Below, piece after piece: positions 1 to 64,000 of a stretch of 64,000 nt of DNA. Under the pieces are notes generated by a model, which did no database searches, had not been told where the DNA came from, and was given only the letters and a program-made list of their open reading frames with translations. The DNA lies in contig VAYS01000006.1 of assembly GCA_005883215.1 (NCBI GenBank), positions 1 through 64,000 on the forward strand, in the 5' to 3' direction. How positions within the stretch are numbered: position 1 is the stretch's first letter; the number at the start of each line of letters is the position of its first letter. Source of the DNA: Actinomycetota bacterium (GTDB taxonomy: Bacteria; Actinomycetota; Thermoleophilia; Solirubrobacterales; Solirubrobacteraceae). The translations under genes and the position numbers were made by a program.

Positions 1-429
1 CGGGCGATCGAGCTGCTCGACCGCGCGGTGGAGGGAGTGCGATCGATCGTGGGTCGAGAAGGCCTGCCGCTCGTTGGTTCGGTGGCCGCCGGTCAGCCGG
101 TGCTCGCGGACGAGAACATCGAGGACTACGTTCAGGTCCCGCCCGTAGCGGGCGGCGACGAGGGCGACTACATCCTGCGCGTCCGCGGCGACTCGATGAA
201 GGACGCGGGCATCCTGGAGGACGACTTCGTCGTCGTGCGCCGGCAGGACAACGCTCAAGACGGTGAGATCGTCGTCGCGCTGGTGGGCGAGGAGGCCACG
301 GTCAAGCGCTTCTTCAAGGAGTCCGACCACATCCGCCTACAGCCCGAGAACCAGGAGATGGAGCCCATTCGCACCCAAGAGGCACAGGTCCTGGGCCGAG
401 TCGTCGGCGTCTTCCGCAACCTGTCATGA
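1..429 (+). CDS. lexA: LexA repressor, C-terminal part (partial at window edge)
   Basis: The SOS-response repressor represses DNA-damage genes until RecA filaments trigger its self-cleavage. The window opens inside the gene: the frame is open from base 1 (RAIELLDRAVEG), which matches the end of the winged-helix domain and the linker. The visible part is the S24 protease domain. It has the Ala-Gly cleavage site (SVAAGQPV), the catalytic Ser in RGDSM and the catalytic Lys in ATVKRFF, so autocleavage should be intact. The DNA-binding domain and the promoter lie outside the window. The stop overlaps the start of the next small ORF (ATGA), suggesting co-transcription. Confidence 0.96.
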   Translation, partial: RAIELLDRAVEGVRSIVGREGLPLVGSVAAGQPVLADENIEDYVQVPPVAGGDEGDYILRVRGDSMKDAGILEDDFVVVRRQDNAQDGEIVVALVGEEATVKRFFKESDHIRLQPENQEMEPIRTQEAQVLGRVVGVFRNLS

Positions 430-662
430 CCGTCGCCCTGCCGCAGGCCCGGCCGCACACAGTCCGCGACCCGGCGGCTGTTCACCGGCGCGCGGGCGAC
501 GCGCGGACGCTGGAACGGGTCATCGCCGGAGCGTGGGAGATGCTCGCGAGCGGGCGCACCGCCGCCTGTCCGGCGTGTGGTGGTGCGATGGTGCCCGTCC
601 CTCGCGCGGCGCTAGGGCCCGCGGCGGGATGCTGTCAGGGTTGCGGGAGCGTGCTCTCCTAG
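426..662 (+). CDS. small putative zinc-ribbon protein downstream of lexA
   Basis: This is a 78-residue protein of unknown function. Its ATG overlaps the lexA stop codon by 4 bases, so translation is probably coupled. The C-terminal third carries two CxxC-like pairs (CPACGG and CQGCGS, about 18 residues apart) typical of a small zinc ribbon. The N-terminal half contains a short predicted helix (around residues 26-43) and no membrane segment or signal peptide. No catalytic motif is visible. Because it sits in the lexA transcript it may be damage-inducible, which is inference. It could alternatively be a chance ORF, but the paired cysteines and the ATGA overlap argue for a real gene. Confidence 0.6.
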   Translation: MTVALPQARPHTVRDPAAVHRRAGDARTLERVIAGAWEMLASGRTAACPACGGAMVPVPRAALGPAAGCCQGCGSVLS

Positions 663-719
663 GACCTTGGCGCCGACCTGGGCTGGTGGAGGGGCTCGGG
701 CGGCGCTACCGTAGACCTC

Positions 720-1056
720 GCAGGCTAGGCAGCCGCGGGGATCGTCAGCGGCGATCCCCGAGGAAAGTCCGGACATCAGAAGGCGAGGTGGTCGGGGAAT
801 CCGACCCGGGGAAACCCGCGGGAAAGTGCCACAGAAAAGACACCGCCGACGTTCGCGGCCACACGTGAGTCGCGGACGGGTAAGGGTGAAATGGTGCGGT
901 AAGAGCGCACCGGCGTCGCGGCGACGCGGCGGCCTGGCAAACCCCACCTGATGCAAGGCCAAGCAGGACCGCCACGAGGTTGCCCGCCCAGGTCCAGGTA
1001 GGCCGCTCAGATGGATGGCTGCCCACGACAGAATCCGGCTTATCGGCCTGCTAAGG
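720..1056 (+). ncRNA. rnpB: RNase P RNA (bacterial type A)
   Basis: This is the catalytic RNA that trims tRNA 5-prime leaders. Two hallmark conserved blocks are visible: GAGGAAAGTCCGGAC at about 761-775 (CR I region) and GACAGAATCCGGCTTATCGG at about 1027-1046 (CR V region). The outer P1 helix is formed by sequences around 724-735 and 1045-1054. The spacing of about 335 nt is normal. A plausible -10 (TACCGT, 707-712) places the transcription start near 720. The ends are estimated to within about 10 nt. Confidence 0.95.
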
Positions 1057-1083
1057 GAAAGCCCCGCTCCGGCGGGGCTTTCC
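1056..1083 (+). terminator. intrinsic terminator-like hairpin after rnpB
   Basis: A perfect 12-bp inverted repeat (GGAAAGCCCCGC / GCGGGGCTTTCC) closes on a TCCG tetraloop. It begins just after the P1 3-prime strand of rnpB. There is only a short T run (TTT within the stem arm), as is common in high-GC actinobacteria. Confidence 0.85.
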
Positions 1084-1192
1084 TATGGGCAGCTAGCCGG
1101 GCGAGGGCGCGCCCTCGCCCCTCGGCAGCTGGCCCGGTTGACCGACCGGCTGGCTGGGTATCGCGCTAAGAGGCCAACGGAGGAGCTTGCCC

Positions 1193-1588
1193 ATGGGGTT
1201 GTGTGTGCGTGCCCACAGGCTTGAGCTGGCCGGGGTGGCGGCAATGACGGCGGTCGTCATAGCCGGATGTGGCTCTGGTTCGAGCAGCCCGACCGACGCG
1301 GTGAAGCAGTTCATCTCGGCCATCCGTGGCGGGGACGGAAAAAAGGCGTGCTCGCTTCTGACCCCCACGGCGCAGGGGCAGGTCATCAGCGGCAGGTTCT
1401 CCTGTGAGCAGGCGGTCAAGCAGATCGGGCCTCTGCTCAAGCCTCAGCTCGCCGACGTCAAGGTCGGAAACGCGGACGTGCACGGGACCGATGCCACGGT
1501 CCCGGTCAACACCCCGCAGAAGCACGCGGTCTACACGTTGCAGAAGACGGGGGACCGCTGGGTGATCTCCAGCCTCGCCGGTCGCTAG
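1193..1588 (+). CDS. small lipoprotein with NTF2/lumazine-binding-like fold (DUF4878-like)
   Basis: A 131-residue predicted lipoprotein. The N-terminus is basic, followed by a hydrophobic stretch and the lipobox VIAGC around residues 22-26, so it should be anchored to the outer face of the membrane. The mature part (TDAVKQFISAIRGGDGKKAC..., then alternating strands ending in GDRWVISSL) looks like the small NTF2-like domains annotated as DUF4878. I chose the ATG at 1193 because GGAGG lies about 9 nt upstream; an in-frame TTG six bases earlier is less likely. A second protein of the same layout is encoded at 38327-38782. It ends tail to tail with the methyltransferase, overlapping by 4 bases. 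Function unknown. Confidence 0.75.
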   Translation: MGLCVRAHRLELAGVAAMTAVVIAGCGSGSSSPTDAVKQFISAIRGGDGKKACSLLTPTAQGQVISGRFSCEQAVKQIGPLLKPQLADVKVGNADVHGTDATVPVNTPQKHAVYTLQKTGDRWVISSLAGR

Positions 1589-2388
1589 CACCGCCCGTCG
1601 GGGCGATCACCCGCGCCGGTCTTGGCGGCGACCAGAATGGCCCACCGCTGGGTCTGGTACAGCTCGCCGTCTCTGATATGCGGGCGCATGCCGGTCGGCG
1701 CGCCGCCGTCCAGCTCGGCCGCCAGCGCCTCGCGCACCGTCTCGCCGACCTCGGGTGGCGCCTGGGCCTGGGACAGCCAGCGCTCGATCGGCACCGGTTG
1801 GTCTCGCTCGGTGCGCCCGATCACCTCGAGGCCCACCTCCTTCAGCAGGCGGGCGAGCTCGTCGGCGGGCAGAGCCTGGGTGTGGGAGGGATCGCGCAGG
1901 CGCTCGAAGCGATCGTGCTCGGAGGCCAGGCTGGCGTCGGCCGCCACCAGGTCGACGATCCCCACGCGTCCCCCCGCGCGACAGACGCGAGCCATCTCGG
2001 CGAACACGAGCGCCGGTTGCTCGAAGTGATGCGCGGCAAACCGGCTCACGACCAGATCAAACGTCTCCGCCAGAAAGGGCAGCCCGGCGGCGTCGGCGCA
2101 CACGAACATCACGTTTCGCCGGCCCTCGGCCTCGCTCTGGCGCTTTCCCGCGGCGAGCATCTCGGGGGTGAGGTCGGCGACCACGGCGAGGCCGGCCTCG
2201 GCGGCGTAGGCGCGGGCCAGATGCCCCGTTCCACCGGCCACGTCGAGGACCAGGCTGCCCGCCTGACAGGGGACGTGGGTGAGGATCCAGCGCATCAGGC
2301 GCCGGTCGGCAAACGCATAGTCGGGATCCTCGAAGGAGCCCGCCTGCTTGGCGAACTCGCGCCTGATCGTCTCGTCGTGACCGGCCAC
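1585..2388 (-). CDS. class I SAM-dependent methyltransferase
   Basis: A 267-residue Methyltransf_11/UbiE-type enzyme. Motif I (VLDVAGGTG, about residues 47-55) binds S-adenosylmethionine. Downstream are the acidic motif II region (VVADLTPEML), the FVCADAAGLPF motif and the FDLVVSRFAAHHF motif IV. The arrangement matches small-molecule C- or O-methyltransferases, but the substrate cannot be read from sequence. It starts 47 bp from the divergent cytochrome c gene, so the two may share a promoter region. Length and domain layout look complete. Confidence 0.85.
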   Translation of the reverse strand: MAGHDETIRREFAKQAGSFEDPDYAFADRRLMRWILTHVPCQAGSLVLDVAGGTGHLARAYAAEAGLAVVADLTPEMLAAGKRQSEAEGRRNVMFVCADAAGLPFLAETFDLVVSRFAAHHFEQPALVFAEMARVCRAGGRVGIVDLVAADASLASEHDRFERLRDPSHTQALPADELARLLKEVGLEVIGRTERDQPVPIERWLSQAQAPPEVGETVREALAAELDGGAPTGMRPHIRDGELYQTQRWAILVAAKTGAGDRPDGRC

Positions 2389-2435
2389 CCGTTGCGAGAC
2401 TAGAACAGGGTCCGCAGCAGATATGGTCCCCGCCC

Positions 2436-2927
2436 ATGCTGGCCGGAGGATTCCTGGCGTTCTGGGCGATCGTCGGGCTGACGATCTTCTTCGTGGCGAT
2501 GCGCGGAGGGCCGCGCGGAGCCCGCGCGACGCTGTACCTCGACTCGCGCCCCGCCCGGCGGGTGCTAGGGGTGCTCTTCGTCGTGCTCTACGTGGGGTTC
2601 GGCGTGGCCGTGCCCACCCTGGTCTTGGCGGCGAACGGCAACCACCGAGCCAAGGTCGCCACCGGAGGAGTGCAGCTCACCGCCGCCGAGGCCCACGGCC
2701 GCTCGCTGTTTGCCGCCAAGTGCGCGACGTGCCACACCCTGGCGGCGGCCAATGCGGTGGGTCGCGTCGGCCCGAACCTCGATCTCCTGCGCCCCCCGGC
2801 GGTGATCGTCCAGAGCGCGATCTCCCAGGGGCGGGCCCGAGGCAACGGGCAGATGCCGGCGATGCTCTACGACGGCAAGGACGCCCAGGACGTGGTCGCC
2901 TTCGTGACCGCGGTCGCCGGGCACTGA
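2436..2927 (+). CDS. membrane-anchored c-type cytochrome
   Basis: A 163-residue protein with two predicted membrane segments (about residues 4-22 and 43-65), then a periplasm-facing mono-heme cytochrome c domain. The heme-binding motif CATCH is at residues 96-100, and Met140 or Met143 in GQMPAM is the likely sixth iron ligand. The domain resembles class I cytochromes that shuttle electrons in the respiratory chain. No oxidase or reductase subunit lies next to it, so its partner is unknown. The gene is monocistronic and divergent from the methyltransferase. Confidence 0.88.
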   Translation: MLAGGFLAFWAIVGLTIFFVAMRGGPRGARATLYLDSRPARRVLGVLFVVLYVGFGVAVPTLVLAANGNHRAKVATGGVQLTAAEAHGRSLFAAKCATCHTLAAANAVGRVGPNLDLLRPPAVIVQSAISQGRARGNGQMPAMLYDGKDAQDVVAFVTAVAGH

Positions 2928-3087
2928 CCCCGCTCATAGGCGCCAATCAAGAGCCGAGACGCCAGTAAAAGACGGGGCGTGCGCAGGGGTGGGGGAGGGC
3001 GTTGGTGTAACCGCCGTCCGGCTGCGCTGTCATAAACAACGGGCGCCGTGAAGACATTTTTGCCCACTGTTACGATGGGCCCCCAGA

Positions 3088-3203
3088 CCGCCGAATCTCC
3101 TCAGGCGAGGAGAGCGGGGGACCCAAGGCCGCAGGGGCGAATCGCTTCACGCGTAGCGCACTCTTTCGCGCGAGCCCGTCAGCTAACCCCGTAAGCCCAG
3201 AAA
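3088..3203 (+). promoter_or_regulatory. cyclic di-AMP riboswitch (ydaO-yuaA type)
   Basis: The 5-prime leader of the gene at 3212 contains the conserved blocks of the ydaO-yuaA class: GGGGGACCCA around 3116-3125, GGGGCGAATC around 3134-3143 and CCGTCAGCTAACCCCGTAAGC around 3176-3196. They occur in the expected order with a variable hairpin between. These switches bind c-di-AMP and usually turn expression off. A -10-like TACGAT at 3071-3076 would start the transcript just before the aptamer. The 3-prime part lies within 20 nt of the ATG, leaving little room for a separate expression platform. Confidence 0.9.
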
Positions 3204-3211
3204 GAGAAGTC

Positions 3212-3709
3212 ATGCCGCAGGCTGCCGCCACCTCATGGTGGACCGAAGTCGAACATCTGCGAGAGCCGCTCGAGCGTCGGCGCCGGGAGGCTGAGCACGG
3301 TCGCGCCGGGGGCGGGGGTGCCGAGGCGACAGACCGACCTCCGGGCCCGCGGATCCTGCCTCTCGCCGGGCCCTCCGGTCCCGAGAAATCGCGGCGAGAC
3401 GGCGTGGCGAGCAGATCGCCGGCAGTGACCGAGGGGGATTCGCCGCGCGCCGGGCGCTTCCGCGGCCGCGAGCACGAGGAGGCCGTGGCCCAGGCCGCGC
3501 GCCAGCCTGCGCGGCGCACGGTCCGGATTCGCGGCCAGGCGATCCCCGTGGTCGCCGCGCCCCGCCTGGTCGAGGTCGAGCGGCGCCGGCCCCCGCGCCG
3601 GGCCACCCCCGAGAAGGTCAAGCGCGCCCCGGATCACGTCGCGCTCTGGGCATTCGTGCTCGGCGTGCTGCTGATCGCGGTGGCCATCCTCACCGCCCAC
3701 GCCGGCTGA
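3212..3709 (+). CDS. unknown protein with C-terminal membrane anchor, under a c-di-AMP riboswitch
   Basis: I do not recognise this 165-residue protein. Residues 1-100 are Arg/Pro/Gly/Glu-rich and look disordered. Residues 101-125 contain a short beta-like stretch (RTVRIRGQAIPVVAAPRLVE). A single hydrophobic helix (about 142-162, LWAFVLGVLLIAVAILTA) ends the protein. This is a tail-anchored topology with a mainly cytoplasmic N-terminus. Known c-di-AMP switches of this class control cell-wall hydrolases and osmolyte or potassium transport; none of those motifs is present here. The ATG at 3212 has an AAGAGAAG ribosome-binding site. Confidence 0.7.
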   Translation: MPQAAATSWWTEVEHLREPLERRRREAEHGRAGGGGAEATDRPPGPRILPLAGPSGPEKSRRDGVASRSPAVTEGDSPRAGRFRGREHEEAVAQAARQPARRTVRIRGQAIPVVAAPRLVEVERRRPPRRATPEKVKRAPDHVALWAFVLGVLLIAVAILTAHAG

Positions 3710-3808
3710 GCACCCCCGCGCCGAGCGGGCCCGCGCCCGCCGGCCCCCGTGCGTCGCGCCCCCGGCCCGGCCCCCGTCCGGGCGGCTCGCGCCAGCCGCC
3801 CGCGGCGA

Positions 3809-3831
3809 CTACAATTACTATTTGTAAGTAG
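3809..3831 (+). promoter_or_regulatory. AT-rich dyad, candidate HxlR operator, with -10-like element
   Basis: In the 235-bp GC-rich gap before the AhpD-like gene there is one conspicuous AT-rich patch. TTAC-TATTT-GTAA is a perfect inverted repeat at 3815-3827, flanked by CTAC and GTAG. This resembles the TTAC/GTAA-type operators of HxlR/YodB-family regulators, and an HxlR gene is encoded in the same operon (4510). TACAAT at 3810-3815 would serve as a -10 overlapped by the operator. I see nothing else in 3710-3944. Confidence 0.5.
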
Positions 3832-3944
3832 CCCGCAGGATGTAAAGGAGCGGGTTGGGGCGCGCCGGTTGCCGGCGGTTGAGACGGTCGACGGTGATCC
3901 GATTCGCGCCGCGGCGCGTCAGAAGGCGGTAGGAGTTGAAGCAG

Positions 3945-4508
3945 ATGAACCCCCGCATCAGCCGATTTCAGATCCACGACGAGCTCACCGCGCCCGAGGG
4001 CTCGGTGCCCGTGCTGCGGGGGGCGCTATCGGCGGCCGGGCAGCTGCCCAACTTCCTCGGGGTCCTGGCCGGGTCTCCCGCTGCTCTGCGCGCCTACGCG
4101 CGGTTTCGCTCCGAGCTTCGCAACGGCCACCTCGACGCGGGCACCCAGGCGCGGATCGCCATCGCGGTCGCCCAGCACCACGGTTCAGAGCCCGGCCTGA
4201 GGCTGCACACGCGGGCGGCGCGCTCGGCGGGGATGGGCCTCGACGAGGTGGCCCGGGCGCGGGAGTTTGCCTCGGGCGATCGGCGCCAGGACGCCCTGCT
4301 GCGCTATCTGGGCGCGCTGCTGGATGGTCCCGACGGCCCCCCCGTGCACCTGCACGAGGAGGCCCGGGAGGCGGGCTGGAGCGACGAGCAGCTGCTCGAG
4401 GCGATCGCCTACGTGGCGCTCGAGACGTTCACCGCCCTGGTCAACGTCGCCGGAGAGGTGCCGGTGGACGGCTCGGAGGAGGAGTCGCGCAGCCTGCGCG
4501 CGGCCTGA
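3945..4508 (+). CDS. carboxymuconolactone decarboxylase/AhpD-like family protein lacking the CxxC pair
   Basis: A 187-residue all-helical protein of the AhpD/CMD superfamily. The characteristic core (QARIAIAVAQHHGSEPGLRLHTRAARSAG, then the second helical half LEAIAYVALETFTALVNVAGE) is clear. The usual redox CxxC is replaced by HHGSEPG, so a thiol-disulphide mechanism like that of AhpD is not expected. Start: ATG 3945 with AGGAG ending 9 nt upstream; the TTG at 3936 is an alternative. It is followed one base later by an HxlR regulator. The pairing of a CMD protein with HxlR suggests an electrophile or quinone response, which is inference. Confidence 0.8.
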   Translation: MNPRISRFQIHDELTAPEGSVPVLRGALSAAGQLPNFLGVLAGSPAALRAYARFRSELRNGHLDAGTQARIAIAVAQHHGSEPGLRLHTRAARSAGMGLDEVARAREFASGDRRQDALLRYLGALLDGPDGPPVHLHEEAREAGWSDEQLLEAIAYVALETFTALVNVAGEVPVDGSEEESRSLRAA

Positions 4509-4509
4509 C

Positions 4510-4944
4510 GTGCCGACGCCCGATTCCAGCCCCCTCGGCGGGCGGGGGCGTCCTGGCGCCTGCTGTCCCCTCTATCACGACGCCGTGGAGTTGATCGGCC
4601 GTCGCTGGACGGGGGCGATCCTCGACGTCCTGCTCCAGCGGCCCTCCCTGCGCTTCTCGGAGATCGCCCAAGCCGTGCCGGCGCTCTCGGACCGGCTCTT
4701 GTCCGAGCGCATGAAGGAACTCGAGGGGCGCGGGGTGGTACTGCGCACCGTCGAGCCGGGGCGGCCCCCCCGGGTGAGCTACTCGCTGACCGAGATGGGG
4801 CGGGCGCTGAGCCCCGCTCTGGCCGAGGTCAAGGCGTGGGCCCAGCACTGGCTGGCCGCCGATCGAGGCTCGGATCACGTGGCGCACGCCGGGTCCAGTC
4901 GGCGCGGGGCGCCCGCGCGGGCATCGAATAACCTGGCGCGCTGA
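4510..4944 (+). CDS. HxlR-family winged-helix transcriptional regulator
   Basis: A 144-residue MarR/HxlR-type regulator. The family signature is clear: a conserved Cys just before the first helix (CCPLYHDAVELIGRRW), then the winged helix (LRFSEIAQAVPALSDRLLSERMKELEGRGVV) and a beta wing (RVSYSLTEMG). Cys near the N-terminus is the redox or electrophile sensor in relatives such as YodB and HypR. Start: GTG 4510, one base after the stop of the AhpD-like gene, so the pair forms an operon. The dyad at 3815-3827 is a candidate autoregulatory site. The C-terminal 25 residues are low-complexity. Confidence 0.88.
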   Translation: MPTPDSSPLGGRGRPGACCPLYHDAVELIGRRWTGAILDVLLQRPSLRFSEIAQAVPALSDRLLSERMKELEGRGVVLRTVEPGRPPRVSYSLTEMGRALSPALAEVKAWAQHWLAADRGSDHVAHAGSSRRGAPARASNNLAR

Positions 4945-4972
4945 TACGGCGGCGCCGCCGCCGCTTGAGCAA

Positions 4973-6322
4973 ATGGCCAGCACCGTGTCCGAGATCCCCA
5001 GGAGCGCCGACGACGTCAAGGCTCTGGTCCAGGAGCGCAACATCCGCTTCATTCGCTTCTGGTTTACCGACATCCTCGGCCAGCTGAAGTCGTTCTCGAT
5101 CGGCCGCGAGGAGCTCGAGGATGCCTTCGAGGGCGGCATGGGCTTTGACGGGTCCTCGATCACCGGCTTTAACGCCATCGAGGAGTCGGACATGATCGCC
5201 ATGCCCGACCCCGCCACGTTTGCCGTCCTGCCCTGGCGTCCCGAGGAGCAGGGAGTGGGCCGCATGTTCTGCGACATCCTCACCCCCGAGCGCACCCCGT
5301 ATGAGGGCGATCCCCGCCACGTGCTGCGCCGGGCGCTGGAGCGAGCCTCGGCGATGGGCTTTGACACGTTCAACGTCGGGCCCGAGCTCGAGTACTTCCT
5401 GTTTCGCGACAGCCGCTCGACGACGCCGCTGGACGAGGGCGGCTACTTCGACCTGACCACCCTGGACGCCGGCTCGGACGTGCGCCGCGAGACCGTGCTC
5501 GCACTCGAGCAGCTGGGGATCCACGTGGAGTACACCCACCACGAGGTCGGGCCCTCGCAGCACGAGATCGACATGCGCTACGCCAACGCGCTGAAGATGG
5601 CCGACGACTGCATGACCTACCGCATCACGGTCAAGGAGTACGCGCTCAAGTACGGGTGGCACGCCACCTTCATGCCCAAGCCCCTGTTCGGCGAGAACGG
5701 ATCGGGCATGCACACCCACCAGTCGCTGTTTGCCGACGGCACCAACGCCTTCTTTGACGCCGACGACCCCTACTTCCTCTCCGAGGTGGGCAAGGGCTTC
5801 ATCGCCGGGCAGCTCAAGCACGCACGGGAGATCTGCTCGCTGTTCGCCCAATGGGTCAACAGCTACAAGCGTCTGGTGCCCGGGTTCGAGGCCCCGGTGT
5901 ACGTGGCCTGGTCGCGCCGCAACCGTTCGGCGCTGGTGCGGGTCCCGCTCTATCACCCGGGCAAGGAGCGGACCACGCGCATGGAGCTGCGCTGCCCGGA
6001 CCCGGCGTGCAACCCCTACCTGACCTTTGCCGCGCTGCTGCAGGCCGGCTTGGAGGGCATCGAGAAGGGGTACGAGCTGCCCGAGCCGATGGAGAAGAAC
6101 CTGTATCACCTGGCGCCCGACGAACGCCGCCGCCTGGGGATCGAGCAGCTCCCCGACACGCTCGGCGAGGCGATCGAGTTGACCGCCAACTCCGAGCTCG
6201 TGCTTCGCACCCTGGGCGAGCACATGTTCAACCGCTACGTCGAGATCAAGCGCCAGGAGTGGGAGGACTACCGGGTCCAGGTCACCCGCTGGGAGCTCGA
6301 CCGCTACCTGCCGATCCTCTAG
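4973..6322 (+). CDS. glnA: type I glutamine synthetase (short, GSI-alpha-like)
   Basis: ATP-dependent amidation of glutamate to glutamine, cytosolic dodecamer. At 449 residues it lacks the roughly 25-residue insertion of GSI-beta enzymes and is the size of GSI-alpha or archaeal forms. The beta-grasp N-domain contains FDGSSITGF (about 58-66). The catalytic domain contains the metal ligands in GPELEYFLF and HHEVGPSQHEID, the ATP/ammonia site MHTHQS, and RNRSALVRVP. The region equivalent to the adenylylation loop reads KNLYHLAPDERR. A Tyr is present, but the short type usually is controlled by feedback, not by adenylylation. Start ATG 4973. No nitrogen-regulatory gene adjoins it. Confidence 0.95.
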   Translation: MASTVSEIPRSADDVKALVQERNIRFIRFWFTDILGQLKSFSIGREELEDAFEGGMGFDGSSITGFNAIEESDMIAMPDPATFAVLPWRPEEQGVGRMFCDILTPERTPYEGDPRHVLRRALERASAMGFDTFNVGPELEYFLFRDSRSTTPLDEGGYFDLTTLDAGSDVRRETVLALEQLGIHVEYTHHEVGPSQHEIDMRYANALKMADDCMTYRITVKEYALKYGWHATFMPKPLFGENGSGMHTHQSLFADGTNAFFDADDPYFLSEVGKGFIAGQLKHAREICSLFAQWVNSYKRLVPGFEAPVYVAWSRRNRSALVRVPLYHPGKERTTRMELRCPDPACNPYLTFAALLQAGLEGIEKGYELPEPMEKNLYHLAPDERRRLGIEQLPDTLGEAIELTANSELVLRTLGEHMFNRYVEIKRQEWEDYRVQVTRWELDRYLPIL

Positions 6323-6325
6323 GCC

Positions 6326-7195
6326 GTGGGCGCCGAGGCCGCACCGGCGATCGCGGCGGGCACGCTGACCCTCGGCGGCGACCTGGAGGTGCGCCGCATG
6401 GGCTACGGCGCCATGCGGCTCACCGGAGAGGGGATCTGGGGGCCGCCCGCCGACCGTGAGCAGGCGCTTTCGGTGCTGCGTCGCGCGGTGGAGCTGGGCG
6501 TGAACTTCATCGACACCGCCGACTCCTACGGACCCGAGGTCTCCGAGCAGCTGATCGCCGAGGCCCTGCACCCCTATCCGCCCGACCTGGTCATCGCCAC
6601 CAAGGGCGGCCTGCTGCGCGACGGGCCCGGGCGCTGGCGGCCGGACTGCTCGCCCGAGCATCTGCGCGAAGCCTGCGCTGGCAGCCTGCGCCGGCTGCGC
6701 GTCGAGCGCATCGACCTCTACCAGCTGCACACGATCGATCGCCAGGTGCCGCTGGAGGAGTCGCTGGGCGCCCTGGTCGAGCTCCAGCGGGCCGGCCAGA
6801 TCCGCCACATCGGCATCTCCAACGTCGGGGTCGAGCACCTGGATCGGGCGCGGGCGGTGACCGACGTGGTCTCGGTCCAAAACCGCTACAGCCTGGGCGA
6901 CCGCCAGTCGGAGCCGGTGCTGGAGAAGTGCGAGCAGGAGGGCCTGGCGTTCCTGCCCTGGTTTCCGCTGGCCGCCGGCGAGCTGGCCCGGCCGGGCGGG
7001 GTCTTGGACCGTGTCGCCTCCGCGCACCGGGCAGGCCCCGGCCAGGCGGCGCTGGCGTGGCTGCTCGCGCGCTCGCCCGCGATGCTGGCCATTCCCGGCA
7101 CCTCCTCCGTCGAGCACCTGGAGGAGAACGTGGCCGGGGCCGGGCTGCGGCTGGACCCCGACGAGCTCAAAGAGCTCGCTCGCGCCGCCGCCTGA
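6326..7195 (+). CDS. aldo/keto reductase
   Basis: A 289-residue NADPH-dependent oxidoreductase with a (beta/alpha)8 barrel. The catalytic tetrad is visible: Asp63 (FIDTADSYG), Tyr68, Lys in IATKGG (about 92) and His in LYQLHTID (about 134). The cofactor-binding C-terminal region contains IPGTSSVEHLEEN. It most resembles the YajO/Tas-like group acting on small aldehydes and ketones; the substrate is unknown. The GTG at 6326 is only 3 bases after the glnA stop, so the two genes are probably co-transcribed, although no metabolic link is obvious. Confidence 0.9.
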   Translation: MGAEAAPAIAAGTLTLGGDLEVRRMGYGAMRLTGEGIWGPPADREQALSVLRRAVELGVNFIDTADSYGPEVSEQLIAEALHPYPPDLVIATKGGLLRDGPGRWRPDCSPEHLREACAGSLRRLRVERIDLYQLHTIDRQVPLEESLGALVELQRAGQIRHIGISNVGVEHLDRARAVTDVVSVQNRYSLGDRQSEPVLEKCEQEGLAFLPWFPLAAGELARPGGVLDRVASAHRAGPGQAALAWLLARSPAMLAIPGTSSVEHLEENVAGAGLRLDPDELKELARAAA

Positions 7196-7236
7196 GGCGG
7201 GCTCGGCCTCCGGGCGCCCTGACCGGCCCGGGGGGA

Positions 7237-9249
7237 TCAGGGGTCGAGCAGGGTGGCCAGTTCGGCCGGCTCGGTCACCGGCCGCTGGCAGGCGAAGCGC
7301 TCGCACACGTAGGCCGCCGCGCGTCCGTTCACCGGGGTTCGTCCCTCGAGCAGGGGAACCGTGGCCTCACCGTCGCGGGGGCCGCTTGCGCTTGCCGCGG
7401 CCACCACCAGGTCGGGCCGCCAGCGCCCGCGGGCGACTTCGAGCAACGGGCCCGCGTCATCGCCCACCACCGCGAGCTCGCGGGCGGGAGCCAGGTAGAA
7501 GGAGAGCGCCTGAAGCAGGTGCCCGAAGGCCAGCGGGTGCCGGGCCGCCAGCTCGTGCACCAAGCGCAGGGCGGCGACCGCCTGGCGCTCGTACTCGGCC
7601 TCGCCCGCCAGGCGAGCCAGCCGCAGCAGGCCCAGCGCGGCGCTCGAGAATCCCGAGGGCAGCGGTGAGTCCTGGAGCTCCTTGCGCCGGGCGATCAGCT
7701 GGTCCTGGTCGCCGGGCGTGGAGAAGAACCCGCCGCGATCGGGGTCGGCGAAGCGCTCGACCAGGGTGGCGGCGAGGCGTCGGGCCTCGGCAAACCAGCG
7801 CTCCTCGAAGGTTGCCTCATAGAGGCCCAGGAGCGCCTCGAACAGGAAGGCATGGTCCTCGAGGAACGCGCCGATGCGCGCCCGCCCGGACTTATACGTG
7901 CGCAGGAGCTCGCCGTCGGGGCCGCGCATGGCGGTGAGCAGGAACTCGGCCGCCCCCCCGGCGGCGGCAAGGTAACGCTCGCCGCGCTCGCCTCCCAGTG
8001 CCGCCCCCGCCTCGGCGAGGGCACGCACCATCAGGGCGTTCCATGAGGTCAGGCGCTTGTCGTCTAGCCCGGGGCGGGGCCGGCGCTCCCGCGCCTCGAG
8101 CAGGCGCCCTCGGATCTCGGAGCGGACCTCGGGCGCGGGCTCGGGGCCGCGCGCCTCTAGCACGTTGGCGCCCTCGAAGTTGCCCTCCTCGGTGGCGCCG
8201 AAGTAGGCGATCGCCTCCTGTGCGCGATCGCCGAGCACCTCGCGCAGCTCGGCGATCGTCCACACGTAGAAGGCGCCCTCGCGGCCGTCCGAGTCGGCGT
8301 CCAGGGCGCTGTAGAAGCCCCCGTCGGGCGCCTGCATCTCGCGCAGGACCCAGTCGAGCGTCTCCGTGCAGGTGCGCAGCAGCAGCGGGTCGTCGCTGAT
8401 CTGCCAGCCGTGCAGGTAGGAGCCGGCCAGGAGGGCGTTGTCGTAGAGCATCTTCTCGAAGTGCGGCACCGTCCAGGTGGCGTCGACGGCGTAGCGGGCA
8501 AAGCCGCCGCCCACCTGGTCATGGATTCCGCCCGCCGCCATCGACCGCAGGGTGCCCAGGGCCATACCCGCCTCGGGTCCGTCGGGGCGCTCGGCCGCCC
8601 GGCGCAGCAGGAACTCCAGCGTGCAAGACGGTGGGAACTTCGGGGCGCCCCCGAAGCCGCCGTGGCGGGAGTCGAACTGCGAGGCGAGCTCTGCCACCGC
8701 CTGCTCGAGCTCCTGCACCCGCATCGGCTCGGGCGACGCCGAGAGCGATGCGCTGGCGTTGAGGTGCTCGATGATGCGGCCCGACCCGGCGCGAATCTCC
8801 TCCTTGCGCTCCTCCCAGGCCTCCGAGACCGCGATCAGCACCTGACGCCAGCTCGGCATTCCCGGTCGTGCCTCGGGCGGGAAATAGGTGCCCCCGAAGT
8901 AGGGCACCTGCTCGGGGCTGAGAAACACGTTCAGCGGCCAGCCGCCGTGGCCGGTCATCGCCTGCACGGCCTCCATGTAGATGGCGTCGACGTCGGGGCG
9001 CTCCTCGCGGTCGACCTTCACGCACACGAAGCGGTCGTTCATGAGCCGCGCCACCTCGGCATCCTCGAAGGACTCGTGCTCCATGACATGGCACCAGTGG
9101 CAGGCCGAGTAGCCGATCGAGACCAGCAGCGGACGGTCCTGCTCGCGCGCCCGCGCGAGCGCCGTTGGTCCCCAGGGCAGCCAGTCGACCGGGTTCTCAC
9201 TGTGCTGGAGCAGGTAGGGAGAGGTCTCGTCGGCGAGCGCATTGCTCAT
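7237..9249 (-). CDS. DUF255/YyaL-type thioredoxin-domain protein (SPATA20 family)
   Basis: A 670-residue, probably cytosolic protein. Residues 1-165 form a thioredoxin-like domain ([17 protein letters not shown] opening, Cys50-His-Trp-Cys53 active-site motif in SACHWCHVM). The remainder is an (alpha/alpha)6 barrel related to N-acylglucosamine 2-epimerase and glycosidase folds ([31 protein letters not shown]). The family is very widespread and has no firmly established biochemical role. Length and both domains are complete. It is convergent with the aldo/keto reductase and divergent from the regulator at 9310. Confidence 0.92.
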
Positions 9250-9309
9250 GGTCCCGACCCTACCCGGCGGGCCGCCACCCCGACGCGCGGCGGGTCTAGA
9301 GTGCGGTCG

Positions 9310-9786
9310 GTGCTGCCCCGGAGCTATGAGGACCAGACCTGCTCGATCGCCGGGTCGCTGGCGCTGATCGGCGATCGCTGGACGCTGTTGGTACTCCGCG
9401 ACGTGTTCCTGCGCCTGTCTCGCTTCGACGAAATCCAGCGCGACCTGGGCATCGCGCGCAACGTGCTCAGCGATCGGCTGGGGCGGCTGGTGTCCGCAGG
9501 CGTGCTCGAGCGCCGCGTCTATCAGCGGCGACCCGCCCGCTCCGAGTATCGCCTCACCGACAAGGGGCGGGACCTATGGCCGGTGCTGGTGTCCTTGCTT
9601 CAGTGGGGTGACCGCTACGTCTACGGTGGCCGGCCACCCCTGGTGCTGCGCCACCGCGACTGCGGCGGCGAGCTCACCGCGTGGCGGGCCTGCGCCGCGT
9701 GCGGAGCCCAGCTCGGTCCGCGCGACGTCGAGGCCAGGCCCGGGCCCGCGGCCAGCCCCGCGCTGCGGGCCAAGCTGGCCTCGTGA
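9310..9786 (+). CDS. HxlR-family transcriptional regulator with C-terminal Cys cluster
   Basis: A 158-residue HxlR regulator. Cys near the N-terminus ([22 protein letters not shown]) and the winged helix ([23 protein letters not shown]) are typical. Unlike the first HxlR gene here, it carries an extra C-terminal zinc-ribbon-like segment ([18 protein letters not shown]), seen in the longer actinobacterial HxlR proteins. I chose GTG 9310 because TAGAGT lies 7 nt upstream, which fits a leaderless transcript; GTG 9301 is the alternative. The open frame continues far upstream only as an antisense shadow of the DUF255 gene. It overlaps the RidA gene by 4 bases. Confidence 0.87.
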
Positions 9787-10184
9787 GCACGCGCCGCGCG
9801 ATCGAGGGCGGCGACATCCCCGCGGCGATCGGGCCCTACAGCCCGGCGATCTCCTGGGGCGGGCTGCTCTTCTGCGCCGGGCAGATAGCGCTCGATCCCG
9901 CCACCGGCGAGCTGGTCGACGGGGAGGTGGGCGAGCAGACCGAGGCCTGCCTGGACAACCTCCAGGCCGTGTGCACGGCGGCCGGAACGTCGCTGGCCCA
10001 GGCGCTGCGGACCACGATCTACGTGACCGACATGTCCGCCTTTGGCGCCGTCAACGACTCCTACGCCACGTTCTTTGCCGGTCTCGGCGGCGCCCTGCCC
10101 GCGCGCGCCACGGTCGGGGTCGCGGCGCTTCCCCGCGGCGCCCAGGTCGAGATCGACGCGATCGTGGCCCTCGGCGCCGCCTGA
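9783..10184 (+). CDS. RidA family reactive-intermediate deaminase-like protein
   Basis: A 133-residue RidA/YjgF/UK114 family trimer subunit. Relatives hydrolyse enamine/imine intermediates released by PLP enzymes. Family landmarks are AIGPYSPAI at the N-terminus, FCAGQIALDPATGELV, DNLQAV, and VGVAALPRGAQVEIDAIVA at the C-terminus. The canonical RidA Arg that binds the carboxylate falls at the position read here as PARATVGV (Arg conserved). Start: GTG 9783 overlapping the regulator stop (GTGA), so it is translationally coupled to the HxlR gene. Whether it is the regulator's target is inference. Confidence 0.9.
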   Translation: MSTRRAIEGGDIPAAIGPYSPAISWGGLLFCAGQIALDPATGELVDGEVGEQTEACLDNLQAVCTAAGTSLAQALRTTIYVTDMSAFGAVNDSYATFFAGLGGALPARATVGVAALPRGAQVEIDAIVALGAA

Positions 10185-10238
10185 GCGCCCGGCGCGGGCC
10201 ACCGGCGCGCCCTGAGGGGCGGTCCGCTAGCTTCCCGA

Positions 10239-10260
10239 CCGCCGCGCTGCAGCGCGGCGG
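10239..10260. promoter_or_regulatory. 22-bp perfect palindrome before the penicillin acylase gene
   Basis: CCGCCGCGCTG is followed directly by its reverse complement CAGCGCGGCGG with no spacer. It lies 22 nt before the acylase start and just upstream of the GAGGAGG ribosome-binding site. It could be a protein operator, a hairpin in the leader, or a terminator for the RidA operon upstream (no T run follows). Confidence 0.55.
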
Positions 10261-10282
10261 GTAGGCAAGCGAGGAGGCGCGA

Positions 10283-13200
10283 GTGGGTATGGGGTCGGCC
10301 AAGGTACGGCGGGGGAAGCGAAGCTCGCCGCGCATTGGCGTGGCGCTGGCCGTCGGACTTGCGTCTCTCGCTTCCGCGGCGCCGGGAACACCGGCGCGGG
10401 CGGACGCCGCGCCCTACGGTCTCAACGACGCCGGCGGCTTTCGCAACATCCTGCCCCCCGGCGCCAACGGCACCGACAACGCCGCCCAGCTGGCCGCCTT
10501 CCAGGCCACCGGGGCGGTCCCGGCGCACTGGATGGACCAGTACGGGATGTACAACGACCTGCCGCTGGCCTCGCCGACGTTGACCCATGACCAGATCGCC
10601 AACTACTACAAGGACGCCACCTTCGGCGTAAAGCCCGACGACGTCGGCTCGACCGAGAGCCCCGCGCCCGGGCTGACGATCGTGCGCGACAAGTCCTTCG
10701 GGGTGCCCCACATCTACGGGCAGACCAACGACGCCGTGCTCTTCGGCGAGGGATACGCCGGGGCCGAGGACCGCCTGTTCTTGATGGACATCCTGCGCCA
10801 CGTGGCCCGGGCGCAGCTGTCGTCGTTTGCCGGCGGCGCGGCGGGCAACCGTCAGATGGACCGCACCCAGTGGGCGATCGCCCCCTACTCCGAGGCCGAT
10901 CTGCAGTCCCAGATCGACAACGCCCCCAAGCAGTACGGAGCCCTGGGGGCGCAGATGGTCGACTACGTCACCCAATACGTGGCGGGCATCAACGCCTACA
11001 TCGACGCCGCCCAGATGAACCCCAACCTGATGCCCGGAGAGTACGCGGCCTTCCTGAAATCCCCCACCCACTGGACGGCGACCGACGTGATCGCCGAGGC
11101 GTCGCTGATCGGGGGGATCTTCGGCAAGGGCGGCGGCAACGAGCTGCGCTCGGCGCTGACCCTGCAGGCGTTCCAGAAGCAGTTCGGCGACGCCGCGGGC
11201 AAGGCCGCGTGGTCGGACTTCCGGGAGAAGAACGACCCCGAGGCCCCGACCACCCTGGCGGCCCACTTCCCGTATGAGACCAACTCGCCCTTCTCGCCCC
11301 GCGGCCTGGCCATGCCCGACGCCGGCTCGATCGCCTTTGCCCCGGTGGCGCCGCCGCCGGGAGGGGCCGCGGCGTCCACCAGCGCCGCCCGCGCCGCCGG
11401 CTCCTCCTCCGGGGCGCCGATCCCCGCCGACGGCTCGATCGGCTCCCAGCTGCTCCAGCGCACGCGCTCGGGCCCCGTCCTATCCTCCAACTGGGAGCTG
11501 GTCAACGCCAAGCACTCGACCAACGGGCACGCGCTCGGCGTGCTCGGACCCCAGGTGGGCTACTACGTGCCCCAGATCCTCATGGAGGAGGACGTCCACG
11601 GCCCCAACTTCGACGCCCGCGGGGCCACCTTCCCTGGGGTCAACCTGATGGTCCAGCTCGGCCACGGGCGCGACTACGCGTGGAGCGCCACCACCGCCAC
11701 CTCGGACAACATCGACACCTTCGCCGAGGTCCTGTGCGGCGACGACGTCCACTACATGTACAAGGGCGCCTGCCTGCCCATGGACAAGCTCGACCAGAGC
11801 AACTCCTGGGCGCCCAACGCCTCCGACCACACGCCGCCGGGCTCGGAGACCCTGACCGCCTATCGCACCGTCCACGGGATCGTCTACGCCCGTGGGACGG
11901 TCGGCGGGCAGAAGGTGGCGTTCGTCAGCGCCCGGACGACCTACTTCCACGAGGCCGACAGCTCGATCGGCCTGTTCGAGCTAAACGACCCCAACTTCAC
12001 CAAGGGACCCGACAGCTTCCAGCGGGCGGCCTCGAACATCAACTTCGCCTTCAACTGGGGCTATGTCGACGCCAACCACGTCGCCTATTACCTCTCGGGC
12101 TGGTACCCCCAGCGCGCCGACGGGACCTCGCCGGACTTCCCCATCCTGGGCACCGGCGACTTCGACTGGCAGGGCTATGACCCGGCGACGCACAACCTCA
12201 ACCTGCTGCCGTTCGAGGCCCATCCCCACGCGATCGACCCCGACTACCTGGTCTCCTGGAACAACAAGCAGGCCCCCGACTGGGCGGCGGCCGACGACAA
12301 GTACGCCTTCGGTCCGGTGTACCGCTCGCAGATGATCGAGCGCCGCGTCCAGCAGGACATCGCCGCCGGGCGCAAGATGGGCATCGAGCAGCTGGTGAGC
12401 GCCATGGACGAGCCGGCCACCACCGACGTCCGCATGTTCGCGCTGTGGCCCATCCTCAGACGGGTGCTGGGGACGCCCAGCGATCCGCAGATCCGAGACG
12501 CGATCGCCAAGCTCGACGGCTGGTACGCGGACGGCGGGCAGCGCAAGGACCTGCGCAATACCGGCACCTACGACCACAACGACGCGATCACGATCATGGA
12601 CGCCTGGTGGCCCAAGCTGCTCGACGCCGAGTTTCACCCGGCGCTCGGGGACGACACTTTCGCCCGGCTGAAGCTGATGCTGGGCTTCGGCGCCCCCACC
12701 CCGGGTCGGCCCGCCACCGACTACCCCTCCTTCTCCGACGGCTGGTACGGCTACGTGAGCAAGGACCTGCGCGACCTGCTCGCGCCGGCCGGCTCGCGTC
12801 CCGCGACCAAGCCCGCCCGCCGCTGTCGCACCGTGCGTCGTGCGCTGCGCCGAAAGGGCAAGGTCGTGCGCCGCCGGGGCAAGGTCGTCTATCACCGCGT
12901 CCGGGTGTGCACGCCCAAGAAGAAGAAGGGCTCCAAGGGCAAGCCCAAGCGCGGCGCCCGCGCCACCGCCGCGGCGCGCAAGGCGCCCAAGCGCAAGGCC
13001 GCCCGGCGCTGTCGCACCGTGCGGCGCCCGCTGCGCCGCAAGGGCAAGGTCGTGCGACGCCGGGGCAAGGTGGTCTACCACCGCGTCCGCGTGTGCGCCA
13101 AGCCCCGGCCGAGCAAGCCGAGCACTCCGGTCACCACCGGGGTGCCCGGCGCCTACTCGCGGATCTACTGCGGCAACGGTTCGCTGGAGGCCTGCCGGGC

Positions 13201-13423
13201 GGCGCTGCTGGCCTCGCTCAAGGACGCGCTGGCCATGACCCCCGCCCAGATCTACGGGCAGGGCGGATCGAGCAACCCCTGCGCCTCGGATCCCCAGGCC
13301 AGCTGCTTTGACCGCGACCGCTCCACGGTGGCCAGCGGCATCAGCACGCCCAAGAGCTACCGGTTCCAGAACCGGCCCACCTTCCAGCAGGTGGTCGAGC
13401 TGACCCAGACGCTGTCGCGCTAG
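10283..13423 (+). CDS. secreted penicillin acylase family protein with duplicated basic insert
   Basis: A 1046-residue N-terminal nucleophile hydrolase precursor (penicillin/acyl-homoserine-lactone acylase superfamily). An n-region with several Arg/Lys and a hydrophobic core (about 1-41) form the export signal. The alpha-chain region has DKSFGVPHIYGQTNDAVLFGEGY. The beta chain starts at Ser402 (SNWELVNAKHS), where autocleavage would expose the nucleophile. Residues 845-938 hold two near-identical Arg/Lys-rich 32-residue repeats separated by a basic linker, inserted before the final conserved acylase segment; this is not a standard part of the family. GAGGAGG precedes GTG 10283 and ATG 10289, so either could start. 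Substrate unknown. Confidence 0.9.
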   Translation: MGMGSAKVRRGKRSSPRIGVALAVGLASLASAAPGTPARADAAPYGLNDAGGFRNILPPGANGTDNAAQLAAFQATGAVPAHWMDQYGMYNDLPLASPTLTHDQIANYYKDATFGVKPDDVGSTESPAPGLTIVRDKSFGVPHIYGQTNDAVLFGEGYAGAEDRLFLMDILRHVARAQLSSFAGGAAGNRQMDRTQWAIAPYSEADLQSQIDNAPKQYGALGAQMVDYVTQYVAGINAYIDAAQMNPNLMPGEYAAFLKSPTHWTATDVIAEASLIGGIFGKGGGNELRSALTLQAFQKQFGDAAGKAAWSDFREKNDPEAPTTLAAHFPYETNSPFSPRGLAMPDAGSIAFAPVAPPPGGAAASTSAARAAGSSSGAPIPADGSIGSQLLQRTRSGPVLSSNWELVNAKHSTNGHALGVLGPQVGYYVPQILMEEDVHGPNFDARGATFPGVNLMVQLGHGRDYAWSATTATSDNIDTFAEVLCGDDVHYMYKGACLPMDKLDQSNSWAPNASDHTPPGSETLTAYRTVHGIVYARGTVGGQKVAFVSARTTYFHEADSSIGLFELNDPNFTKGPDSFQRAASNINFAFNWGYVDANHVAYYLSGWYPQRADGTSPDFPILGTGDFDWQGYDPATHNLNLLPFEAHPHAIDPDYLVSWNNKQAPDWAAADDKYAFGPVYRSQMIERRVQQDIAAGRKMGIEQLVSAMDEPATTDVRMFALWPILRRVLGTPSDPQIRDAIAKLDGWYADGGQRKDLRNTGTYDHNDAITIMDAWWPKLLDAEFHPALGDDTFARLKLMLGFGAPTPGRPATDYPSFSDGWYGYVSKDLRDLLAPAGSRPATKPARRCRTVRRALRRKGKVVRRRGKVVYHRVRVCTPKKKKGSKGKPKRGARATAAARKAPKRKAARRCRTVRRPLRRKGKVVRRRGKVVYHRVRVCAKPRPSKPSTPVTTGVPGAYSRIYCGNGSLEACRAALLASLKDALAMTPAQIYGQGGSSNPCASDPQASCFDRDRSTVASGISTPKSYRFQNRPTFQQVVELTQTLSR
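12815..13096 (+). repeat. two-copy basic repeat inside the acylase gene
   Basis: Copy 1 is 12815-12910 and copy 2 is 13001-13096, each 32 codons, encoding an ARRCRTVRR start, a KGKVVRRRGKVVYH core and an RVRVC end. Only the RA/RP position differs between the copies at protein level. The copies differ at several synonymous bases, so the duplication is not recent. The linker between them is also Lys/Arg-rich. Confidence 0.9.
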
Positions 13424-14886
13424 CCCGGGCCCGGCCGCGGGTCAGGGTCGCGCAGCGCCGCCCGGCGCACCTTGCCGCTGGGGGTCTTGGGCAGCTCGTC
13501 GGCGAAGTCCACCACCCGGGGGTACTTATAGGGCGCGGTCTCGCGCTTTACGTGCTCTTGGAGCTCGTGGGCGAGCTCGCGCCGGGCGGACCCACGCTCG
13601 GGAGGCCCTTGGCGCAGGACGACCACGGCGCGCACCACCGAGCCCCGCTCTTCGTCGGGCGCCGCCACCACCGCCGCCTCGGCCACCGCCGGATGCGAAA
13701 CCAGCGCCGACTCCACCTCGAACGGGCCGATGCGGTATCCGGCGGAGATGATCACGTCGTCGCCGCGGCCCTCGAAGTAGAGATAGCCGTCCCCGTCGCG
13801 CTGGACCCGGTCGCCGGTATGCCAGCGGCCGCGGGGCGGCGGCTCGCCCAGGTATCCCAAGAAGAACGTGGGCACGGTGGCGGGCTGGGCGACGAGCTCG
13901 CCCTCCTCGACGTCGAGCCGCACGCCGGGCAGCGGTAGGCCCATGGACCCCGGCCGGGCGGGCCGCCCGGGGGGCATCGCGGTGAGCTGGCCGGTCTCGG
14001 TCTGGCCGTAGCCGTCGCGAACGTCCAGGCCGGTGGCCTCCCGCCAGGCGTGCAGCACCTCGGGGTTTAGCGCCTCGCCCGCCGCCACCGCTGTGCGAAG
14101 CGCGCCCAGCGGGCGCAAGGTCACGCGCTTGGCCATCACCCGGTACTCGGTGGGGGCCATGCACAGCACGTTGACCCGTTCGCGCTCGAGCAGCTCGAGC
14201 CGCTCGGCGGGATCGAAGCGACCGTCGTGCAGCAAGGCGGCGGCGCCGCGCAGCCAGGCGGCGATGAAGCTGTTGCGCGCCGACTTGGACCATCCCGACG
14301 CCGCCGTGCACCAGACCAGGTCACCCGGGCTGGGCGCCAGCCAGTGCTCGGCCTGGAGCCGCTGGCCGGCCAGGTAGCGCGCTCCGTGCAGCACCGCCTT
14401 GGGCTCCCCCGCGGTTCCGCTGGTGAACGTGATCAGGCAGGGGTCCTCCGGGGTGAGCTCGACCGGCGGCGGCGCGGGGGCGGTGGGATCGACCTCCTCC
14501 CCCGGGCGATAGAGCACCGGGCACTGCGGCCCGGCCGCCTCGAGCTCCCGGCGGTTGCGCTCGTCGGCCACGATCGCCGCGGGCTGGGCCACGTCCAGGC
14601 GCAGGCGCAGGTCCTTGGCCCGCAGCTGCTCGCTGCACGGCAGCACGATTGCCCCCATGCGAAAGCAGGCGAGCATCGCGCACGCCCACTGGGGCCTGGT
14701 GCCGATCAGGGTCATGACCACGTCGGCGCGTCGGACCCCGCGAGCGCTGAGCGCCTGCGCCACGCGGGTGCTGTGGCGCTCGAGTTCGCCGAAGGTCCAT
14801 TCGCGGCGGCTGCCGTCCCGGCCCAGCTCGACCAGGGCGCGGCGCCCCGGCGCCGCGCCCTGCACCACCTCGGAGAAGAAGCTCAC
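13420..14886 (-). CDS. AMP-forming acyl-CoA synthetase (medium-chain type)
   Basis: A 488-residue ANL-superfamily enzyme that activates a carboxylic acid through an acyl-AMP to the CoA thioester. The P-loop is ITFTSGTAGEPKAV. The aryl/acyl-binding region and motif GYGQTETGQ follow. The hinge region is DVIISAGYRIGPFEVE, and the A10 lysine is in LPKTPSGKVRR near the C-terminus. It most resembles the acetyl/medium-chain Acs-M group, but substrate choice cannot be fixed from sequence. The stop overlaps the acylase stop by 4 bases (convergent). The thioesterase gene lies 6 bp upstream, so the two are co-transcribed. Confidence 0.9.
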   Translation of the reverse strand: MSFFSEVVQGAAPGRRALVELGRDGSRREWTFGELERHSTRVAQALSARGVRRADVVMTLIGTRPQWACAMLACFRMGAIVLPCSEQLRAKDLRLRLDVAQPAAIVADERNRRELEAAGPQCPVLYRPGEEVDPTAPAPPPVELTPEDPCLITFTSGTAGEPKAVLHGARYLAGQRLQAEHWLAPSPGDLVWCTAASGWSKSARNSFIAAWLRGAAALLHDGRFDPAERLELLERERVNVLCMAPTEYRVMAKRVTLRPLGALRTAVAAGEALNPEVLHAWREATGLDVRDGYGQTETGQLTAMPPGRPARPGSMGLPLPGVRLDVEEGELVAQPATVPTFFLGYLGEPPPRGRWHTGDRVQRDGDGYLYFEGRGDDVIISAGYRIGPFEVESALVSHPAVAEAAVVAAPDEERGSVVRAVVVLRQGPPERGSARRELAHELQEHVKRETAPYKYPRVVDFADELPKTPSGKVRRAALRDPDPRPGPG

Positions 14887-14892
14887 CGGCGT

Positions 14893-15321
14893 CTAGGCCG
14901 CTTCACTGCCCAAGATCATCTGCGTGCAGATGAAGTTGGCCGCCAGCCGTTGGGTGTTGCGCACGCGAACCTCCCACACCTGCGTGCGCCGTCCGCGATG
15001 CAGCGGCTCGCCGGTGGCCAGCAGCTCGTCGCCCACCGAGCCCGCGACAAAGACGTTGGTCTTCAGCTCGATGGTGGTGAAGTTCAGCCCCGGGGCAAGG
15101 TTTCGCATCGTCCCCCAGGCCGCCACCGTGTCGGCGAGCGCCACCCACACGCCCCCGTGCACGTAGCCGCCGGGATGCAGGTGGCGACGGTCGACCACCA
15201 GCCGGCCGGTGACCAGCTCGTCCTCGATCGAGACCAGCTCGATACCCAGATCGCCTGGGAAGAAGCCGTCCAACGCGCGGGCCGAGACGGCCGGGGTGAC
15301 AGCGCGGTTGCCGCCGGACAT
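14893..15321 (-). CDS. hotdog-fold thioesterase (PaaI/YdiI-like)
   Basis: A 142-residue acyl-CoA thioesterase. The hotdog core is evident: GYVHGGVWVALADTVAAWG carries the conserved HGG and Asp/Glu region of the PaaI family, followed by beta strands ending in NTQRLAANFICTQMIL. I start it at ATG 15321 because the longer frame reaches back into the divergent nitroreductase start codon. It lies 6 bp upstream of the acyl-CoA synthetase gene in the same direction. A synthetase plus thioesterase pair suggests recycling of one acyl-CoA class. Confidence 0.87.
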   Translation of the reverse strand: MSGGNRAVTPAVSARALDGFFPGDLGIELVSIEDELVTGRLVVDRRHLHPGGYVHGGVWVALADTVAAWGTMRNLAPGLNFTTIELKTNVFVAGSVGDELLATGEPLHRGRRTQVWEVRVRNTQRLAANFICTQMILGSEAA

Positions 15322-15364
15322 GGAGCGGCAGTCTGGCAGACGTCCGCGTAGACTCGCGCGCGCC

Positions 15365-16057
15365 ATGGAGCTCTATGAGGCGATCCGCTCGGCGCCCACC
15401 ACGCGCTACTTTCGCCCCGACCCGGTGGAGCCGGCGCTGCTTCATCGCGTGCTCGACGCGGCGCGCTTTGCCCCCAGCGGAGGAAATCGCCAGCCCTGGC
15501 GCGTGATCGCCGTCGATGACCCCGGGCTGCGCCGCTCGCTGCGCGAGCTCTACCTGCCGCACTGGAGCGCCTATCTGGAGCACACCGGCGGTGCCGCCCT
15601 GCTGCGGGCCGCGCGCGACGATCCCGAGCTCGGAACCCACGACCCCTCGCTGGCCCGGCGCGCGGGCATGGTTCGGGGCGCCGATCACTTCGCGCGCCAC
15701 CTGCACGAGGCCCCGCTGATCCTCATCGTATGCGTGGTCATGGCCGACCTGGCCGTGGTGGACTCAGGGCTGGACCGGCCGAGCATCAGCGGCGGCGGCT
15801 CGATCTACCCCTTCGTGCAGAACGTTCTCCTGGGACTGCGAAACGAAGGCCTGGGCGCGGCGTTCTTCACCCTGCTCAACCCGGCCGAAGAGCAGGTCCG
15901 GGAGCTGCTTGGCTTCCCCGCCGAGCTGGCCATGGCGGGCACGATCGCCGCCGGGCACCGCACCGAGGCGGCCTGGCCGAAGCTGTCGCGCAGGCCGGTG
16001 GCGGAGTTCGCCTCGGCCAATCGCTACGGCGCACCCCTCGCCGACCCCGGCGCCTAA
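15365..16057 (+). CDS. nitroreductase family flavoprotein
   Basis: A 230-residue FMN-dependent oxidoreductase. The FMN phosphate site (RSAPTTRYFRPDPV) and FAPSGGNRQPWRVIAV are the standard N-terminal motifs. SIYPFVQNVLLGLRNEGLGAAFFT is the dimer and FMN core, and the C-terminal motif AAGHRT follows. Substrates in the family include nitroaromatics, quinones and iodotyrosine. The start codon is 10 nt after TAGACT (15349-15354), predicting a leader of only about 3 nt. It is divergent from the thioesterase gene. Confidence 0.9.
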   Translation: MELYEAIRSAPTTRYFRPDPVEPALLHRVLDAARFAPSGGNRQPWRVIAVDDPGLRRSLRELYLPHWSAYLEHTGGAALLRAARDDPELGTHDPSLARRAGMVRGADHFARHLHEAPLILIVCVVMADLAVVDSGLDRPSISGGGSIYPFVQNVLLGLRNEGLGAAFFTLLNPAEEQVRELLGFPAELAMAGTIAAGHRTEAAWPKLSRRPVAEFASANRYGAPLADPGA

Positions 16058-16141
16058 CCGGGGTCGGGCCTGGCCCCCGCGCGCCGGTATCCTCCGGCGC
16101 ACCTGACCGAGACCTCCAAGCGGGAGCAAGACCGAACCGAC

Positions 16142-17350
16142 ATGGCTGTCGCCACCGATCTCATCGCCAAGACCGACGAGCAGAAGGCCATCACCGAGAT
16201 GGTCCGCCAGTTCGCCGACGAGAAGATCCTGCCCAACGCCGAGCACTACGACCACGAGGACGAGTTCCCGGCGCCGATCGTCGAGCAGATGAAGGACCTG
16301 GGGTTGTTCGGGGTGACCATCCCCGAGGAGTACGGGGGCATGGGCCTCGACCTGACCACCTACGCGATGATCGTCGAGGAGCTCTCGCGCGGCTGGATCT
16401 CGATCTCGGGCATCGTCAACACCCACTTCATCGGCTCCTACCTGCTGATGAAGTTCGGCACCGAGGAGCAAAAGCAGAAGTACCTGGCGCGCATGGCCAC
16501 CGGCGAGATCCGGGCGGCGTTCTCGCTCTCGGAGCCCGAATGCGGCTCCGACGTGCAGGCGATCAAGACCACCGCGCGCAAGCTCGACGGGGCATATGAG
16601 ATCAACGGCCAGAAGATGTGGGTCACCAACGGCCTGCTCTCCAGCCTGGTCTTCGTGCTGGTCAAGACCGACCCCTCGGCCGAGCCCAAGTACAAGGGCA
16701 TGACCTGCTTCATTGCCGAGAAGGAGCCCGGCGTCTCCGAGAACAGCGGCGAGTACGCCGGCTTCACCGTCCCGCCCAAGATCAAGAAGCTCGGCTACAA
16801 AGGCGTCGAGTCCACCGAGCTTGTCTTCGATGGCTACCGCTGCCCGGCGGAGAACATCCTCGGCGGGGAGGAGGCGGGCCTGGGGCAGGGCTTCGTCCAG
16901 ATGATGGACGCCCTCGAAGTCGGGCGGGTCAACGTGGCCGCCCGCGGCGTGGGGATCGCCCAGCGCGCGCTGGAGCTCGCGCTGCGCTATTCCCAGGAGC
17001 GAAAGGCGTTCGGCAAGGAGATCGCCCAGCACCAGGCGATCCAGTTCAAGCTGGCCGACATGGCCACCCAGGTGGAGGCCGCCCGCCTGCTCACCTTGCG
17101 CGCCGCCCGTCTCAAGGACGCGGGCGAGCGCTCGGATCTGGAGGCGGGGATGGCCAAGCTGTTCGCCTCCGAGGCCGGGCGCTTCTGCGTCGAGGAGTCG
17201 CTACGGATCCACGGCGGCTATGGCTACTCCAAGGAATACGAGGTCGAGCGTCTATACCGCGACGCCCCGCTGCTGCTGATCGGCGAGGGAACTTCGGAGA
17301 TTCAGCGCATGGTCATCGGCCGCAAGCTCCTGCAGCGCCACAAGATCTAA
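16142..17350 (+). CDS. acyl-CoA dehydrogenase (candidate methylsuccinyl-CoA dehydrogenase)
   Basis: A 402-residue FAD enzyme that introduces an alpha,beta double bond into an acyl-CoA and passes electrons to ETF. The N-domain has [13 protein letters not shown]. The middle domain has [12 protein letters not shown] and WVTNG. The C-domain has the catalytic base in [16 protein letters not shown] (Glu of EGTSE) and [19 protein letters not shown]. Length is normal. It starts a four-gene operon with a small unknown protein, phosphoketolase and acetate kinase. Because Ccr, an Ecm-type mutase, Mcl and MaoC are all in the window, it could be the methylsuccinyl-CoA dehydrogenase, but sequence alone does not decide this. 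Confidence 0.9.
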
Positions 17351-17352
17351 GC

Positions 17353-17730
17353 GTGTCCTCGGCGAGCGAGACCCACGACCTGATCGAGAGCGCCGTACGC
17401 CGTGTGCTCGACGAGGTGCCGGCGCTGCGTCCGATGAAGCTGGTGATCGGCCTCGACCTGCGCGCCCGCGGCGACGTGCAGCAGTACCGCATCGAGCTGC
17501 CCGGCCTCGAGGTGAGCAAGGACGCGGCCGGCGACGCCAAAGTGCGGGTCGAGGTGCCCCGGGCGTTCTTCAACGAGATGGCCAAGGACGGTCGGGTCGC
17601 CGACTGGCGCGAGGCGTTCTCCTACGGTCAGGCCAAGGCCACCGGGGTGGAGCAGTACCTGCGCCTGATCGAGCGCGTGGTCGAGCGCCAGGAGGAGCGC
17701 GCTCGCACCCGCAAGGTCAGGCAGCGCTGA
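17353..17730 (+). CDS. small conserved-looking protein, possibly SCP2-like
   Basis: A 125-residue cytosolic protein I cannot assign firmly. It begins with a helix ([16 protein letters not shown]), then alternating strands ([40 protein letters not shown]) and a C-terminal helix rich in Arg/Glu. The last part ([35 protein letters not shown]) is loosely reminiscent of SCP2 sterol-carrier domains, which bind lipids or acyl-CoAs. Its GTG lies 2 bases after the dehydrogenase stop, and its stop overlaps the proposed CTG start of phosphoketolase. That position inside the operon supports a real gene. Confidence 0.75.
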
Positions 17731-20159
17731 GCTCGGCCGAGCCGACCGCCGCGCCGCTGGGCGCCGAGGAGCTGCAGCGGCTGGATGCCTATTGGCGGGC
17801 GGCCAACTACCTCTCGGTCGGCCAGATCTACCTGCTCGACAACCCGCTCCTGCGCCAGCCGCTGCGCCTGGAGCACGTAAAGCCCCGGCTGCTGGGTCAC
17901 TGGGGGACGACACCGGGCCTCAACTTCGTCTACGCCCACCTCAACCGGGCGATACGAGAGCGCGACCTGGACGCGATCTTCGTCACCGGGCCCGGGCACG
18001 GGGGGCCGGGCCTGGTGGCCAACACCTACCTCGAGGGCACCTACAGCGAGCTCTATCCCCACGTGGGCCGGGACGAGGCCGGCTTGCGGGCCCTGTTTCG
18101 CCAGTTCTCCTTCCCCGGCGGGATCCCCAGCCACGTGGCCCCCGAGACGCCGGGGTCGATCCACGAGGGCGGCGAGCTGGGCTACGGCCTGGCCCACGCC
18201 TACGGCGCCGCCTTTGACAACCCGGAGCTGCTGGTGTGCTGCGTGGTGGGCGACGGCGAGGCCGAGACCGGACCGCTGGCGGCGAGCTGGCACTCCAACA
18301 AGTTCCTCAACCCGGGCCGCGACGGCGCCGTGCTGCCGGTCCTCCATCTCAATGGCTACAAGATCGCCAACCCGACCGTGCTGGCCCGCATCGGCGAGGA
18401 AGAGCTGCTCGAGTTGCTGCGCGGGTACGGCTACTCGCCGCGTCTGGTCTCGGGATCCGAGCCCGAGGCCACGCACCAGCAGATGGCGCACGCCCTGAGC
18501 ACCTGCCTGGAGGAGATCGCCGAGGCCCGGGCCGGGGCCAGGGCGCTGGGCGACGGTCGCGCCCCGGCGCGGCCCCGGTGGCCGATGATCGTGCTTCGCA
18601 CGCCCAAGGGCTGGACCGGGCCGCGCGAGGTCGACGGCCTGCCCGCCGAGGGGAGCTTTCGCTCCCACCAGGTGCCGCTCGCCGAGCTGCGCGAAAACCC
18701 CGGGCACCTGGCTCTGCTCGAGACCTGGATGCGCAGCTATCGGCCCGAGGAGCTGTTCGACGAGGCCGGCGCGCTGCGCCCCGAGCTGGCCGCGCTGGCC
18801 CCCGACGGGGAACGGCGCATGGGAGCCAATCCCCACGCCAACGGCGGACTGCTGCTGCGCGACCTGCGGCTGCCCGACTTCCGCGACTACGCCGTGCCGG
18901 TGCCCACCCCGGCCACCGGCACCGCGGAGGCCACGCGCGTGCTCGGCGGCTTTTTACGCGACGTCTTCGCCGCCAACGCGGACACGGCCAACTTCCGGCT
19001 GTTCGGCCCCGACGAGACGGCGTCCAACCGCCTGCAGAACGTCTTCGAGGTCACCGACCGCGTCTGGGAGGCCGAGGCGCGGGCGACCGACGACCACCTC
19101 TCCCCCGACGGACGGGTGATGGAGGTGCTGAGCGAGCATCTGTGCCAGGGCTGGCTGGAGGGATACCTGCTCACCGGTCGACACGGGCTGTTCAACTGCT
19201 ACGAGGCGTTCATCCACATCGTCGACTCGATGTTCAACCAGCACGCCAAATGGCTGAAGGTCACCCGCGAGATCCCCTGGCGGCGCCCGATCGCCTCGCT
19301 GAACTACCTGCTCTCCTCGCACGTCTGGCGCCAGGACCACAACGGGTTCTCCCACCAGGACCCGGGGTTCATCGACCACGTGGTCAACAAGAAGGCCCAC
19401 ATCGTCCGCGTGTACCTGCCCCCCGACGCCAACTGCCTGCTCTCGGTCGCCGACCACTGTCTGCGCTCGCGCGACTACGTCAACGTGATCGTGGCCGGCA
19501 AGCAGCCGGCGCTCAGCTATTTGGCTATGGACGAGGCGATCGCCCACTGCACGCGCGGAATCGGCATCTGGGAGTGGGCGAGCAACGACGAGGGCGGCGC
19601 ACCCGACGTGGTGTTGGCCTGCGCAGGGGACGTGCCCACTCTGGAGACGGTGGCCGCCGCCGCCATCCTGCGCACCGAGCTGCCGGAGGTCAGGGTGCGC
19701 GTGGTCAACGTCGTCGACCTCATGCGCCTCCAGCCCGACACCCAGCACCCGCACGGCCTGTCCGACGCCGAGTTCGACGCGCTGTTCACCGCCGACCGCC
19801 CGGTGATCTTCGCCTACCACGGCTATCCGTGGCTGATCCACCGGCTCACCTACCGGCGCACCAACCACGACAACCTCCACGTTCGGGGCTACAAGGAGGA
19901 GGGCACCACCACCACCCCGTTCGACATGGTCATGCTCAACGACATGGACCGCTTCCACCTGGTCATGGACGTGGTCGACCGGGTCCCCGGCCTGGAGCCC
20001 CAGGCCGCGCACCTGCGCCAGCGGATGGTCGATGAGCGCCTGCGTCATCGCGCCTACACCCGCGACGTCGGCGACGACACGCCCGAGGTCCGCCACTGGA
20101 CCTGGCCGGGCGACGGCGCCTCTACGGATCCGCGCCCGCCGCGCGGCGCGCCCGCCTAG
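17727..20159 (+). CDS. xfp: xylulose-5-phosphate/fructose-6-phosphate phosphoketolase (proposed CTG start)
   Basis: A TPP-dependent enzyme that splits xylulose 5-P or fructose 6-P with phosphate to acetyl phosphate plus an aldose phosphate. From 17727 the protein is 810 residues, the usual family length. The first 95 residues ([42 protein letters not shown]) are unmistakable family sequence but contain no ATG, GTG or TTG. The only start-like codon at the right place is CTG 17727, overlapping the previous stop (CTGA). The first conventional start, GTG 18015, would delete essential active-site residues. GDGEAETGP is the TPP-binding segment. ackA follows 3 bp downstream. Confidence 0.9.
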
Positions 20160-20162
20160 GGC

Positions 20163-21266
20163 GTGCTCGTGCTGGTCATAAACGCCGGCTCGAGCAGCCT
20201 CAAGCACGCGCTGGTCGATCCCGACCGCGCCGGCCCGCCCGCCACGGAGGCGGAGCGCTGGGAGCCCGGGGCGCCCGCCGGTGCCCACGCGCGGGTGCTC
20301 CGGCGCGCGCTTTCTGGCTTGGGGGCCCCGCCCGACGCCGTCGGACACCGCCTGGTGCACGGGGGCGAGCGCTTCGTCGACCCCGTCGTGGTCGACGACG
20401 AGGTGCGCGCCGGCCTCGAGGAGCTGCTGGAGCTTGCGCCGCTGCACAACCGGGGCGGGCTGGAGGCGCTCGACGCGGCGCGGGAGCTGTACCCGGAGCG
20501 CGCCCATGTGGCCTGCTTTGACACCGCGTTTCACCGCACCCTGCCTTCCGCCGCGCGCACCTACGCCCTGCCCCGCTCCTGGCGCGAGGAGCTCGGCGCG
20601 CGCCGCTTTGGCTTTCACGGGCTAAACGTCGCCTACTGCGCGCGTCGTGCGGCGGCCCTCCTGGGCGAGGACGCGGTGCGCCGCCTGGTGGTCTGCCATC
20701 TGGGCAGCGGCAGCTCGGTCACCGCGGTGCACGAAGGGCGTTCGGCCGACACCACGATGGGATGGACGCCGCTGGAAGGGGTGCCGATGGCCACGCGCAG
20801 CGGCTCGATCGATCCGGCGATCGCGCTCGCGCTCGTACGCCGAGGCCGCAGCGCCGAGGAGGTGGAGCACGGTCTAAACCACGCCTCGGGCCTGCGGGGG
20901 CTGGCGGGCACCCCCGACTTGCGCGAGGTGCTGGCCGCGGCCGAGCGCTCCGATGCCGACGCCAGCTTGGCGGTCGAGGTGATGGCGCGCGGGGTGGGCG
21001 GCGCCGTGGCGGCGATGAGCACCGCCCTGGGCGGGCTCGACTGCCTGGTGTTCACCGGCGGAGCCGGGGAGCATGCCCCAGCGCTGCGGGCGGCGATCGC
21101 CGAGCGTCTGGTGCACCTGGGGGTTGGGCTCGGACCGGCCAACCAGGCCCCCGAAACCGACGGCGCTATCGGTGCGCCGGGGGCCTCGGTCCACGTGCTG
21201 GTGATACGCGCCGGAGAGGAGGCGGAGATCGCGCGGGCCACACGGGCCTTGCTGGCTGGCTCCTGA
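20163..21266 (+). CDS. ackA: acetate kinase
   Basis: Converts acetyl phosphate plus ADP to acetate plus ATP (reversible), cytosolic. ASKHA-fold landmarks: INAGSSSLK at the N-terminus, VGHRLVHGGE, FDTAFHRTLP, the RRFGFHGLN segment with the catalytic Arg/His region, HLGSGSSVTAV (phosphate binding) and FTGGAGEHAPALR. At 367 residues it is slightly shorter than the roughly 400 of typical AckA. Its GTG start is 3 bases after the phosphoketolase stop, so acetyl phosphate made by Xfp is used directly for ATP. No phosphotransacetylase is encoded nearby. Confidence 0.95.
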   Translation: MLVLVINAGSSSLKHALVDPDRAGPPATEAERWEPGAPAGAHARVLRRALSGLGAPPDAVGHRLVHGGERFVDPVVVDDEVRAGLEELLELAPLHNRGGLEALDAARELYPERAHVACFDTAFHRTLPSAARTYALPRSWREELGARRFGFHGLNVAYCARRAAALLGEDAVRRLVVCHLGSGSSVTAVHEGRSADTTMGWTPLEGVPMATRSGSIDPAIALALVRRGRSAEEVEHGLNHASGLRGLAGTPDLREVLAAAERSDADASLAVEVMARGVGGAVAAMSTALGGLDCLVFTGGAGEHAPALRAAIAERLVHLGVGLGPANQAPETDGAIGAPGASVHVLVIRAGEEAEIARATRALLAGS

Positions 21267-21470
21267 GCCCCGACGCTCGCCCGTCGGCAGTAGAAACCCG
21301 CAGCCGATGCGCAGCTTTGCCCTGATGTCCAGGGCTTCGCGCGCTCATACGGTGTCGCTCGTCCAGACGGCTGTCTGGATTGGCCGGGCCAAAGGCGGAG
21401 ACACCCCCGTCGGCCTGGTCCACGGGGGCGCGGCCCCGCCCGCCTGGGGCTGCGCCCACCCTTCTAGCGC

Positions 21471-21500
21471 GGTCCGGGCGGGAGTGCTCTCGCCCGGACC
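21471..21500. terminator. bidirectional hairpin between convergent ackA and ybjQ-like genes
   Basis: GGTCCGGGCGGGAG and CTCGCCCGGACC form a strong GC-rich stem around a TGCT loop. A second copy of the right arm (CCCGGACCGACGC) recurs at 21525-21537, so alternative pairings are possible. It lies in the 270-bp gap between two convergent genes; I see no credible gene in 21267-21536. Confidence 0.65.
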
Positions 21501-21536
21501 GACGCCCCCGGGGGCAGTGCTCCCCCCGGACCGACG

Positions 21537-21860
21537 CTAGCTGGCCTTGCGCGCCCGGACCGCCGTCCCGTAGGCGCAGATCTCGGTCCACGTCCCGCCG
21601 ATCTCCGACGTGTCGAAGCGAAACGCCAGGATCGCGGTGGCGCCCTTCTCCTCGGCCGACTGCACGCACCGCTCGGTGACCTGGTCGCGGCTGTCGACGA
21701 GCGCCTTGGTCATCCCCTTGAGCTCGCCGCCGACCAGCGACTTGAGCCCAGCGCCGAACTGCGAGCCGAGGTTGCGCGAGCGCACGGTGAGGCCGAAGAC
21801 CTCGCCGAGCACCTCGTCGATCTCATAGCCCGGCAGGTCGTTCATGGTTGAGATGATCAT
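21537..21860 (-). CDS. YbjQ family (UPF0145) protein
   Basis: A 107-residue member of the YbjQ/UPF0145 family, small pentamer-forming proteins of uncertain function. The family pattern is clear: MNDLPGYEIDEVLGEVFGLTVRS, then a helix with GLKSLVGGELKGMTKALVDSRD and the end region ATAILAFRFDTSEIGGTWTEICAYGTAV. The start is taken at ATG 21860, which lies 10 nt after TATTGT (21871-21876 on the minus strand); a longer start at 21872 is possible but overlaps that element. It is convergent with ackA. Confidence 0.9.
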   Translation of the reverse strand: MIISTMNDLPGYEIDEVLGEVFGLTVRSRNLGSQFGAGLKSLVGGELKGMTKALVDSRDQVTERCVQSAEEKGATAILAFRFDTSEIGGTWTEICAYGTAVRARKAS

Positions 21861-21917
21861 TGGAGAGCGCACAATACCCGGGCGGCCGCCCTCGCGGTGC
21901 GCAGGAGGCTGGCTGGG

Positions 21918-22703
21918 TCAGTTCTGGGTGCCCCGGCCGTTCTGCTCGCCGGGGCACCACCACGTCGTGCGTCCCCCGATGCGCGAGCGCTCCAGGCCCC
22001 CACCACACCGCGGGCAGCGGCCGCCGCGCCGCCGCTCGCCGATCAGGCGGCCCGTGTGCACGCCGCCGTGGCGAATCGCCGCCCGCACCGCCGCGCGCAG
22101 CTCGCGTCGCAGACGGTCGAGCTCGGTCGGCGACAGGGAGCCCGCCGGCCGCGCGGGCAGGAGGCGAGCGCGCCACAGCGCCTCGTCGGCGAGCAGGTTG
22201 CCCACTCCGGCCAGCACCGACTGGTCCATGAGCCGCGCCTTGACCGGACCCCGGCCCCGGCCGACCCGGGCGCGGAACTCGGGGCGGGATACCTCGGCCG
22301 CGTCCGGGCCCAGACCGGAGAGGTCGGGCTCCAGGCGGGCTCGGCCCAGGCGGCGCTTGTCGCGCAGGCTAAGGCGCCCGCCGTCCTCGAACTCGAGCAC
22401 GAAGCGGTCCCAGCGCTCGCCCACCGGCTGGGGGTCGCCCTCGCCGGCCTCGTCGACCACGATCCGGCCCGCCATTCCCAGGTGCAATCCGAGCACCGGC
22501 CCGATATCGGTCTCACACCACATCGTCTTGCCTTGCCGGTGGGCCGCGGTCAGGCGGGCGCCGGTGAGCGCGTCGGCGATCTCCCCGGGCGCGTGGGGCC
22601 GGCAGACGTAGGTGTCGCGGTCGTTGACCGCCACGATTGCCCGCCCCAGGGCGGCGCGCTCGATCAGGGCCCGGGCCCGCTCGACCTCCGGTAGCTCGGG
22701 CAC
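21918..22703 (-). CDS. Fpg/Nei family DNA glycosylase with altered zinc finger
   Basis: A 261-residue bifunctional DNA glycosylase/AP lyase that removes oxidised bases. After Met removal the protein starts PELPEVE, giving the Pro nucleophile and catalytic Glu. The lysine loop (RQGKTMWCE) and the helix-two-turn-helix segment (QSVLAGVGNLLADEALWRA) are intact. The C-terminal zinc finger reads CPRCGG...WWCPGEQ, so the fourth cysteine of the usual CPxCQ is replaced by Glu. Start GTG 22703. Whether it acts on 8-oxoG (MutM) or pyrimidines (Nei) cannot be decided by eye. Confidence 0.88.
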   Translation of the reverse strand: MPELPEVERARALIERAALGRAIVAVNDRDTYVCRPHAPGEIADALTGARLTAAHRQGKTMWCETDIGPVLGLHLGMAGRIVVDEAGEGDPQPVGERWDRFVLEFEDGGRLSLRDKRRLGRARLEPDLSGLGPDAAEVSRPEFRARVGRGRGPVKARLMDQSVLAGVGNLLADEALWRARLLPARPAGSLSPTELDRLRRELRAAVRAAIRHGGVHTGRLIGERRRGGRCPRCGGGLERSRIGGRTTWWCPGEQNGRGTQN

Positions 22704-22792
22704 CTAGCGCCGCGCTCGCCGGCCGGCCGGCTTGCCCAGCTCGGCTGACGCCGTAGCCGGGCTTGCTGATGAAGGAGCGATGGCGACGCCGG

Positions 22793-23038
22793 TTACGCCA
22801 GCGCGGCCTCGTGGTCATAGAGCTTGAGCACGCGCACGCCCCCCTGCGGGGTAGCGTCCAGGCACAGCCGGCACAGGACGCACTCGTCGATGTTCTCGGC
22901 CACGATCTCGAGCCCGCCCCGCTCGGTCTGGGCGTAGATGTCCACCGGGCAGGCTTCCTCCAGCCGGGCGACCGCCTCGGCGTCGCCGGCGAGCGCGTCG
23001 TCGACCTCGATGCCGATGAAGATGCCGTCCTTTCTCAT
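22793..23038 (-). CDS. FixX-like 4Fe-4S ferredoxin
   Basis: An 81-residue protein with four cysteines: Cys30 in EACPVDIY and Cys53, Cys56, Cys59 in ECVLCRLCL. The order CP...Y followed by CxxCxxC resembles the second half of FixX-type ferredoxins, which pass electrons between ETF-quinone oxidoreductases and partners. One [4Fe-4S] cluster is expected. Its ATG overlaps the stop of the SucD-like gene (ATGA), making it the last gene of the malyl-CoA lyase operon. Why a CoA-ligase operon should carry a ferredoxin is unclear; electron transfer for an acyl-CoA dehydrogenase is one possibility. Confidence 0.8.
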   Translation of the reverse strand: MRKDGIFIGIEVDDALAGDAEAVARLEEACPVDIYAQTERGGLEIVAENIDECVLCRLCLDATPQGGVRVLKLYDHEAALA

Positions 23039-23958
23039 GCCGGGCTCGGGGATCCCAGGCGCTCGGCGATCAGCGCCGGGATCTCGGAGATCTCCTCGGC
23101 CACGGTGATTCCCGCCGCGGCCAGGCGCTCGATCTTCTCGCTCGCCGTGTCCTCCTTGCCCTCGACGATCGTGCCGGCGTGACCGAAGCTCATCCCCGGC
23201 ATCTCGTCCATGAAACGCCCGGCCATGAACGCCACGATCGGCAGCCGTGACTCGTTCTCGGTCACCCAGCGGGCGAGCTCGGCCTCCATGCGCCCACCGG
23301 GTTCGCTGTAGATGACGATCGCCTCGGTCTGCTCGTCCGCCTCGAACAGGGGCATCAGCTCGGCGTAGGTGGAGCCGATGATGGCGTCGCCGCCGATGGA
23401 CACCGCCGTGGACTGGCCCAGTCCGGCGGCGGTCAGGGTGGAGCTCATCTCCGTGGTCATTCCCCCCGAGCGGCTGATGACCCCCACCGGGCCGGGTGAG
23501 TAGGCCTTGGCCGCGTCGCGCGCCGGACCGCCGATGCCGCCCATCTTGATCACCTCGGGCACGATGATCCCCAGGCAGTTGGGTCCGATGATCCGCGCCC
23601 CGCGCAGGCCGGCCAGCTCGACCATCTCGGCCACGTCGCGGCGGGGGATCCGCTCGGTGACGATGACCACCAGCTTGACGTCGTTCTCCAGCGCCTCGAA
23701 CACGGCGTCCTTGGTGAAGGCGGGGGGGACGGTGACCACCGAGCCGTCGATCGGTCCGCCGTGGCTGTCGATGACCTGCGCGACCGTGTCGTACACCGGC
23801 ACGCCGTGGACCTCGCGTCCCTTGCGTCCCGGCGTCACGCCGCCCACGATCTTGGCCCCCTTGCCGTAATCCAGGCACTCCCGGGTCAGGTTGACCGCCT
23901 CGCGCCCGGTGATCCCCTGGACGATGAACGTGGTGTCGGCGTCGAGCAGGATCGACAT
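23035..23958 (-). CDS. SucD-like CoA ligase alpha subunit (candidate malate-CoA ligase MtkB)
   Basis: A 307-residue subunit of an ADP- or GDP-forming acyl-CoA synthetase. The N-terminal Rossmann CoA-binding domain has VQGITGREAVNLT and VGGVTPGRKG. The C-terminal ligase domain has the phosphohistidine in MSFGHAGTIVEG. Both are typical of succinyl-CoA synthetase alpha and of malate-CoA ligase MtkB. Start ATG 23958 with GGAGG 7 nt upstream; it begins 3 nt after the SucC-like stop. The operon partner malyl-CoA lyase favours malate/malyl-CoA as substrate over succinate, which is inference from context. Confidence 0.88.
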   Translation of the reverse strand: MSILLDADTTFIVQGITGREAVNLTRECLDYGKGAKIVGGVTPGRKGREVHGVPVYDTVAQVIDSHGGPIDGSVVTVPPAFTKDAVFEALENDVKLVVIVTERIPRRDVAEMVELAGLRGARIIGPNCLGIIVPEVIKMGGIGGPARDAAKAYSPGPVGVISRSGGMTTEMSSTLTAAGLGQSTAVSIGGDAIIGSTYAELMPLFEADEQTEAIVIYSEPGGRMEAELARWVTENESRLPIVAFMAGRFMDEMPGMSFGHAGTIVEGKEDTASEKIERLAAAGITVAEEISEIPALIAERLGSPSPA

Positions 23959-23960
23959 CA

Positions 23961-25238
23961 CTAGACCTCCGTGACCTCGCCCGAGGTGCGTCCGTCGACT
24001 CGGGGGGCGTCCGCGCCATCGCCCTCGGACGCAGCGGCGCCCTGGATCTTCTCCACCGCCCGGCGCGCGGCCTCGTGCAGGGAGACCCTGCGGTCGGCGT
24101 AGTCGACCCCGTAGTGGTCGAGGATCTTGAACCCCTCCTCCTCCCAGGCGCCGGGGATGCGGAAGATCGCGATCTTCTCGGCGGGGTCCATGTCAAGCTC
24201 CAGGCAGGCCTTGATCACGCCCCGGGCGACGATGTCCACCCGCGTGTTGGAGACGATCGACATCATCACGGCGATCTTGTCCACGCCGGGCTTGGTGAGC
24301 ACCAGCTTGGCCAGCCCGCACGCCTTGGCCACCGACGGGTTGCCGCCGATCTCGCAGTAGTTGGCCGGCCTTCCCCCGTACTTGCGTACGGCGTCGAACA
24401 GGGTCAGCGACCCACCGCCGGCTCCGATCACCAGCCCCAGGTCGCCGTCGAACTCGGTGACGTTGCCCGCCACCCCGCGGTGGTCCTGGGCGTCGACCGC
24501 CTCGCCGGCGAGCTCGAACTCGGTGGGCTCGCGGGCCTGGCGGGTCTCCTCGTCGCCCACCCCGAGCTCGGAGAGCAGGGCCCTCTGGCGGGGACGGGCC
24601 TCGTTCTCCATCTCCATGTGGGCGTCGAGCGCGACGAACTTGGCGTCGCCGGTCTCGCCGAGCGGGTTGATCTCGGCCAGGGTCATGTCCCGTTCTGAAA
24701 ACAGGCGGGCCAGGCGGGCCAGGATCGGGGTGATGCGGGTGAGCGCCGAACCGGTTACCCCGGTTTGGGCGATGACCTGCTTGGCCTGAAAATCGGAGAC
24801 GGAAACCAGGTTGGAGAAATGCCCGCGGCCGACGTGGTCGGGGTGGGTGGCCGCCACCTCCTCGATGTCGATGCCGCCCATGTCGGAGAACAGCATCACC
24901 GGCTGCTCGCGGATCCCGTCCCACACCACCCCGGCGTAGTACTCCTGCTTTACCTCGGCGCGCGGGTCCACCAGCACGCCGCGGGGCACGTGCCCGTTGA
25001 TCTGGAGCTCCAGGATCGTGGCCGCGTGGCCCTCGGCCTCCTCGGGGCCCTCGGCGAACTTGACCCCGCCCGCCTTCATGCGCCCGCCAGTGAGGACCTG
25101 GGACTTGATCACCGTCGGGCCCCCGATCCGCTCGGCGATCTCGCGCGCCTCGGCCGCGGTGCGGGCGAAGCCGAAGTCGGTGACCGGGATGCCGGCGCGC
25201 TTGACGATCTCCCGCGCCTCGTACTCAAAGAACCGCAT
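23961..25238 (-). CDS. SucC-like ATP-grasp CoA ligase beta subunit (candidate malate-CoA ligase MtkA)
   Basis: A 425-residue ATP-grasp subunit pairing with the following SucD-like protein. Residues 1-225 are the ATP-grasp domain (FEYEAREIVKRAGIPV, VIKSQVLTGGRMKAGGVKFA, LAEINPLGE). The C-terminal ligase domain has NYCEIGGNPS, the place of the usual NFLDVGGGA. The GGNPS variant and the long C-terminal tail (about 30 low-complexity residues) distinguish it from housekeeping SucC. It could be malate-CoA ligase, a citryl-CoA-synthetase-like protein, or a divergent succinyl-CoA synthetase. It lies 39 bp after the malyl-CoA lyase gene. Confidence 0.87.
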   Translation of the reverse strand: MRFFEYEAREIVKRAGIPVTDFGFARTAAEAREIAERIGGPTVIKSQVLTGGRMKAGGVKFAEGPEEAEGHAATILELQINGHVPRGVLVDPRAEVKQEYYAGVVWDGIREQPVMLFSDMGGIDIEEVAATHPDHVGRGHFSNLVSVSDFQAKQVIAQTGVTGSALTRITPILARLARLFSERDMTLAEINPLGETGDAKFVALDAHMEMENEARPRQRALLSELGVGDEETRQAREPTEFELAGEAVDAQDHRGVAGNVTEFDGDLGLVIGAGGGSLTLFDAVRKYGGRPANYCEIGGNPSVAKACGLAKLVLTKPGVDKIAVMMSIVSNTRVDIVARGVIKACLELDMDPAEKIAIFRIPGAWEEEGFKILDHYGVDYADRRVSLHEAARRAVEKIQGAAASEGDGADAPRVDGRTSGEVTEV

Positions 25239-25277
25239 CGGGCGGGGAACCCTAGCGTCCTGGGCCGGGCCGGCGAC

Positions 25278-26342
25278 CTATGCCGCGGCGCCCGTCAGCC
25301 CGTAGGCCTCGGCCAGCTCGGGGTCCTTGCGGGCCAGCATCTCGGCCAGGTTGACCATCACCTTGCACTGCTTCCAGGTGGCGTCGTCCTGCATCTTGCC
25401 GTCGATCATGTGCACTCCCCGCCCGTCCGGGATGGCCTCGATCACCTTGCGGGCGAACGCCACCTCCTCGGGGTCGGGCGAGAAGACCTTCTTGGCGATC
25501 CCGATCTGGTTGGGGTGCAGCGACCACGCACCCACGCACCCGAGCAGGAACGCCGCCCGAAACTGGGTCTCGCACCCCTCGAGGTCGCGGATGTCGCCGT
25601 AGGGGCCGTAGAAGGGCAGCGCCCCCACCGCCGTGCAGGCGTCGACCATCCGGGCGATCGAGTAGTGCCAGGGGTCCTGCTGGGCGGTGGCCCGCGGGGC
25701 CTCGGGGTCATCGGGATCGGGGTCCTCGATCACCCGATAGGCGGGATGGCCGCCCCCCACCCGGGTGGTCTTCATGCGCCGGAAGGCGGCCAGGTCGGCC
25801 GGTCCGAAGCTCATCCCCTGCATACGGGGGCTGGCGGCCGCGATCGCCTCCAGGTTGTTGACCCCCAGCGAGGTCTCCAAGATGGCGTGGATCAGGATCG
25901 GGCGCTGTAGGCCGCCCCGGGCCTCGAGCTGGGCGAGCAGCCGATCCACGTAGTGGATGTCCCACGGCCCCTCGACCTTGGGGACCATCACCACCTCGAT
26001 GCGGTCGCCGATCTCGCCGACCACCTGCATCAGGTCGTCGAGCACCCAGGGGGACTCGAGGGCGTTGACCCGGGTCCACAGCGCGGTGTCGCCGAGCGCC
26101 ATCTCCTTGCCCACCCGGATCAGCCCCTCGCGCGCCGCCTCCTTGCGGTCTACCGGGATCGCGTCCTCGAGGTTGCCGAGCAGGATGTCGACCGACGGCG
26201 CGATCTCGGGCGCCTTGGCCACCATCTTCTCGTTGGAGAAGTCGAGGAAGTGGATCATGCGCGAGGGCTTTACCGGGATCTCGCGGACGGGCTCGGGGGC
26301 GTCGATGGCCAGGGGCTTGAAGAAGTCGCGTGGATTGCGCAA
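25278..26342 (-). CDS. mcl: malyl-CoA/beta-methylmalyl-CoA lyase (HpcH/HpaI-CitE superfamily)
   Basis: A TIM-barrel lyase that reversibly cleaves malyl-CoA to glyoxylate and acetyl-CoA and, in this subgroup, beta-methylmalyl-CoA to glyoxylate and propionyl-CoA. Landmarks: [18 protein letters not shown] (metal-binding acid region), [52 protein letters not shown] and [13 protein letters not shown]. These match MclA-type sequences more closely than citrate lyase CitE. I start at TTG 26342 (354 residues): GGAG lies 8 nt upstream and TACGAT lies at 26374-26379. The longer frame runs into the divergent MaoC gene. Confidence 0.88.
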
Positions 26343-26373
26343 AACGGCGTCTCCGGTCGGTGGGTGCGCTCTA

Positions 26374-26379
26374 ATCGTA
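26374..26379 (-). promoter_or_regulatory. -10-like element for the malyl-CoA lyase operon
   Basis: On the minus strand TACGAT stands 31 nt before the proposed TTG start, giving a leader of about 25 nt with a GGAG ribosome-binding site. It lies in the 133-bp divergent region shared with the MaoC gene. Confidence 0.45.
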
Positions 26380-26475
26380 TGAGGCGCGCGGACCCGGGGG
26401 GCGCGCTGGCGCGCGCGGCCCGGAACGAACCGGCACACTTCCGGCCCGCACCGAGACCAAGGAGACACCACACCC

Positions 26476-27036
26476 ATGGCTGAGCCCAGCACCGATTCCA
26501 GCGCCGGGGTCGAGACCGATCAGGCGGCCCGCGAGGCCTCGGGCGCCCACCCCTACGGCCGCTACCTGGAGGAGTTCGAGGTCGGCGACGTCTACAAGCA
26601 CTGGCCCGCCAAGACGGTCACCGAGGCCGAGGATCACCTGTTCTGCCTGCTGACCATGAACCACCACCCGCTGCACGTCAACGACGTCTACGCCCAACGC
26701 TCCCAGCAGGGTCGCAACGTGGTCGCCGGGCCCTTCGTCTACTCCCTGATCTTCGGGATGACCGTCTCCGACGTGAGCGGCAAGGCGATCGCCAACCTGG
26801 CCACCGAGGAGCTCTCGCATCCCGCCCCGGTGTTCCACGGCGACACGCTGTTCGTGGAATCGGAGGTGCTGGAGAAGAAGGAGTCGCGCTCCAAGCCCGA
26901 CCGGGGCACGGTCAAGGTCCACACCCGCGCCTACAACCAGGACGGCGTGCTGGTGGCCGAGTTCAAACGCGTGGTGCTCGTCCCCCGCAAGGAGCCCGGC
27001 CACAGCCCCCAGTCGGCCGAGGGCAACGTCGACTAG
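26476..27036 (+). CDS. MaoC-like dehydratase (candidate mesaconyl-CoA hydratase)
   Basis: A 186-residue hotdog-fold hydratase of the MaoC family. The hydratase-2 motif region reads [20 protein letters not shown], with the catalytic Asp/His equivalents in NHHPLHVND. This is followed by [17 protein letters not shown] and [22 protein letters not shown]. It is transcribed divergently from malyl-CoA lyase. In streptomycetes a similar short MaoC protein accompanies mcl, meaA and ccr, so mesaconyl-CoA to beta-methylmalyl-CoA hydration is a reasonable assignment, though by context. Start ATG 26476 with AAGGAGA upstream. Confidence 0.85.
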
Positions 27037-27152
27037 GCCGAGTGGGCCGAGCGAATCGGCCGTCGCGGCGAAGATGGCACAATGCCGCCCCTAGCGACCC
27101 CGGCCCCCGGGTGTCCAGACGAGCAAGTCCAACCAGGGAGATGAACCCAATC

Positions 27153-28967
27153 GTGACCTCGCAGACCACCGTTCCCACGCAGAACGAGAAGCTGCTCGCC
27201 TGGGTGGAGCAGGTGGCGGAGCTGGTCAAGCCCGAGTCGGTGCACTGGTGCGACGGCTCGGCCGCGGAGTACGACCGTCTGTGCCAGACCCTGGTTGACG
27301 CCGGCACCTTCCAGCGCCTGTCCGACGCCAAGCGCCCCAACTCCTACCTGGCTCTGTCTGACGCCGGCGACGTCGCGCGCGTCGAGGACCGCACCTTCAT
27401 CTGCTCCGAGCGCCAGGAGGACGCCGGCCCGACCAACAACTGGCGCGATCCGGCGGAGATGCGCGAGACGCTCTCCGGCCTGTTCCGCGGCGCCATGCAG
27501 GGCCGGACCATGTACGTGGTCCCGTTCTCGATGGGTCCGCTGGGCTCGCCCATCGCCCACGTCGGCGTGCAGCTGACCGACTCGGCCTACGTGGCCGCGA
27601 GCATGCGGATCATGACCCGCATGGGCCAGAGGGCCCTGGATGCCCTGGGCGAAGACGGCGAGTTCGTGCCCTGCCTGCACTCCGTGGGCTACCCGTTGGT
27701 CGACGGCCGCGAGGACGTGTCCTGGCCGTGCGACGCCCACAACAAATGGATCGTGCACTTTCCCGAGACCCGCGAGATCTGGTCCTACGGGTCGGGCTAC
27801 GGCGGCAACGCCCTCCTGGGCAAGAAATGCTTCGCGCTGAGGATCGCCTCGGTCATGGCCCGCGACGAGGGCTGGCTGGCCGAGCACATGCTGATCCTCA
27901 AGCTCACCAGTCCCCAGGGTGAGGCCAAGTACGTCGGCGGCGCGTTCCCCTCGGCGTGCGGCAAGACCAACCTGGCCATGCTGATCCCCACCCTGCCGGG
28001 CTGGAAGGTCGAGACCATCGGCGACGACATCGCCTGGATGAAGTTCGACGCCGACGGTCGTCTGCGCGCGGTCAATCCCGAGGCCGGGTTCTTCGGAGTG
28101 GCGCCCGGCACCAACGAGGAGACCAACCCCAACGCGATCGCCACCCTGGGCGAGAACGCCGTGTTCACCAACTGCGCGCTCACCGACGGCGGCGACATCT
28201 GGTGGGAGGGCATGACCGCCCAGAAGCCGGGGCACCTGATCGACTGGCACGGCAACGACTGGACCCCGGACGCCGACAAGCCGGCCGCCCATCCCAACGC
28301 CCGCTTCACCGTGGCAGCCGCCCAGTGCCCGTCGATCGCCCCCGAGTGGGAGGACCCCGCCGGCGTGCCCATCGACGCGTTCCTGTTCGGGGGCCGGCGC
28401 TCGACCGTGGTGCCGCTGGTGCGCGAGGCCTTCGACTGGAACCACGGCGTGTTCTTGGGGGCGATCATGTCCTCGGAGACCACCGCCGCGGCCGCCGGGG
28501 ACGTGGGCAAGCTGCGCCATGACCCCTTCGCCATGCTCCCGTTCTGCGGCTACCACATGGCCGACTACTTCGGGCACTGGATCGAGCTGGGGGCCGCCGC
28601 CGACGCGGCCAAGCTGCCCAAGATCTTCTACGTCAACTGGTTTCGCAAGGACGAGCACGGCCGCTTTCTGTGGCCCGGGTTCGGAGAGAACAGCCGGGTG
28701 CTGGAGTGGATCTTCCGCCGCTGCCAGGGCACGGGCGAGGCACGGGAGACACCGATCGGGTTCGTGCCCGCAGCGGGGGCGATCGTCACCGACGGGCTAG
28801 ATGTGGACCCCCACGACATGGAGCGTCTGCTGGCCGTCGACTCCGGGGAGTGGAAGCTCGAGCTGCCGGCCATCCACCAGCACTTCGCGCGCTTCGGCGA
28901 GCAGCTGCCCCAGGCCCTGCGCGACCAGCTGAGCGCGCTCGAGCGGCGGCTGGGCGGGGACGACTAG
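27153..28967 (+). CDS. pckG: phosphoenolpyruvate carboxykinase (GTP)
   Basis: Interconverts oxaloacetate plus GTP with PEP plus CO2 plus GDP, cytosolic. Landmarks: [26 protein letters not shown], the kinase-1a P-loop [12 protein letters not shown], the metal-binding DDIAWM, and [18 protein letters not shown]. About 604 residues, normal for GTP-type PEPCK. Start is uncertain: GTG 27153 (12 nt after AGGGAG) fits homologues beginning MTSxT; ATG 27141 directly abuts that ribosome-binding site. Following the malyl-CoA lyase/MaoC loci, it gives a route from C4 acids to gluconeogenesis. Confidence 0.95.
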
Positions 28968-28998
28968 CGGCGTGCGCCTGGGGCCCGGCGGGCGCGCG

Positions 28999-29520
28999 AT
29001 GATCCGTCCAAGGACGCCGCTGGCGCTGCTCGCCGCGCCCGCCGCCGTGGCGGCGCTGGCGGTCGCCGCGTCGGGAGCCTCCGCCGGCTTGCCCGCGGTT
29101 CCCAGGCCCCCCTGCCGCGCCCCTAGCCTGAAGGCGAGCTTCGACGTCGTGAGCGGCAGCGCCGGCGCCGGCCACATCGTCTATCTCCTGCGCCTTCGCA
29201 ACCGGGGCCCCGGCCTCTGCCGGCTGACCGGGATCTCGCGCCTGCGACTGGTGGGCCGCAACGGGGCGCCGCTACCCACGCGCGCCCAGCCGGCCGGTGG
29301 CAGACTGCTCATCGCCCCCGGCCACCTGGTCAGGTCGACCGCGCGCTTCTCTCCGGACATCCCGAGCTTCGGCGAGCCCGCGCGCAGGTGCGAGCCGGTC
29401 GCCTATCGCCTGCGCATGACGCTTCGCCCGAGCGGGGACGCGGTCACCGCGGCGGTGCGGCCCCGGACTCGGGTGTGCGGACGCGGGCACATGGCGATGA
29501 GGCCGCTGCAGCTGCGCTGA
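28999..29520 (+). CDS. secreted DUF4232-like protein
   Basis: A 173-residue exported protein. A hydrophobic signal peptide (ALLAAPAAVAALAVAASGASA) is followed by a beta-sandwich domain with the DUF4232 pattern: a Cys shortly after the mature start, VYLLRLRNRGPGLCRLTGISRLRLVG in the middle, a later Cys in ARRCEPV and a last in TRVCG. Function unknown; relatives are actinobacterial lipoproteins or secreted proteins. A GTG at 28972, 5 bp after the pckG stop, is an alternative start giving nine more residues. Convergent with the dioxygenase-like gene. Confidence 0.75.
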   Translation: MIRPRTPLALLAAPAAVAALAVAASGASAGLPAVPRPPCRAPSLKASFDVVSGSAGAGHIVYLLRLRNRGPGLCRLTGISRLRLVGRNGAPLPTRAQPAGGRLLIAPGHLVRSTARFSPDIPSFGEPARRCEPVAYRLRMTLRPSGDAVTAAVRPRTRVCGRGHMAMRPLQLR

Positions 29521-29570
29521 GCGGGCGAGCGGCGAAGCACAGCGACGAAGGCGCCGTCGCCCGGCGACGC

Positions 29571-30344
29571 TCACGCCCTTAGGCCCAACACGATGCGGCC
29601 GGTGTAGCCGCCGGCGCCCCTGCGCCGGGTCAGGTGCGCCCGCGCTCGGGCGCCGCCCGCCTGGCGGAAGATCCCGTCGTCCTGGTTGGTGGTGTCGGGC
29701 TGTCCGTGGGGGCGGTAGGCGCCGGAGCGGTAGATGGCGTCGCTGGTCGCGTCCGAGAAGAAGATCTGTCCGGTATGGACCACGCGGCCGCCCACGTGCG
29801 CCTTGACATGGATGTGGGGAGAGCGGCCGGGATACCAGCCGGGATAGATCGTGTCGAAGAGCACCCCGCCGCGCGCGTCGCTGCGCTGGTGTCCGCGCAG
29901 GAACCGCTTGGCGTTGTCGGGCCCTCCTCCAGAGGGCGGTCCACCGCCGCCAAAGCCGGAGTAGACGCCGCTGGCGTTGGCGTGCCAGACCTCGACGTCG
30001 GCGCCCCGAATCGGCTTACAGGTGCCGGCGTCGACGACGGTGATACGCAGGGCGAGCGGCAGGCCGGGCAGCCCCTCGGTGATGTTGCGCCGGGTGAGAT
30101 GGCTGGCGATGTAGTAGGGACCCTCGGTGACCTCGGGGCTCAGCACGCACATGCGCGCCGCGCCGGCCGCCGGTGGCGATCCGACGCTCGCCGCGGGGGT
30201 GGTGGCGAGCCGCGGGGCCGGCCGGGATCCGCCGCCGCGCAGCAGCGCCCACGCGCCGGCGCCGGCGCCGAGCACCCCGGCGGCGGCGATCGCCTCGCGG
30301 CGGTTGAACAGCCCGGGGCGCTGGGAGTCGTTGGCGGGGGTCAC
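29571..30344 (-). CDS. secreted intradiol ring-cleavage dioxygenase-like protein
   Basis: A 257-residue protein of the protocatechuate/catechol intradiol dioxygenase superfamily. The N-terminus has a twin-arginine-like signal (NRREAIAAAGVLGAGAGAWAL), so it is probably exported folded. The Fe(III) ligands are visible: Tyr in EVTEGPYYI and Tyr, His, His in YPGWYPGRSPHIHVK. ADVEVWHANASGVYSGF is also diagnostic. Exported members act on unknown, possibly lignin- or humus-derived, catechols. The GTG at 30344 overlaps the stop of the upstream membrane protein (GTGA). Confidence 0.86.
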   Translation of the reverse strand: MTPANDSQRPGLFNRREAIAAAGVLGAGAGAWALLRGGGSRPAPRLATTPAASVGSPPAAGAARMCVLSPEVTEGPYYIASHLTRRNITEGLPGLPLALRITVVDAGTCKPIRGADVEVWHANASGVYSGFGGGGPPSGGGPDNAKRFLRGHQRSDARGGVLFDTIYPGWYPGRSPHIHVKAHVGGRVVHTGQIFFSDATSDAIYRSGAYRPHGQPDTTNQDDGIFRQAGGARARAHLTRRRGAGGYTGRIVLGLRA

Positions 30345-30814
30345 GAGGTCAGTGTGGCGAACGCGTCGCTGGTAGGACCGCGCGGCCGGAGGGCGGGGGA
30401 GTGGCGCGGGCGGCGACGCCCGGCCAGGACCCCCACCGTCAGCCCTACCAAGGAGGCCTCGACGAACAGCGAGGCGATGCCCAGCGGCTCGCCCCAGTTG
30501 CCGATGTCGTCCGTGGCCTGGGGCAACCCGGTCGTGCGGCTGAGGACGTAGCCGACCAGCACCGCGAGCGCGAGCACGCCGGCGGCCCGCCACGTGCGGT
30601 GGCCGCTGCCGCCGATGAGCAGCCCGGCCAGCGTCACGCTGGAGACGATCAGCCCGATGTACATCCACCCGAGGTAGGGGGTGCCGTCGAACTGGGCGGG
30701 GAGGTCGAGCAGGTGTATGAGCGCCATGCCCCCGAGCCCGATCACCGCGATCGCGCGGGCGACGCCGTCGCGTACCGCAGCCCGGAGGGCGGCACTGGGT
30801 TCGTGGTTGAACAT
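30341..30814 (-). CDS. four-helix membrane protein upstream of the dioxygenase
   Basis: A 157-residue protein with four predicted transmembrane helices (about residues 19-38, 49-68, 78-93 and 108-130) and a basic C-terminal tail. I do not recognise a named family. The helices contain small polar residues but no cofactor motif. ATG 30814 has GGAG 5 nt upstream. Its 4-base overlap with the exported dioxygenase-like gene suggests the two work together, for example at the membrane, but this is inference. Confidence 0.75.
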   Translation of the reverse strand: MFNHEPSAALRAAVRDGVARAIAVIGLGGMALIHLLDLPAQFDGTPYLGWMYIGLIVSSVTLAGLLIGGSGHRTWRAAGVLALAVLVGYVLSRTTGLPQATDDIGNWGEPLGIASLFVEASLVGLTVGVLAGRRRPRHSPALRPRGPTSDAFATLTS

Positions 30815-30919
30815 CGAGGCTCCTTCGGCTAGATCAACGTAGGGAGCAGGATCGACGCCCGCTGCAAGCGACCCCGAAGATCGACCTAAGACCGAGCTAT
30901 GAGGGCGGCCGATGCCGGC

Positions 30920-33406
30920 TCAGCCTCGCCGCCCGCCGGGGTGGCGCGTGCCCGGGCGCGTCTTGGTACAGGCGCGGTAGCGCCGGACGGTCACCCGCCG
31001 GCGCCCGGCGCGCGAGACGTCGACGAGACGCAGGCGAAACGCCGTCCGGCCGGGCCGGCGCACGACGACGCGGGTGATGCGCCGGGCGCGCACCGTGCGC
31101 ACGCGGCGGCCGTTTACGTAGACGAGCACGCGCACGATCGGCGAGCCGGCCAGCGAATGGATGCGAAACCGCAGGGTCGGTCGCCGGCAGCGCGCCCGCC
31201 GGCGGCCCGGTGCGCTCGCGCTGCGGTCGCACAGCCTGGCGCGCAGCGCCAGCTCGCGCGAGGAGGCCCCCACCGCCACGGGCAGGCAGCCGGGAAGGTC
31301 GCGCCAGCCGTGGGTCGCGGCGTCCCAGAACCGACGCGAGCGCGCGCCCACCTCAAGCGTCACCCGCCGGCGCGCACCGGGGGCCAGGGGCACGCGGGCA
31401 AAGGCGGCCAGGCGCCAGGGCGGCTCGGCCACCGGCGAGCCGGGAGGGGCTCCCACGTAGAGCTCGGGCACCGCGACCCCGGGACGGCCGCCGAGGTTGG
31501 TCACCTCCACGCTCACCGGCTGGGCTCCGCCGTGGCCGGGAGCGCCGACCTGCAGCCGTCCGAAGCCAAAGTGCGTGTAGGAGAGCCCGTACCCGAAGGG
31601 AAACGCCGGGGTCAGGCCGCGGGCGTCAAACCAGCGATAGCCGACCAGCACCCCCTCCTTGTAGGTGACCTCGTTGTCCACGCCGGGGTACTTCTGGGGA
31701 TCGCCCGCGGTGGGGATGTCGGCTTCCCGGTCGGGGAAGGTCACCGGAAGCCTCCCGCCGGGGTCGACGTCGCCGAACAGGACGCGGGCGAGCGCCAGTC
31801 CGCCCTGTTCGCCGGGATACCAGGCCTCCACCAGCCCCTTGATCCGATCGCGCCACGGCGTCAGCACCGGGCCGCCCGTCTCCAGGATCACGGCCGTGTT
31901 GGGCTGGGCCGCGGCCACCTGGTCGATGAGCCCGTCCTGGTTGCCCTGGTCGGGGCACTCCAGGCTCAGACAGCCGCGATCGGAGCCCTCGGTCTCATAG
32001 TCGGCGGCGAACACCAGCGCCACGTCGGCGCCGCGGGCGATCCCGGCCGCCCGCGCCGGATCGGTTCCGTCGTCGTAGGAGACGCTCACCCCGGGGCCGA
32101 CCCGCTGCCTGATCGCCGACAGGGGGTTGGCGAAGTCAAACGGCGTCACGTTTCCCGACCCGCCCCCGGTGACGAACGACGTGGCCGGCTTGCCGATCAC
32201 CGCGACCGAGTGCAGGCGTCCGGCGTCCAGGGGCAGGATCCCGCGGTTCTCGAGCACCGTCGCCGCCGACTCCTCGATGTGCTGGACGGTGGCGGCGTGG
32301 GCGGCCTTGTCGATCTGGGCGTCGTCGTTGCGATAGGCGGGACGATCGAAGAAGCCGAAGGCGAACAGGGTGCGCAGGATCCGGCGCACGTGCTCGTCGA
32401 CGGTGGCCGGGCTGGCCTGGCCGCTGGCCAGCGCGGCGTCGATTTGGGTGGGCGTGTATGCCCACGGCGGCCAGGGCTCGAAGTCCAAGCCGCCGTTGAG
32501 GTTGCCGGCGGTGTCGTGCGCGGCGCCGTAGTCGGCGAGCACGTAGCCGGCAAAGCCCCAGTCGCGCCTGAGGATGTCCTCCAGCAGCTGGCGGTTCTGG
32601 CAGGCGAAGGCGCCGTTGAGGCGGTTGTAGGAGCACATCACGATCGCGCTCCCGGCCTCCTTGACCGCGGACTCGAACTGGGGCAGGTAGACCTCGTGCA
32701 GGGTGCGCTCGTCGATGACCGAGTCGTGGATGTAGCGGCTGCCGACCGTCCCGGCGCCCAAGGGCGATCCCGGCCGCCCGGCCTGTCCGCTGGGGTCCTG
32801 ACCCTCCTGGTTGTTGGCGGCGAAGTGCTTGACCGTGGCCATCACCCCCTGGGACTGGGCGCCCCGGATCCACTGCACGGTCAGGCGAGAGACCAGATGG
32901 GGGTCCTCGCCGTAGGCTTCGAAGGTCCGTCCCCCGAGCGGCGTGCGCATGATGTTCACGGTGGGGGCGAAGACGGCGTCGTTGCCCTTTGACCGCGCCT
33001 CGTTGCCCACCACCGCCCCGGCGGCCGAGGCCAGCGCGGGGTCCCAGGTGGCGGCCAGCCCCATGGGGGCGGGCATGGCGGTGGCCGGCCCCTGCCGGGG
33101 ACCCAGCGGCCCGTCGCTGTAGTAGACGCTGGGCAGCCCGACGCGGTCGACCGCCGGGCTCTGGCCGGTGTGGATGTCCGGGCCCGAGTTGATCCCGCCC
33201 TGAAAGTCGTTTCCGCCGAGCAGGGAGACCTTCTCGTCCTGGCTAAGCGCCCCGAGCAGCAGCGCGGCGCGCTGGTCGGGCGAGCGCGAGGTGTCACACC
33301 ACGGGCGGGTGCTCGGGTCACCGCACCGTCCCGTCGCCGCGGCGGGGACCGCGCTGGACAGCGCGGCCAGCGCGCACACGGCGAGCGTGCCTCCCAGCCG
33401 GCGCAC
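30920..33406 (-). CDS. secreted glycoside hydrolase family 3 (beta-glucosidase-like)
   Basis: An 828-residue exported glycosidase. Signal peptide about residues 1-24 (cleavage near AAATG). The GH3 N-terminal barrel has GLPSVYYSDGPLGPR, ATVKHFAANNQE and the nucleophile Asp in AGYVLADYGAAHD. The C-terminal sandwich domain has VAVIGKPA and AWYPGEQGGLALARVLFGDVDPGGRLPVTFP, followed by a fibronectin-III-like domain (GYGLSYTHFGF). An extra Arg-rich tail of about 85 residues, starting at a Cys and ending RRYRAC plus a short tail, is not part of GH3. It resembles the tail of the subtilase-like protein at 46327. Start GTG 33406. Confidence 0.92.
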   Translation of the reverse strand: MRRLGGTLAVCALAALSSAVPAAATGRCGDPSTRPWCDTSRSPDQRAALLLGALSQDEKVSLLGGNDFQGGINSGPDIHTGQSPAVDRVGLPSVYYSDGPLGPRQGPATAMPAPMGLAATWDPALASAAGAVVGNEARSKGNDAVFAPTVNIMRTPLGGRTFEAYGEDPHLVSRLTVQWIRGAQSQGVMATVKHFAANNQEGQDPSGQAGRPGSPLGAGTVGSRYIHDSVIDERTLHEVYLPQFESAVKEAGSAIVMCSYNRLNGAFACQNRQLLEDILRRDWGFAGYVLADYGAAHDTAGNLNGGLDFEPWPPWAYTPTQIDAALASGQASPATVDEHVRRILRTLFAFGFFDRPAYRNDDAQIDKAAHAATVQHIEESAATVLENRGILPLDAGRLHSVAVIGKPATSFVTGGGSGNVTPFDFANPLSAIRQRVGPGVSVSYDDGTDPARAAGIARGADVALVFAADYETEGSDRGCLSLECPDQGNQDGLIDQVAAAQPNTAVILETGGPVLTPWRDRIKGLVEAWYPGEQGGLALARVLFGDVDPGGRLPVTFPDREADIPTAGDPQKYPGVDNEVTYKEGVLVGYRWFDARGLTPAFPFGYGLSYTHFGFGRLQVGAPGHGGAQPVSVEVTNLGGRPGVAVPELYVGAPPGSPVAEPPWRLAAFARVPLAPGARRRVTLEVGARSRRFWDAATHGWRDLPGCLPVAVGASSRELALRARLCDRSASAPGRRRARCRRPTLRFRIHSLAGSPIVRVLVYVNGRRVRTVRARRITRVVVRRPGRTAFRLRLVDVSRAGRRRVTVRRYRACTKTRPGTRHPGGRRG

Positions 33407-33528
33407 CTCTACGCCTGCACCTCCCGGGCCATGGCGACAGCCAGGCTACCGCCAACCCGGGGCCAGGGCGCCGGCTGCCAGGACCGAGCTGGCCTTGGCT
33501 CAGGTGGCCCGCGAAGGGCCGACGGCGT

Positions 33529-34104
33529 CTAGTGGACGTCCTCGCTGGCGGCGGCGGGCGGACGCGACTCCTCGGCCAGCGAGGTGATCGCCAGCTGGCC
33601 GCGCGCGGCCTCCTCCAGCACCTCGGTGGCCTCCTCGCTGGAGCGGGCGTAGAGCTCGACCAGCAGGTGCACGACGATCCGATTGTCCTCCTCGTGCTTG
33701 TGGAAACGCACGTGGGTGAAGAACTCGCGCACGCCGTGGTCGCCGAAGGCGGCGTAGGAGAGCGCGTCGCCCGCCTCGGGGCCCGAGCACGTCTCGACCT
33801 CGTCCCCGTCCACGGCCACCGTGCACGACGCGACCCACGGCGTGCCCGCGATCATCCGCTCCCAGCGATCCTCGATCGGCTGCACGCGCCCGTCCTGAAA
33901 ACCCAGGTGGGGCTGGTCGTGCATGCAGTCCAGGCACTGGACGACCGCCTCCTGCATCTCGTCGACCACGTCGGCCCGCTCGCCGCTCTCGGGGTCGATC
34001 TTGTGAATTCCCTCGTAGTGGACCTGGACCTCCAGGTCCTGCGACCAGCACCGGTAGCAGCGCAGCCAGCTCTTGGGCGTGGTCTCGGCCGGGGCGCCTT
34101 CCAT
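33529..34104 (-). CDS. unknown protein with two CxxC pairs
   Basis: A 191-residue protein I do not recognise. Two cysteine pairs (RCYRCWSQ near residue 16 and QCLDCMHD near residue 58) suggest a zinc ribbon with a long insertion. The middle (PWVASCTVAVDGDEVETCSG) has two more cysteines. The C-terminal half is alpha/beta and acidic, ending in a helix-rich stretch. No signal peptide or membrane segment. The start ATG 34104 is followed by MEGAPAETT; the much longer open frame upstream is a GC-skew shadow of the lipase gene. Confidence 0.72.
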   Translation of the reverse strand: MEGAPAETTPKSWLRCYRCWSQDLEVQVHYEGIHKIDPESGERADVVDEMQEAVVQCLDCMHDQPHLGFQDGRVQPIEDRWERMIAGTPWVASCTVAVDGDEVETCSGPEAGDALSYAAFGDHGVREFFTHVRFHKHEEDNRIVVHLLVELYARSSEEATEVLEEAARGQLAITSLAEESRPPAAASEDVH

Positions 34105-34212
34105 CAGCGGGATTCTAGGCGCTGGCCCGCGAGCCCCTTTGACGCCTGGCGCGCTTGACGGCGGGCGAGCCAAAGCCATAGGGTCGCCGCCATCAGCCGT
34201 CGTCTCCTGCCC

Positions 34213-35391
34213 GTGGCGGTCCTTGTTGCGCTGGTGGCCGCGCTGACGGCCTCCTCGTCGCCGGCCGCCCCGCGCCAGCGCCCGCGGGCGCCGTCGGGAC
34301 TGGCCTTCTACCGTCCTCCCGCCCGTCTGCTCGCCGGGCGCCACGGCAGCGTCATCTGGTCGCGACCGGCCCGGGGGACACTGCGCCTGGCCGGCGCCAA
34401 GCGAGCGCTCGTGGTCCTGTACCGGTCGCGGTCGCTTACCGGCACGCCGATCGCCGTGTCGGGCACCGTGTGGGTGCCCAAGGGACGCCCGCCCAAGCGG
34501 GGCTGGCCGATCATCTCCTGGGCGCACGGGACGACGGGGGTGGGCGACCCGTGCGCGCCCTCGCGCGACTCGCCCACCTCGCTGGCCCACGGCTACATCG
34601 ACTACGTCTACCCCGAGCTCTCCGCCTGGCTGAAGGCCGGCTACGCGGTGATCCAGACCGACTATCAGGGCCTGGGCACCGCGGGGCCCCACCCCTACCT
34701 GATCGGCGTGTCCGAGGGCCGCGGGGTGGACGACATCGTGCGCGCCGCGCGGGAGCTGGTGCCGGCGCTGGGCCGGCGCTTCGCCATCGCCGGGCACTCC
34801 CAGGGCGGCCAGGCGTCGCTGTTTGCCGCCTCGATCGCGCGCGGGTGGGTGCCCGAGCTTAAGCTCGTCGGCGACGCGAGCTATGCGCCCGCCTCCCACA
34901 TCGCCGACCAGATCAAGCTGGTGGGGGCGTTCACGGCCCCGAGCCCGATCTCCGCGCTGGGCGCCGAGGTCCTCTACGGAGCGGCGGCCGGCTCGCCCGC
35001 CGTGTCCATCAGCGCCCTGATGGCACCGCCCGCGCTCGCGCTGATGCCCCAGCTCGAGGTCAAGTGCGAGCCCCAGCTGATCCAGCCCGATTCGTTCGGC
35101 GGCCTCGCTCCCAACCGGCTGCTGGCCTCCGGCGCAAACCTGGGCCCGCTGCTGGCCCTCACCGGTCGGCAGAACCCGGCGGTGTCGATCCCCGTCCCCA
35201 TCCTGCTCGCCCAGGGCGGCGCCGACGCGACGGTGCCCAAGCCGTTCACCGACCAGCTCGCGGGCGAGCTGCGGGCCAAGCACGACAGGCTCGACTACCG
35301 CGTCTACCCGGGCATCACCCACGGCCAGATCCCGGCCGCCGCCCAGCCGGTGTTCATGCGCTGGGTGGCCCAGCGCTTCGGTCGTCGCTAG
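34213..35391 (+). CDS. secreted lipase/alpha-beta hydrolase (secretory lipase family)
   Basis: A 392-residue alpha/beta hydrolase resembling the LIP/secretory lipase family. The nucleophile elbow is AIAGHSQGGQAS (Ser of GHSQGG). The oxyanion region is WAHGTTGVG, the acid Asp probably lies in QGGADATVP and the catalytic His is in YPGITHGQI. The GTG start gives a hydrophobic N-terminus without positive charges. Seven codons upstream in frame (ATC 34192) the sequence reads ISRRLLP, which would complete an ordinary signal peptide, and TAGGGT lies 7 nt before it. A non-standard start is therefore possible. Confidence 0.85.
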   Translation: MAVLVALVAALTASSSPAAPRQRPRAPSGLAFYRPPARLLAGRHGSVIWSRPARGTLRLAGAKRALVVLYRSRSLTGTPIAVSGTVWVPKGRPPKRGWPIISWAHGTTGVGDPCAPSRDSPTSLAHGYIDYVYPELSAWLKAGYAVIQTDYQGLGTAGPHPYLIGVSEGRGVDDIVRAARELVPALGRRFAIAGHSQGGQASLFAASIARGWVPELKLVGDASYAPASHIADQIKLVGAFTAPSPISALGAEVLYGAAAGSPAVSISALMAPPALALMPQLEVKCEPQLIQPDSFGGLAPNRLLASGANLGPLLALTGRQNPAVSIPVPILLAQGGADATVPKPFTDQLAGELRAKHDRLDYRVYPGITHGQIPAAAQPVFMRWVAQRFGRR

Positions 35392-35398
35392 TCCTCGC

Positions 35399-36235
35399 GT
35401 GGCGCAGACCGTCCTCTACGAGCGCGACGCCGCCGTCGCCACGCTGACGCTGAACCGCCCCGAGCGGCTGAACACCATCACCCCCGAGCTGATCGAGGAC
35501 CTGCGCGGGGCGCTGGCGCGGGCGTGGGAGGACGGCGACGTGCGGGCCATCCGCCTGCGCGGCGCCGGGCGCGTGTTCTGCGCCGGCTATGACATCGCGT
35601 GGGGGGCCGAGTCGATGGCCCGGGAGGAGGCCACTGGCCCCTGGGACCCGATCGCCGACTACCAGGCGATGTCGCGCTTCGTCGACGCCTACATGGCCCT
35701 GTGGCGCTCCCCCAAGCCGGTGATCGCCCAGGTGCACGGGTTCTGCGTGGGCGGGGGCACCGACTTCGCCCTGTGCTCGGATCTGATCGTCTGCGACGAG
35801 GACTGCCGCATCGGCTATCCCCCCGCCCGCGTGTGGGGCAGCCCCACCACGGCGATGTGGATGTACCGGCTCGGCCTCGAGCGCGCCAAGCGCCTGCTGC
35901 TGACCGGCGATGCGCTCGACGGCCGGCGGGCGGTGCAGTGGGGGCTGGCGTCCGAGGCCGCACCGGCGGGCGAGCTCGACGCCGCCGGCCTGGCGCTCGC
36001 CGCCCGGGTGGCACGGCTGCCGGCCAACCAGCTGCACATGATGAAGCTGCTGGTAAACCAGGCCTACGAGCAGATGGGGCTGTCGGTCACCCAGCTGATC
36101 GGGACGCTGCTCGACGGCGCCGCCCGGCACACCCCCGAAGGCGTCGAGTTCTCCCGCCGCGCGCTCGAGGACGTGCGCGCCGCCGTGCGCGAGCGCGACG
36201 CGCCGTTCGGGGACTACGGACAGGAGCACAGATAG
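35399..36235 (+). CDS. crotonase superfamily protein (enoyl-CoA hydratase/isomerase-like)
   Basis: A 278-residue crotonase-fold protein acting on acyl-CoAs. The first oxyanion-hole motif is RVFCAGYDIAWG, and the second is HGFCVGGGTDFALCSD. The two glutamates that hydrate the double bond in classical enoyl-CoA hydratase are not at their positions: the first aligns with Asp in GGGTD and the second falls in PPARVWGSPTT. A simple hydratase role is therefore doubtful, and isomerase, thioesterase or another activity is possible. GTG 35399 lies 7 bp after the lipase stop. Confidence 0.87.
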   Translation: MAQTVLYERDAAVATLTLNRPERLNTITPELIEDLRGALARAWEDGDVRAIRLRGAGRVFCAGYDIAWGAESMAREEATGPWDPIADYQAMSRFVDAYMALWRSPKPVIAQVHGFCVGGGTDFALCSDLIVCDEDCRIGYPPARVWGSPTTAMWMYRLGLERAKRLLLTGDALDGRRAVQWGLASEAAPAGELDAAGLALAARVARLPANQLHMMKLLVNQAYEQMGLSVTQLIGTLLDGAARHTPEGVEFSRRALEDVRAAVRERDAPFGDYGQEHR

Positions 36236-36300
36236 GCGCGCCGGACGGGACCGCCCCCGAGCCGGCGGGACCCTCTGACCGGGCAGGCTCCCCCCAGCCG

Positions 36301-36885
36301 GTGGGCGTCCTGCTCGCCGGGGGACGGGGACGGCGCCTGGGAGCAGACAAGGCGAGCGCCGAGCTGGCCGGCCGCCCGCTGGTGCAGTGGGCGTGGGAGG
36401 CGGTGCGGGCGGCGGTGGCCGAGGTGGCGGTGGTGGCCAAGCCCGATACCCCGCTGCCGGAGCTTCCGGGCACCGCGATCTGGCGCGAGCCGGCCGAGCC
36501 CCGGCACCCGCTGGCCGGCGTCGTCTATGCCCTGGAGCGCGCCGGCGGCCGGGGGGTGCTGGTGTGCCCCGCCGACCTGCCGCTGATGACCCCCGCTGTG
36601 CTCGGGGCGCTGATGGGGGCCGGCGGCGGGGAGGCGCCGGCGACGATCGCCCGGGCCGCCGGGCGGGTGCAGCCGCTGGTGGGGGTGTTCGCCGCCCCCG
36701 CGCGCGAGCTGCTCGTGCCGATCGATCCCGACGTCAGCGTGACCGCCGCCGTGCTGGCGCTTGGGCCGGCGCTGGTGGACTTCGACGACGAGCGCGCGTT
36801 CTTTAACGTCAACGCGCCCGGGGACCTGGCCCGCGCGGCGCGCCTGCTGGGCGCGTTGGCAAACCGGGCGAAGCCGAAGGCGTAG
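36301..36885 (+). CDS. mobA: molybdenum cofactor guanylyltransferase (MobA-like)
   Basis: A 194-residue nucleotidyltransferase. The signature VLLAGGRGRRLGADKAS at residues 3-19 binds GTP. The metal-binding Asp is in CPADLPLMTP, and FFNVNAPGDLA near the C-terminus is a standard MobA motif (NVNTPEDL). It would attach GMP to molybdopterin to form the MGD cofactor of DMSO-reductase-family enzymes. A CTP-dependent MocA-like role is the alternative. Start GTG 36301; no other start codon exists in the short frame. moaA lies 0.4 kb downstream on the other strand. Confidence 0.87.
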   Translation: MGVLLAGGRGRRLGADKASAELAGRPLVQWAWEAVRAAVAEVAVVAKPDTPLPELPGTAIWREPAEPRHPLAGVVYALERAGGRGVLVCPADLPLMTPAVLGALMGAGGGEAPATIARAAGRVQPLVGVFAAPARELLVPIDPDVSVTAAVLALGPALVDFDDERAFFNVNAPGDLARAARLLGALANRAKPKA

Positions 36886-36970
36886 CCCCTTGGCCTGCCG
36901 GGGCGGGCCGGCCGCTCGCGCGCACCGCGCCGAGCAGGAACATCGCCCCGCCGGCGAGAAACAGACATCC

Positions 36971-37303
36971 ATGCGCGTGGCTGATCGCCGGTTCTGGCTG
37001 GCGCTCGGGGTGCTGGTGGTGGTGCTGGCGCTCGCCGGCTGCGGCGGGCCCAACAACGTGGCCCACGTAGACGCCCGGCACATCTCGGGGTTCTGGAACG
37101 GCCTGTGGGACGGCATCACCGCGGTCATCGCCTTCATCGCCCACCTGTTCGGCAACCGGGCCAACGTCTACGAGGTCCACAACAACGGCGGCTGGTACAA
37201 CCTCGGCTTCCTGCTCGGCTTGGGCCTGTTCCTGGGCGCGTTCTCCGGCCCGCGGCGGGCCCAGCGCCGGCTCTATGCGGGGTCGGCCCCGCCGCGGGGC
37301 TGA
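36971..37303 (+). CDS. small membrane lipoprotein
   Basis: A 110-residue protein. The N-terminal hydrophobic segment ends in the lipobox-like ALAGCGG (Cys about 24). A central amphipathic segment (GFWNGLWDGITAVIAFIAHLFGN) and a second hydrophobic helix (YNLGFLLGLGLFLGAF) follow. Similar short proteins with the pattern of a GFWNGLWHG-like loop and a NNGGWYNLGF-like segment are, from memory, widespread but uncharacterised. The C-terminus is basic. Convergent with moaA, 4 bp apart. Confidence 0.72.
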   Translation: MRVADRRFWLALGVLVVVLALAGCGGPNNVAHVDARHISGFWNGLWDGITAVIAFIAHLFGNRANVYEVHNNGGWYNLGFLLGLGLFLGAFSGPRRAQRRLYAGSAPPRG

Positions 37304-37307
37304 GGCG

Positions 37308-38303
37308 CTAGCCGCCGATCGCCGACATCGTGCGCTCGGGCTGGATGAAGCCCGGCTCATCGACGCGGTGCTTTAGCTCCTTGCGCCACACCGCGGCGCG
37401 CACGATCTGCTCCAGCTCGTCGTCGTCGGCCCCCGCGCGCAGCGGGGTGCGCAGGTCGGTCTCGTTCAGCGAGAACAGGCACGTGCGCAGGTGCCCGTCG
37501 GCGGTCAGGCGGATGCGGTTGCAGTCGCCACAGAAGGGCTCGGAGACCGGGTTCACGAACCCGATCCGCCCGCGACCGTCGGCGAAGCGGAAGGTGCGGG
37601 CGGTGGCGCTGGGCTCGCGGGGCTCTTCGACCAGGGGGTGCACGGCGTCGATCGCCGCGCGCACCTCGGCCCCGGTGAGGACGCGTTCGCGCTGCCACGC
37701 CCGGTCGGCGTCCAGGGGCATGAACTCGATGAAGCGGACCTCGAAGCGGCCCTGGCGGGCGAACTCGGCCAAGGGCAGGACCTCGCGCTCGGTGTACCCG
37801 CGCAGGGCCACGGCGTTGACCTTGATCGGGCCGGGGCATCCCACCTCGGCCAGCCGCCGCAGGCCGCACATCACCCGGGGCAGGGCGTCGCGCCGGGTGA
37901 GCTCGGCGTAGCGCTCGCGGTCGACCGAGTCCAGCGAGACGTTGAAGCGGTCCACGCCGGCGGCCACTAGCGCCGGGGCGTCGCGCTCGAGCAGCAGGCC
38001 GTTGGTGGTCAGCGACAGCTCGCGGAGCTCGCCGATCCGGCGCAGCATCGCCACCAGCACCGGCAGGTCGCGCCGCACCAGCGGCTCGCCGCCGGTGAGG
38101 CGCACGTCGACCACGCCCATCTGCGCCAGCAGCGCCACCACGCGGGCGAGCTCCTCGAAGCTCAGCACCTCCTCGCGCGCCAGCCAGGGCAGCCCCTCGG
38201 CGGGCATGCAGTAGGCGCAGCGCAGGTTGCAGCGGTCGGTGACCGACAGGCGCAGGTCCTCGATCAGCCGGCCGTGGCCGTCGCGCAGCGAGTCGCGTGC
38301 CAT
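37308..38303 (-). CDS. moaA: GTP 3',8-cyclase, molybdopterin biosynthesis
   Basis: A radical SAM enzyme that converts GTP to 3',8-cyclo-7,8-dihydro-GTP in the first step of molybdenum cofactor synthesis. N-terminal cluster motif: RCNLRCAYC (Cx3Cx2C). The second cluster has the C-terminal cysteines PFCGDCNR and RTCLF. The SAM site is LTGGEPL, and the protein ends in the conserved Gly-Gly tail (SAIGG) required for catalysis. I use ATG 38303 (331 residues) because TACCCT lies 7 nt upstream; ATG 38333 would overlap the divergent lipoprotein gene. moaC and moaE are not in the window. Confidence 0.94.
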   Translation of the reverse strand: MARDSLRDGHGRLIEDLRLSVTDRCNLRCAYCMPAEGLPWLAREEVLSFEELARVVALLAQMGVVDVRLTGGEPLVRRDLPVLVAMLRRIGELRELSLTTNGLLLERDAPALVAAGVDRFNVSLDSVDRERYAELTRRDALPRVMCGLRRLAEVGCPGPIKVNAVALRGYTEREVLPLAEFARQGRFEVRFIEFMPLDADRAWQRERVLTGAEVRAAIDAVHPLVEEPREPSATARTFRFADGRGRIGFVNPVSEPFCGDCNRIRLTADGHLRTCLFSLNETDLRTPLRAGADDDELEQIVRAAVWRKELKHRVDEPGFIQPERTMSAIGG

Positions 38304-38310
38304 CACCTGC

Positions 38311-38320
38311 AGGGTACCCT
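38311..38320. promoter_or_regulatory. palindromic element giving a -10 to both moaA and a lipoprotein gene
   Basis: AGGGTACCCT is its own reverse complement. On the plus strand TACCCT (38315-38320) is 6 nt before GTG 38327. On the minus strand TACCCT (38316-38311) is 7 nt before ATG 38303. Both spacings fit leaderless transcripts starting at or next to the start codon. Confidence 0.55.
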
Positions 38321-38326
38321 GACCCG

Positions 38327-38782
38327 GTGCCATCCACGGCCGGCCGGCGGGCGAGCGGAAGGTTGGCCGCGGGGGCGGCGAGCCTGACGCTGGGGGTGTG
38401 CCTGGGCGCGTGCGGCTCGCCCGACCAGGGGCCGCAGGTGCGCCAGACGCTCTCGCGCTTTGCCGCCGCCACGGCGAGCAAGGACTACCGCACGGTCTGC
38501 GAGCAGCTGCTGTCGCCCGCCATCCTGGAGCAGCTGAGCCAGCTGGGCCTGGCCTGCGAGCAGGCGCTGGCCCAGGGGCTGGGCTCGGTGCGGGCGCCCC
38601 AGCTGACCGTGCGCTCGGTCAGGGTGCACGGCGACCGGGCCGATGCCCAAGTCCACTCCTCGGCCGCCAACCAGCCCCCGTCAGACGACACGATCGAACT
38701 GGTGCGGGTCCAAGGGTCCTGGCGCATCAACTCGCTGGGCGCCGCCGGCGCCGCCGGCGGCAAGCGCCCCGGGTCGAGGTAG
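38327..38782 (+). CDS. small lipoprotein with NTF2/lumazine-binding-like fold
   Basis: A 151-residue predicted lipoprotein: Arg-rich n-region, hydrophobic core and lipobox LGACG (Cys about residue 28). The mature domain follows the same plan as the lipoprotein at 1193: an N-terminal helix (VRQTLSRFAAATASKDYRTVCEQLLS), a Cys in ACEQAL, then strands with VRVHGDRADAQV and ending VQGSWRINSLG. The shared pattern of two cysteines plus G-W-x-I-x-S-L suggests a paralogous family. Start GTG 38327 from the leaderless -10 spacing. Function unknown. Confidence 0.75.
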   Translation: MPSTAGRRASGRLAAGAASLTLGVCLGACGSPDQGPQVRQTLSRFAAATASKDYRTVCEQLLSPAILEQLSQLGLACEQALAQGLGSVRAPQLTVRSVRVHGDRADAQVHSSAANQPPSDDTIELVRVQGSWRINSLGAAGAAGGKRPGSR

Positions 38783-38916
38783 CTAAATCGTCACGGGCTA
38801 GTCGACCTCTCCGTGGATCCGTACCTGGAACCACCATGGCCACCGATGACGAAGGCAACCGGTATCCGTGCGTCCGGGCGTCACGAACGCCCCGGCTCGC
38901 TCGTTGTCCTATCGCG

Positions 38917-40224
38917 ATGAAGCCCAGTCGGGGTGGGGGCGCGTGTGCATTGGTCGTGGGGGCGCTGGTCGCGCTTTGCGGGTCGGCGGCTGCGCGCGCC
39001 GATGTGTCCACCATCCAGGAGTCGACCGCAATTGGGGGCGCGAGCACCGGTTACGCGGCGCTGACCGTACCGCGGCCGATGCGGCCGCTCAACGAGGACC
39101 AGCCGACCTATGGGTTCTCGGGTGGGGGCGGGTTCCTCGGGATCGTCCTGCGGGCGGAGCAGTCGCTCCCCAGGAGCACGCAACACCCGCAGTTCGAGCT
39201 TTTGCGGCTCGGCCCGAGCAACGGAGACGGCGCGGTCTTTTCGGGGGTGAGTGACGGCAGCGGCAGCGGCAGCTCGACGCTACCCGCCGGGGCCTACCGC
39301 CTGTACCTGATCACGGCCGACCAGGGGCAGGTCGCGCTTGACTTCCCCACCTTGCCCGCCGGAGAGCTGACGTTAGCCCCGGCGGTGTTGACGCCGTTTT
39401 GGGCGGGCGCTTTGCCGACGCTTCCGTGGTCGACTGCCCTGACGACGGTCTTCGGAAGGGCAGATGAGGTTGTCTCCCAGGGCCTGGTGTTCGAGCGGGT
39501 GATTGTTCGCCACCCCGCCGTGGGCCAGCGGCTTGAGATGTGCAGCTACTACGGCTCGACCGACCAGCACGCCGGCAGCTCGGCCTACACGAACGGTTGC
39601 CCAGGAGGGACGTCCACGTTCTCGGGGACCGCGACGTCCACGGGAGACATTGGAGAGTTCTCGCTCACATTCGTCAACTCGCCCGGGCGCTTTGGAGTCG
39701 GGGGAAACCTCTCCGTTCCCCTGGTCGCGCTTGACCAGCCCGGGGCACTCGAGACCTATGGGATGTGGATGTCATACGACCAGCCGCCGGGGTCCTCGAG
39801 CGCCGGCGGAGGATCATCGGGCTCGATGGGAGGACCCCCGGGCGGCAGCGCAGGATCATCGGTGATCGATACGGGTCCCACGGGCACGTCCAAGCGCGAT
39901 CACCGCCCGGTAATGGGAGACCTTTCGGTCTCGGCGCGCACGGTGCGGGTGCGTGGGCGCCGGGCGATCGTTGGCTTGAGGTGCTCGAAACGCGCGGCAT
40001 GCTCGGGGACCGTGCGGATACTCGGCTGGACGCCGCGGTCGCGCTTCGTGCTGCGGCCCGGCCAGCAGCGCAACGTCCGGCTGACCATCTTCCGAGCCCG
40101 TGCCAAACGGCTGACGCAGCGCCGCCGGGTGCGCGTCGTGCTCGAGGTCCGCTCGCGGCTTCCCAACGGGATCTCCCAACAGCGGACCCCAGTGATCTTG
40201 CTCTCTGCGCCAAAGCCTCGCTGA
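38917..40224 (+). CDS. large secreted protein of unknown function
   Basis: A 435-residue exported protein. The signal peptide is about residues 1-28 (GACALVVGALVALCGSAAARA). The mature part is rich in Gly, Ser, Thr and beta strands. A Gly/Ser/Pro linker (about 305-335) separates it from a C-terminal immunoglobulin-like basic domain (VRVRGRRAIVGLRCSKRAACSGTVRI...). Codon use looks less GC-biased than its neighbours (more TTG, TTT and GCA), which could reflect transfer or weak expression. I do not recognise a catalytic motif. The upstream 134 bp contain no gene. Confidence 0.72.
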   Translation: MKPSRGGGACALVVGALVALCGSAAARADVSTIQESTAIGGASTGYAALTVPRPMRPLNEDQPTYGFSGGGGFLGIVLRAEQSLPRSTQHPQFELLRLGPSNGDGAVFSGVSDGSGSGSSTLPAGAYRLYLITADQGQVALDFPTLPAGELTLAPAVLTPFWAGALPTLPWSTALTTVFGRADEVVSQGLVFERVIVRHPAVGQRLEMCSYYGSTDQHAGSSAYTNGCPGGTSTFSGTATSTGDIGEFSLTFVNSPGRFGVGGNLSVPLVALDQPGALETYGMWMSYDQPPGSSSAGGGSSGSMGGPPGGSAGSSVIDTGPTGTSKRDHRPVMGDLSVSARTVRVRGRRAIVGLRCSKRAACSGTVRILGWTPRSRFVLRPGQQRNVRLTIFRARAKRLTQRRRVRVVLEVRSRLPNGISQQRTPVILLSAPKPR

Positions 40225-40359
40225 CCCGAGCCATCGCGCTCCGGCAGAGGCCGGGCTCTGCGCCGAGCAGTCCCGGTCTGGAGAACGGCGAATGGATCGG
40301 CGGCAAGTAGCGCGCCCGCGCCGCGCTGACGTCCGGCGCGGGCCTTAGCTTGCGCGGCG

Positions 40360-40821
40360 ATGCTGCACGTCTTCTACGTGCTCGCGGTGGCCGCGCCGTT
40401 GCTGATCCTGGCCTGGGTCGCGCTGGCCTACGTCCGGCGCGCGCGCGAGCGGCGGCGGGCGTTCTCGCGCTTGGGCGCCCGGCGTCGAGGGAGCCTCCGG
40501 CCCCGGCCGAGGGTCGGCGGGGCGCCGCCCCCGGACTCGGCGTGGGAGGCTCAGACCTCGATCTGGCAGCCGCCGGCGCCGACCCCGAGCGTCTCCGCCG
40601 TGGCGCCGCTGGGCACCCGGCCGGCGTGGGCGCCGGCCGAGCCGCCCGCGGAGGCCGCTTCCCTGCCCTGGGGCGAGCCGCCCCAGTGGGAGGTGCCCCA
40701 GTCGACCGCGATCTGTTCTGAGTGCGCCGAGCCCGTGCGCTCGGGGGCGCGAATCTGCAAGCACTGCCGCCATCCCCTCGCCGAGGGTGGCGACGCGCCC
40801 GGGCGAGCGCGGGCGGCCTAG
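40360..40821 (+). CDS. membrane-anchored zinc-ribbon protein of unknown function
   Basis: A 153-residue protein: one N-terminal transmembrane helix (about 4-25), a basic stop-transfer patch (RRARERRRAF), a Pro/Ala-rich linker and a C-terminal zinc ribbon (CSECAEPVRSGARICKHCRHPL, two CxxC knuckles). This double-cysteine knuckle layout is common in putative regulatory or chaperone-like proteins, but no function is known. TAGCTT lies 8 nt before the ATG, consistent with a nearly leaderless transcript. Confidence 0.7.
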   Translation: MLHVFYVLAVAAPLLILAWVALAYVRRARERRRAFSRLGARRRGSLRPRPRVGGAPPPDSAWEAQTSIWQPPAPTPSVSAVAPLGTRPAWAPAEPPAEAASLPWGEPPQWEVPQSTAICSECAEPVRSGARICKHCRHPLAEGGDAPGRARAA

Positions 40822-40842
40822 CCCCCTGTTCGACGCTCGCGC

Positions 40843-41475
40843 CTAGCCGCCGCTCGGGGCGCGGGCGCTGCCGGCGATCAGCGGCCGGACGATCGGCGGG
40901 GCCTTGGGCACGACGCCCTCCTCGACCGTCTCGACGTCAAAGCCGGCCTCGCGGATGCCGGCCAGCGTGGAGCGGTTACAGCGGCAGCCGTGCCCGAAGC
41001 GCAGCCACAGCGGCGCCAGGCGATCCTGCCAACGGGCCAGCCGCGGGTCGGCGGCGCGCACGTGCTCGATGAACAGCAGGCGCCCACCGGGCACCAGCAC
41101 CCGTCGCAGCTCGGCCAGCGCCCGCCCCTGGTCAGAGACCGTGCACAGCACGAGCGTGGAGACCGCCAGGTCCACGCTGGCGTCGGGCAGGGGAATCTCC
41201 TCGGCCGGCGCCTGCACCACGGTCGCCGGGCGCCCGAGGTCGTGGACCCGGCGCCGCAGTCGGGAGGCCATCGGCGCTTCGGGCTCGAGCACGGTGAGCT
41301 CGGTGACCGCCGCGGGATACAGCGGAAGGTTGGCGCCCGTGCCGCCCCCGATCTCCAGCACCCGCCCGCTGGCGCCGGCGAGCAGGGACCGGCGGCGCTC
41401 GGCGAGCCCGGCGCGCTCGGTGCCCGCCATCACCCGGTCATAGATGGCGGCGAAGACGTGACCCCAGACGCTTAT
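40843..41475 (-). CDS. class I SAM-dependent methyltransferase (UbiE/phospholipid type)
   Basis: A methyltransferase with motif I VLEIGGGTGANLPLY, acidic VLEPEAPM, and ALAELRRVLVPGGRLLFIEHV, typical of UbiE- or phosphatidylethanolamine-type enzymes. A Cys/Arg segment (GHGCRCNRSTL) near the C-terminus is characteristic of this subgroup. The N-terminal family sequence SVWGHVFAAIYDRVMAGTERAGL begins right after ATA 41475, with GAGG about 6 nt upstream. The canonical options are TTG 41550, inside the upstream ORF, and ATG 41430, which loses part of the conserved N-terminus. I mark the conserved extent. Confidence 0.83.
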   Translation of the reverse strand: MSVWGHVFAAIYDRVMAGTERAGLAERRRSLLAGASGRVLEIGGGTGANLPLYPAAVTELTVLEPEAPMASRLRRRVHDLGRPATVVQAPAEEIPLPDASVDLAVSTLVLCTVSDQGRALAELRRVLVPGGRLLFIEHVRAADPRLARWQDRLAPLWLRFGHGCRCNRSTLAGIREAGFDVETVEEGVVPKAPPIVRPLIAGSARAPSGG

Positions 41476-41497
41476 CGGTGTCCTCGCAAGCTCGCCC

Positions 41498-41647
41498 TCA
41501 TCGTCGCAGAAGCACCCACACCAGGGCGATGGCGAACCCGATCTGGCCAAACGCCAACGCCGTGCCCAGGTTCACCGCCCCGAGCAGCCCGGCCAGCGCG
41601 CTGGCCAGCGCGAACGCCGCGGTAAGGATCGCCAGGTCCCGGACCAT
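41498..41647 (-). CDS. 49-residue two-helix membrane protein
   Basis: A short ORF from ATG 41647 to TGA 41498. It reads MVRDLAILTAAFALASALA, then GLLGAVNLGTALAFGQIGFA and IALVWVLLRR. Two hydrophobic helices are separated by a short Gly-rich turn, with a positive C-terminus. It fits exactly between meaB and the methyltransferase, 6 bp after the meaB stop on the same strand. Its composition is that of a real membrane peptide, and it gives sense to an otherwise empty gap. Function unknown. Confidence 0.6.
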   Translation of the reverse strand: MVRDLAILTAAFALASALAGLLGAVNLGTALAFGQIGFAIALVWVLLRR

Positions 41648-41653
41648 CGGCCG

Positions 41654-42631
41654 CTAGGCCTGCTCCGGGGCGCGCGCCTCGAGCGCCGCGGTCAGGCTGG
41701 CCACATCCAATCCGGGGTCCTGTTGGTCCAGGAAGCGCTGGGCTTCGCGCCGCCCTCCCAGCGCGCGCAGCCCGCGCTCTCCGTGCTCGGCCAGGAAATC
41801 GGACAGCGCGTGGGCCCGGCGGGCCTGGCGGCGGCGGCCGGGCAGGTCGAGCGCGGCCCGGTGACGCTCGAGCCCGCCGACCAGGTCCTCGATCCCGCTG
41901 GGGGGCGCCAACGAGGAGACGGAGACCACCGGCACACCGTCGGCACCGAGCGAGCGCAGCGCCGCGCGCAGGTCGCGCACCGTGGCCAGCGCCGGCTTGC
42001 CCAGGTCGGCCTTGGTCACCACGAGCACGTCGGGTATCTCCATGACCCCGGCCTTGAGAAACTGCAGCACGTCGCCGGACGCGGGCTGGACGATCACCGC
42101 CACCGTGTCCACCGCGTCGGCCACCTCGGTCTCCGCCTGGCCGACCCCCACCGTCTCGATCACCACCACGTCGTAGGCCGCCGCCAGCGCCTCCGCCGCC
42201 GCCCGCGTGGCGGGGGCCAGCCCGCCCAGGCGCTCGCCGGCGGCGGTCGAGCGCACGAACACGCCCTCGTCGTGGGAGTCGAACTCGATGCGGGCGCGGT
42301 CTCCCAGCAGCGCACCGCCCGAGCGCCGAGAGGTGGGATCGACGGCCAGCACGGCCACCGTGCGCCCCTGCGCGCGCCAGGCGGCGGCCAGGGCCGACAG
42401 CAGCGTGGACTTCCCCGCCCCGGGTGGCCCGGTGATGCCGACGACGTGGGCGGACGCTTCGCCCCCCAGGGCGGCGGGGGAGAGCTGGCCCAGCAGCGCG
42501 GCCGCCTGCCGGCGGTCCTCGGGGGCCCGGCTCTCGAGCAGGTTCAGGGCGGCGGGGGCGGCGGACAGGTCGCGCGCGCGCAGGCGGGCGCCCAGCTCGG
42601 CGCCGTCGGGCGCCCGGCCGGCGGGGGTCAC
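41654..42631 (-). CDS. meaB: MeaB/ArgK-type G3E GTPase, mutase chaperone
   Basis: A 325-residue P-loop GTPase that loads and protects the adenosylcobalamin cofactor of acyl-CoA mutases. The Walker A motif is GITGPPGAGKST, the switch region contains AVDPTSRRSGGALLGDR, and VVIETVGVGQAE and VVTKADLGKP (guanine specificity, TKAD) follow. The C-terminal dimerisation helices are present. The GTG at 42631 overlaps the mutase stop by 4 bases, a classical mutase-meaB coupling. Confidence 0.93.
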   Translation of the reverse strand: MTPAGRAPDGAELGARLRARDLSAAPAALNLLESRAPEDRRQAAALLGQLSPAALGGEASAHVVGITGPPGAGKSTLLSALAAAWRAQGRTVAVLAVDPTSRRSGGALLGDRARIEFDSHDEGVFVRSTAAGERLGGLAPATRAAAEALAAAYDVVVIETVGVGQAETEVADAVDTVAVIVQPASGDVLQFLKAGVMEIPDVLVVTKADLGKPALATVRDLRAALRSLGADGVPVVSVSSLAPPSGIEDLVGGLERHRAALDLPGRRRQARRAHALSDFLAEHGERGLRALGGRREAQRFLDQQDPGLDVASLTAALEARAPEQA

Positions 42632-44622
42632 GCCTGGGCGGTGACCCCGTGACGCTCGGCCACGAGCGCCACGATGTCGCGCACGATGCGCGTGAGGTCG
42701 AAGTCCTTGGGCGTGTAGACCGCCGCCACGCCGGACTCGCCCAGGGCCTCGGCGTCGGCCTCGGGGATGATGCCGCCCACCACGATCGGCACCTGCGCCC
42801 CGGCGTCGCCGAGCGCGGTGATCACGTCGGGGATCAGGTTCATGTGCGAGCCCGAGAGGATCGACAGTCCGATCACGTGCACCCCCTCCTGGACGGCCGA
42901 GCGGGCGATCTGGCCCGGGGTCAGGCGGATGCCCTCATAGACGACCTCGATGCCGGCGTCGCGGGCGCGCACGGCGATCTGCTCGGCGCCGTTGGAGTGC
43001 CCGTCGAGGCCGGGCTTGCCCACCAGCAGCTTGATCCGCCGTCCGAGCGCCTCGCTCACCCGTGCCACCTCGTCGCGCAGCTCGTCGAGCTCCTCGGTGT
43101 CGGGCGCCCCGCTCGCCTCGCCCACGCCGGTAGGGGCACGGTACTCGCCGAAGACGTCGCGCAGCGTCTGGGCCCACTCGCCGGTGGTCGCGCCGGCGCG
43201 CGCGGCGGCGATCGTGGCGGGCATGATGTTCTCCTCGCCCTCGGCCACGCGGGCCAGCGCGGCCAGCGCGCTACGCACGGCCTGCCCGTCGCGCCCTGAG
43301 CGCCAGCGCGCCAGCGCCTCGACCTGCTCGGCCTCGATGGCCGGGTCGACGACCTGGACCTGGACCTCGCCGTCGCCGCCCAGTGGCGAGGGCTCGGTCT
43401 CGGTGAAGCGGTTCTGGCCCACCACCACCTGCTCGCCGGACTCGATCCGGCGCACGCGCTCGCGGTGGGAGTCGACCAGGGCGGCCTTCATGTAGGGCAC
43501 CGCCTCGACCGCGCCGCCGTGGTCGACCACCACCTCCATCTCGGCCCGGGACCCCTCGATCAGCTCCTGCACCAGCGCGTCCATGACGCGCGAACCCTCG
43601 AAGATGTCGGCGTACTCGAGCACGTCGGTCTCGAAGGCCAGCACCTGCTGGATGCGCAGCGACCACTGCTGGTCCCACGGCCGCGGCAGCCCCAGCGCCT
43701 CGTTCCAGGCGGGCAGCTGGATCGCCCGGGCGCGGGCGTTGCGCCCCATGGTCACCGCCAGCGCCTCGAGCACGATGCGCTGCACGTTGTTCTCGGGCTG
43801 GCTCTCGGTCAGCCCCAGCGAGTTGACCTGCACGCCATAGCGGAAGCGCAGGTGGGTGGGATCCGAGACGCCGTAGCGTTCGCGACCGAGCTCCTCCCAC
43901 AGGGTGGCCATCGCCCGCAGCTTGGCGTGCTCCTCGACGAAGCGCACCCCGGCGTTGACAAAGAACGAGATCCGGGCGAACACTCGCCCCATGCGGTCCT
44001 CGGAGACGCGCTCGCGCACCGCATCCAGCACGGCGATGGCATTGGACAGGGCATAGGCGATCTCCTGGACCGGAGTCGCGCCCGCCTCCTGGAGGTGATA
44101 GGAGCAGATGTTGATCGGGTTCCACCTGGGGACGTGCTCGACGGTGTAGGCGACCATGTCGGCGGTCAGGCGCATCGAGGGCGCGGGCGGGAAGGCGTAG
44201 GTGCCGCGGGCGAGGAACTCCTTGATGATGTCGTTCTGGGTGGTGCCCTGCAGGGCCTGCTGGTCGACCTCGTGCTCCTCGGCGGCGACGATGTACAGGG
44301 CCAGCAGCCAGGCGGCCGTGGCGTTGATCGTCATCGAGGTGTTCATCTGGTCCAGCGGGATGCCGTCCATCAGGGTGGCCATGTCGCCCCGGTGGGCGAC
44401 CGACACGCCGACCTTGCCCACCTCCCCGCGGGCCAGCTCGTGATCGGGGTCATATCCGGTCTGGGTGGGCAGGTCAAAGGCCACCGACAGCCCGGTCTGG
44501 CCCTTGGCCAGGTTGCGCCGGTAGAGCTCGTTTGACGCCTTGGCGTTGGAGTGCCCGGCGTAGGTGCGCATCAGCCACGGCCGGTCGGGCTCGGGCAGGT
44601 GCGGCGAGGGCTGCTCGCTCAT
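42628..44622 (-). CDS. B12-dependent acyl-CoA mutase, ethylmalonyl-CoA mutase (Ecm/MeaA) type
   Basis: A single-chain 664-residue coenzyme B12 mutase. The substrate TIM barrel begins [43 protein letters not shown] region by region as in MeaA (see residues 14-55) and has [19 protein letters not shown]. The C-terminal cobalamin domain has the lower-ligand motif DGHSNG (His542) and LSILSGSH. The fused short layout and these motifs match MeaA/ethylmalonyl-CoA mutase rather than the longer two-subunit methylmalonyl-CoA mutase. Methylmalonyl-CoA specificity is the alternative. A TACAAT -10 lies 6 nt before the ATG, so the mRNA may be leaderless. Confidence 0.9.
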
Positions 44623-44628
44623 GGCTCA

Positions 44629-44634
44629 ATTGTA
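44629..44634 (-). promoter_or_regulatory. -10 element of the mutase-meaB operon (leaderless spacing)
   Basis: TACAAT on the minus strand, six bases before ATG 44622. With the usual 6-7 nt from the -10 to the transcription start, transcription would begin at the A of the start codon. Confidence 0.5.
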
Positions 44635-44666
44635 GGGTTGGGGGCCGTGTCGCCGGGGGCCCCGCA

Positions 44667-45575
44667 GTGAGCGAGGAGTTCTGCCCGATCGACGTTCGCC
44701 ACCTCGGACGCGAGCGGGTGATCTGCTGCTGGCGGGTGGGCGACGTACTCGTCGACCCCGGCCCGGCCTCGGCGCTCGAGACCCTGCTCGGCCAGCTCGA
44801 CGGCTTTGAGCCCCGGGCGCTGGCGCTCACCCATGTCCACCTCGACCACGCCGGCGCGGCGGGCTCGCTCGCCGCGCGCTTTCCCGGCCTCGAGGTATGG
44901 GTGCACGAGCGCGGCGCCCGGCACCTGATCGACCCCAGCCGGCTCGTGCACAGCGCGCGCCGCCTGTACGGCGAGGAGATGGACCGGCTGTGGGGCGAGG
45001 TGCTCGCCGTGCCCGAGGAGCGCGTGCGGGTGCTCGGCGACCAGGGCTCGATCGGGGGGCTGCGCTACACCCACACCCCGGGCCACGCCTCTCACCACGT
45101 GTGCTACCTGCACGAGCCCAGCGGGTGGGCGTTCGTGGGCGACGTGGCCGGCGTCCGCATCCCCCCGGCCGATTACGTGCGCCCGCCCACGCCGCCCCCC
45201 GACATCGACCTGGAGGCGTGGCGGCGCTCGGTCGCGCGGGTGCGCGGCTGGGCGCCCGAACGACTGGCCCTGACCCACTTCGGGGCCTTCCCCGACGTCG
45301 AGCGCCACCTGTACGCGCTCGAGCGGGGGCTGGACGATTTCGCGCAGCTGGCCGCCGGCGGGCACCGGCGGGCGTTCATCGACGGGGTCGCCGCGCGCGT
45401 GGCCGCCGCCACCGATCCACAGACGGCCGCGGTCTACGAGCAGGCGGCCCCGGCCGAGCACCTGTGGCTGGGGCTCGAGCGCTACCTGAACCGGCTTTGC
45501 GGGGGGGCGGCGGGGCGGCCCGCGGCGCCCTCCGAGGGGCGCTCCGCCCGGGGCCCCGCGCAGCCCGCCCGCTAG
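44667..45575 (+). CDS. metallo-beta-lactamase fold hydrolase
   Basis: A 302-residue MBL-fold protein. The dinuclear metal motif is LTHVHLDHAG (HxHxDH), further ligands are in HTPGHASHHV and FVGDVAG, and a late His is in LALTHFG. The fold and the C-terminal helical extension (YALERGLDDFAQLAAGGHRRAF) resemble glyoxalase-II-like or quorum-quenching hydrolases with unknown substrate. Start GTG 44667. The last 30 residues are low-complexity. Divergent from the mutase operon; the 44-bp gap must hold both promoters. Confidence 0.87.
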   Translation: MSEEFCPIDVRHLGRERVICCWRVGDVLVDPGPASALETLLGQLDGFEPRALALTHVHLDHAGAAGSLAARFPGLEVWVHERGARHLIDPSRLVHSARRLYGEEMDRLWGEVLAVPEERVRVLGDQGSIGGLRYTHTPGHASHHVCYLHEPSGWAFVGDVAGVRIPPADYVRPPTPPPDIDLEAWRRSVARVRGWAPERLALTHFGAFPDVERHLYALERGLDDFAQLAAGGHRRAFIDGVAARVAAATDPQTAAVYEQAAPAEHLWLGLERYLNRLCGGAAGRPAAPSEGRSARGPAQPAR

Positions 45576-45623
45576 CCGGGCGCCCTTTTGGGGCCCCCAC
45601 GCCGGGGGTATCCTCTGGGCCAG

Positions 45624-45911
45624 ATGACCCAGACCGTCGAGCTTCCGCGCACGTCGGGACCGGGGACCGGACGTGGTGGTCCGTGGCGCGTGATCGTGCG
45701 CAACGACAACCACAACACCTTCGACCACGTCGCCGTCACGCTGGCGCAGAACCTCCCGGGCATGACCGTTCCCCGCGGCTACGAGATCGCCGACGTCATC
45801 CACAACACCGGTCAGGCGATCGTGTGGAGCGGACACCAGGAGCCGGCCGAGCACTACTGGGAGCAGCTGCGCACGGCGGGGCTCACGATGGCCCCGCTCG
45901 AGCAGGGCTAG
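45624..45911 (+). CDS. clpS: ATP-dependent Clp protease adaptor ClpS
   Basis: A 95-residue N-end-rule adaptor that delivers substrates with bulky N-terminal residues to ClpC/ClpA-ClpP. The core PWRVIVRNDNHNTFDHVAVTL corresponds to the N-degron pocket segment (usually NDDxxTxxxV), and GQAIVWSGHQEPAEHYWEQL to the Clp-contacting helix. I start at ATG 45624; a TATCCT element 9 nt upstream supports it over the in-frame ATG at 45588. Confidence 0.9.
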   Translation: MTQTVELPRTSGPGTGRGGPWRVIVRNDNHNTFDHVAVTLAQNLPGMTVPRGYEIADVIHNTGQAIVWSGHQEPAEHYWEQLRTAGLTMAPLEQG

Positions 45912-45984
45912 CGCCCGGGGCGACGACACCACGGCGGCGCGCCGGCCCCGCCCGCCGGCCCGCGAGCTCTGTAGGAGGACAGCG

Positions 45985-46308
45985 ATGATCGTGATCACTG
46001 TGTTGATACGGCGGTTGCGCGAGGGCAAGACCTATGAGGACTTCCGCGCCGCCTGGCTGCCCGAGCAGGGCTTTGGCTTCCCCGCCCGCGTGGTCAGCGC
46101 TCGGCGCGCGGGCGACGACCGCGAGATCGTCACCATCGGCTTTAGCGAGCTCGACGAGGCCGAGGCCGAGGCCCAGCTTCAGCGCATCGGCCCCCAGGAG
46201 CAGCGCCGGCACGACAGGATCGACGCGGTGATCGAGCCCGAGATGACCCGTCGCTTCTACGTGCAGGTCGCCGAGGACGATTTCACCGGCGACCCGCCCG
46301 AGCGCTGA
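45985..46308 (+). CDS. small unknown protein, possibly dimeric alpha/beta-barrel type
   Basis: A 107-residue cytosolic protein. It begins with a beta strand (IVITVLIRRL), then a helix with EGKTYEDFRAAWLPEQGFGF, a strand (REIVTIGFSEL) and a helix (EAEAQLQRIGPQEQRRHDRIDAVI). This pattern is common in ferredoxin-like dimeric monooxygenase/stress-protein folds, but no catalytic residue is evident. A very strong ribosome-binding site (AGGAGG) lies 7 nt before ATG 45985. It is separate from clpS by 73 bp. Confidence 0.75.
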   Translation: MIVITVLIRRLREGKTYEDFRAAWLPEQGFGFPARVVSARRAGDDREIVTIGFSELDEAEAEAQLQRIGPQEQRRHDRIDAVIEPEMTRRFYVQVAEDDFTGDPPER

Positions 46309-46326
46309 GCCGGTCCCAGGCGCCGT

Positions 46327-49300
46327 TCAGCGCCGCGGGCGCGGCCGCTTGGCGCGGCCGGTCGGACGGCGCCGGGCCGGCCGGTGCTTGCGCTTGGGCT
46401 TGTGCTTGGGCTTGGCCTTGGGGCAGATCCGGTAGCGCCGGGTCTTTCGCACCAACCTGCCGTTGCGCAGCCGCGCACGGATGCGGACCACGAGCGTCGG
46501 CTTGCGCCGTCCGCGCAGGTTGATGCGCACGGTCAGGCGGCGCGAGACCTTGACCCGGCGGCCGTTGACGCTGACCGAGGCGCGCCGCACCCCGCGCACC
46601 AGGCGACGCAGCCGCAGGGTGATAAAGCGCCCGGTGCGGCAGCGGCGAGGCCCGGGCACGGCGGTGCCGCCCAGACGCAGGGGACCGATGTTGCCCGCCC
46701 GGTCGATCGCCCGCACGGCGTAGAAGCTCGCCGTGCGCCCGCGCGGGATGACGATCTCCTCGTGGCCCCCGGCCGCCTGGGGCGCCGCGTCGACCGGCAC
46801 GCGCCGGGTCGCCGAGACGTTCTCCTGGAAGATCGGCCGGCTGGAGGCGAACACCTCATAGCGGGCCGCGGTGCCCACCTTCCAGTCGTCGCCCACGGCG
46901 GTGAAGGCCAGGGTGTCGTGGGTGGCGCCGCGCCGGATGTGCAGGTCCGAGATCGCGGACGGCGGGCGCGTGTCGTCCCCGTAGTGGCCGGTGTCGCGGT
47001 CGTTTAGGTGCCAGTGCCAGGAGTCCTGGTTGGCCGAGGCCAGCCCCGGCGTGCGGTAGGCGTGCAGCCAGCCCTCGCGCAGCCCGGTGACCACCGTGTT
47101 GTGGCCGTCGCCCGCCAGGTCGCCGACCGCCGGGGTGAACAGGTTCCAGCCGCCCGTCCACTTGGGCCAGTCGGACAGGGGGGCGCCCGAGCTGCCGTCC
47201 CAGCCGTGCATGGCGCCGGAGTCCGAGGCGAGCAGCACATCGGGCTTGCCGTCGCCCGACAGGTCGGCGATCGCCGGCGCGGTGAGGAACGGCAGGCCCT
47301 GCGTGGGCTGGGTGAACTGGCTCAGGTTGGCGCCGCTGTCGGGATTCCAGCCCGCCAGGCCCGAGCGCACGCGCACGCCCACCCCGGGCTGGGCTACCAC
47401 GCCGGTGATGATGTCGGTCCCCGCCGATCCCGCCTGCAGCGCGGTGAGCGGTCCGCCGCCCACGTGACCGACCGCCGCGGTGGTGGTGAAGTGCACTAGC
47501 GGCGAGGGCGGGTCCACCGCGCTCTCGGCGGGGATCGACGCCGGCGTCTCGGGGTGCGAGGAGCCCGAGCGCAGGTCGATCGTGTTGCTCAGCCACAGCC
47601 CGGCGTTGGCCACCAGCTGCGGCCCGCCCGAGGAGTCGTAGGAGACTGGGGTCTGGACGCCCTCGGTGATGAAGTCCTGGGCCGTCCCGTAGCCCTGGGC
47701 CGCCGCGTTGACGGTGAGCGGGAAGTGGGGCAGCAGCGGCCCCCCCGGGCGCTTGTTGCCGCGTTCGTCAAACGCGCTGATGTAGCCGTAGACCGGCGAT
47801 CCCGAGGAGCCGAAGGCGGTGTCCTGGAGGGCGACCACCACGTCGGGGCGCCCGTCGCCGTCGATGTCGACCAGCGTCGGCGTGGTGGCCACCTTGTAGT
47901 CGCGCGCGTAGGTGTCGGCGCCGTTGGGGTGGCGGGCCGAGTTGGGCGTGTCGGTGGCCACCGGCCAACCGGGCACCGGGCTACCGTCGGGGCGCCAGGC
48001 GTAGACGTGGCCGTCCCACGCCCCCATCACGATGTCGAGCTGGCCGTTGCCCTCCAGGTCGGCCAGGGCGGCGCCGCCTACCGAGCCGGTGGAGGCGTTG
48101 CGCACATAGGGGGTGTCGGGGGGCGGCACGCTCTGGCTGGCGAACTTGCGGTCGGTGGCCACCGGGAAGCCGCTCAGCCGCCGCCCGCGCCCGTCCCACA
48201 CGTAGACATGGCCATCCTCGCCGGTGGCCACCACGTCCAGCGCGCCGGTGTGGTGCAGATCCCCCACCGCCAGGGGGGCGTCGATCGGCTCGTGGGGGAA
48301 GGGCACCTCGTGCGAGCGCCAGGCCGCCGTGCCCAGGTAATTGGAGTCATAGGCCGGGTCCACGCCGCGCGCCAGGGCGGTGTGGACCGGCCACCCGGGC
48401 GCCTCGTGGCCGTCGGGGCGAAGCGCGTGGATGGTGCCGTCCGAGCCGGCCACGATCGTGTCCAGCACGCCCCGTCCCTCGATGTCGGCCAGCGTGGGCG
48501 AGGACTCGAGCGAGGTGCCCAGGTCCTTGTGCAGGGCGGTGACCTCGGAGTCGTCGTGGCGGACCTGAAAGACGCGGCGATCCTCGCCCAGCCGGCCCGA
48601 GGCGTCGAACACTTGTACCCGGACGGTCACGTCGTAGCGCTCGATCGAGAGGCGGTCGGCGGTGGGCGCGCCGTAGGACCCCGACCAGAACGAGCGCGGG
48701 ATCCTCGACAGGTCCAGGTCGCCGCCCACGTTCTGGGGGGCGCCGCCGCTGCCCGCGGCGACGGTCTGAAAGTCGGCGTCGGCGGGCTCGGGTCCCAGCG
48801 CGTACTGGATCTGCCAGCGGTAGCCGCCCGAGCGCTTGGCGGCCACGTCGGCGCCGAGGTGGACGCTGCTCGCGGTGGTCGGGTCGGCCTCCGAATACCA
48901 GTCCGGGCCGGTGATGTCGGCGGTGGGGGGGATCGCGCCGTCGTGCACCGCCTTCATCGCCGCGAAGACGTTGGGGCGCCCGTAGCCGTACTGGATGTTC
49001 CACTCGGCCCCCGAGAGCCCGGGAAAGCAGGTGGGGCACGGGGTGGACTGGATCGGGCTGGCCGCCGCGCGCGTGACCTGGAAGACCTCGTTGGCGTTCA
49101 GCGACCCCGAGATCTGCCCGGCGTTGGCGGCGTCGACGCCGGCCGAGGTGACCAGCGCCGCCACCCCGGCGGTGGTGGGGATCGCCGTCGAGGTCGAGCC
49201 GTCCCCGGTGGGGACCGAGAACAGGGCGTGGGCGCCGTAGGAGGTCAGCGAAGAACGCGAGCGAAACGTGGTGGCGGCGGCGTCGTTGGGCCGCGCCTGG

Positions 49301-50379
49301 CCCATTCGGTTGCTCTGGTCCGAGACCACCGAGTTGCCAGGCCACACGTGGGGAAAGCGCATGCCCTCGGTGTGGTCGGCCGACTCGAAGTCGTTGGAGG
49401 CCCAGGCCAGCGTGACTCCCCGCCGGTAGGCGTACTCGACCGCGGCGCGCATCGACGGCGTCTGGCCCAGCGCGGCGGTGGTGACGTCGATCACCTTGGC
49501 CCCGGCGTCGACGGCGTAGACGATCCCCTCGGCGACCCGGTCGGGTCGGTCGATTGCCTCGTCGCCCATCTTGACCGACAGCAGGCGACACCCCGGGCAC
49601 ACGCCGGAGTCCAGGAAGTGGTTGTCCGCCTCGCCGGCCAGCGTGCGCGACTCGCCGTTGGCGTGGCCGTAGGCGCTCTGGTCGGTCTGGGGGTCGTTGG
49701 TGTCGCGGTGAAAGTTCCACCCCGAGATGTCGTTCGCATAGCCGTTTGAGTCGTTGTCGAACCTCCCCCCCGGGGTACAGCCCGCGGCGCCGTCGATCTC
49801 GTGGTTGGTGATCTTGCAGTGCCCGAAGGCGACGATCAGGTCCTCGGGCGTGATCCCGCCGGCCTGCGGATGCAGGAAGGGGTGCTTGACCCGGGGGTCG
49901 TCCTTGTAGTCGTCGGCGGTCACCTTCCCGTCGCCGTCGAGGTCGTAGGTGCCGTGGCTGTGGCCCGAGGCGTCCTGGGGGTAGGGCAGCTCGCCGGTGT
50001 TCAGGTAGCCCTGACGGCGCAGGTCGTTGGCGTCGGTGTGGCGCCAGTTGACGCCGCCCTCCATGTAGGCGACGGTGATGTCCCCCCGGCCGTAGGCCGC
50101 CCAGGCGCGGTTGACCGACATGCCGGCCGCCCCCTCGGGGTCCTGGGCCAGCGGCGTGGACTGGGGGATGCAGTCGAACAGGGGCCAGCCCTCGTTGTTG
50201 AACGAGTTGCCCGACGCGGGATTGCGCTCGGCGCTGGCGTAGTCGGGGTCGTTGGGGCCGCTGATCGCCGAGCTGCACGAGGCGGCCGGGGCGGCGGGGG
50301 CAAACGCCCCCCCACACGCGGCCGCGACCGACAGGCAGGCGGCGAGCGCAAGTCCACGCGTACCCCCTCCGAGCTTCAT
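46327..50379 (-). CDS. giant secreted subtilase-like protein with FG-GAP repeats and basic tail
   Basis: A 1350-residue exported protein. Signal peptide about 1-33, then a subtilisin-like domain (about 60-480), then six FG-GAP/VCBS-like blades of the form DxDGDGxPDV (about 625-1110), a fibronectin-like region (SAISDLHIRRGATHDT...) and a basic 100-residue tail. The S8 core is recognisable by STSTAIPTTAGVAALV (Ser conserved) and LAWASND. The Asp motif reads VAYMEGGVNW (Asp to Glu), and the HGTxVAG motif is not intact (ESRTLAGEA), so the protease may be inactive. A Ca-binding DLDGDGKVTADDY loop is also present. AGGAGG 6 nt before ATG 50379 sets the start. Confidence 0.88.
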   Translation of the reverse strand: MKLGGGTRGLALAACLSVAAACGGAFAPAAPAASCSSAISGPNDPDYASAERNPASGNSFNNEGWPLFDCIPQSTPLAQDPEGAAGMSVNRAWAAYGRGDITVAYMEGGVNWRHTDANDLRRQGYLNTGELPYPQDASGHSHGTYDLDGDGKVTADDYKDDPRVKHPFLHPQAGGITPEDLIVAFGHCKITNHEIDGAAGCTPGGRFDNDSNGYANDISGWNFHRDTNDPQTDQSAYGHANGESRTLAGEADNHFLDSGVCPGCRLLSVKMGDEAIDRPDRVAEGIVYAVDAGAKVIDVTTAALGQTPSMRAAVEYAYRRGVTLAWASNDFESADHTEGMRFPHVWPGNSVVSDQSNRMGQARPNDAAATTFRSRSSLTSYGAHALFSVPTGDGSTSTAIPTTAGVAALVTSAGVDAANAGQISGSLNANEVFQVTRAAASPIQSTPCPTCFPGLSGAEWNIQYGYGRPNVFAAMKAVHDGAIPPTADITGPDWYSEADPTTASSVHLGADVAAKRSGGYRWQIQYALGPEPADADFQTVAAGSGGAPQNVGGDLDLSRIPRSFWSGSYGAPTADRLSIERYDVTVRVQVFDASGRLGEDRRVFQVRHDDSEVTALHKDLGTSLESSPTLADIEGRGVLDTIVAGSDGTIHALRPDGHEAPGWPVHTALARGVDPAYDSNYLGTAAWRSHEVPFPHEPIDAPLAVGDLHHTGALDVVATGEDGHVYVWDGRGRRLSGFPVATDRKFASQSVPPPDTPYVRNASTGSVGGAALADLEGNGQLDIVMGAWDGHVYAWRPDGSPVPGWPVATDTPNSARHPNGADTYARDYKVATTPTLVDIDGDGRPDVVVALQDTAFGSSGSPVYGYISAFDERGNKRPGGPLLPHFPLTVNAAAQGYGTAQDFITEGVQTPVSYDSSGGPQLVANAGLWLSNTIDLRSGSSHPETPASIPAESAVDPPSPLVHFTTTAAVGHVGGGPLTALQAGSAGTDIITGVVAQPGVGVRVRSGLAGWNPDSGANLSQFTQPTQGLPFLTAPAIADLSGDGKPDVLLASDSGAMHGWDGSSGAPLSDWPKWTGGWNLFTPAVGDLAGDGHNTVVTGLREGWLHAYRTPGLASANQDSWHWHLNDRDTGHYGDDTRPPSAISDLHIRRGATHDTLAFTAVGDDWKVGTAARYEVFASSRPIFQENVSATRRVPVDAAPQAAGGHEEIVIPRGRTASFYAVRAIDRAGNIGPLRLGGTAVPGPRRCRTGRFITLRLRRLVRGVRRASVSVNGRRVKVSRRLTVRINLRGRRKPTLVVRIRARLRNGRLVRKTRRYRICPKAKPKHKPKRKHRPARRRPTGRAKRPRPRR

Positions 50380-50436
50380 CACCATCCTCCTGGCTGCAAG
50401 GGAGCCCGCGGGCGGACTCCGCTCAGGCCGGGGATC

Positions 50437-50760
50437 CTACGCCTCGACCGGCTCCTCGGCGACGATCGCCCCGTGGACGAGCTCGTCGTGCCAGACATAG
50501 AGCACCGGCACCTGGTACCAGCTCGAGTGCCGCGCGCGGAAATCGATGAACTCGGGTCCCAGCCAGTAGCGCTCCCAGTCGAGCTTTCGCTCGAAGTGCG
50601 ACATCTGCAGGAACTTGTAGCGGTCGTCGCGCGAGCGGTGAACGGCGTAGGCGCTCGCGCCGTAGCGCAGCGCCACCGGGGCGATCTGGCCGAGGGCGTC
50701 GGCCAGCCGGTCGTCCCGCAAGCCGGTGGCGTACCAGGGGATGTGAACGACGCCCGCCAT
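50437..50760 (-). CDS. unknown 107-residue protein next to ccr
   Basis: A small protein with aromatic and charged residues (VVHIPWYATGLRDDRLADALGQIAPVAL; KFLQMSHFERKLDWERYWLGPEF). The pattern of a first strand, a helix, then RYKFLQMSHFE followed by WERYWLGPEF resembles dimeric alpha/beta-barrel proteins. There is no signal peptide. It lies 16 bp downstream of ccr on the same strand, so it is likely co-transcribed. I do not recognise a function. Confidence 0.72.
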   Translation of the reverse strand: MAGVVHIPWYATGLRDDRLADALGQIAPVALRYGASAYAVHRSRDDRYKFLQMSHFERKLDWERYWLGPEFIDFRARHSSWYQVPVLYVWHDELVHGAIVAEEPVEA

Positions 50761-50776
50761 CAGCGCCGCTTGCGCC

Positions 50777-52033
50777 TCACGCCCCCACCTCGGCGCGGAT
50801 CGCTCCCGGGCCGTCCACCGTGCGGCCCTGGGCCTCCTCGGTGGCGCCGACCAGGATCGCGATCTTGCCCAGGTGCTTGTTCTCGAGCATCAGCTGATGG
50901 GCCTCGGGGACGCCCTCGAAGCCCATCGTCTGCCACAGCACGGGGCGGATCTGCCCCGACTCGATCAGCTCGTTGGCCTTCAGGCACTCGTACGCGTTGG
51001 CGAAGTGCGAGCCCAGGATCTCCTTCTGGCGCATCCACAGGTAGCGCACGTCGAAGTCCAGGTTGTAGCCGGTGGTCCCGGCGCAGATGACGACCTTGCC
51101 GAACGGCTTGACGGTGAAGACCGAGGTGGGGAAGGTGGCCTGCCCCACGTGCTCGAAGACGACGTCGGGAGAGTCGCCCAGGATCTGCTTGACCCGCTTG
51201 GCGAAGGCGCGCATGACCTTGGCGCGCGCCTTCTCCTCGTCGGGGCCCTCCGAGCCCGTGCGCATCATCCCGGCGAACTCGTTGCGGTCGATGTAGTCGA
51301 CTGCGCCGAGCTGCTTGACCAGCTCGCCCTTGTCCGCGCTGGAGACCACGCCGACCGCGTGGGCGCCGGCGATCTTGCACAGCTGGGTGGCGAACACGCC
51401 CAGTCCGCCGGCTGCGCCCCAGATCAGCACGCGCTGGCCCGCCTGGAGCTCGCACCGGCTGATCAGCATGCGGTAGGCGGTGAAATACACCAGGCCGTAG
51501 GAGGCCGCCTCGTCCCAGCTCAGGTTTTGCGGGCGGGGGAGCAGCTGCTGGGCCTGGACCTTGGTGAACTGGGCGAACGAGCCCCACGTGGTCTCATAGC
51601 CCCAGATCTTCTGCGAGGGGGCGGCGAGCGGGTCCAGGCCGTGCACCTCGGGGTCCTCGTAGGAGGCCTGGTTGCAGTGAATGATGACCTCGTCCCCGGG
51701 CTTGTAGCGGGTGACGCCCTCGCCCACCTTCCACACCACGCCCGAGGCGTCCGAGCCCCCGATGTGGTGACCGTACTCCTCGTGGTCGCCGTAGCCGAAC
51801 ACCGACACCGGCTTGCCCAGGGCCGCCCACACGTTGTTGTAGTTGACCCCCGCCGCCATCACGCGCACGATCACCTCGAAGGCCCCCGGCTCGGGGACCT
51901 CGATCTCCTCGAGCTGGAAGGCATCGGTGGGCTGGCCCTCGCGCTCCTGGCGGATCACCCACGCCCCCATCGTGGCGGGCAGCTCCCCCGGCTCGGTGTC
52001 GACGACGGATACCTGCTGGAGATCGATGGCCAC
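50777..52033 (-). CDS. ccr: crotonyl-CoA carboxylase/reductase
   Basis: An MDR-family enzyme that reduces crotonyl-CoA with NADPH while fixing CO2 to give ethylmalonyl-CoA, the committed step of the ethylmalonyl-CoA pathway. Characteristic Ccr sequence: GVNYNNVWA, GDHEEYGHHIGGSDASGVVWKVG, IIHCNQASYEDPEVHGLDP, KIWGYETTWGSFAQF, the Rossmann loop WGAAGGLGVFATQL and GSHFANAYEC. The CO2-site residues known from a streptomycete relative (Asn, Phe/Tyr-Glu, His) correspond to NYNN, WGYE and GSHF. 418 residues from GTG 52033, with GAGG 6 nt upstream. Confidence 0.94.
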   Translation of the reverse strand: MAIDLQQVSVVDTEPGELPATMGAWVIRQEREGQPTDAFQLEEIEVPEPGAFEVIVRVMAAGVNYNNVWAALGKPVSVFGYGDHEEYGHHIGGSDASGVVWKVGEGVTRYKPGDEVIIHCNQASYEDPEVHGLDPLAAPSQKIWGYETTWGSFAQFTKVQAQQLLPRPQNLSWDEAASYGLVYFTAYRMLISRCELQAGQRVLIWGAAGGLGVFATQLCKIAGAHAVGVVSSADKGELVKQLGAVDYIDRNEFAGMMRTGSEGPDEEKARAKVMRAFAKRVKQILGDSPDVVFEHVGQATFPTSVFTVKPFGKVVICAGTTGYNLDFDVRYLWMRQKEILGSHFANAYECLKANELIESGQIRPVLWQTMGFEGVPEAHQLMLENKHLGKIAILVGATEEAQGRTVDGPGAIRAEVGA

Positions 52034-52078
52034 GCGCAACCTCGGGATTCGCTAGCGAAGAAAGGGCGCCGCCATCCT

Positions 52079-52107
52079 ATTGATTGTCAATGGCGGCTTT
52101 CGCCGCC
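52079..52107. promoter_or_regulatory. dyad and hairpin in the ccr upstream region
   Basis: ATTGA-TTG-TCAAT (52079-52091) is a 13-bp dyad nested in a wider GCCGCCAT...ATGGCGGC repeat. On the minus strand it also contains TTGACA and is followed by TAGGAT. Immediately beside it, GGCGGC-TTTC-GCCGCC (52092-52107) is a hairpin that may end the peroxidase transcript. The region lies 46-74 bp before the ccr start. Confidence 0.5.
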
Positions 52108-52145
52108 GGTTGCCGGGCGCGGTGGCGCGATCGATCTGGCGGTCG

Positions 52146-54419
52146 CTACCTGCGCCCTCGCCCCGGCCCGTGCCCGCCGGAGTGCCCGGGCGGCCCGTGA
52201 TGGCGCGGGGGACCCGTGCCCGAGCCCCCGCCCGAGCCCGAGCCGGACCCCGACCCCGAGCCCGCCCCCGGGCCCCCGCCCGCGCCGGTGCCCGAGCCCC
52301 CGCCCGCCCCCCCGCCGCCGCCGCTCGCGCCCTTGCCCGGCGCCGCCGGCCCAGAAGCGCCAGGCCCAATGGGCGAGGCTCCGCCGCCGGGGAGCGCGGG
52401 CGCCGGTCGGTGGGGCGGGCTCGTCACCGCGCTCGGGCGGGGCGGAAGCGGCGCGAAGAAGGCGTTGGCGGGCAGGCTGTCCGCCGGGACGCCGGCGTCG
52501 AGCGCGATCAGCTGGGAGAGCGTGTGGCGGAAGCTGATCCCGTAGCGGCGGCGGATCTTCTCCAGGACCGGGTCGTTTAGGTAGAAGAAGCGGTCGCCGT
52601 CGCGCAGCGCCTCGAACTGCTTGCGCCACAGCGCGAGCTGCAGCTGTCCGAACTCGGTCCCCGGGAGGTGGGCCTCGGAGACCAAGCCCGCGAACGCGTC
52701 GACGTTGTCGACCGAGCCGTAGATCGCCCGCAGCCGAGCGGCGAGCGTGCTGCGGCGTGTGTCGAAGACCACCCGGCTGCTCGCGTCCTCGGCGGCGATC
52801 GGGTTGCCGTAGAAGTCGCGCAGCGAGGTGAAGTCCAGGCTGTGGGGGTCGTCGATCGGATCGGCGGGATTGATCTGGGGATCGCTTCCGAAGCTGTCCG
52901 TCGCCTCACCGGTGATCGCGGTGAACGACCGCTTGGGCGCCAACCCCACCGCCTGGCGCAGCTGGTTGTAGGTCGGCATCCCGTTGTCGCGCCCGCGCTG
53001 GACGTCGATCGCTCCCAGGTCCACGACCCCCTGGAAGCAGCCCGGTGTCGTCGGGTCCTCGAAGCAGGCGGAGGGGTCCGAGACGGTCGGGCCCGGGAAC
53101 TTGAACAGGATGCTGCGCAGCGCGTCGTCGATCTGCTCGTCGTTGTTGTAGCCCGGCTCCCGGGCCAGGCCGGCCAGCTCGGTGCCCAGACCCAGCGCGG
53201 ACAGGAGGTCGGGGTTGAAGAAGGCCACGTTCAGCGACACGTTGAGCGCCAGCTGGGGGGGCGAGCTCCCGGCCACCGGATTCACCTCGACGCCCATCGC
53301 CTGCAGCGCAGAGAGCTGGGGCGGCGTGTACTGGGAGGCGGGGACGGTGATGTGCGACTCGCCGTTGATCATGCTGTGCGCCCGGTAGGCGACGGTGGCG
53401 AACTCGTCCAGCAGCGAGGCGTTTACCCGGCGGCGGTAGCCTCGGTAGGGCCGCAATCGCGCCCCCACTGCGGGCAAGAACTCGCGGTAGGTGATGTATT
53501 GCTGCTCGGCTCCCACCACGCGGCGGGCGATCTGGAAGCGCAGCTCGGCCCGCAGGCTGGCGGGCAGCGCGTCGACGATGCGGTTGTGCTCGCGCGCGAA
53601 CAGCGTGTGCAGCGCGGTCAGCGACGCGTTCTCGTTGGCCCGGACATCGCCGGCGACGGTCGCGTCCTGGGGATGGCCGATGAGCTGCCCGTCGATCACC
53701 ATCGTCGGAGCGGCGCCCGGGTTGCCGCGCGCGGTGGCCCGGGGGAGGTAGCCGTCGGAGAGCAGCAGGTGGGGACCGCTGTCGGCGAGGTTGCCGTCGT
53801 CGGGCCCCTCGCGCAGCCAGTCCAACCGCTGCGGCGTGCCCCCGTAGACCGACCACCCGTCGATGTAGGAGCTAACCGTGTTGACCTGCTGGCGCGGGTT
53901 CGATGGGCCGGTGCCGGTGCCGGGGGCCACGGCGTCGCGCGCGATCGGGATCTGGCCCAGGTCGTTGCGAAAGCGCTCCAGTGGATCGGTCGAGCTGAAC
54001 GGGATCGATGCGTCCTCGCTGCCGCTCTGCGCCAGACCGAAGGTGTGATCCATGAACTGGCCCCACGTCCACACCAGCTGGCTGACGTTGCGCTCGGAGA
54101 ACACGTCCACGCCCAGCGAGTTGAACGTGCGGTTGCTGGTGTAGCGCGGGTTCGCTCCCGAGACCATCGCCCCGGCGCCATCGGCGTAGTTGGCCGGCGC
54201 GAGGCGCGCATACGGCGTGCCGGCCGCCCCCCAGGTGGGGTGCGCGCGGTTGTTTGCGCTCCCGTCCAGGCTGCGCAGCTCGAAGGTCAGGGGCCGCGGC
54301 GGCGGGGCGCCCCGCCGCGCGCTCGCGGTCGGGGGCGCGGCCGCGGCCACGACGGTCGTCAGGGCGGCGAATAGCCACGCCGTGGGGCGGCGTGCCCTCC
54401 AACTGCGGGGGTCCTCCAT
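52146..54419 (-). CDS. secreted animal-type heme peroxidase with Gly/Ser-rich tail
   Basis: A 757-residue exported member of the peroxidase-cyclooxygenase superfamily (An_peroxidase). Signal peptide about 1-34. Landmarks: FELRSLDGSANNRAHPTWGAAG, distal His in TWGQFMDHTFG, FAREHNRI, proximal His in VAYRAHSMINGE, and QRGRDNGMPTYNQLRQ where most relatives have QRGRDHG. The heme domain ends near residue 620, followed by a Pro/Gly/Ser linker and a His/Arg-rich end. Substrates could be halides or phenolics. The start has only a weak ribosome-binding site; a tandem repeat array lies just upstream. Confidence 0.91.
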   Translation of the reverse strand: MEDPRSWRARRPTAWLFAALTTVVAAAAPPTASARRGAPPPRPLTFELRSLDGSANNRAHPTWGAAGTPYARLAPANYADGAGAMVSGANPRYTSNRTFNSLGVDVFSERNVSQLVWTWGQFMDHTFGLAQSGSEDASIPFSSTDPLERFRNDLGQIPIARDAVAPGTGTGPSNPRQQVNTVSSYIDGWSVYGGTPQRLDWLREGPDDGNLADSGPHLLLSDGYLPRATARGNPGAAPTMVIDGQLIGHPQDATVAGDVRANENASLTALHTLFAREHNRIVDALPASLRAELRFQIARRVVGAEQQYITYREFLPAVGARLRPYRGYRRRVNASLLDEFATVAYRAHSMINGESHITVPASQYTPPQLSALQAMGVEVNPVAGSSPPQLALNVSLNVAFFNPDLLSALGLGTELAGLAREPGYNNDEQIDDALRSILFKFPGPTVSDPSACFEDPTTPGCFQGVVDLGAIDVQRGRDNGMPTYNQLRQAVGLAPKRSFTAITGEATDSFGSDPQINPADPIDDPHSLDFTSLRDFYGNPIAAEDASSRVVFDTRRSTLAARLRAIYGSVDNVDAFAGLVSEAHLPGTEFGQLQLALWRKQFEALRDGDRFFYLNDPVLEKIRRRYGISFRHTLSQLIALDAGVPADSLPANAFFAPLPPRPSAVTSPPHRPAPALPGGGASPIGPGASGPAAPGKGASGGGGGAGGGSGTGAGGGPGAGSGSGSGSGSGGGSGTGPPRHHGPPGHSGGHGPGRGRR

Positions 54420-54497
54420 GACCTCATGCCTCTCTCCCTGCCACCGATGCGCGCGCTATGTGGGAGCGGCCGTTTGATCCTATGACGCGGGCGCCCC

Positions 54498-54621
54498 CTG
54501 GATGTCACGCCGTCGCCGCGGCGGATGTCACGCCGTCGCCGCCGATGTCACGCCGGTGGGCGTCGATGTCACGCCGTGGGCGTCGATGTCACGCCGTGTG
54601 CGTCGCAGTTACGCCGTTGGC
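54498..54621. repeat. tandem repeat array (about 20-23 bp period) upstream of the peroxidase gene
   Basis: Five exact copies of GATGTCACGCCG start at 54501, 54524, 54544, 54565 and 54585 (spacings 23, 20, 21, 20), plus degenerate units running to about 54640. The best-kept unit is GTCGATGTCACGCCGTGGGC. Read on the minus strand, each is GGCGTGACATC, stacked directly before TAGGAT (about 54476-54481), the likely -10 of the peroxidase gene. The far end overlaps the last codons of the MFS gene. Confidence 0.85.
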
Positions 54622-56210
54622 GTGGCGCTCGCGCCGACGCTCGCCGCCTCGGCCTGGACCGGCATCGGCGCCCGCGCCGGGACTTGCCCGTCGACGAACG
54701 TCCACGCCAGCAACGCGCCGAGCAGGGCCACTGCCGAGCCGATGCGCAGCCCGTGCTGCAGGGCGTAGACGAACGCGTGGTTGGAGGCGTCGACGATCTG
54801 CGCCGGCGCCCCGTGCACGCCGCTGGCGCCGAGCGCATCGGCGAGCTTCTGGCGAGCAGCGGCGGGCAGGTGGCTGGTGGCGGGCAGGGCGTCCAGACGC
54901 GAGCGCCCCAGCGCGACGACCAGCGCGCCGAGCACGGCGACGCCGAAGGTGCCGCCGACCATCCGGCTCATCGACAGGATGCCCGAGGCGACGCCGGCCT
55001 TGGTCGCCTCGACGGCGTTCATCGCCGCGGTGCTCATGGGCGACATGACGAAGCCCATGCCCAGCCCCATCAGCACGAACGCGCCGATCAGGAAGCCGAA
55101 CGGCGTCCCCACGTCGAGGTAGGACTGCCAGAACAGCGAGCCGGCCACCACGGTCAGACCGGCGGTCATCAGCACCCGCGGCCCGATCTTGTCGGTCAGA
55201 CGCCCGGCCAGCGGCCCGGCGATGATGATCATCGCGGTCGCGGGCAGGAAGCGCACCCCCGCCTGCAGCGGCGAGTAGTGCTCGACGTTCTGCAGGTAGA
55301 GGGCCAGGAAGAAGAACATGGCCAGCATCGCGAACGAGACGATGAAGGCCACCACGTTGGCGCCGAAGAACGAGCGCGAGCGGAAGAAGCTGAAGTCGAC
55401 CATCGGCGCGCGCACGCGACGCTCGATCACGGCGAAGGCCACCAGTCCCACGGCCGCGGTGGCCAGCAGCGAGATCGTGCGCAGCGAACCCCAGCCCCAG
55501 GCGTTGGACTCCACCAGGGCGATCACCAGGGCGGTGAGGCCGATCGTGATAGCCGCTACGCCCGGGATGTCGACGACGCGCTCGACCGTCTCGTCGCGAG
55601 ACTCGTGGGTGGCGAACAGCGTCACCACCACGGCGGTCGCCGCCACCGGCAGGTTGAGGAAGAAGATCGACTGCCAGCTGACGTTCTGGACGAGGAAGCC
55701 GCCGAACACCGGCCCGATCGCCAGCGCCATGGCCGACACGCCGGCCCAGGTGCCGATCGCCTTGCCGCGCTCGTGGGCGGGAAACGCGTTGGAGATGATC
55801 GACAGCGTGCCGGGCATCATGAACGCGGCTCCGATTCCCTGAATCGCGCGCCCGCCCACCAGCCAGGCATCGTTGGGCGAGAACCCGATCGCCGCGCTCG
55901 ACAGGGCGAAGGTGACGACGCCGAACAGGAACATGCGCCGGCGCCCGAACAGGTCGCCGAGCCGTCCGCCGGTGACCAGTAGCACGGCGAACGACAGGGT
56001 GTAGGCGTTCACCGTCCACTCCAGCGAGGAGATCGAGGCGTGCAGGTCGCGCTGGATCGAGGGCAGCGCGACGTTTACCACCGTGTTGTCGAGCATGATC
56101 ATGAACAGCGCGAAGCACATGGCCGCCAGCGTCCACCAGCGGCGGTTGTGCTCGTTGAGCCCGACCCGCTCGCGGGCCGAGTTGGTGGCGGCGCGCACGG
56201 CCTCAGTCAT
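54609..56210 (-). CDS. MFS drug exporter, DHA2 (EmrB/QacA) family
   Basis: A 533-residue, 14-helix proton-driven exporter. Motifs: LDNTVVNVALPSI (motif D1), GRLGDLFGRRRMFL (motif A), GRAIQGIGAAFMMPG and the antiporter motif C-like AIGPVFGGFL. ATG 56210 overlaps the end of the MarR gene by 8 bases; the longer frame is Pro-rich and belongs to the MarR coding region. The C-terminus (SVGASATPTA) is encoded by degenerate units of the downstream repeat array. Efflux of an unknown compound, controlled by the adjacent MarR protein, is likely. Confidence 0.93.
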   Translation of the reverse strand: MTEAVRAATNSARERVGLNEHNRRWWTLAAMCFALFMIMLDNTVVNVALPSIQRDLHASISSLEWTVNAYTLSFAVLLVTGGRLGDLFGRRRMFLFGVVTFALSSAAIGFSPNDAWLVGGRAIQGIGAAFMMPGTLSIISNAFPAHERGKAIGTWAGVSAMALAIGPVFGGFLVQNVSWQSIFFLNLPVAATAVVVTLFATHESRDETVERVVDIPGVAAITIGLTALVIALVESNAWGWGSLRTISLLATAAVGLVAFAVIERRVRAPMVDFSFFRSRSFFGANVVAFIVSFAMLAMFFFLALYLQNVEHYSPLQAGVRFLPATAMIIIAGPLAGRLTDKIGPRVLMTAGLTVVAGSLFWQSYLDVGTPFGFLIGAFVLMGLGMGFVMSPMSTAAMNAVEATKAGVASGILSMSRMVGGTFGVAVLGALVVALGRSRLDALPATSHLPAAARQKLADALGASGVHGAPAQIVDASNHAFVYALQHGLRIGSAVALLGALLAWTFVDGQVPARAPMPVQAEAASVGASATPTA

Positions 56211-56763
56211 CGTCGCTCCTGGCGGTCGAGGTGGAGGAGCGGACGGTGGAGGTGGAGGAGGGGGGCGTCGAGGTAGGGGAGGGCCGGCAGGCGGTGATCT
56301 CCTCCCGGTCGAGCACGGCGGCCAGCGCACCGCACAGGCGGCGCCGCTGGGAGTCTGAGAGCGAGGCGGCGAACTCCTCCAGCCCGGCCAGGCGCTCGCG
56401 CTCCAGGCGCGCGACCAGCTCGCGGCCCGAGTCGCTCAGGCCCACCCGCTTCATGCGCCGGTCGTGCTCGTCCTCGCGGCGCTCGAGGTAGCCCCGTCGC
56501 ACGAGCTGCTCGACGTTGCGGCTGGTCGCCCCCAGCGATAGCCCGAGCAGCTCCGCCAGCTCTCCCACCGCGAGCTCGCCTTCGCTGGCGTCGAGCATGT
56601 GCAGCGCCTTGACCTGCCCCAGCGACAGCCCCAGCTCCTCGACCAGGGCATAGAACCCTCCGCCCGAGGTCTTGTGGACATAGGCGAGCAGCGTCATCAG
56701 CTCGGCGGCCAGCTCGGCGGGCGAGACGGGCCGGGGCCGACCGCGGCCCGAGCCGAGGGGCAC
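56203..56763 (-). CDS. MarR-family transcriptional regulator
   Basis: A 186-residue winged-helix regulator. The core GLSLGQVKALHMLDASEGELAVGELAELLGLSLGATSRNVEQLVRRGYLERREDEHDRR-type segment (about residues 47-105) contains the recognition helix and the D/R wing. The C-terminus is an unusual Ser/Thr-rich repeat. The frame extends upstream to 56820, but that part is the promoter/operator. I therefore start at GTG 56763, for which no ribosome-binding site is visible; TACTAC 4 nt upstream suggests a leaderless mRNA. It is co-transcribed with the MFS exporter and probably represses it. Confidence 0.88.
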   Translation of the reverse strand: MPLGSGRGRPRPVSPAELAAELMTLLAYVHKTSGGGFYALVEELGLSLGQVKALHMLDASEGELAVGELAELLGLSLGATSRNVEQLVRRGYLERREDEHDRRMKRVGLSDSGRELVARLERERLAGLEEFAASLSDSQRRRLCGALAAVLDREEITACRPSPTSTPPSSTSTVRSSTSTARSDDD

Positions 56764-56777
56764 CGATGTAGTAGTTG

Positions 56778-56820
56778 CTTGCACAAACGCAAGTATTGCA
56801 CATTTGCATCGTTTGCGCAA
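56778..56820. promoter_or_regulatory. AT-rich operator/promoter of the marR-MFS operon
   Basis: CTTGC-ACAAAC-GCAAG (56778-56793) is a perfect inverted repeat, and TTGC/GCAA half-sites recur through TTGCACA...TGCGCAA (56796-56820). The block is strikingly AT-rich against its surroundings and lies immediately upstream of the proposed MarR start, as expected for autoregulation. Confidence 0.6.
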
Positions 56821-56949
56821 TCGACGACCGTTGCCAGACGGGCAAGCGAGAGCCCCGGGGCCTCGAGGGCGATCGGCGTCTGCGTGGGGTCGCGCCGGCG
56901 GTCGGGCCGACCGAGCGCTGCGCAGGCGGCTAGGTCTGCGGGTTCTGGC

Positions 56950-57375
56950 CTAGGGCTGCAGCAGCTGGTTCTGCGCGCTGGCCCGCGACGGTCCCACGTT
57001 GAGGTGTGCGGCCTTGATGTTGCGATCTTCGACGCGGACCGCGTAGCTGCCGGTCGGGACGTCGGCCTTCAGCGAGGCGGTGTCCTGAGGGTTGATGGGA
57101 CCGGTCTGCTGGTGCAGGGTCGTGTCCGTGCCCTGGAGCGTGAGCTGCTGAGAGCTGCCGGTGAGGTTGGCCACGATCAGCTCGATCGGACCGGCGCCGA
57201 ACTTGCTGGGCGACACCGACACGCCGGTGGGGGAGATGTTGGCCGTGACCACGATCGGCGCCGGCGGACGAGGGTTGTTCGCGTAGGGTTTGCCGGCGCC
57301 GCAGGCGGTTAGCGAGACGACGGCGAGCGCCGCAGAAACTGCGACGACACACCGCGCTGCCGGCAGCGCTGTCAT
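56950..57375 (-). CDS. secreted lipoprotein, cupredoxin-like beta-sandwich
   Basis: A 141-residue predicted lipoprotein (lipobox SLTACG, Cys about 25). The mature domain is all-beta, with alternating hydrophobic strands (PIVVTANISPTGVSVSPSKFGAGPIELIVANLTG; GSYAVRVEDRNIKAAHLNVG), resembling cupredoxin-like modules. It has no complete copper ligand set. I start at ATG 57375, preceded by GAGAGGGAAGCGG; ATG 57393 is an alternative. Monocistronic, function unknown. Confidence 0.72.
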   Translation of the reverse strand: MTALPAARCVVAVSAALAVVSLTACGAGKPYANNPRPPAPIVVTANISPTGVSVSPSKFGAGPIELIVANLTGSSQQLTLQGTDTTLHQQTGPINPQDTASLKADVPTGSYAVRVEDRNIKAAHLNVGPSRASAQNQLLQP

Positions 57376-57521
57376 CCGCTTCCCTCTCTCCATGTCTCGC
57401 TTGACCTCGGGCGATCAGATGATGCGCCAGCGGGGCCGGGACTGAACCCTAACCGAGGCCCCATCAGTACGCGAGTCCGGCAACCGCTTTCCCGCGTTCG
57501 GCGGCCGTTTGGCGCGCGCGC

Positions 57522-58022
57522 TCAGCGCTGCAAGCGGGTGTTGATGGCGTTGAGCGTACGGGTGATCTTGGCGTCGACGAGCTGCACCGCGCCGAGCAGC
57601 CGCTGCCGGGCGCCCAGGCGCGTGGCGCGATCGGGCGCCGACAGGCCCGGAATCGCCGCGCTCACCGCCGCGCCGTAGGACGCGAGCTGATCGATGAGCT
57701 GGCGGTGCAGTCCGGCGACGTTGCTCGGGGGGCGGAGCGCTCGCAGGCGAGCGATGACCGCCGCCAGGGCGTGGCCGTAGGCGGCGGCAAACGATCCCGT
57801 GCTCGCCGGGTTGGCGTTGCTCACCCGTCCGGGGGCCAGCGCCCCCGGCATGCGCGCCACGGCAGCGGCGAACTGGCGCTGAGCCGAGTTGAGCTGGTCG
57901 ACGTAGCGGTTGCCGGCGCCCGTCGATGACCCGCAGCCCCCGGCCACCACCACCACCACCACCACCGCGGCGGCGAGCGCGAGCGCACCGGCGCGGGCGC
58001 GCGGGCGCCGGGGCAGCGCCAT
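57522..58022 (-). CDS. helical lipoprotein of unknown function
   Basis: A 166-residue predicted lipoprotein (Arg-rich n-region, hydrophobic core with a Val run, lipobox AGGCG). The mature part is helical, with YVDQLNSAQRQFAAAVARM, SFAAAYGHALAAVIARLRAL and HRQLIDQLASYGAAVSAAI, and has no cysteines. A DUF-type four-helix bundle is plausible. ATG 58022 shares one base with the ygfZ stop codon, so both belong to one operon. Function unknown. Confidence 0.73.
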   Translation of the reverse strand: MALPRRPRARAGALALAAAVVVVVVVAGGCGSSTGAGNRYVDQLNSAQRQFAAAVARMPGALAPGRVSNANPASTGSFAAAYGHALAAVIARLRALRPPSNVAGLHRQLIDQLASYGAAVSAAIPGLSAPDRATRLGARQRLLGAVQLVDAKITRTLNAINTRLQR

Positions 58023-58963
58023 CACGAGAAGGGAAGCTCCACCACCCGGGCGCTGGCCTCCCCCCCGGCCACCGAGAGCTCGGCGCCCGGCTGGGCCTCG
58101 CGGCGTACCAGCGCCAGGGCGATCGGGCCACGCCCCGGGGAGACCGCGACCGTGCCCAGGTGGCCGACGACCTTCTCGCCCAGACGCAGCTCGGATCCCG
58201 CGGGGGCGGGATCCGATAGCCCCAGCCCGCGCAGATGACGGTTGGGCTTGCCCTTGTAGTGCAGGCGAGCCACCGTTTCCTGGCCCACGTAGCAGCCCTT
58301 ATCGAAGTTCACCAGGCGCGCGTTGAGCCCGGCCTCCTGGGGGATCGTCGTGTTGTCGATGTCGATCCCGTAACGAGGCCGGCCCCGCTCGACGCGCAGG
58401 CACTCAAACGCGCCCTCCTGGACGGCCTCGGCGCCGGCGGCGAGCAGGGCCTGGCGCACGCGGGCGGTGGCCTCGGCTTCGCATACGAGATCGAGGCCGA
58501 AGTCGGTGGCGATCGCCAGGGCGCGGTCGTCGCCGAGCTCGATCCAGCGGTTGGCGTGCTCGGGCGGTCCTGTCTCGAGCGGCTCTGTCTGTCCCGCAGC
58601 GACCGAGGCGACCTCAGCCACGTGGGGACCGGCCAGCGAGATCAGGCCCTGCTGCACGGTGCGCTTGTGCAGCTCGGCGGCGTAGCCCACGCCGAAGCGC
58701 CGCAGGCCGTCGAACAGCTCCTGGAGGCACACCCGCTCGCAATCGAGCCACAGCTCTTCGGTGGGCGGCGGCGTGCGGATCACGCGCAGCTCGGCGAGCA
58801 TCTTGCCCTTGTGATCGAGCAGGGCGGCCCCACAGCCAGCCCCCAGCGAGAGGGCCAGGATGTCGTTGGTGAGCAGGCCGTTGAGAAAGTCGGCCGCCTC
58901 CCCGCCGGTGACCGCGAGCTTGCCCCGCTCGGAGCGGTCCAGCAGCCCGCATCCTTCGCGCAC
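58022..58963 (-). CDS. ygfZ: YgfZ/GcvT-like folate-binding protein
   Basis: A 313-residue tetrahydrofolate-dependent protein that helps assemble or repair a subset of Fe-S enzymes. The YgfZ signature FDKGCYVGQETVARL (KGCYxGQE with the reactive Cys) is clear. The N-terminal FLNGLLTNDI and the C-terminal beta domain are typical of the GcvT fold. GTG 58963 is the only start codon in the short upstream frame. Divergent from the DtxR-family gene, sharing a 47-bp region that contains a dyad (58987-59001). Confidence 0.92.
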   Translation of the reverse strand: MREGCGLLDRSERGKLAVTGGEAADFLNGLLTNDILALSLGAGCGAALLDHKGKMLAELRVIRTPPPTEELWLDCERVCLQELFDGLRRFGVGYAAELHKRTVQQGLISLAGPHVAEVASVAAGQTEPLETGPPEHANRWIELGDDRALAIATDFGLDLVCEAEATARVRQALLAAGAEAVQEGAFECLRVERGRPRYGIDIDNTTIPQEAGLNARLVNFDKGCYVGQETVARLHYKGKPNRHLRGLGLSDPAPAGSELRLGEKVVGHLGTVAVSPGRGPIALALVRREAQPGAELSVAGGEASARVVELPFS

Positions 58964-58986
58964 CGAGCGGTGGTGGGCGAAACAGG

Positions 58987-59001
58987 TTTAGATATGGCAA
59001 A
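58987..59001. promoter_or_regulatory. candidate DtxR/MntR operator between ygfZ and the regulator gene
   Basis: TTTAGATATGGCAAA is a partial dyad (TTT...AAA arms, 3 of 5 arm positions symmetric) in an otherwise GC-rich intergenic region of 47 bp. Its place upstream of an MntR-type regulator and mntH fits a Mn-responsive site. Confidence 0.4.
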
Positions 59002-59010
59002 ATCCAGTTT

Positions 59011-59694
59011 GTGAGCACGCACAGCGAGATCCACGAGACATCGTCGGCGGTCCAGGACTACGCCAAGGCGATCTATGCGCTCGAGCAGCGCGCCGATGCG
59101 CCCGTCTCCACCAACGCGCTCGCGGGGCGCATGGACGTCACGGCGGCCTCCGCCACGAGCATGGTCAAGAAGCTCGACGGCCTGGGCCTGGTCACCCACG
59201 TCCCCTATCGGGGCGTGCGCTTGACCGAGCCCGGGCGGCGGCTGGCGCTCGAGGTCCTGCGCCATCACCGCCTGCTCGAGCTCTACCTGGCGGAGACCCT
59301 TGACGTTCCGTGGGATCGGGTACACGAGGAGGCCGAGGTGCTCGAGCACGTGCTCTCCGAGGAGCTCGAGGCGCTGATCGCCGCCAAGCTCGGCAACCCC
59401 ACCCACGACCCCCACGGCGATCCGATCCCCAGCCCCGACGGCCACGTCGAGGAGCTCGCGACGTCGAGCCTGCAGGAACTCCAGCCGGGGGCCCGCGGCG
59501 TGTTCGTGCGGGTCTCGGATTCCGATTCCGAGATGCTGCGCTACCTCGCCGAGCGAGGCATCACCCCCGGCGCCGCGCTCGAGGTGATCGACCGCCAGCC
59601 CTTCGATGGGCCGCTGTTCGCCCGCTTCGGCGACCAGGTGCACGTCCTCGGCGGCGACCTGGCGCGGGCCATGCGCGTGGAGGTCACCGGATGA
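59011..59694 (+). CDS. DtxR/MntR-family metal-dependent regulator
   Basis: A 227-residue regulator. Residues 1-70 form the winged helix (SSAVQDYAKAIYALEQR, TNALAGRMDVTAASATSMVKKLDGLGLV). The metal-binding dimerisation domain follows (HHRLLELYLAETLDVPWDRVHEEAEVLEHVLSEE). A C-terminal SH3-like domain (ELQPGARGVFVRVSDSDSEMLRYL) is present, as in IdeR/DtxR. The stop overlaps mntH (ATGA), so the manganese transporter is the probable target. The GTG start has no clear ribosome-binding site. Confidence 0.92.
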   Translation: MSTHSEIHETSSAVQDYAKAIYALEQRADAPVSTNALAGRMDVTAASATSMVKKLDGLGLVTHVPYRGVRLTEPGRRLALEVLRHHRLLELYLAETLDVPWDRVHEEAEVLEHVLSEELEALIAAKLGNPTHDPHGDPIPSPDGHVEELATSSLQELQPGARGVFVRVSDSDSEMLRYLAERGITPGAALEVIDRQPFDGPLFARFGDQVHVLGGDLARAMRVEVTG

Positions 59695-61013
59695 CGCCAC
59701 CGGTCGAGGCACAGGCCGGCGCCATCGTCCTGGAGCCGGGCGTCGGCACGCTCGAGCCGGGCGTCGGCGCCCTCCAGACGCCGCTCGAGCGGGTGCTCGC
59801 GCGCGGCCGGGTCCGGGCCCTGCTGGCGATGCTCGGTCCCGCCTTCGTGGCGGCCATCGCCTACGTCGACCCCGGCAACTTCGCCACCAACGTGCAGGGC
59901 GGGGCGCAGTTCGGCTACCTGCTGCTGTGGGTCGTCCTGCTGGCCAATCTGATGGCGATGCTGATCCAGTACCTATCGGCCAAGCTCGGCATCGCCACCG
60001 ACCACAGCCTGCCCGAGCTCTGCCGTGAGCGCTTTCCCCGGGCGGTGACCTGGGGCCTGTGGGTCCAAGCCGAGCTCATGGCGATGTCCACCGACGTCGC
60101 CGAGTTCATCGGCGCCGCCCTCGGCCTGAACCTGCTCTTCGGCGTGCCCCTGCTCACCGCCGGCCTGCTCACGGCGGTGATCGCGTTCGCCCTGCTCGAG
60201 CTCCAGGCGCGCGGCTACCGGCGCTTCGAGCTGGCGATCACCGGGCTGCTGGGGATCATCTTCGTCGGCTTTCTCTATGAGACGCTGAAGATCGGCCCAT
60301 CGGCTCATGCCTCGCTGGCCGGCCTGGTCCCCCACTTCGGGGGAAGCGCCGGCCTGCTGCTCGCCGTGGGCATCATCGGCGCGACGGTGATGCCCCACGT
60401 GATCTACCTGCACTCGGCGCTGACCAACGGGCGGGTGGCGGCGCACAACGACCGCGAGCGCCGGCGCATCCTGCGCTTCGAGCGGGTCGACGTGATCGTC
60501 GCCCTGGGGGTGGCCGGATTGATCAACCTGGCGATGCTCGCCGTGGCCGCCAAGCTCTTTCACGGCCCGGGCCACGCCAACATCACCACGATCGAGCAGG
60601 CCCACTCCGGGTTTGCCAACCTGGTCGGCGGTGGCGCGGCGCTGGCGTTCGCGGTGGCCCTGCTGGCCTCGGGCGCCTCTTCCTCGAGCGTGGGCACCTA
60701 CGCCGGACAGGTGGTGATGCAGGGCTTCATCCGCTTCCGCATCCCGCTGGTGCTGCGCCGGCTGATCACGATGATCCCCGCCCTGGCCGTGCTGGCCGTG
60801 GGCGTCAGCCCCACCAACGCACTGGTGCTCAGCCAGGTGGTGCTCTCCTTCGGCATCCCGCTGGCGCTGATCCCGCTGGTGCTGCTCACCGCCGACCGCG
60901 AGGTCATGGGGGTCCACGTAAACGGTCGCTGGCTCAGCGCGGTGGCGTGGACGGTGGCGGGACTGATCAGCGGGCTGAACGTCTACCTGATCGTCCAGCA
61001 GTTCTGGGCCTAG
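59691..61013 (+). CDS. mntH: Nramp-type divalent metal transporter
   Basis: A 440-residue proton-coupled Mn/Fe importer. The metal-site motif in helix 1 is AIAYVDPGNFATN (DPGN), and helix 6 has GATVMPHVIYLHS (MPH). About 11 membrane helices are predicted. The first 35 residues are Gly/Glu/Pro-rich and cytosolic. The ATG overlaps the regulator stop by 4 bases, so regulator and transporter are translationally coupled. Confidence 0.95.
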   Translation: MTPPVEAQAGAIVLEPGVGTLEPGVGALQTPLERVLARGRVRALLAMLGPAFVAAIAYVDPGNFATNVQGGAQFGYLLLWVVLLANLMAMLIQYLSAKLGIATDHSLPELCRERFPRAVTWGLWVQAELMAMSTDVAEFIGAALGLNLLFGVPLLTAGLLTAVIAFALLELQARGYRRFELAITGLLGIIFVGFLYETLKIGPSAHASLAGLVPHFGGSAGLLLAVGIIGATVMPHVIYLHSALTNGRVAAHNDRERRRILRFERVDVIVALGVAGLINLAMLAVAAKLFHGPGHANITTIEQAHSGFANLVGGGAALAFAVALLASGASSSSVGTYAGQVVMQGFIRFRIPLVLRRLITMIPALAVLAVGVSPTNALVLSQVVLSFGIPLALIPLVLLTADREVMGVHVNGRWLSAVAWTVAGLISGLNVYLIVQQFWA

Positions 61014-61085
61014 CCGGGTTCGCACCGGCACGCGGGTGCGCGCCGCGGTCCGGCGGTCGGCCGCCGCAGTAGGCTTCGCCGCAGC

Positions 61086-61448
61086 ATGGCTCTGGCCGAG
61101 GACTTCCAGGCGGTGATCGAGGAGCTTCCCGACGACTGGACCGATCTCGAGCTCGATCTGCGGCTGGCCGACGAGTCGCGCTACGTCGACGCAGCGGTGT
61201 ACCTGGTGACCTGCAACGCCCAGCCCTACTCCCGCCACGACTGGCACTGGCGCCTGCGCGTCGCTCACCGCTTCGGGCACGCGGCGTCGGCGCCGACCAC
61301 CCACGGGGCGCTGAAGCTGCTCGACGACGCGGGCATCGCCGGCCAGCTCGCCGTGCGCGAGGTGCGCGAGGGCCGCGTGGAGATCAACCCGCTGTGGGGG
61401 AGGCCGGAGTCCGCGCGCCAGGAGTTCCGGCGCCTGCGCGCCCAGTAG
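61086..61448 (+). CDS. unknown 120-residue cytosolic protein
   Basis: An uncharacterised protein. It opens with an acidic helix (AEDFQAVIEELPDDWTDLELDLRLADES), followed by beta strands (YLVTCNAQPYSRHDWHWRLRVAHRFGHAA) and a helical end (GALKLLDDAGIAGQLAVREVREG). No catalytic motif is evident. TAGGCT lies 10 nt before the ATG. A 12-bp gap leads to the receiver-like gene downstream, so the two may be co-transcribed. Confidence 0.72.
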   Translation: MALAEDFQAVIEELPDDWTDLELDLRLADESRYVDAAVYLVTCNAQPYSRHDWHWRLRVAHRFGHAASAPTTHGALKLLDDAGIAGQLAVREVREGRVEINPLWGRPESARQEFRRLRAQ

Positions 61449-61460
61449 CGGAGCGCTGCC

Positions 61461-61844
61461 GTGGCGCGCATCGTCGCCCTGGTGCCCGACCTGATGTTCG
61501 GATCGCGGGTGCAGGCCGCGCTGGCCGGCGCGGGGCACGACGTCGCGCTGGTGGCCTCCGGGCCCGAGGCCAAGGCGCGCCTGGACCGGGCCGAGCTGCT
61601 GGTGGTCGACCTCGCCCAGCCCGACCCGGCCGGCATCGACCTGGTCGCCGGGCTGGGCGCCGGCGAGCGGGCGGGCGTGCGAACCCTGGCCTACTACGCC
61701 CACGTCGACCAGGCGACGCGCGAGCGGGCGCAGGAGGCGGGCTTCGATCTCGTGGTGCCGCGCTCGCGCATGGCCCGCGAGGGCCCGGCCCTGGTCGCGG
61801 GGTTATTGGCAGGCGGCGGACAACGGGACCGGGTCGAACCCTAG
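61461..61844 (+). CDS. receiver-like (pseudo-receiver) domain protein
   Basis: A 127-residue protein with the alternating beta/alpha pattern of response-regulator receiver domains. The strand IVALVPDLMFG, helix, strand DVALVASGP, and LLVVDLAQPDPAGIDLV hold an Asp at the position of the phospho-acceptor. However, the acidic pair at the end of the first strand is missing (VPDLMF) and the conserved Lys near the end is absent (VVPRSRM). It probably does not work as a standard phospho-receiver. No kinase lies nearby. Confidence 0.68.
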   Translation: MARIVALVPDLMFGSRVQAALAGAGHDVALVASGPEAKARLDRAELLVVDLAQPDPAGIDLVAGLGAGERAGVRTLAYYAHVDQATRERAQEAGFDLVVPRSRMAREGPALVAGLLAGGGQRDRVEP

Positions 61845-61886
61845 AATCGCCGCCGCATCGCACCTCGACCGAGGAGGAGGAGAGCG

Positions 61887-62681
61887 TTGGAGTCAAGTGG
61901 GACGACGACGGGCGGCCGCGCGGCGGCCGGCGAGCCGGCGGCGCCGGAGCTACAGCCGCGGGGGATACCGGCCTACGCGGCCGAGCTCGTGGGCACGCTG
62001 GTGCTGGTGTTCTTCATCTGCCTGGTACTGAGCGTCGACATCGGCGTGCTCGGCTACAAGTTCGACGCCGCCGGGATCGGCCTGCTCCACGCCTTCGTGC
62101 TGATGCTGCTGGTCTACTCGCTGGGCGGAACGTCGGGCGCCCACTTCAACCCGGCGGTCACCGCCGCGCTGGCGGCCGTGCGCAAGATCGCCCCGATCGA
62201 CGCGGCGATCTACATCTGCATGCAGCTGGTGGGGGCCGTCCTCGGCGCCCTGCTGTGCAAGGCCATCCTGCATGACCCGGGGCAGGCGGCCCACTACGGC
62301 GCGGTCACCGTCTCGGACGCGCTCAAGGGAGCCAACTTCACCGGCGCGCTGGTCGAGGCGATCGGGGCGTTCGCGCTGATGTGGGCGATCATGGCCATGG
62401 CGGTCAATCCCCGCGGACCGCGCAACATGGCCGGGTTGGTGATCGGGGCGACCCTGGGCTTCGTGGTGATCGTCATCGGGCCGCTCACCGGCGCGGGCGT
62501 CAACCCCGCCCGAGCGTTCGGCCCGGACCTGGTCGGCGGCGGCGCCGACGCCGGCCCCTTCCTGCTCGTCTACGTGCTGGGCCCGGTGGTGGGGGCCCTG
62601 GTGGCCGCGTTCGGCTACCGCTTCCTGGTCCTCGATCCCCAGGCCAGGGTGGGCGAGGCGCCGATCCAGAAGCTGTCCTGA
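61887..62681 (+). CDS. aquaporin/MIP family channel
   Basis: A 264-residue channel with six membrane helices. The two pore half-helices carry the NPA motifs in SGAHFNPAVTAAL and GAGVNPARAFGPDL. The second-loop NPAR and the residues around it suggest a water- or small-solute-type channel; glycerol facilitators usually have NPARD. The start is TTG 61887, following an extended GAGGAGGAGGAG ribosome-binding site, and the first 28 residues are low-complexity. It is followed 57 bp later by fbiC on the same strand. Confidence 0.9.
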   Translation: MESSGTTTGGRAAAGEPAAPELQPRGIPAYAAELVGTLVLVFFICLVLSVDIGVLGYKFDAAGIGLLHAFVLMLLVYSLGGTSGAHFNPAVTAALAAVRKIAPIDAAIYICMQLVGAVLGALLCKAILHDPGQAAHYGAVTVSDALKGANFTGALVEAIGAFALMWAIMAMAVNPRGPRNMAGLVIGATLGFVVIVIGPLTGAGVNPARAFGPDLVGGGADAGPFLLVYVLGPVVGALVAAFGYRFLVLDPQARVGEAPIQKLS

Positions 62682-62738
62682 CGCGATCCCCACACGGCCG
62701 GCTCTCGGAGCTCGGCCCCGCGTAGACTCAGCAGAGCA

Positions 62739-64000
62739 ATGCGGCGGCGGGTCACCTTCTCGCGCAACCTCACGCTCTCGCTCTCGCGGACGTGCCGCTG
62801 CTATTGCAAGTATTGCGCGTTCGCCACGCACCGGCCCCACCTCTACGCGCCCGGGGAAGTGGAGGAGATCCTCGACGGCGCCGCCCGCCGCCGAGTCAAG
62901 GAGCTGCTGGTGCTCACCGGCGAGCGGCCCGAGCACAACCCGGAGGTGGCCGCCCGCTTGGCCGAGTACGGACACGAGGACTTCACCTCCTACGTGGCCT
63001 GGGCGTGCGAGCGGGCGCTCGAGCGCGGGCTCCTGCCCCACACCAACCTGGGCGTGCTCGAGCGAGCCGACCTCGCCCGCCTGCGCGAGGTCACCGCCTC
63101 CCAGGGCCTGATGCTCGAGTCGATCTCCGAGCGCCTGATGGACACCGTCCACGCCGGCTCGCCGACCAAGCACCCCCGCGCGCGCCTGGCCACGATCGCC
63201 GCTGCGGGGGAACTGCGGATCCCGTTCACCAGCGGGATCCTGGTGGGCATCGGCGAGCGCGAGGATGAGCGCATGGCCTCGCTGGCGGCGCTGGCCGAGC
63301 TGCACCGTCGCCACGGCCACCTGCAGGAGGTGATCCTGCAGAACTTCGTCCCCCACCAGAGCTACTACGGTCGCGAGCCCGCCCAGATCGCCGAGGCGGC
63401 GGCCCGCGAGTACTGGCGCACCGGGGTGGGAGAGCGCCCCGAACAAACGCTCCCCGACTGGGCGGGCCGGATCGAGATCTCGGACATCAAGCGCCTGATC
63501 GCCGAGAGCCGACGGCTGATGCCCGACGTGGGGATCCAGATCCCGCCCAACCTGGCCGACTGGTGGCCCGAGCTGGTGTCCGCCGGAGGCACCGACCTCG
63601 GCGGGCTATCGGCCAACGGCGACCACATCTCCCCCGAGCACCCCTTCCCCTCGCCCACCCAGGCGAGAAAGCGCTTGGCCGAATCGGGCTTCGCCCTCAC
63701 CGAGCGCCTGTGCGTCTACCCCCAGTACATCGACCAGGACTGGCTGGCCCAGGGGGTGCTGGACGTCGTCAAGCGCAGGTACTGGTCGTTCATCCCCCGC
63801 CGGGGCTCCGGGCGGCGCGAGGAGCGCGACATCGACCCCGGGCTGGCGCCGGCGGCGATCGAGCGCGGCCGCGAGGGCCAGGCGCTCTCGCTGGACGAGA
63901 TGACCGCGCTGTTCGCCGAGCGTCGGCCGGAGGTGATCGAGGACATGCGCCGGGCCGCCGACGAGCTGCGCGCCGAGGTGGCGGGTGACCTCGTCACCTT
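62739..64000 (+). CDS. fbiC: FO synthase FbiC (CofG-CofH fusion), partial at window edge
   Basis: Radical SAM enzyme that makes the deazaflavin chromophore FO of coenzyme F420. The visible 420 residues are the CofG half: the cluster motif TCRCYCKYCAF (Cx3Cx2C), LLVLTGERPE, LESISERLM, and IPPNLADWWPELVSAGGTDLGG. The reading frame then continues into ADELRAEVAGDLVT, which matches the opening of CofH (before its NRNINFTNVC cluster), so the gene is the actinobacterial fused form. It runs off the window end. TAGACT lies 10 nt before ATG 62739. Confidence 0.94.
   Translation, partial: MRRRVTFSRNLTLSLSRTCRCYCKYCAFATHRPHLYAPGEVEEILDGAARRRVKELLVLTGERPEHNPEVAARLAEYGHEDFTSYVAWACERALERGLLPHTNLGVLERADLARLREVTASQGLMLESISERLMDTVHAGSPTKHPRARLATIAAAGELRIPFTSGILVGIGEREDERMASLAALAELHRRHGHLQEVILQNFVPHQSYYGREPAQIAEAAAREYWRTGVGERPEQTLPDWAGRIEISDIKRLIAESRRLMPDVGIQIPPNLADWWPELVSAGGTDLGGLSANGDHISPEHPFPSPTQARKRLAESGFALTERLCVYPQYIDQDWLAQGVLDVVKRRYWSFIPRRGSGRREERDIDPGLAPAAIERGREGQALSLDEMTALFAERRPEVIEDMRRAADELRAEVAGDLVT

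What the first reader, a model, noticed from the sequence alone, without database searches (positions are those of the whole stretch)
3088..3709. c-di-AMP riboswitch controlling an unknown tail-anchored protein
The ydaO-yuaA conserved blocks are clear, yet the only gene directly downstream is a 165-residue disordered, basic protein with a C-terminal membrane helix. Known actinobacterial members of this riboswitch class control Rpf-like and NlpC/P60 cell-wall enzymes or transporters. This may be a new c-di-AMP effector, perhaps linked to wall or turgor control.
Basis: partly seen in the sequence, partly recalled or inferred. Interest (0 to 1): 0.65.

Follow-up and report, generated by a model that had tools for sequence, protein, structure and literature searches.

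The report
c-di-AMP switch on wall-protein membrane stub
An RNA switch that senses the bacterial messenger c-di-AMP sits directly in front of a small membrane protein that looks like a cell-wall protein (RlpA type) without its wall-facing part, and this switch-gene pair is conserved across one order of soil actinobacteria, so it is a real but modest extension of a known wall-control circuit.

Summary
RF00379 matches 3079-3211 at 71 bits (cut-off 38), and a 165-codon ORF starts at 3212. The pairing recurs: the protein family is single-copy and found in 78 of 120 good genomes of the order (Solirubrobacterales among named records), in the order cytochrome c - [riboswitch - protein] - (CMD - HxlR) - glnA. 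A riboswitch lies directly upstream in 46 of 58 testable loci. Substitution ratios (dN/dS 0.14-0.55) show a real protein.

The protein is not an orphan tail-anchored protein by origin. At the same locus some relatives encode the same N-tail and membrane helix fused to PG_binding_1 and an RlpA-like DPBB domain, or a plain secreted RlpA-like protein. So the window protein is the cytoplasmic tail plus signal anchor without the wall domains; repeated loss is likely, gain not excluded.

The aptamer's pseudoknot strand GAAAGAG (3200-3206) is also the gene's ribosome-binding site, 5 nt before ATG, and covaries with loop CUCUUUC (3161-3167) across 134 aptamers. I infer translational OFF control by c-di-AMP. 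The genome's other eight riboswitches precede exported wall or secreted proteins. What the stub does is unknown; a membrane adaptor for wall enzymes is my best guess.

The parts
3071..3076 (+). putative -10 element TACGAT; a start near 3082-3084 would place the aptamer at the 5' end of the mRNA
   Evidence: read from sequence; not found by the sigma-70 consensus scan; inference
3079..3211 (+). c-di-AMP riboswitch aptamer, RF00379 (ydaO/yuaA)
   Evidence: cmscan 71.0 bits, gathering 38, model 1-134
3161..3167 (+). pseudoknot 5' strand CUCUUUC (anti-SD loop inside the aptamer)
   Evidence: 7 Watson-Crick pairs with 3200-3206; covariation in 134 aptamers
3200..3206 (+). pseudoknot 3' strand GAAAGAG, which is also the purine-rich ribosome-binding site, 5 nt before the ATG
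   Evidence: sequence; covariation
3212..3709 (+). 165-aa single-pass membrane protein: stub (N-tail plus signal anchor) of an RlpA-like wall protein
   Evidence: ORF; family alignment A1; fused homologues at the same locus
3233..3307 (+). codons 8-32: N-terminal helix WWTEVEHLRE..RRR, motif shared with fused RlpA-type homologues
3512..3535 (+). codons 101-108: conserved RRTVRIRG motif
   Evidence: R102, T103, I106, G108 at least 90% conserved
3635..3697 (+). codons 142-162: membrane helix, N-in/C-out expected
   Evidence: extracellular domains follow this helix in fused homologues
2436..2927 (+). c-type cytochrome gene, conserved upstream neighbour
   Evidence: PF13442; synteny
3948..4508 (+). 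carboxymuconolactone decarboxylase family gene, frequent downstream neighbour
   Evidence: PF02627; synteny
4510..4944 (+). HxlR-family regulator gene
   Evidence: PF01638; synteny
4973..6322 (+). glutamine synthetase gene, conserved downstream neighbour

Best explanation
A c-di-AMP riboswitch controls translation of a small type II membrane protein. Shown by computation: the aptamer; its conserved pairing with this gene; a pseudoknot whose 3' strand is the gene's ribosome-binding site; and homology of the protein's N-tail and membrane helix to RlpA-like wall proteins at the same locus. Inferred: when c-di-AMP is high, the folded aptamer and its pseudoknot bury the ribosome-binding site and the gene is off; when c-di-AMP falls, the site is free and the protein is made together with the wall hydrolases under the other copies of the switch. 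The protein sits in the membrane with its long disordered tail in the cytoplasm and lacks the peptidoglycan-binding and DPBB domains. It most likely acts as a membrane adaptor or regulator of wall enzymes or of the division/elongation machinery through its WWxDVEHLRE helix and RRTVxIxG motif. That last step is a guess.
For: RF00379 71 bits. The genome has a DAC-domain cyclase gene, so it can make c-di-AMP. Same pairing in relatives. Family single-copy and essentially order-restricted. Locus synteny. Fused or plain RlpA-like proteins at the same locus. In a clade of genus g13, one stub (G033) nests inside fused relatives on the GS tree. dN/dS 0.14-0.55. Pseudoknot complementarity higher than all 5000 permutations, also in the 53 variant loops; the sequence of the solved ydaO aptamer printed in PMC5393176 has the same loop/tail complementarity. 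PMC9960051: a C. glutamicum nlpC switch most likely acts on translation, and the authors propose a pseudoknot with the RBS. The other eight RF00379 hits of this genome precede exported wall or secreted proteins.
Against: No experiment. In Streptomyces rpfA the switch is reported to act on transcription (PMC10117811), so a translational mechanism here is not certain. Twelve of 58 loci keep the protein without a detected riboswitch, so c-di-AMP control is not essential to the gene. The function of the stub rests on conserved short motifs only. The permutation test does not remove relatedness among aptamers. Direction of change (loss versus gain of the wall domains) is not settled: the DPBB tree is unresolved and the GS tree backbone is weak.
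Confidence: 0.62

Rival explanations
1. The stub is a decaying remnant: the wall domains were lost and the remaining ORF has no function, kept only by inertia.
For: Wall domains absent in most relatives; N-tail length varies widely (proteins of 76 to about 280 aa); riboswitch not detected at 12 of 58 loci.
Against: dN/dS 0.14-0.55 in 16 close pairs, lower in the motif-to-membrane part in most of them; single copy in 78 of 120 genomes; conserved motifs across families f1, f2 and f4.
Confidence: 0.15
2. The ORF is a leader; the real target of the switch is the downstream CMD-HxlR-glnA group, linking c-di-AMP to glutamine/glutamate osmolyte supply.
For: Same strand, conserved order, glnA nearby in nearly all loci; no terminator-like site found between the ORF and glnA.
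Against: In G035 and G034 the riboswitch and stub stay together away from glnA. A perfect palindromic operator-like site lies between the ORF and CMD, suggesting separate control. CMD and HxlR are missing at several loci. The ribosome-binding site controlled is that of the stub.
Confidence: 0.12
3. The switch acts by transcription attenuation, as reported for Streptomyces rpfA, and the ribosome-binding-site overlap is incidental.
For: Streptomyces rpfA precedent (PMC10117811).
Against: The aptamer model ends at the base before the ATG and no terminator-like site was found in 2900-5000; start codons lie a median 11 nt after the pseudoknot strand over 132 loci.
Confidence: 0.2
4. The protein is a new c-di-AMP receptor (effector in the strict sense).
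For: None direct; only the genetic linkage to the riboswitch.
Against: No known c-di-AMP-binding domain found by Pfam or NCBIfam; mostly disordered.
Confidence: 0.03

Closest known systems
c-di-AMP riboswitch RF00379 (ydaO/yuaA), as at Corynebacterium glutamicum nlpC and Streptomyces rpfA
   Same: Same aptamer family, same pseudoknot arrangement, wall-related targets; the nlpC switch is reported as most likely translational with a proposed pseudoknot to the RBS (PMC9960051)
   Different: The target here has no enzyme or wall-binding domain; the pseudoknot 3' strand is the RBS itself, with only 5 nt to the ATG
RlpA-like DPBB proteins (PF03330) with PG_binding_1 (PF01471)
   Same: Same locus, same riboswitch, same N-tail and membrane helix in fused homologues (G012, G016, G027, other g13 genomes; shorter N-tail in G044, G050)
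   Different: Window protein lacks both PG_binding_1 and DPBB
Tail-anchored membrane proteins
   Same: Cytoplasmic N-tail and one C-terminal helix with about 3 residues after it
   Different: Origin looks like a signal anchor of an exported protein; several family members have up to 40 residues after the helix, and fused members export two domains

Membership tests
RF00379 c-di-AMP riboswitch | Covariance-model score above gathering | tested here: met
   71.0 against 38 bits, full length
RF00379 c-di-AMP riboswitch | Loop/3'-tail pseudoknot complementarity, as read from the sequence of the solved ydaO aptamer | tested here: met
   CUCUUUC/GAAAGAG, covarying; aptamer sequence in PMC5393176
RF00379 c-di-AMP riboswitch | Binds c-di-AMP and changes expression | not testable with these tools
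   needs in-line probing and reporters; a DAC gene is present
RlpA-like DPBB wall proteins | DPBB domain (PF03330) | tested here: not met
   no Pfam hit in the window protein; no DPBB hit at this locus in G000
RlpA-like DPBB wall proteins | Orthologous position and shared N-tail/membrane helix with fused members | tested here: met
Tail-anchored proteins | Single C-terminal membrane helix with short tail, N-terminus in the cytoplasm | tested here: met
   topology by sequence only: basic residues before the helix and fused homologues; insertion route not tested
c-di-AMP effector proteins | Known c-di-AMP-binding domain | tested here: not met
   no such domain found

The most novel reading that the evidence does not exclude
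A widespread, undescribed family of c-di-AMP-controlled membrane adaptors arose by repeated loss of the wall domains from a riboswitch-controlled RlpA-like protein, keeping only a cytoplasmic tail and membrane anchor that couple the wall-enzyme programme to the cytoplasmic machinery.
Probability: 0.3. Interest if true: 0.65.

Novelty: new variant of a known kind. Interest (0 to 1): 0.45.

Why it matters
The paper passages I read on actinobacterial c-di-AMP riboswitches name wall hydrolases as targets. A conserved target with no wall domain points to a regulatory or scaffold arm of the same programme, and it can be tested in cultivable species (Conexibacter arvalis DSM 23288; Solirubrobacter deserti and Solirubrobacter phytolaccae also carry a riboswitch next to the family gene). 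The pseudoknot strand doubling as the ribosome-binding site gives a simple, testable mechanism for translational c-di-AMP switches, which so far rest on one published reporter case that I could find.

Tried and rejected
One Pfam call failed because of wrong HxlR coordinates, redone. A regular expression for the aptamer core missed divergent aptamers; replaced by a covariance model of my own and Rfam. The DPBB-domain tree, meant to show loss versus gain of the wall domain, was unresolved; the GS tree gave one nested stub but a weak backbone. Search for DPBB in G000 showed none at this locus, but three elsewhere, two of them behind RF00379 hits. Literature searches for c-di-AMP riboswitch with Thermoleophilia found nothing, and with RlpA found one paper that looked unrelated by title and abstract and was not opened. 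The key 2013 riboswitch paper is not in the library.

Full report
Observation. Rfam's RF00379 model matches window 3079-3211 on the + strand over its full length at 71.0 bits, against a gathering score of 38. The next base is the ATG of a 165-codon ORF, 3212-3709. The ORF has no Pfam match above cut-off and no NCBIfam match. The genome also carries a diadenylate cyclase domain gene (PF02457).

The pairing is conserved. The window protein finds homologues in relatives, many directly behind an RF00379 aptamer. Twenty-five of them align (A1) with a shared plan: N-terminal WWxDVEHLRE..RRR (in a subset), a variable disordered linker, RRTVxIxG, a basic stretch, RPDRxAxWAVxLGxxLILVA. A profile search finds the family in 78 of 120 genomes of the order at least 90% complete, almost always once per genome, and only within the order in a sample of 296 genomes of the phylum. 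In 299 genomes of the class, two weak matches fall outside the order. Named records place it in Solirubrobacterales, including Conexibacter arvalis DSM 23288 and Solirubrobacter species.

Locus. In the 59 family loci that I fetched, the usual order is cytochrome c - family gene - (CMD - HxlR) - glnA. A covariance model built from 25 aptamers of this group finds a riboswitch in 46 of the 58 loci that could be tested (one locus is cut by a contig end; a few loci were picked from riboswitch hits, a small bias). Rfam agrees for the ambiguous ones. In 12 loci the protein is kept without a detected switch.

What the protein is. At the same locus, genus g13 (G012, G226, G228, G242, G264, G295), G016, G027 (with a frameshift near its N-terminus), and G044 and G050 of family f3 encode the membrane helix followed by PG_binding_1 and an RlpA-like DPBB domain (PF03330; Pfam run on G012 and G044, the others by my DPBB profile and by eye); the g13 members, and G027 in its first frame, also carry the WW N-tail motif. 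Other f3 genomes (G047, G055, G057, G059) have a plain secreted RlpA-like protein behind the riboswitch and near glnA. The window protein therefore corresponds to the cytoplasmic tail plus signal anchor of such a protein. On a glutamine synthetase tree the fused state is scattered (at least 3 changes forced by well-supported branches) and one stub, G033, lies inside a fused clade (89/77 and 94/75 support). I read this as repeated loss of the wall domains, but the DPBB tree does not resolve it.

Is it a real protein? In 16 close pairs dN/dS is 0.14-0.55 for the whole ORF and lower from the RRTVxIxG motif to the membrane helix in most pairs. AlphaFold on the 25-row alignment gives helices 8-32 and 142-164 and a disordered middle (mean pLDDT 66). 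Topology N-in/C-out follows from the basic residues before the helix and from the wall-facing domains after it in fused members.

Mechanism. The aptamer loop CUCUUUC (3161-3167) pairs with GAAAGAG (3200-3206), 7 Watson-Crick pairs. Among 134 aptamers, own loop-tail complementarity exceeds all 5000 permutations of tails (16.5 against 15.1, sd 0.18). In the 53 with a variant loop it is 15.1 against 13.0, sd 0.33, again 0 of 5000. Examples of paired changes: CCCTTTC/GAAAGGG, CTTCTTC/GAAGAAG, CTCGTTC/GAACGAG, TCACTCG/CGAGTGA. Relatedness is not removed by this test. The same complementarity can be read in the sequence of the solved ydaO aptamer (PMC5393176). GAAAGAG is also the purine-rich ribosome-binding site, 5 nt before the ATG; over 132 loci the start codon lies a median 11 nt after the pseudoknot strand, and no terminator-like site was found nearby. 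The simplest mechanism is translational: c-di-AMP folds the aptamer, the pseudoknot holds the ribosome-binding site, and translation stops. C. glutamicum nlpC is the published precedent (PMC9960051); Streptomyces rpfA is reported as transcriptional (PMC10117811).

Regulon. The other eight RF00379 hits of the genome (six above cut-off, two below) precede a PG_binding_1 protein, two NlpC/P60-like proteins, a PG_binding_1 plus M23-like protein, two CAP proteins and two DPBB proteins (the second CAP and the two DPBB assignments rest on sequence motifs and my DPBB profile, and NlpC/P60 and M23 are below Pfam cut-offs). The window gene is the only one of the nine without a wall or secreted domain.

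Verdict. Ordinary riboswitch, conserved and so far undescribed target family (no Pfam or NCBIfam model found), derived from or related to an RlpA-like wall protein. Function of the stub is open.

Noticed in passing
window 3809-3831: Palindrome CTACAATTACTATTTGTAAGTAG between the family gene and the CMD-HxlR pair; TTACTATTTGTAAGTA occurs once in the window with no mismatch and looks (from memory) like the operator of Bacillus YodB/HxlR-type regulators. Degenerate copies in L116, L137, L153 and L158; the literature search for the sequence found nothing.
   Followed up: partly
G000:C32:40820-40942 and G000:C53:195607-195791 (L259, L260): Two RlpA-like DPBB genes elsewhere in the same genome sit behind RF00379 hits (44.6 and 27.6 bits), so RlpA-type proteins remain under the switch in this genome.
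   Followed up: partly
window 717-1058: RNase P RNA, class A, 228 bits, close upstream of this locus; also found near the homologous locus of G037 (L256).
   Followed up: no
L110, L119, L121, L127, L128, L132, L134, L139, L144, L145, L146, L149: Family gene kept in its usual place but with no detectable riboswitch.
   Followed up: partly
L099 (G035) and L117 (G034): Riboswitch and stub stay together although glnA lies elsewhere in the genome, an argument against glnA as the target.
   Followed up: yes
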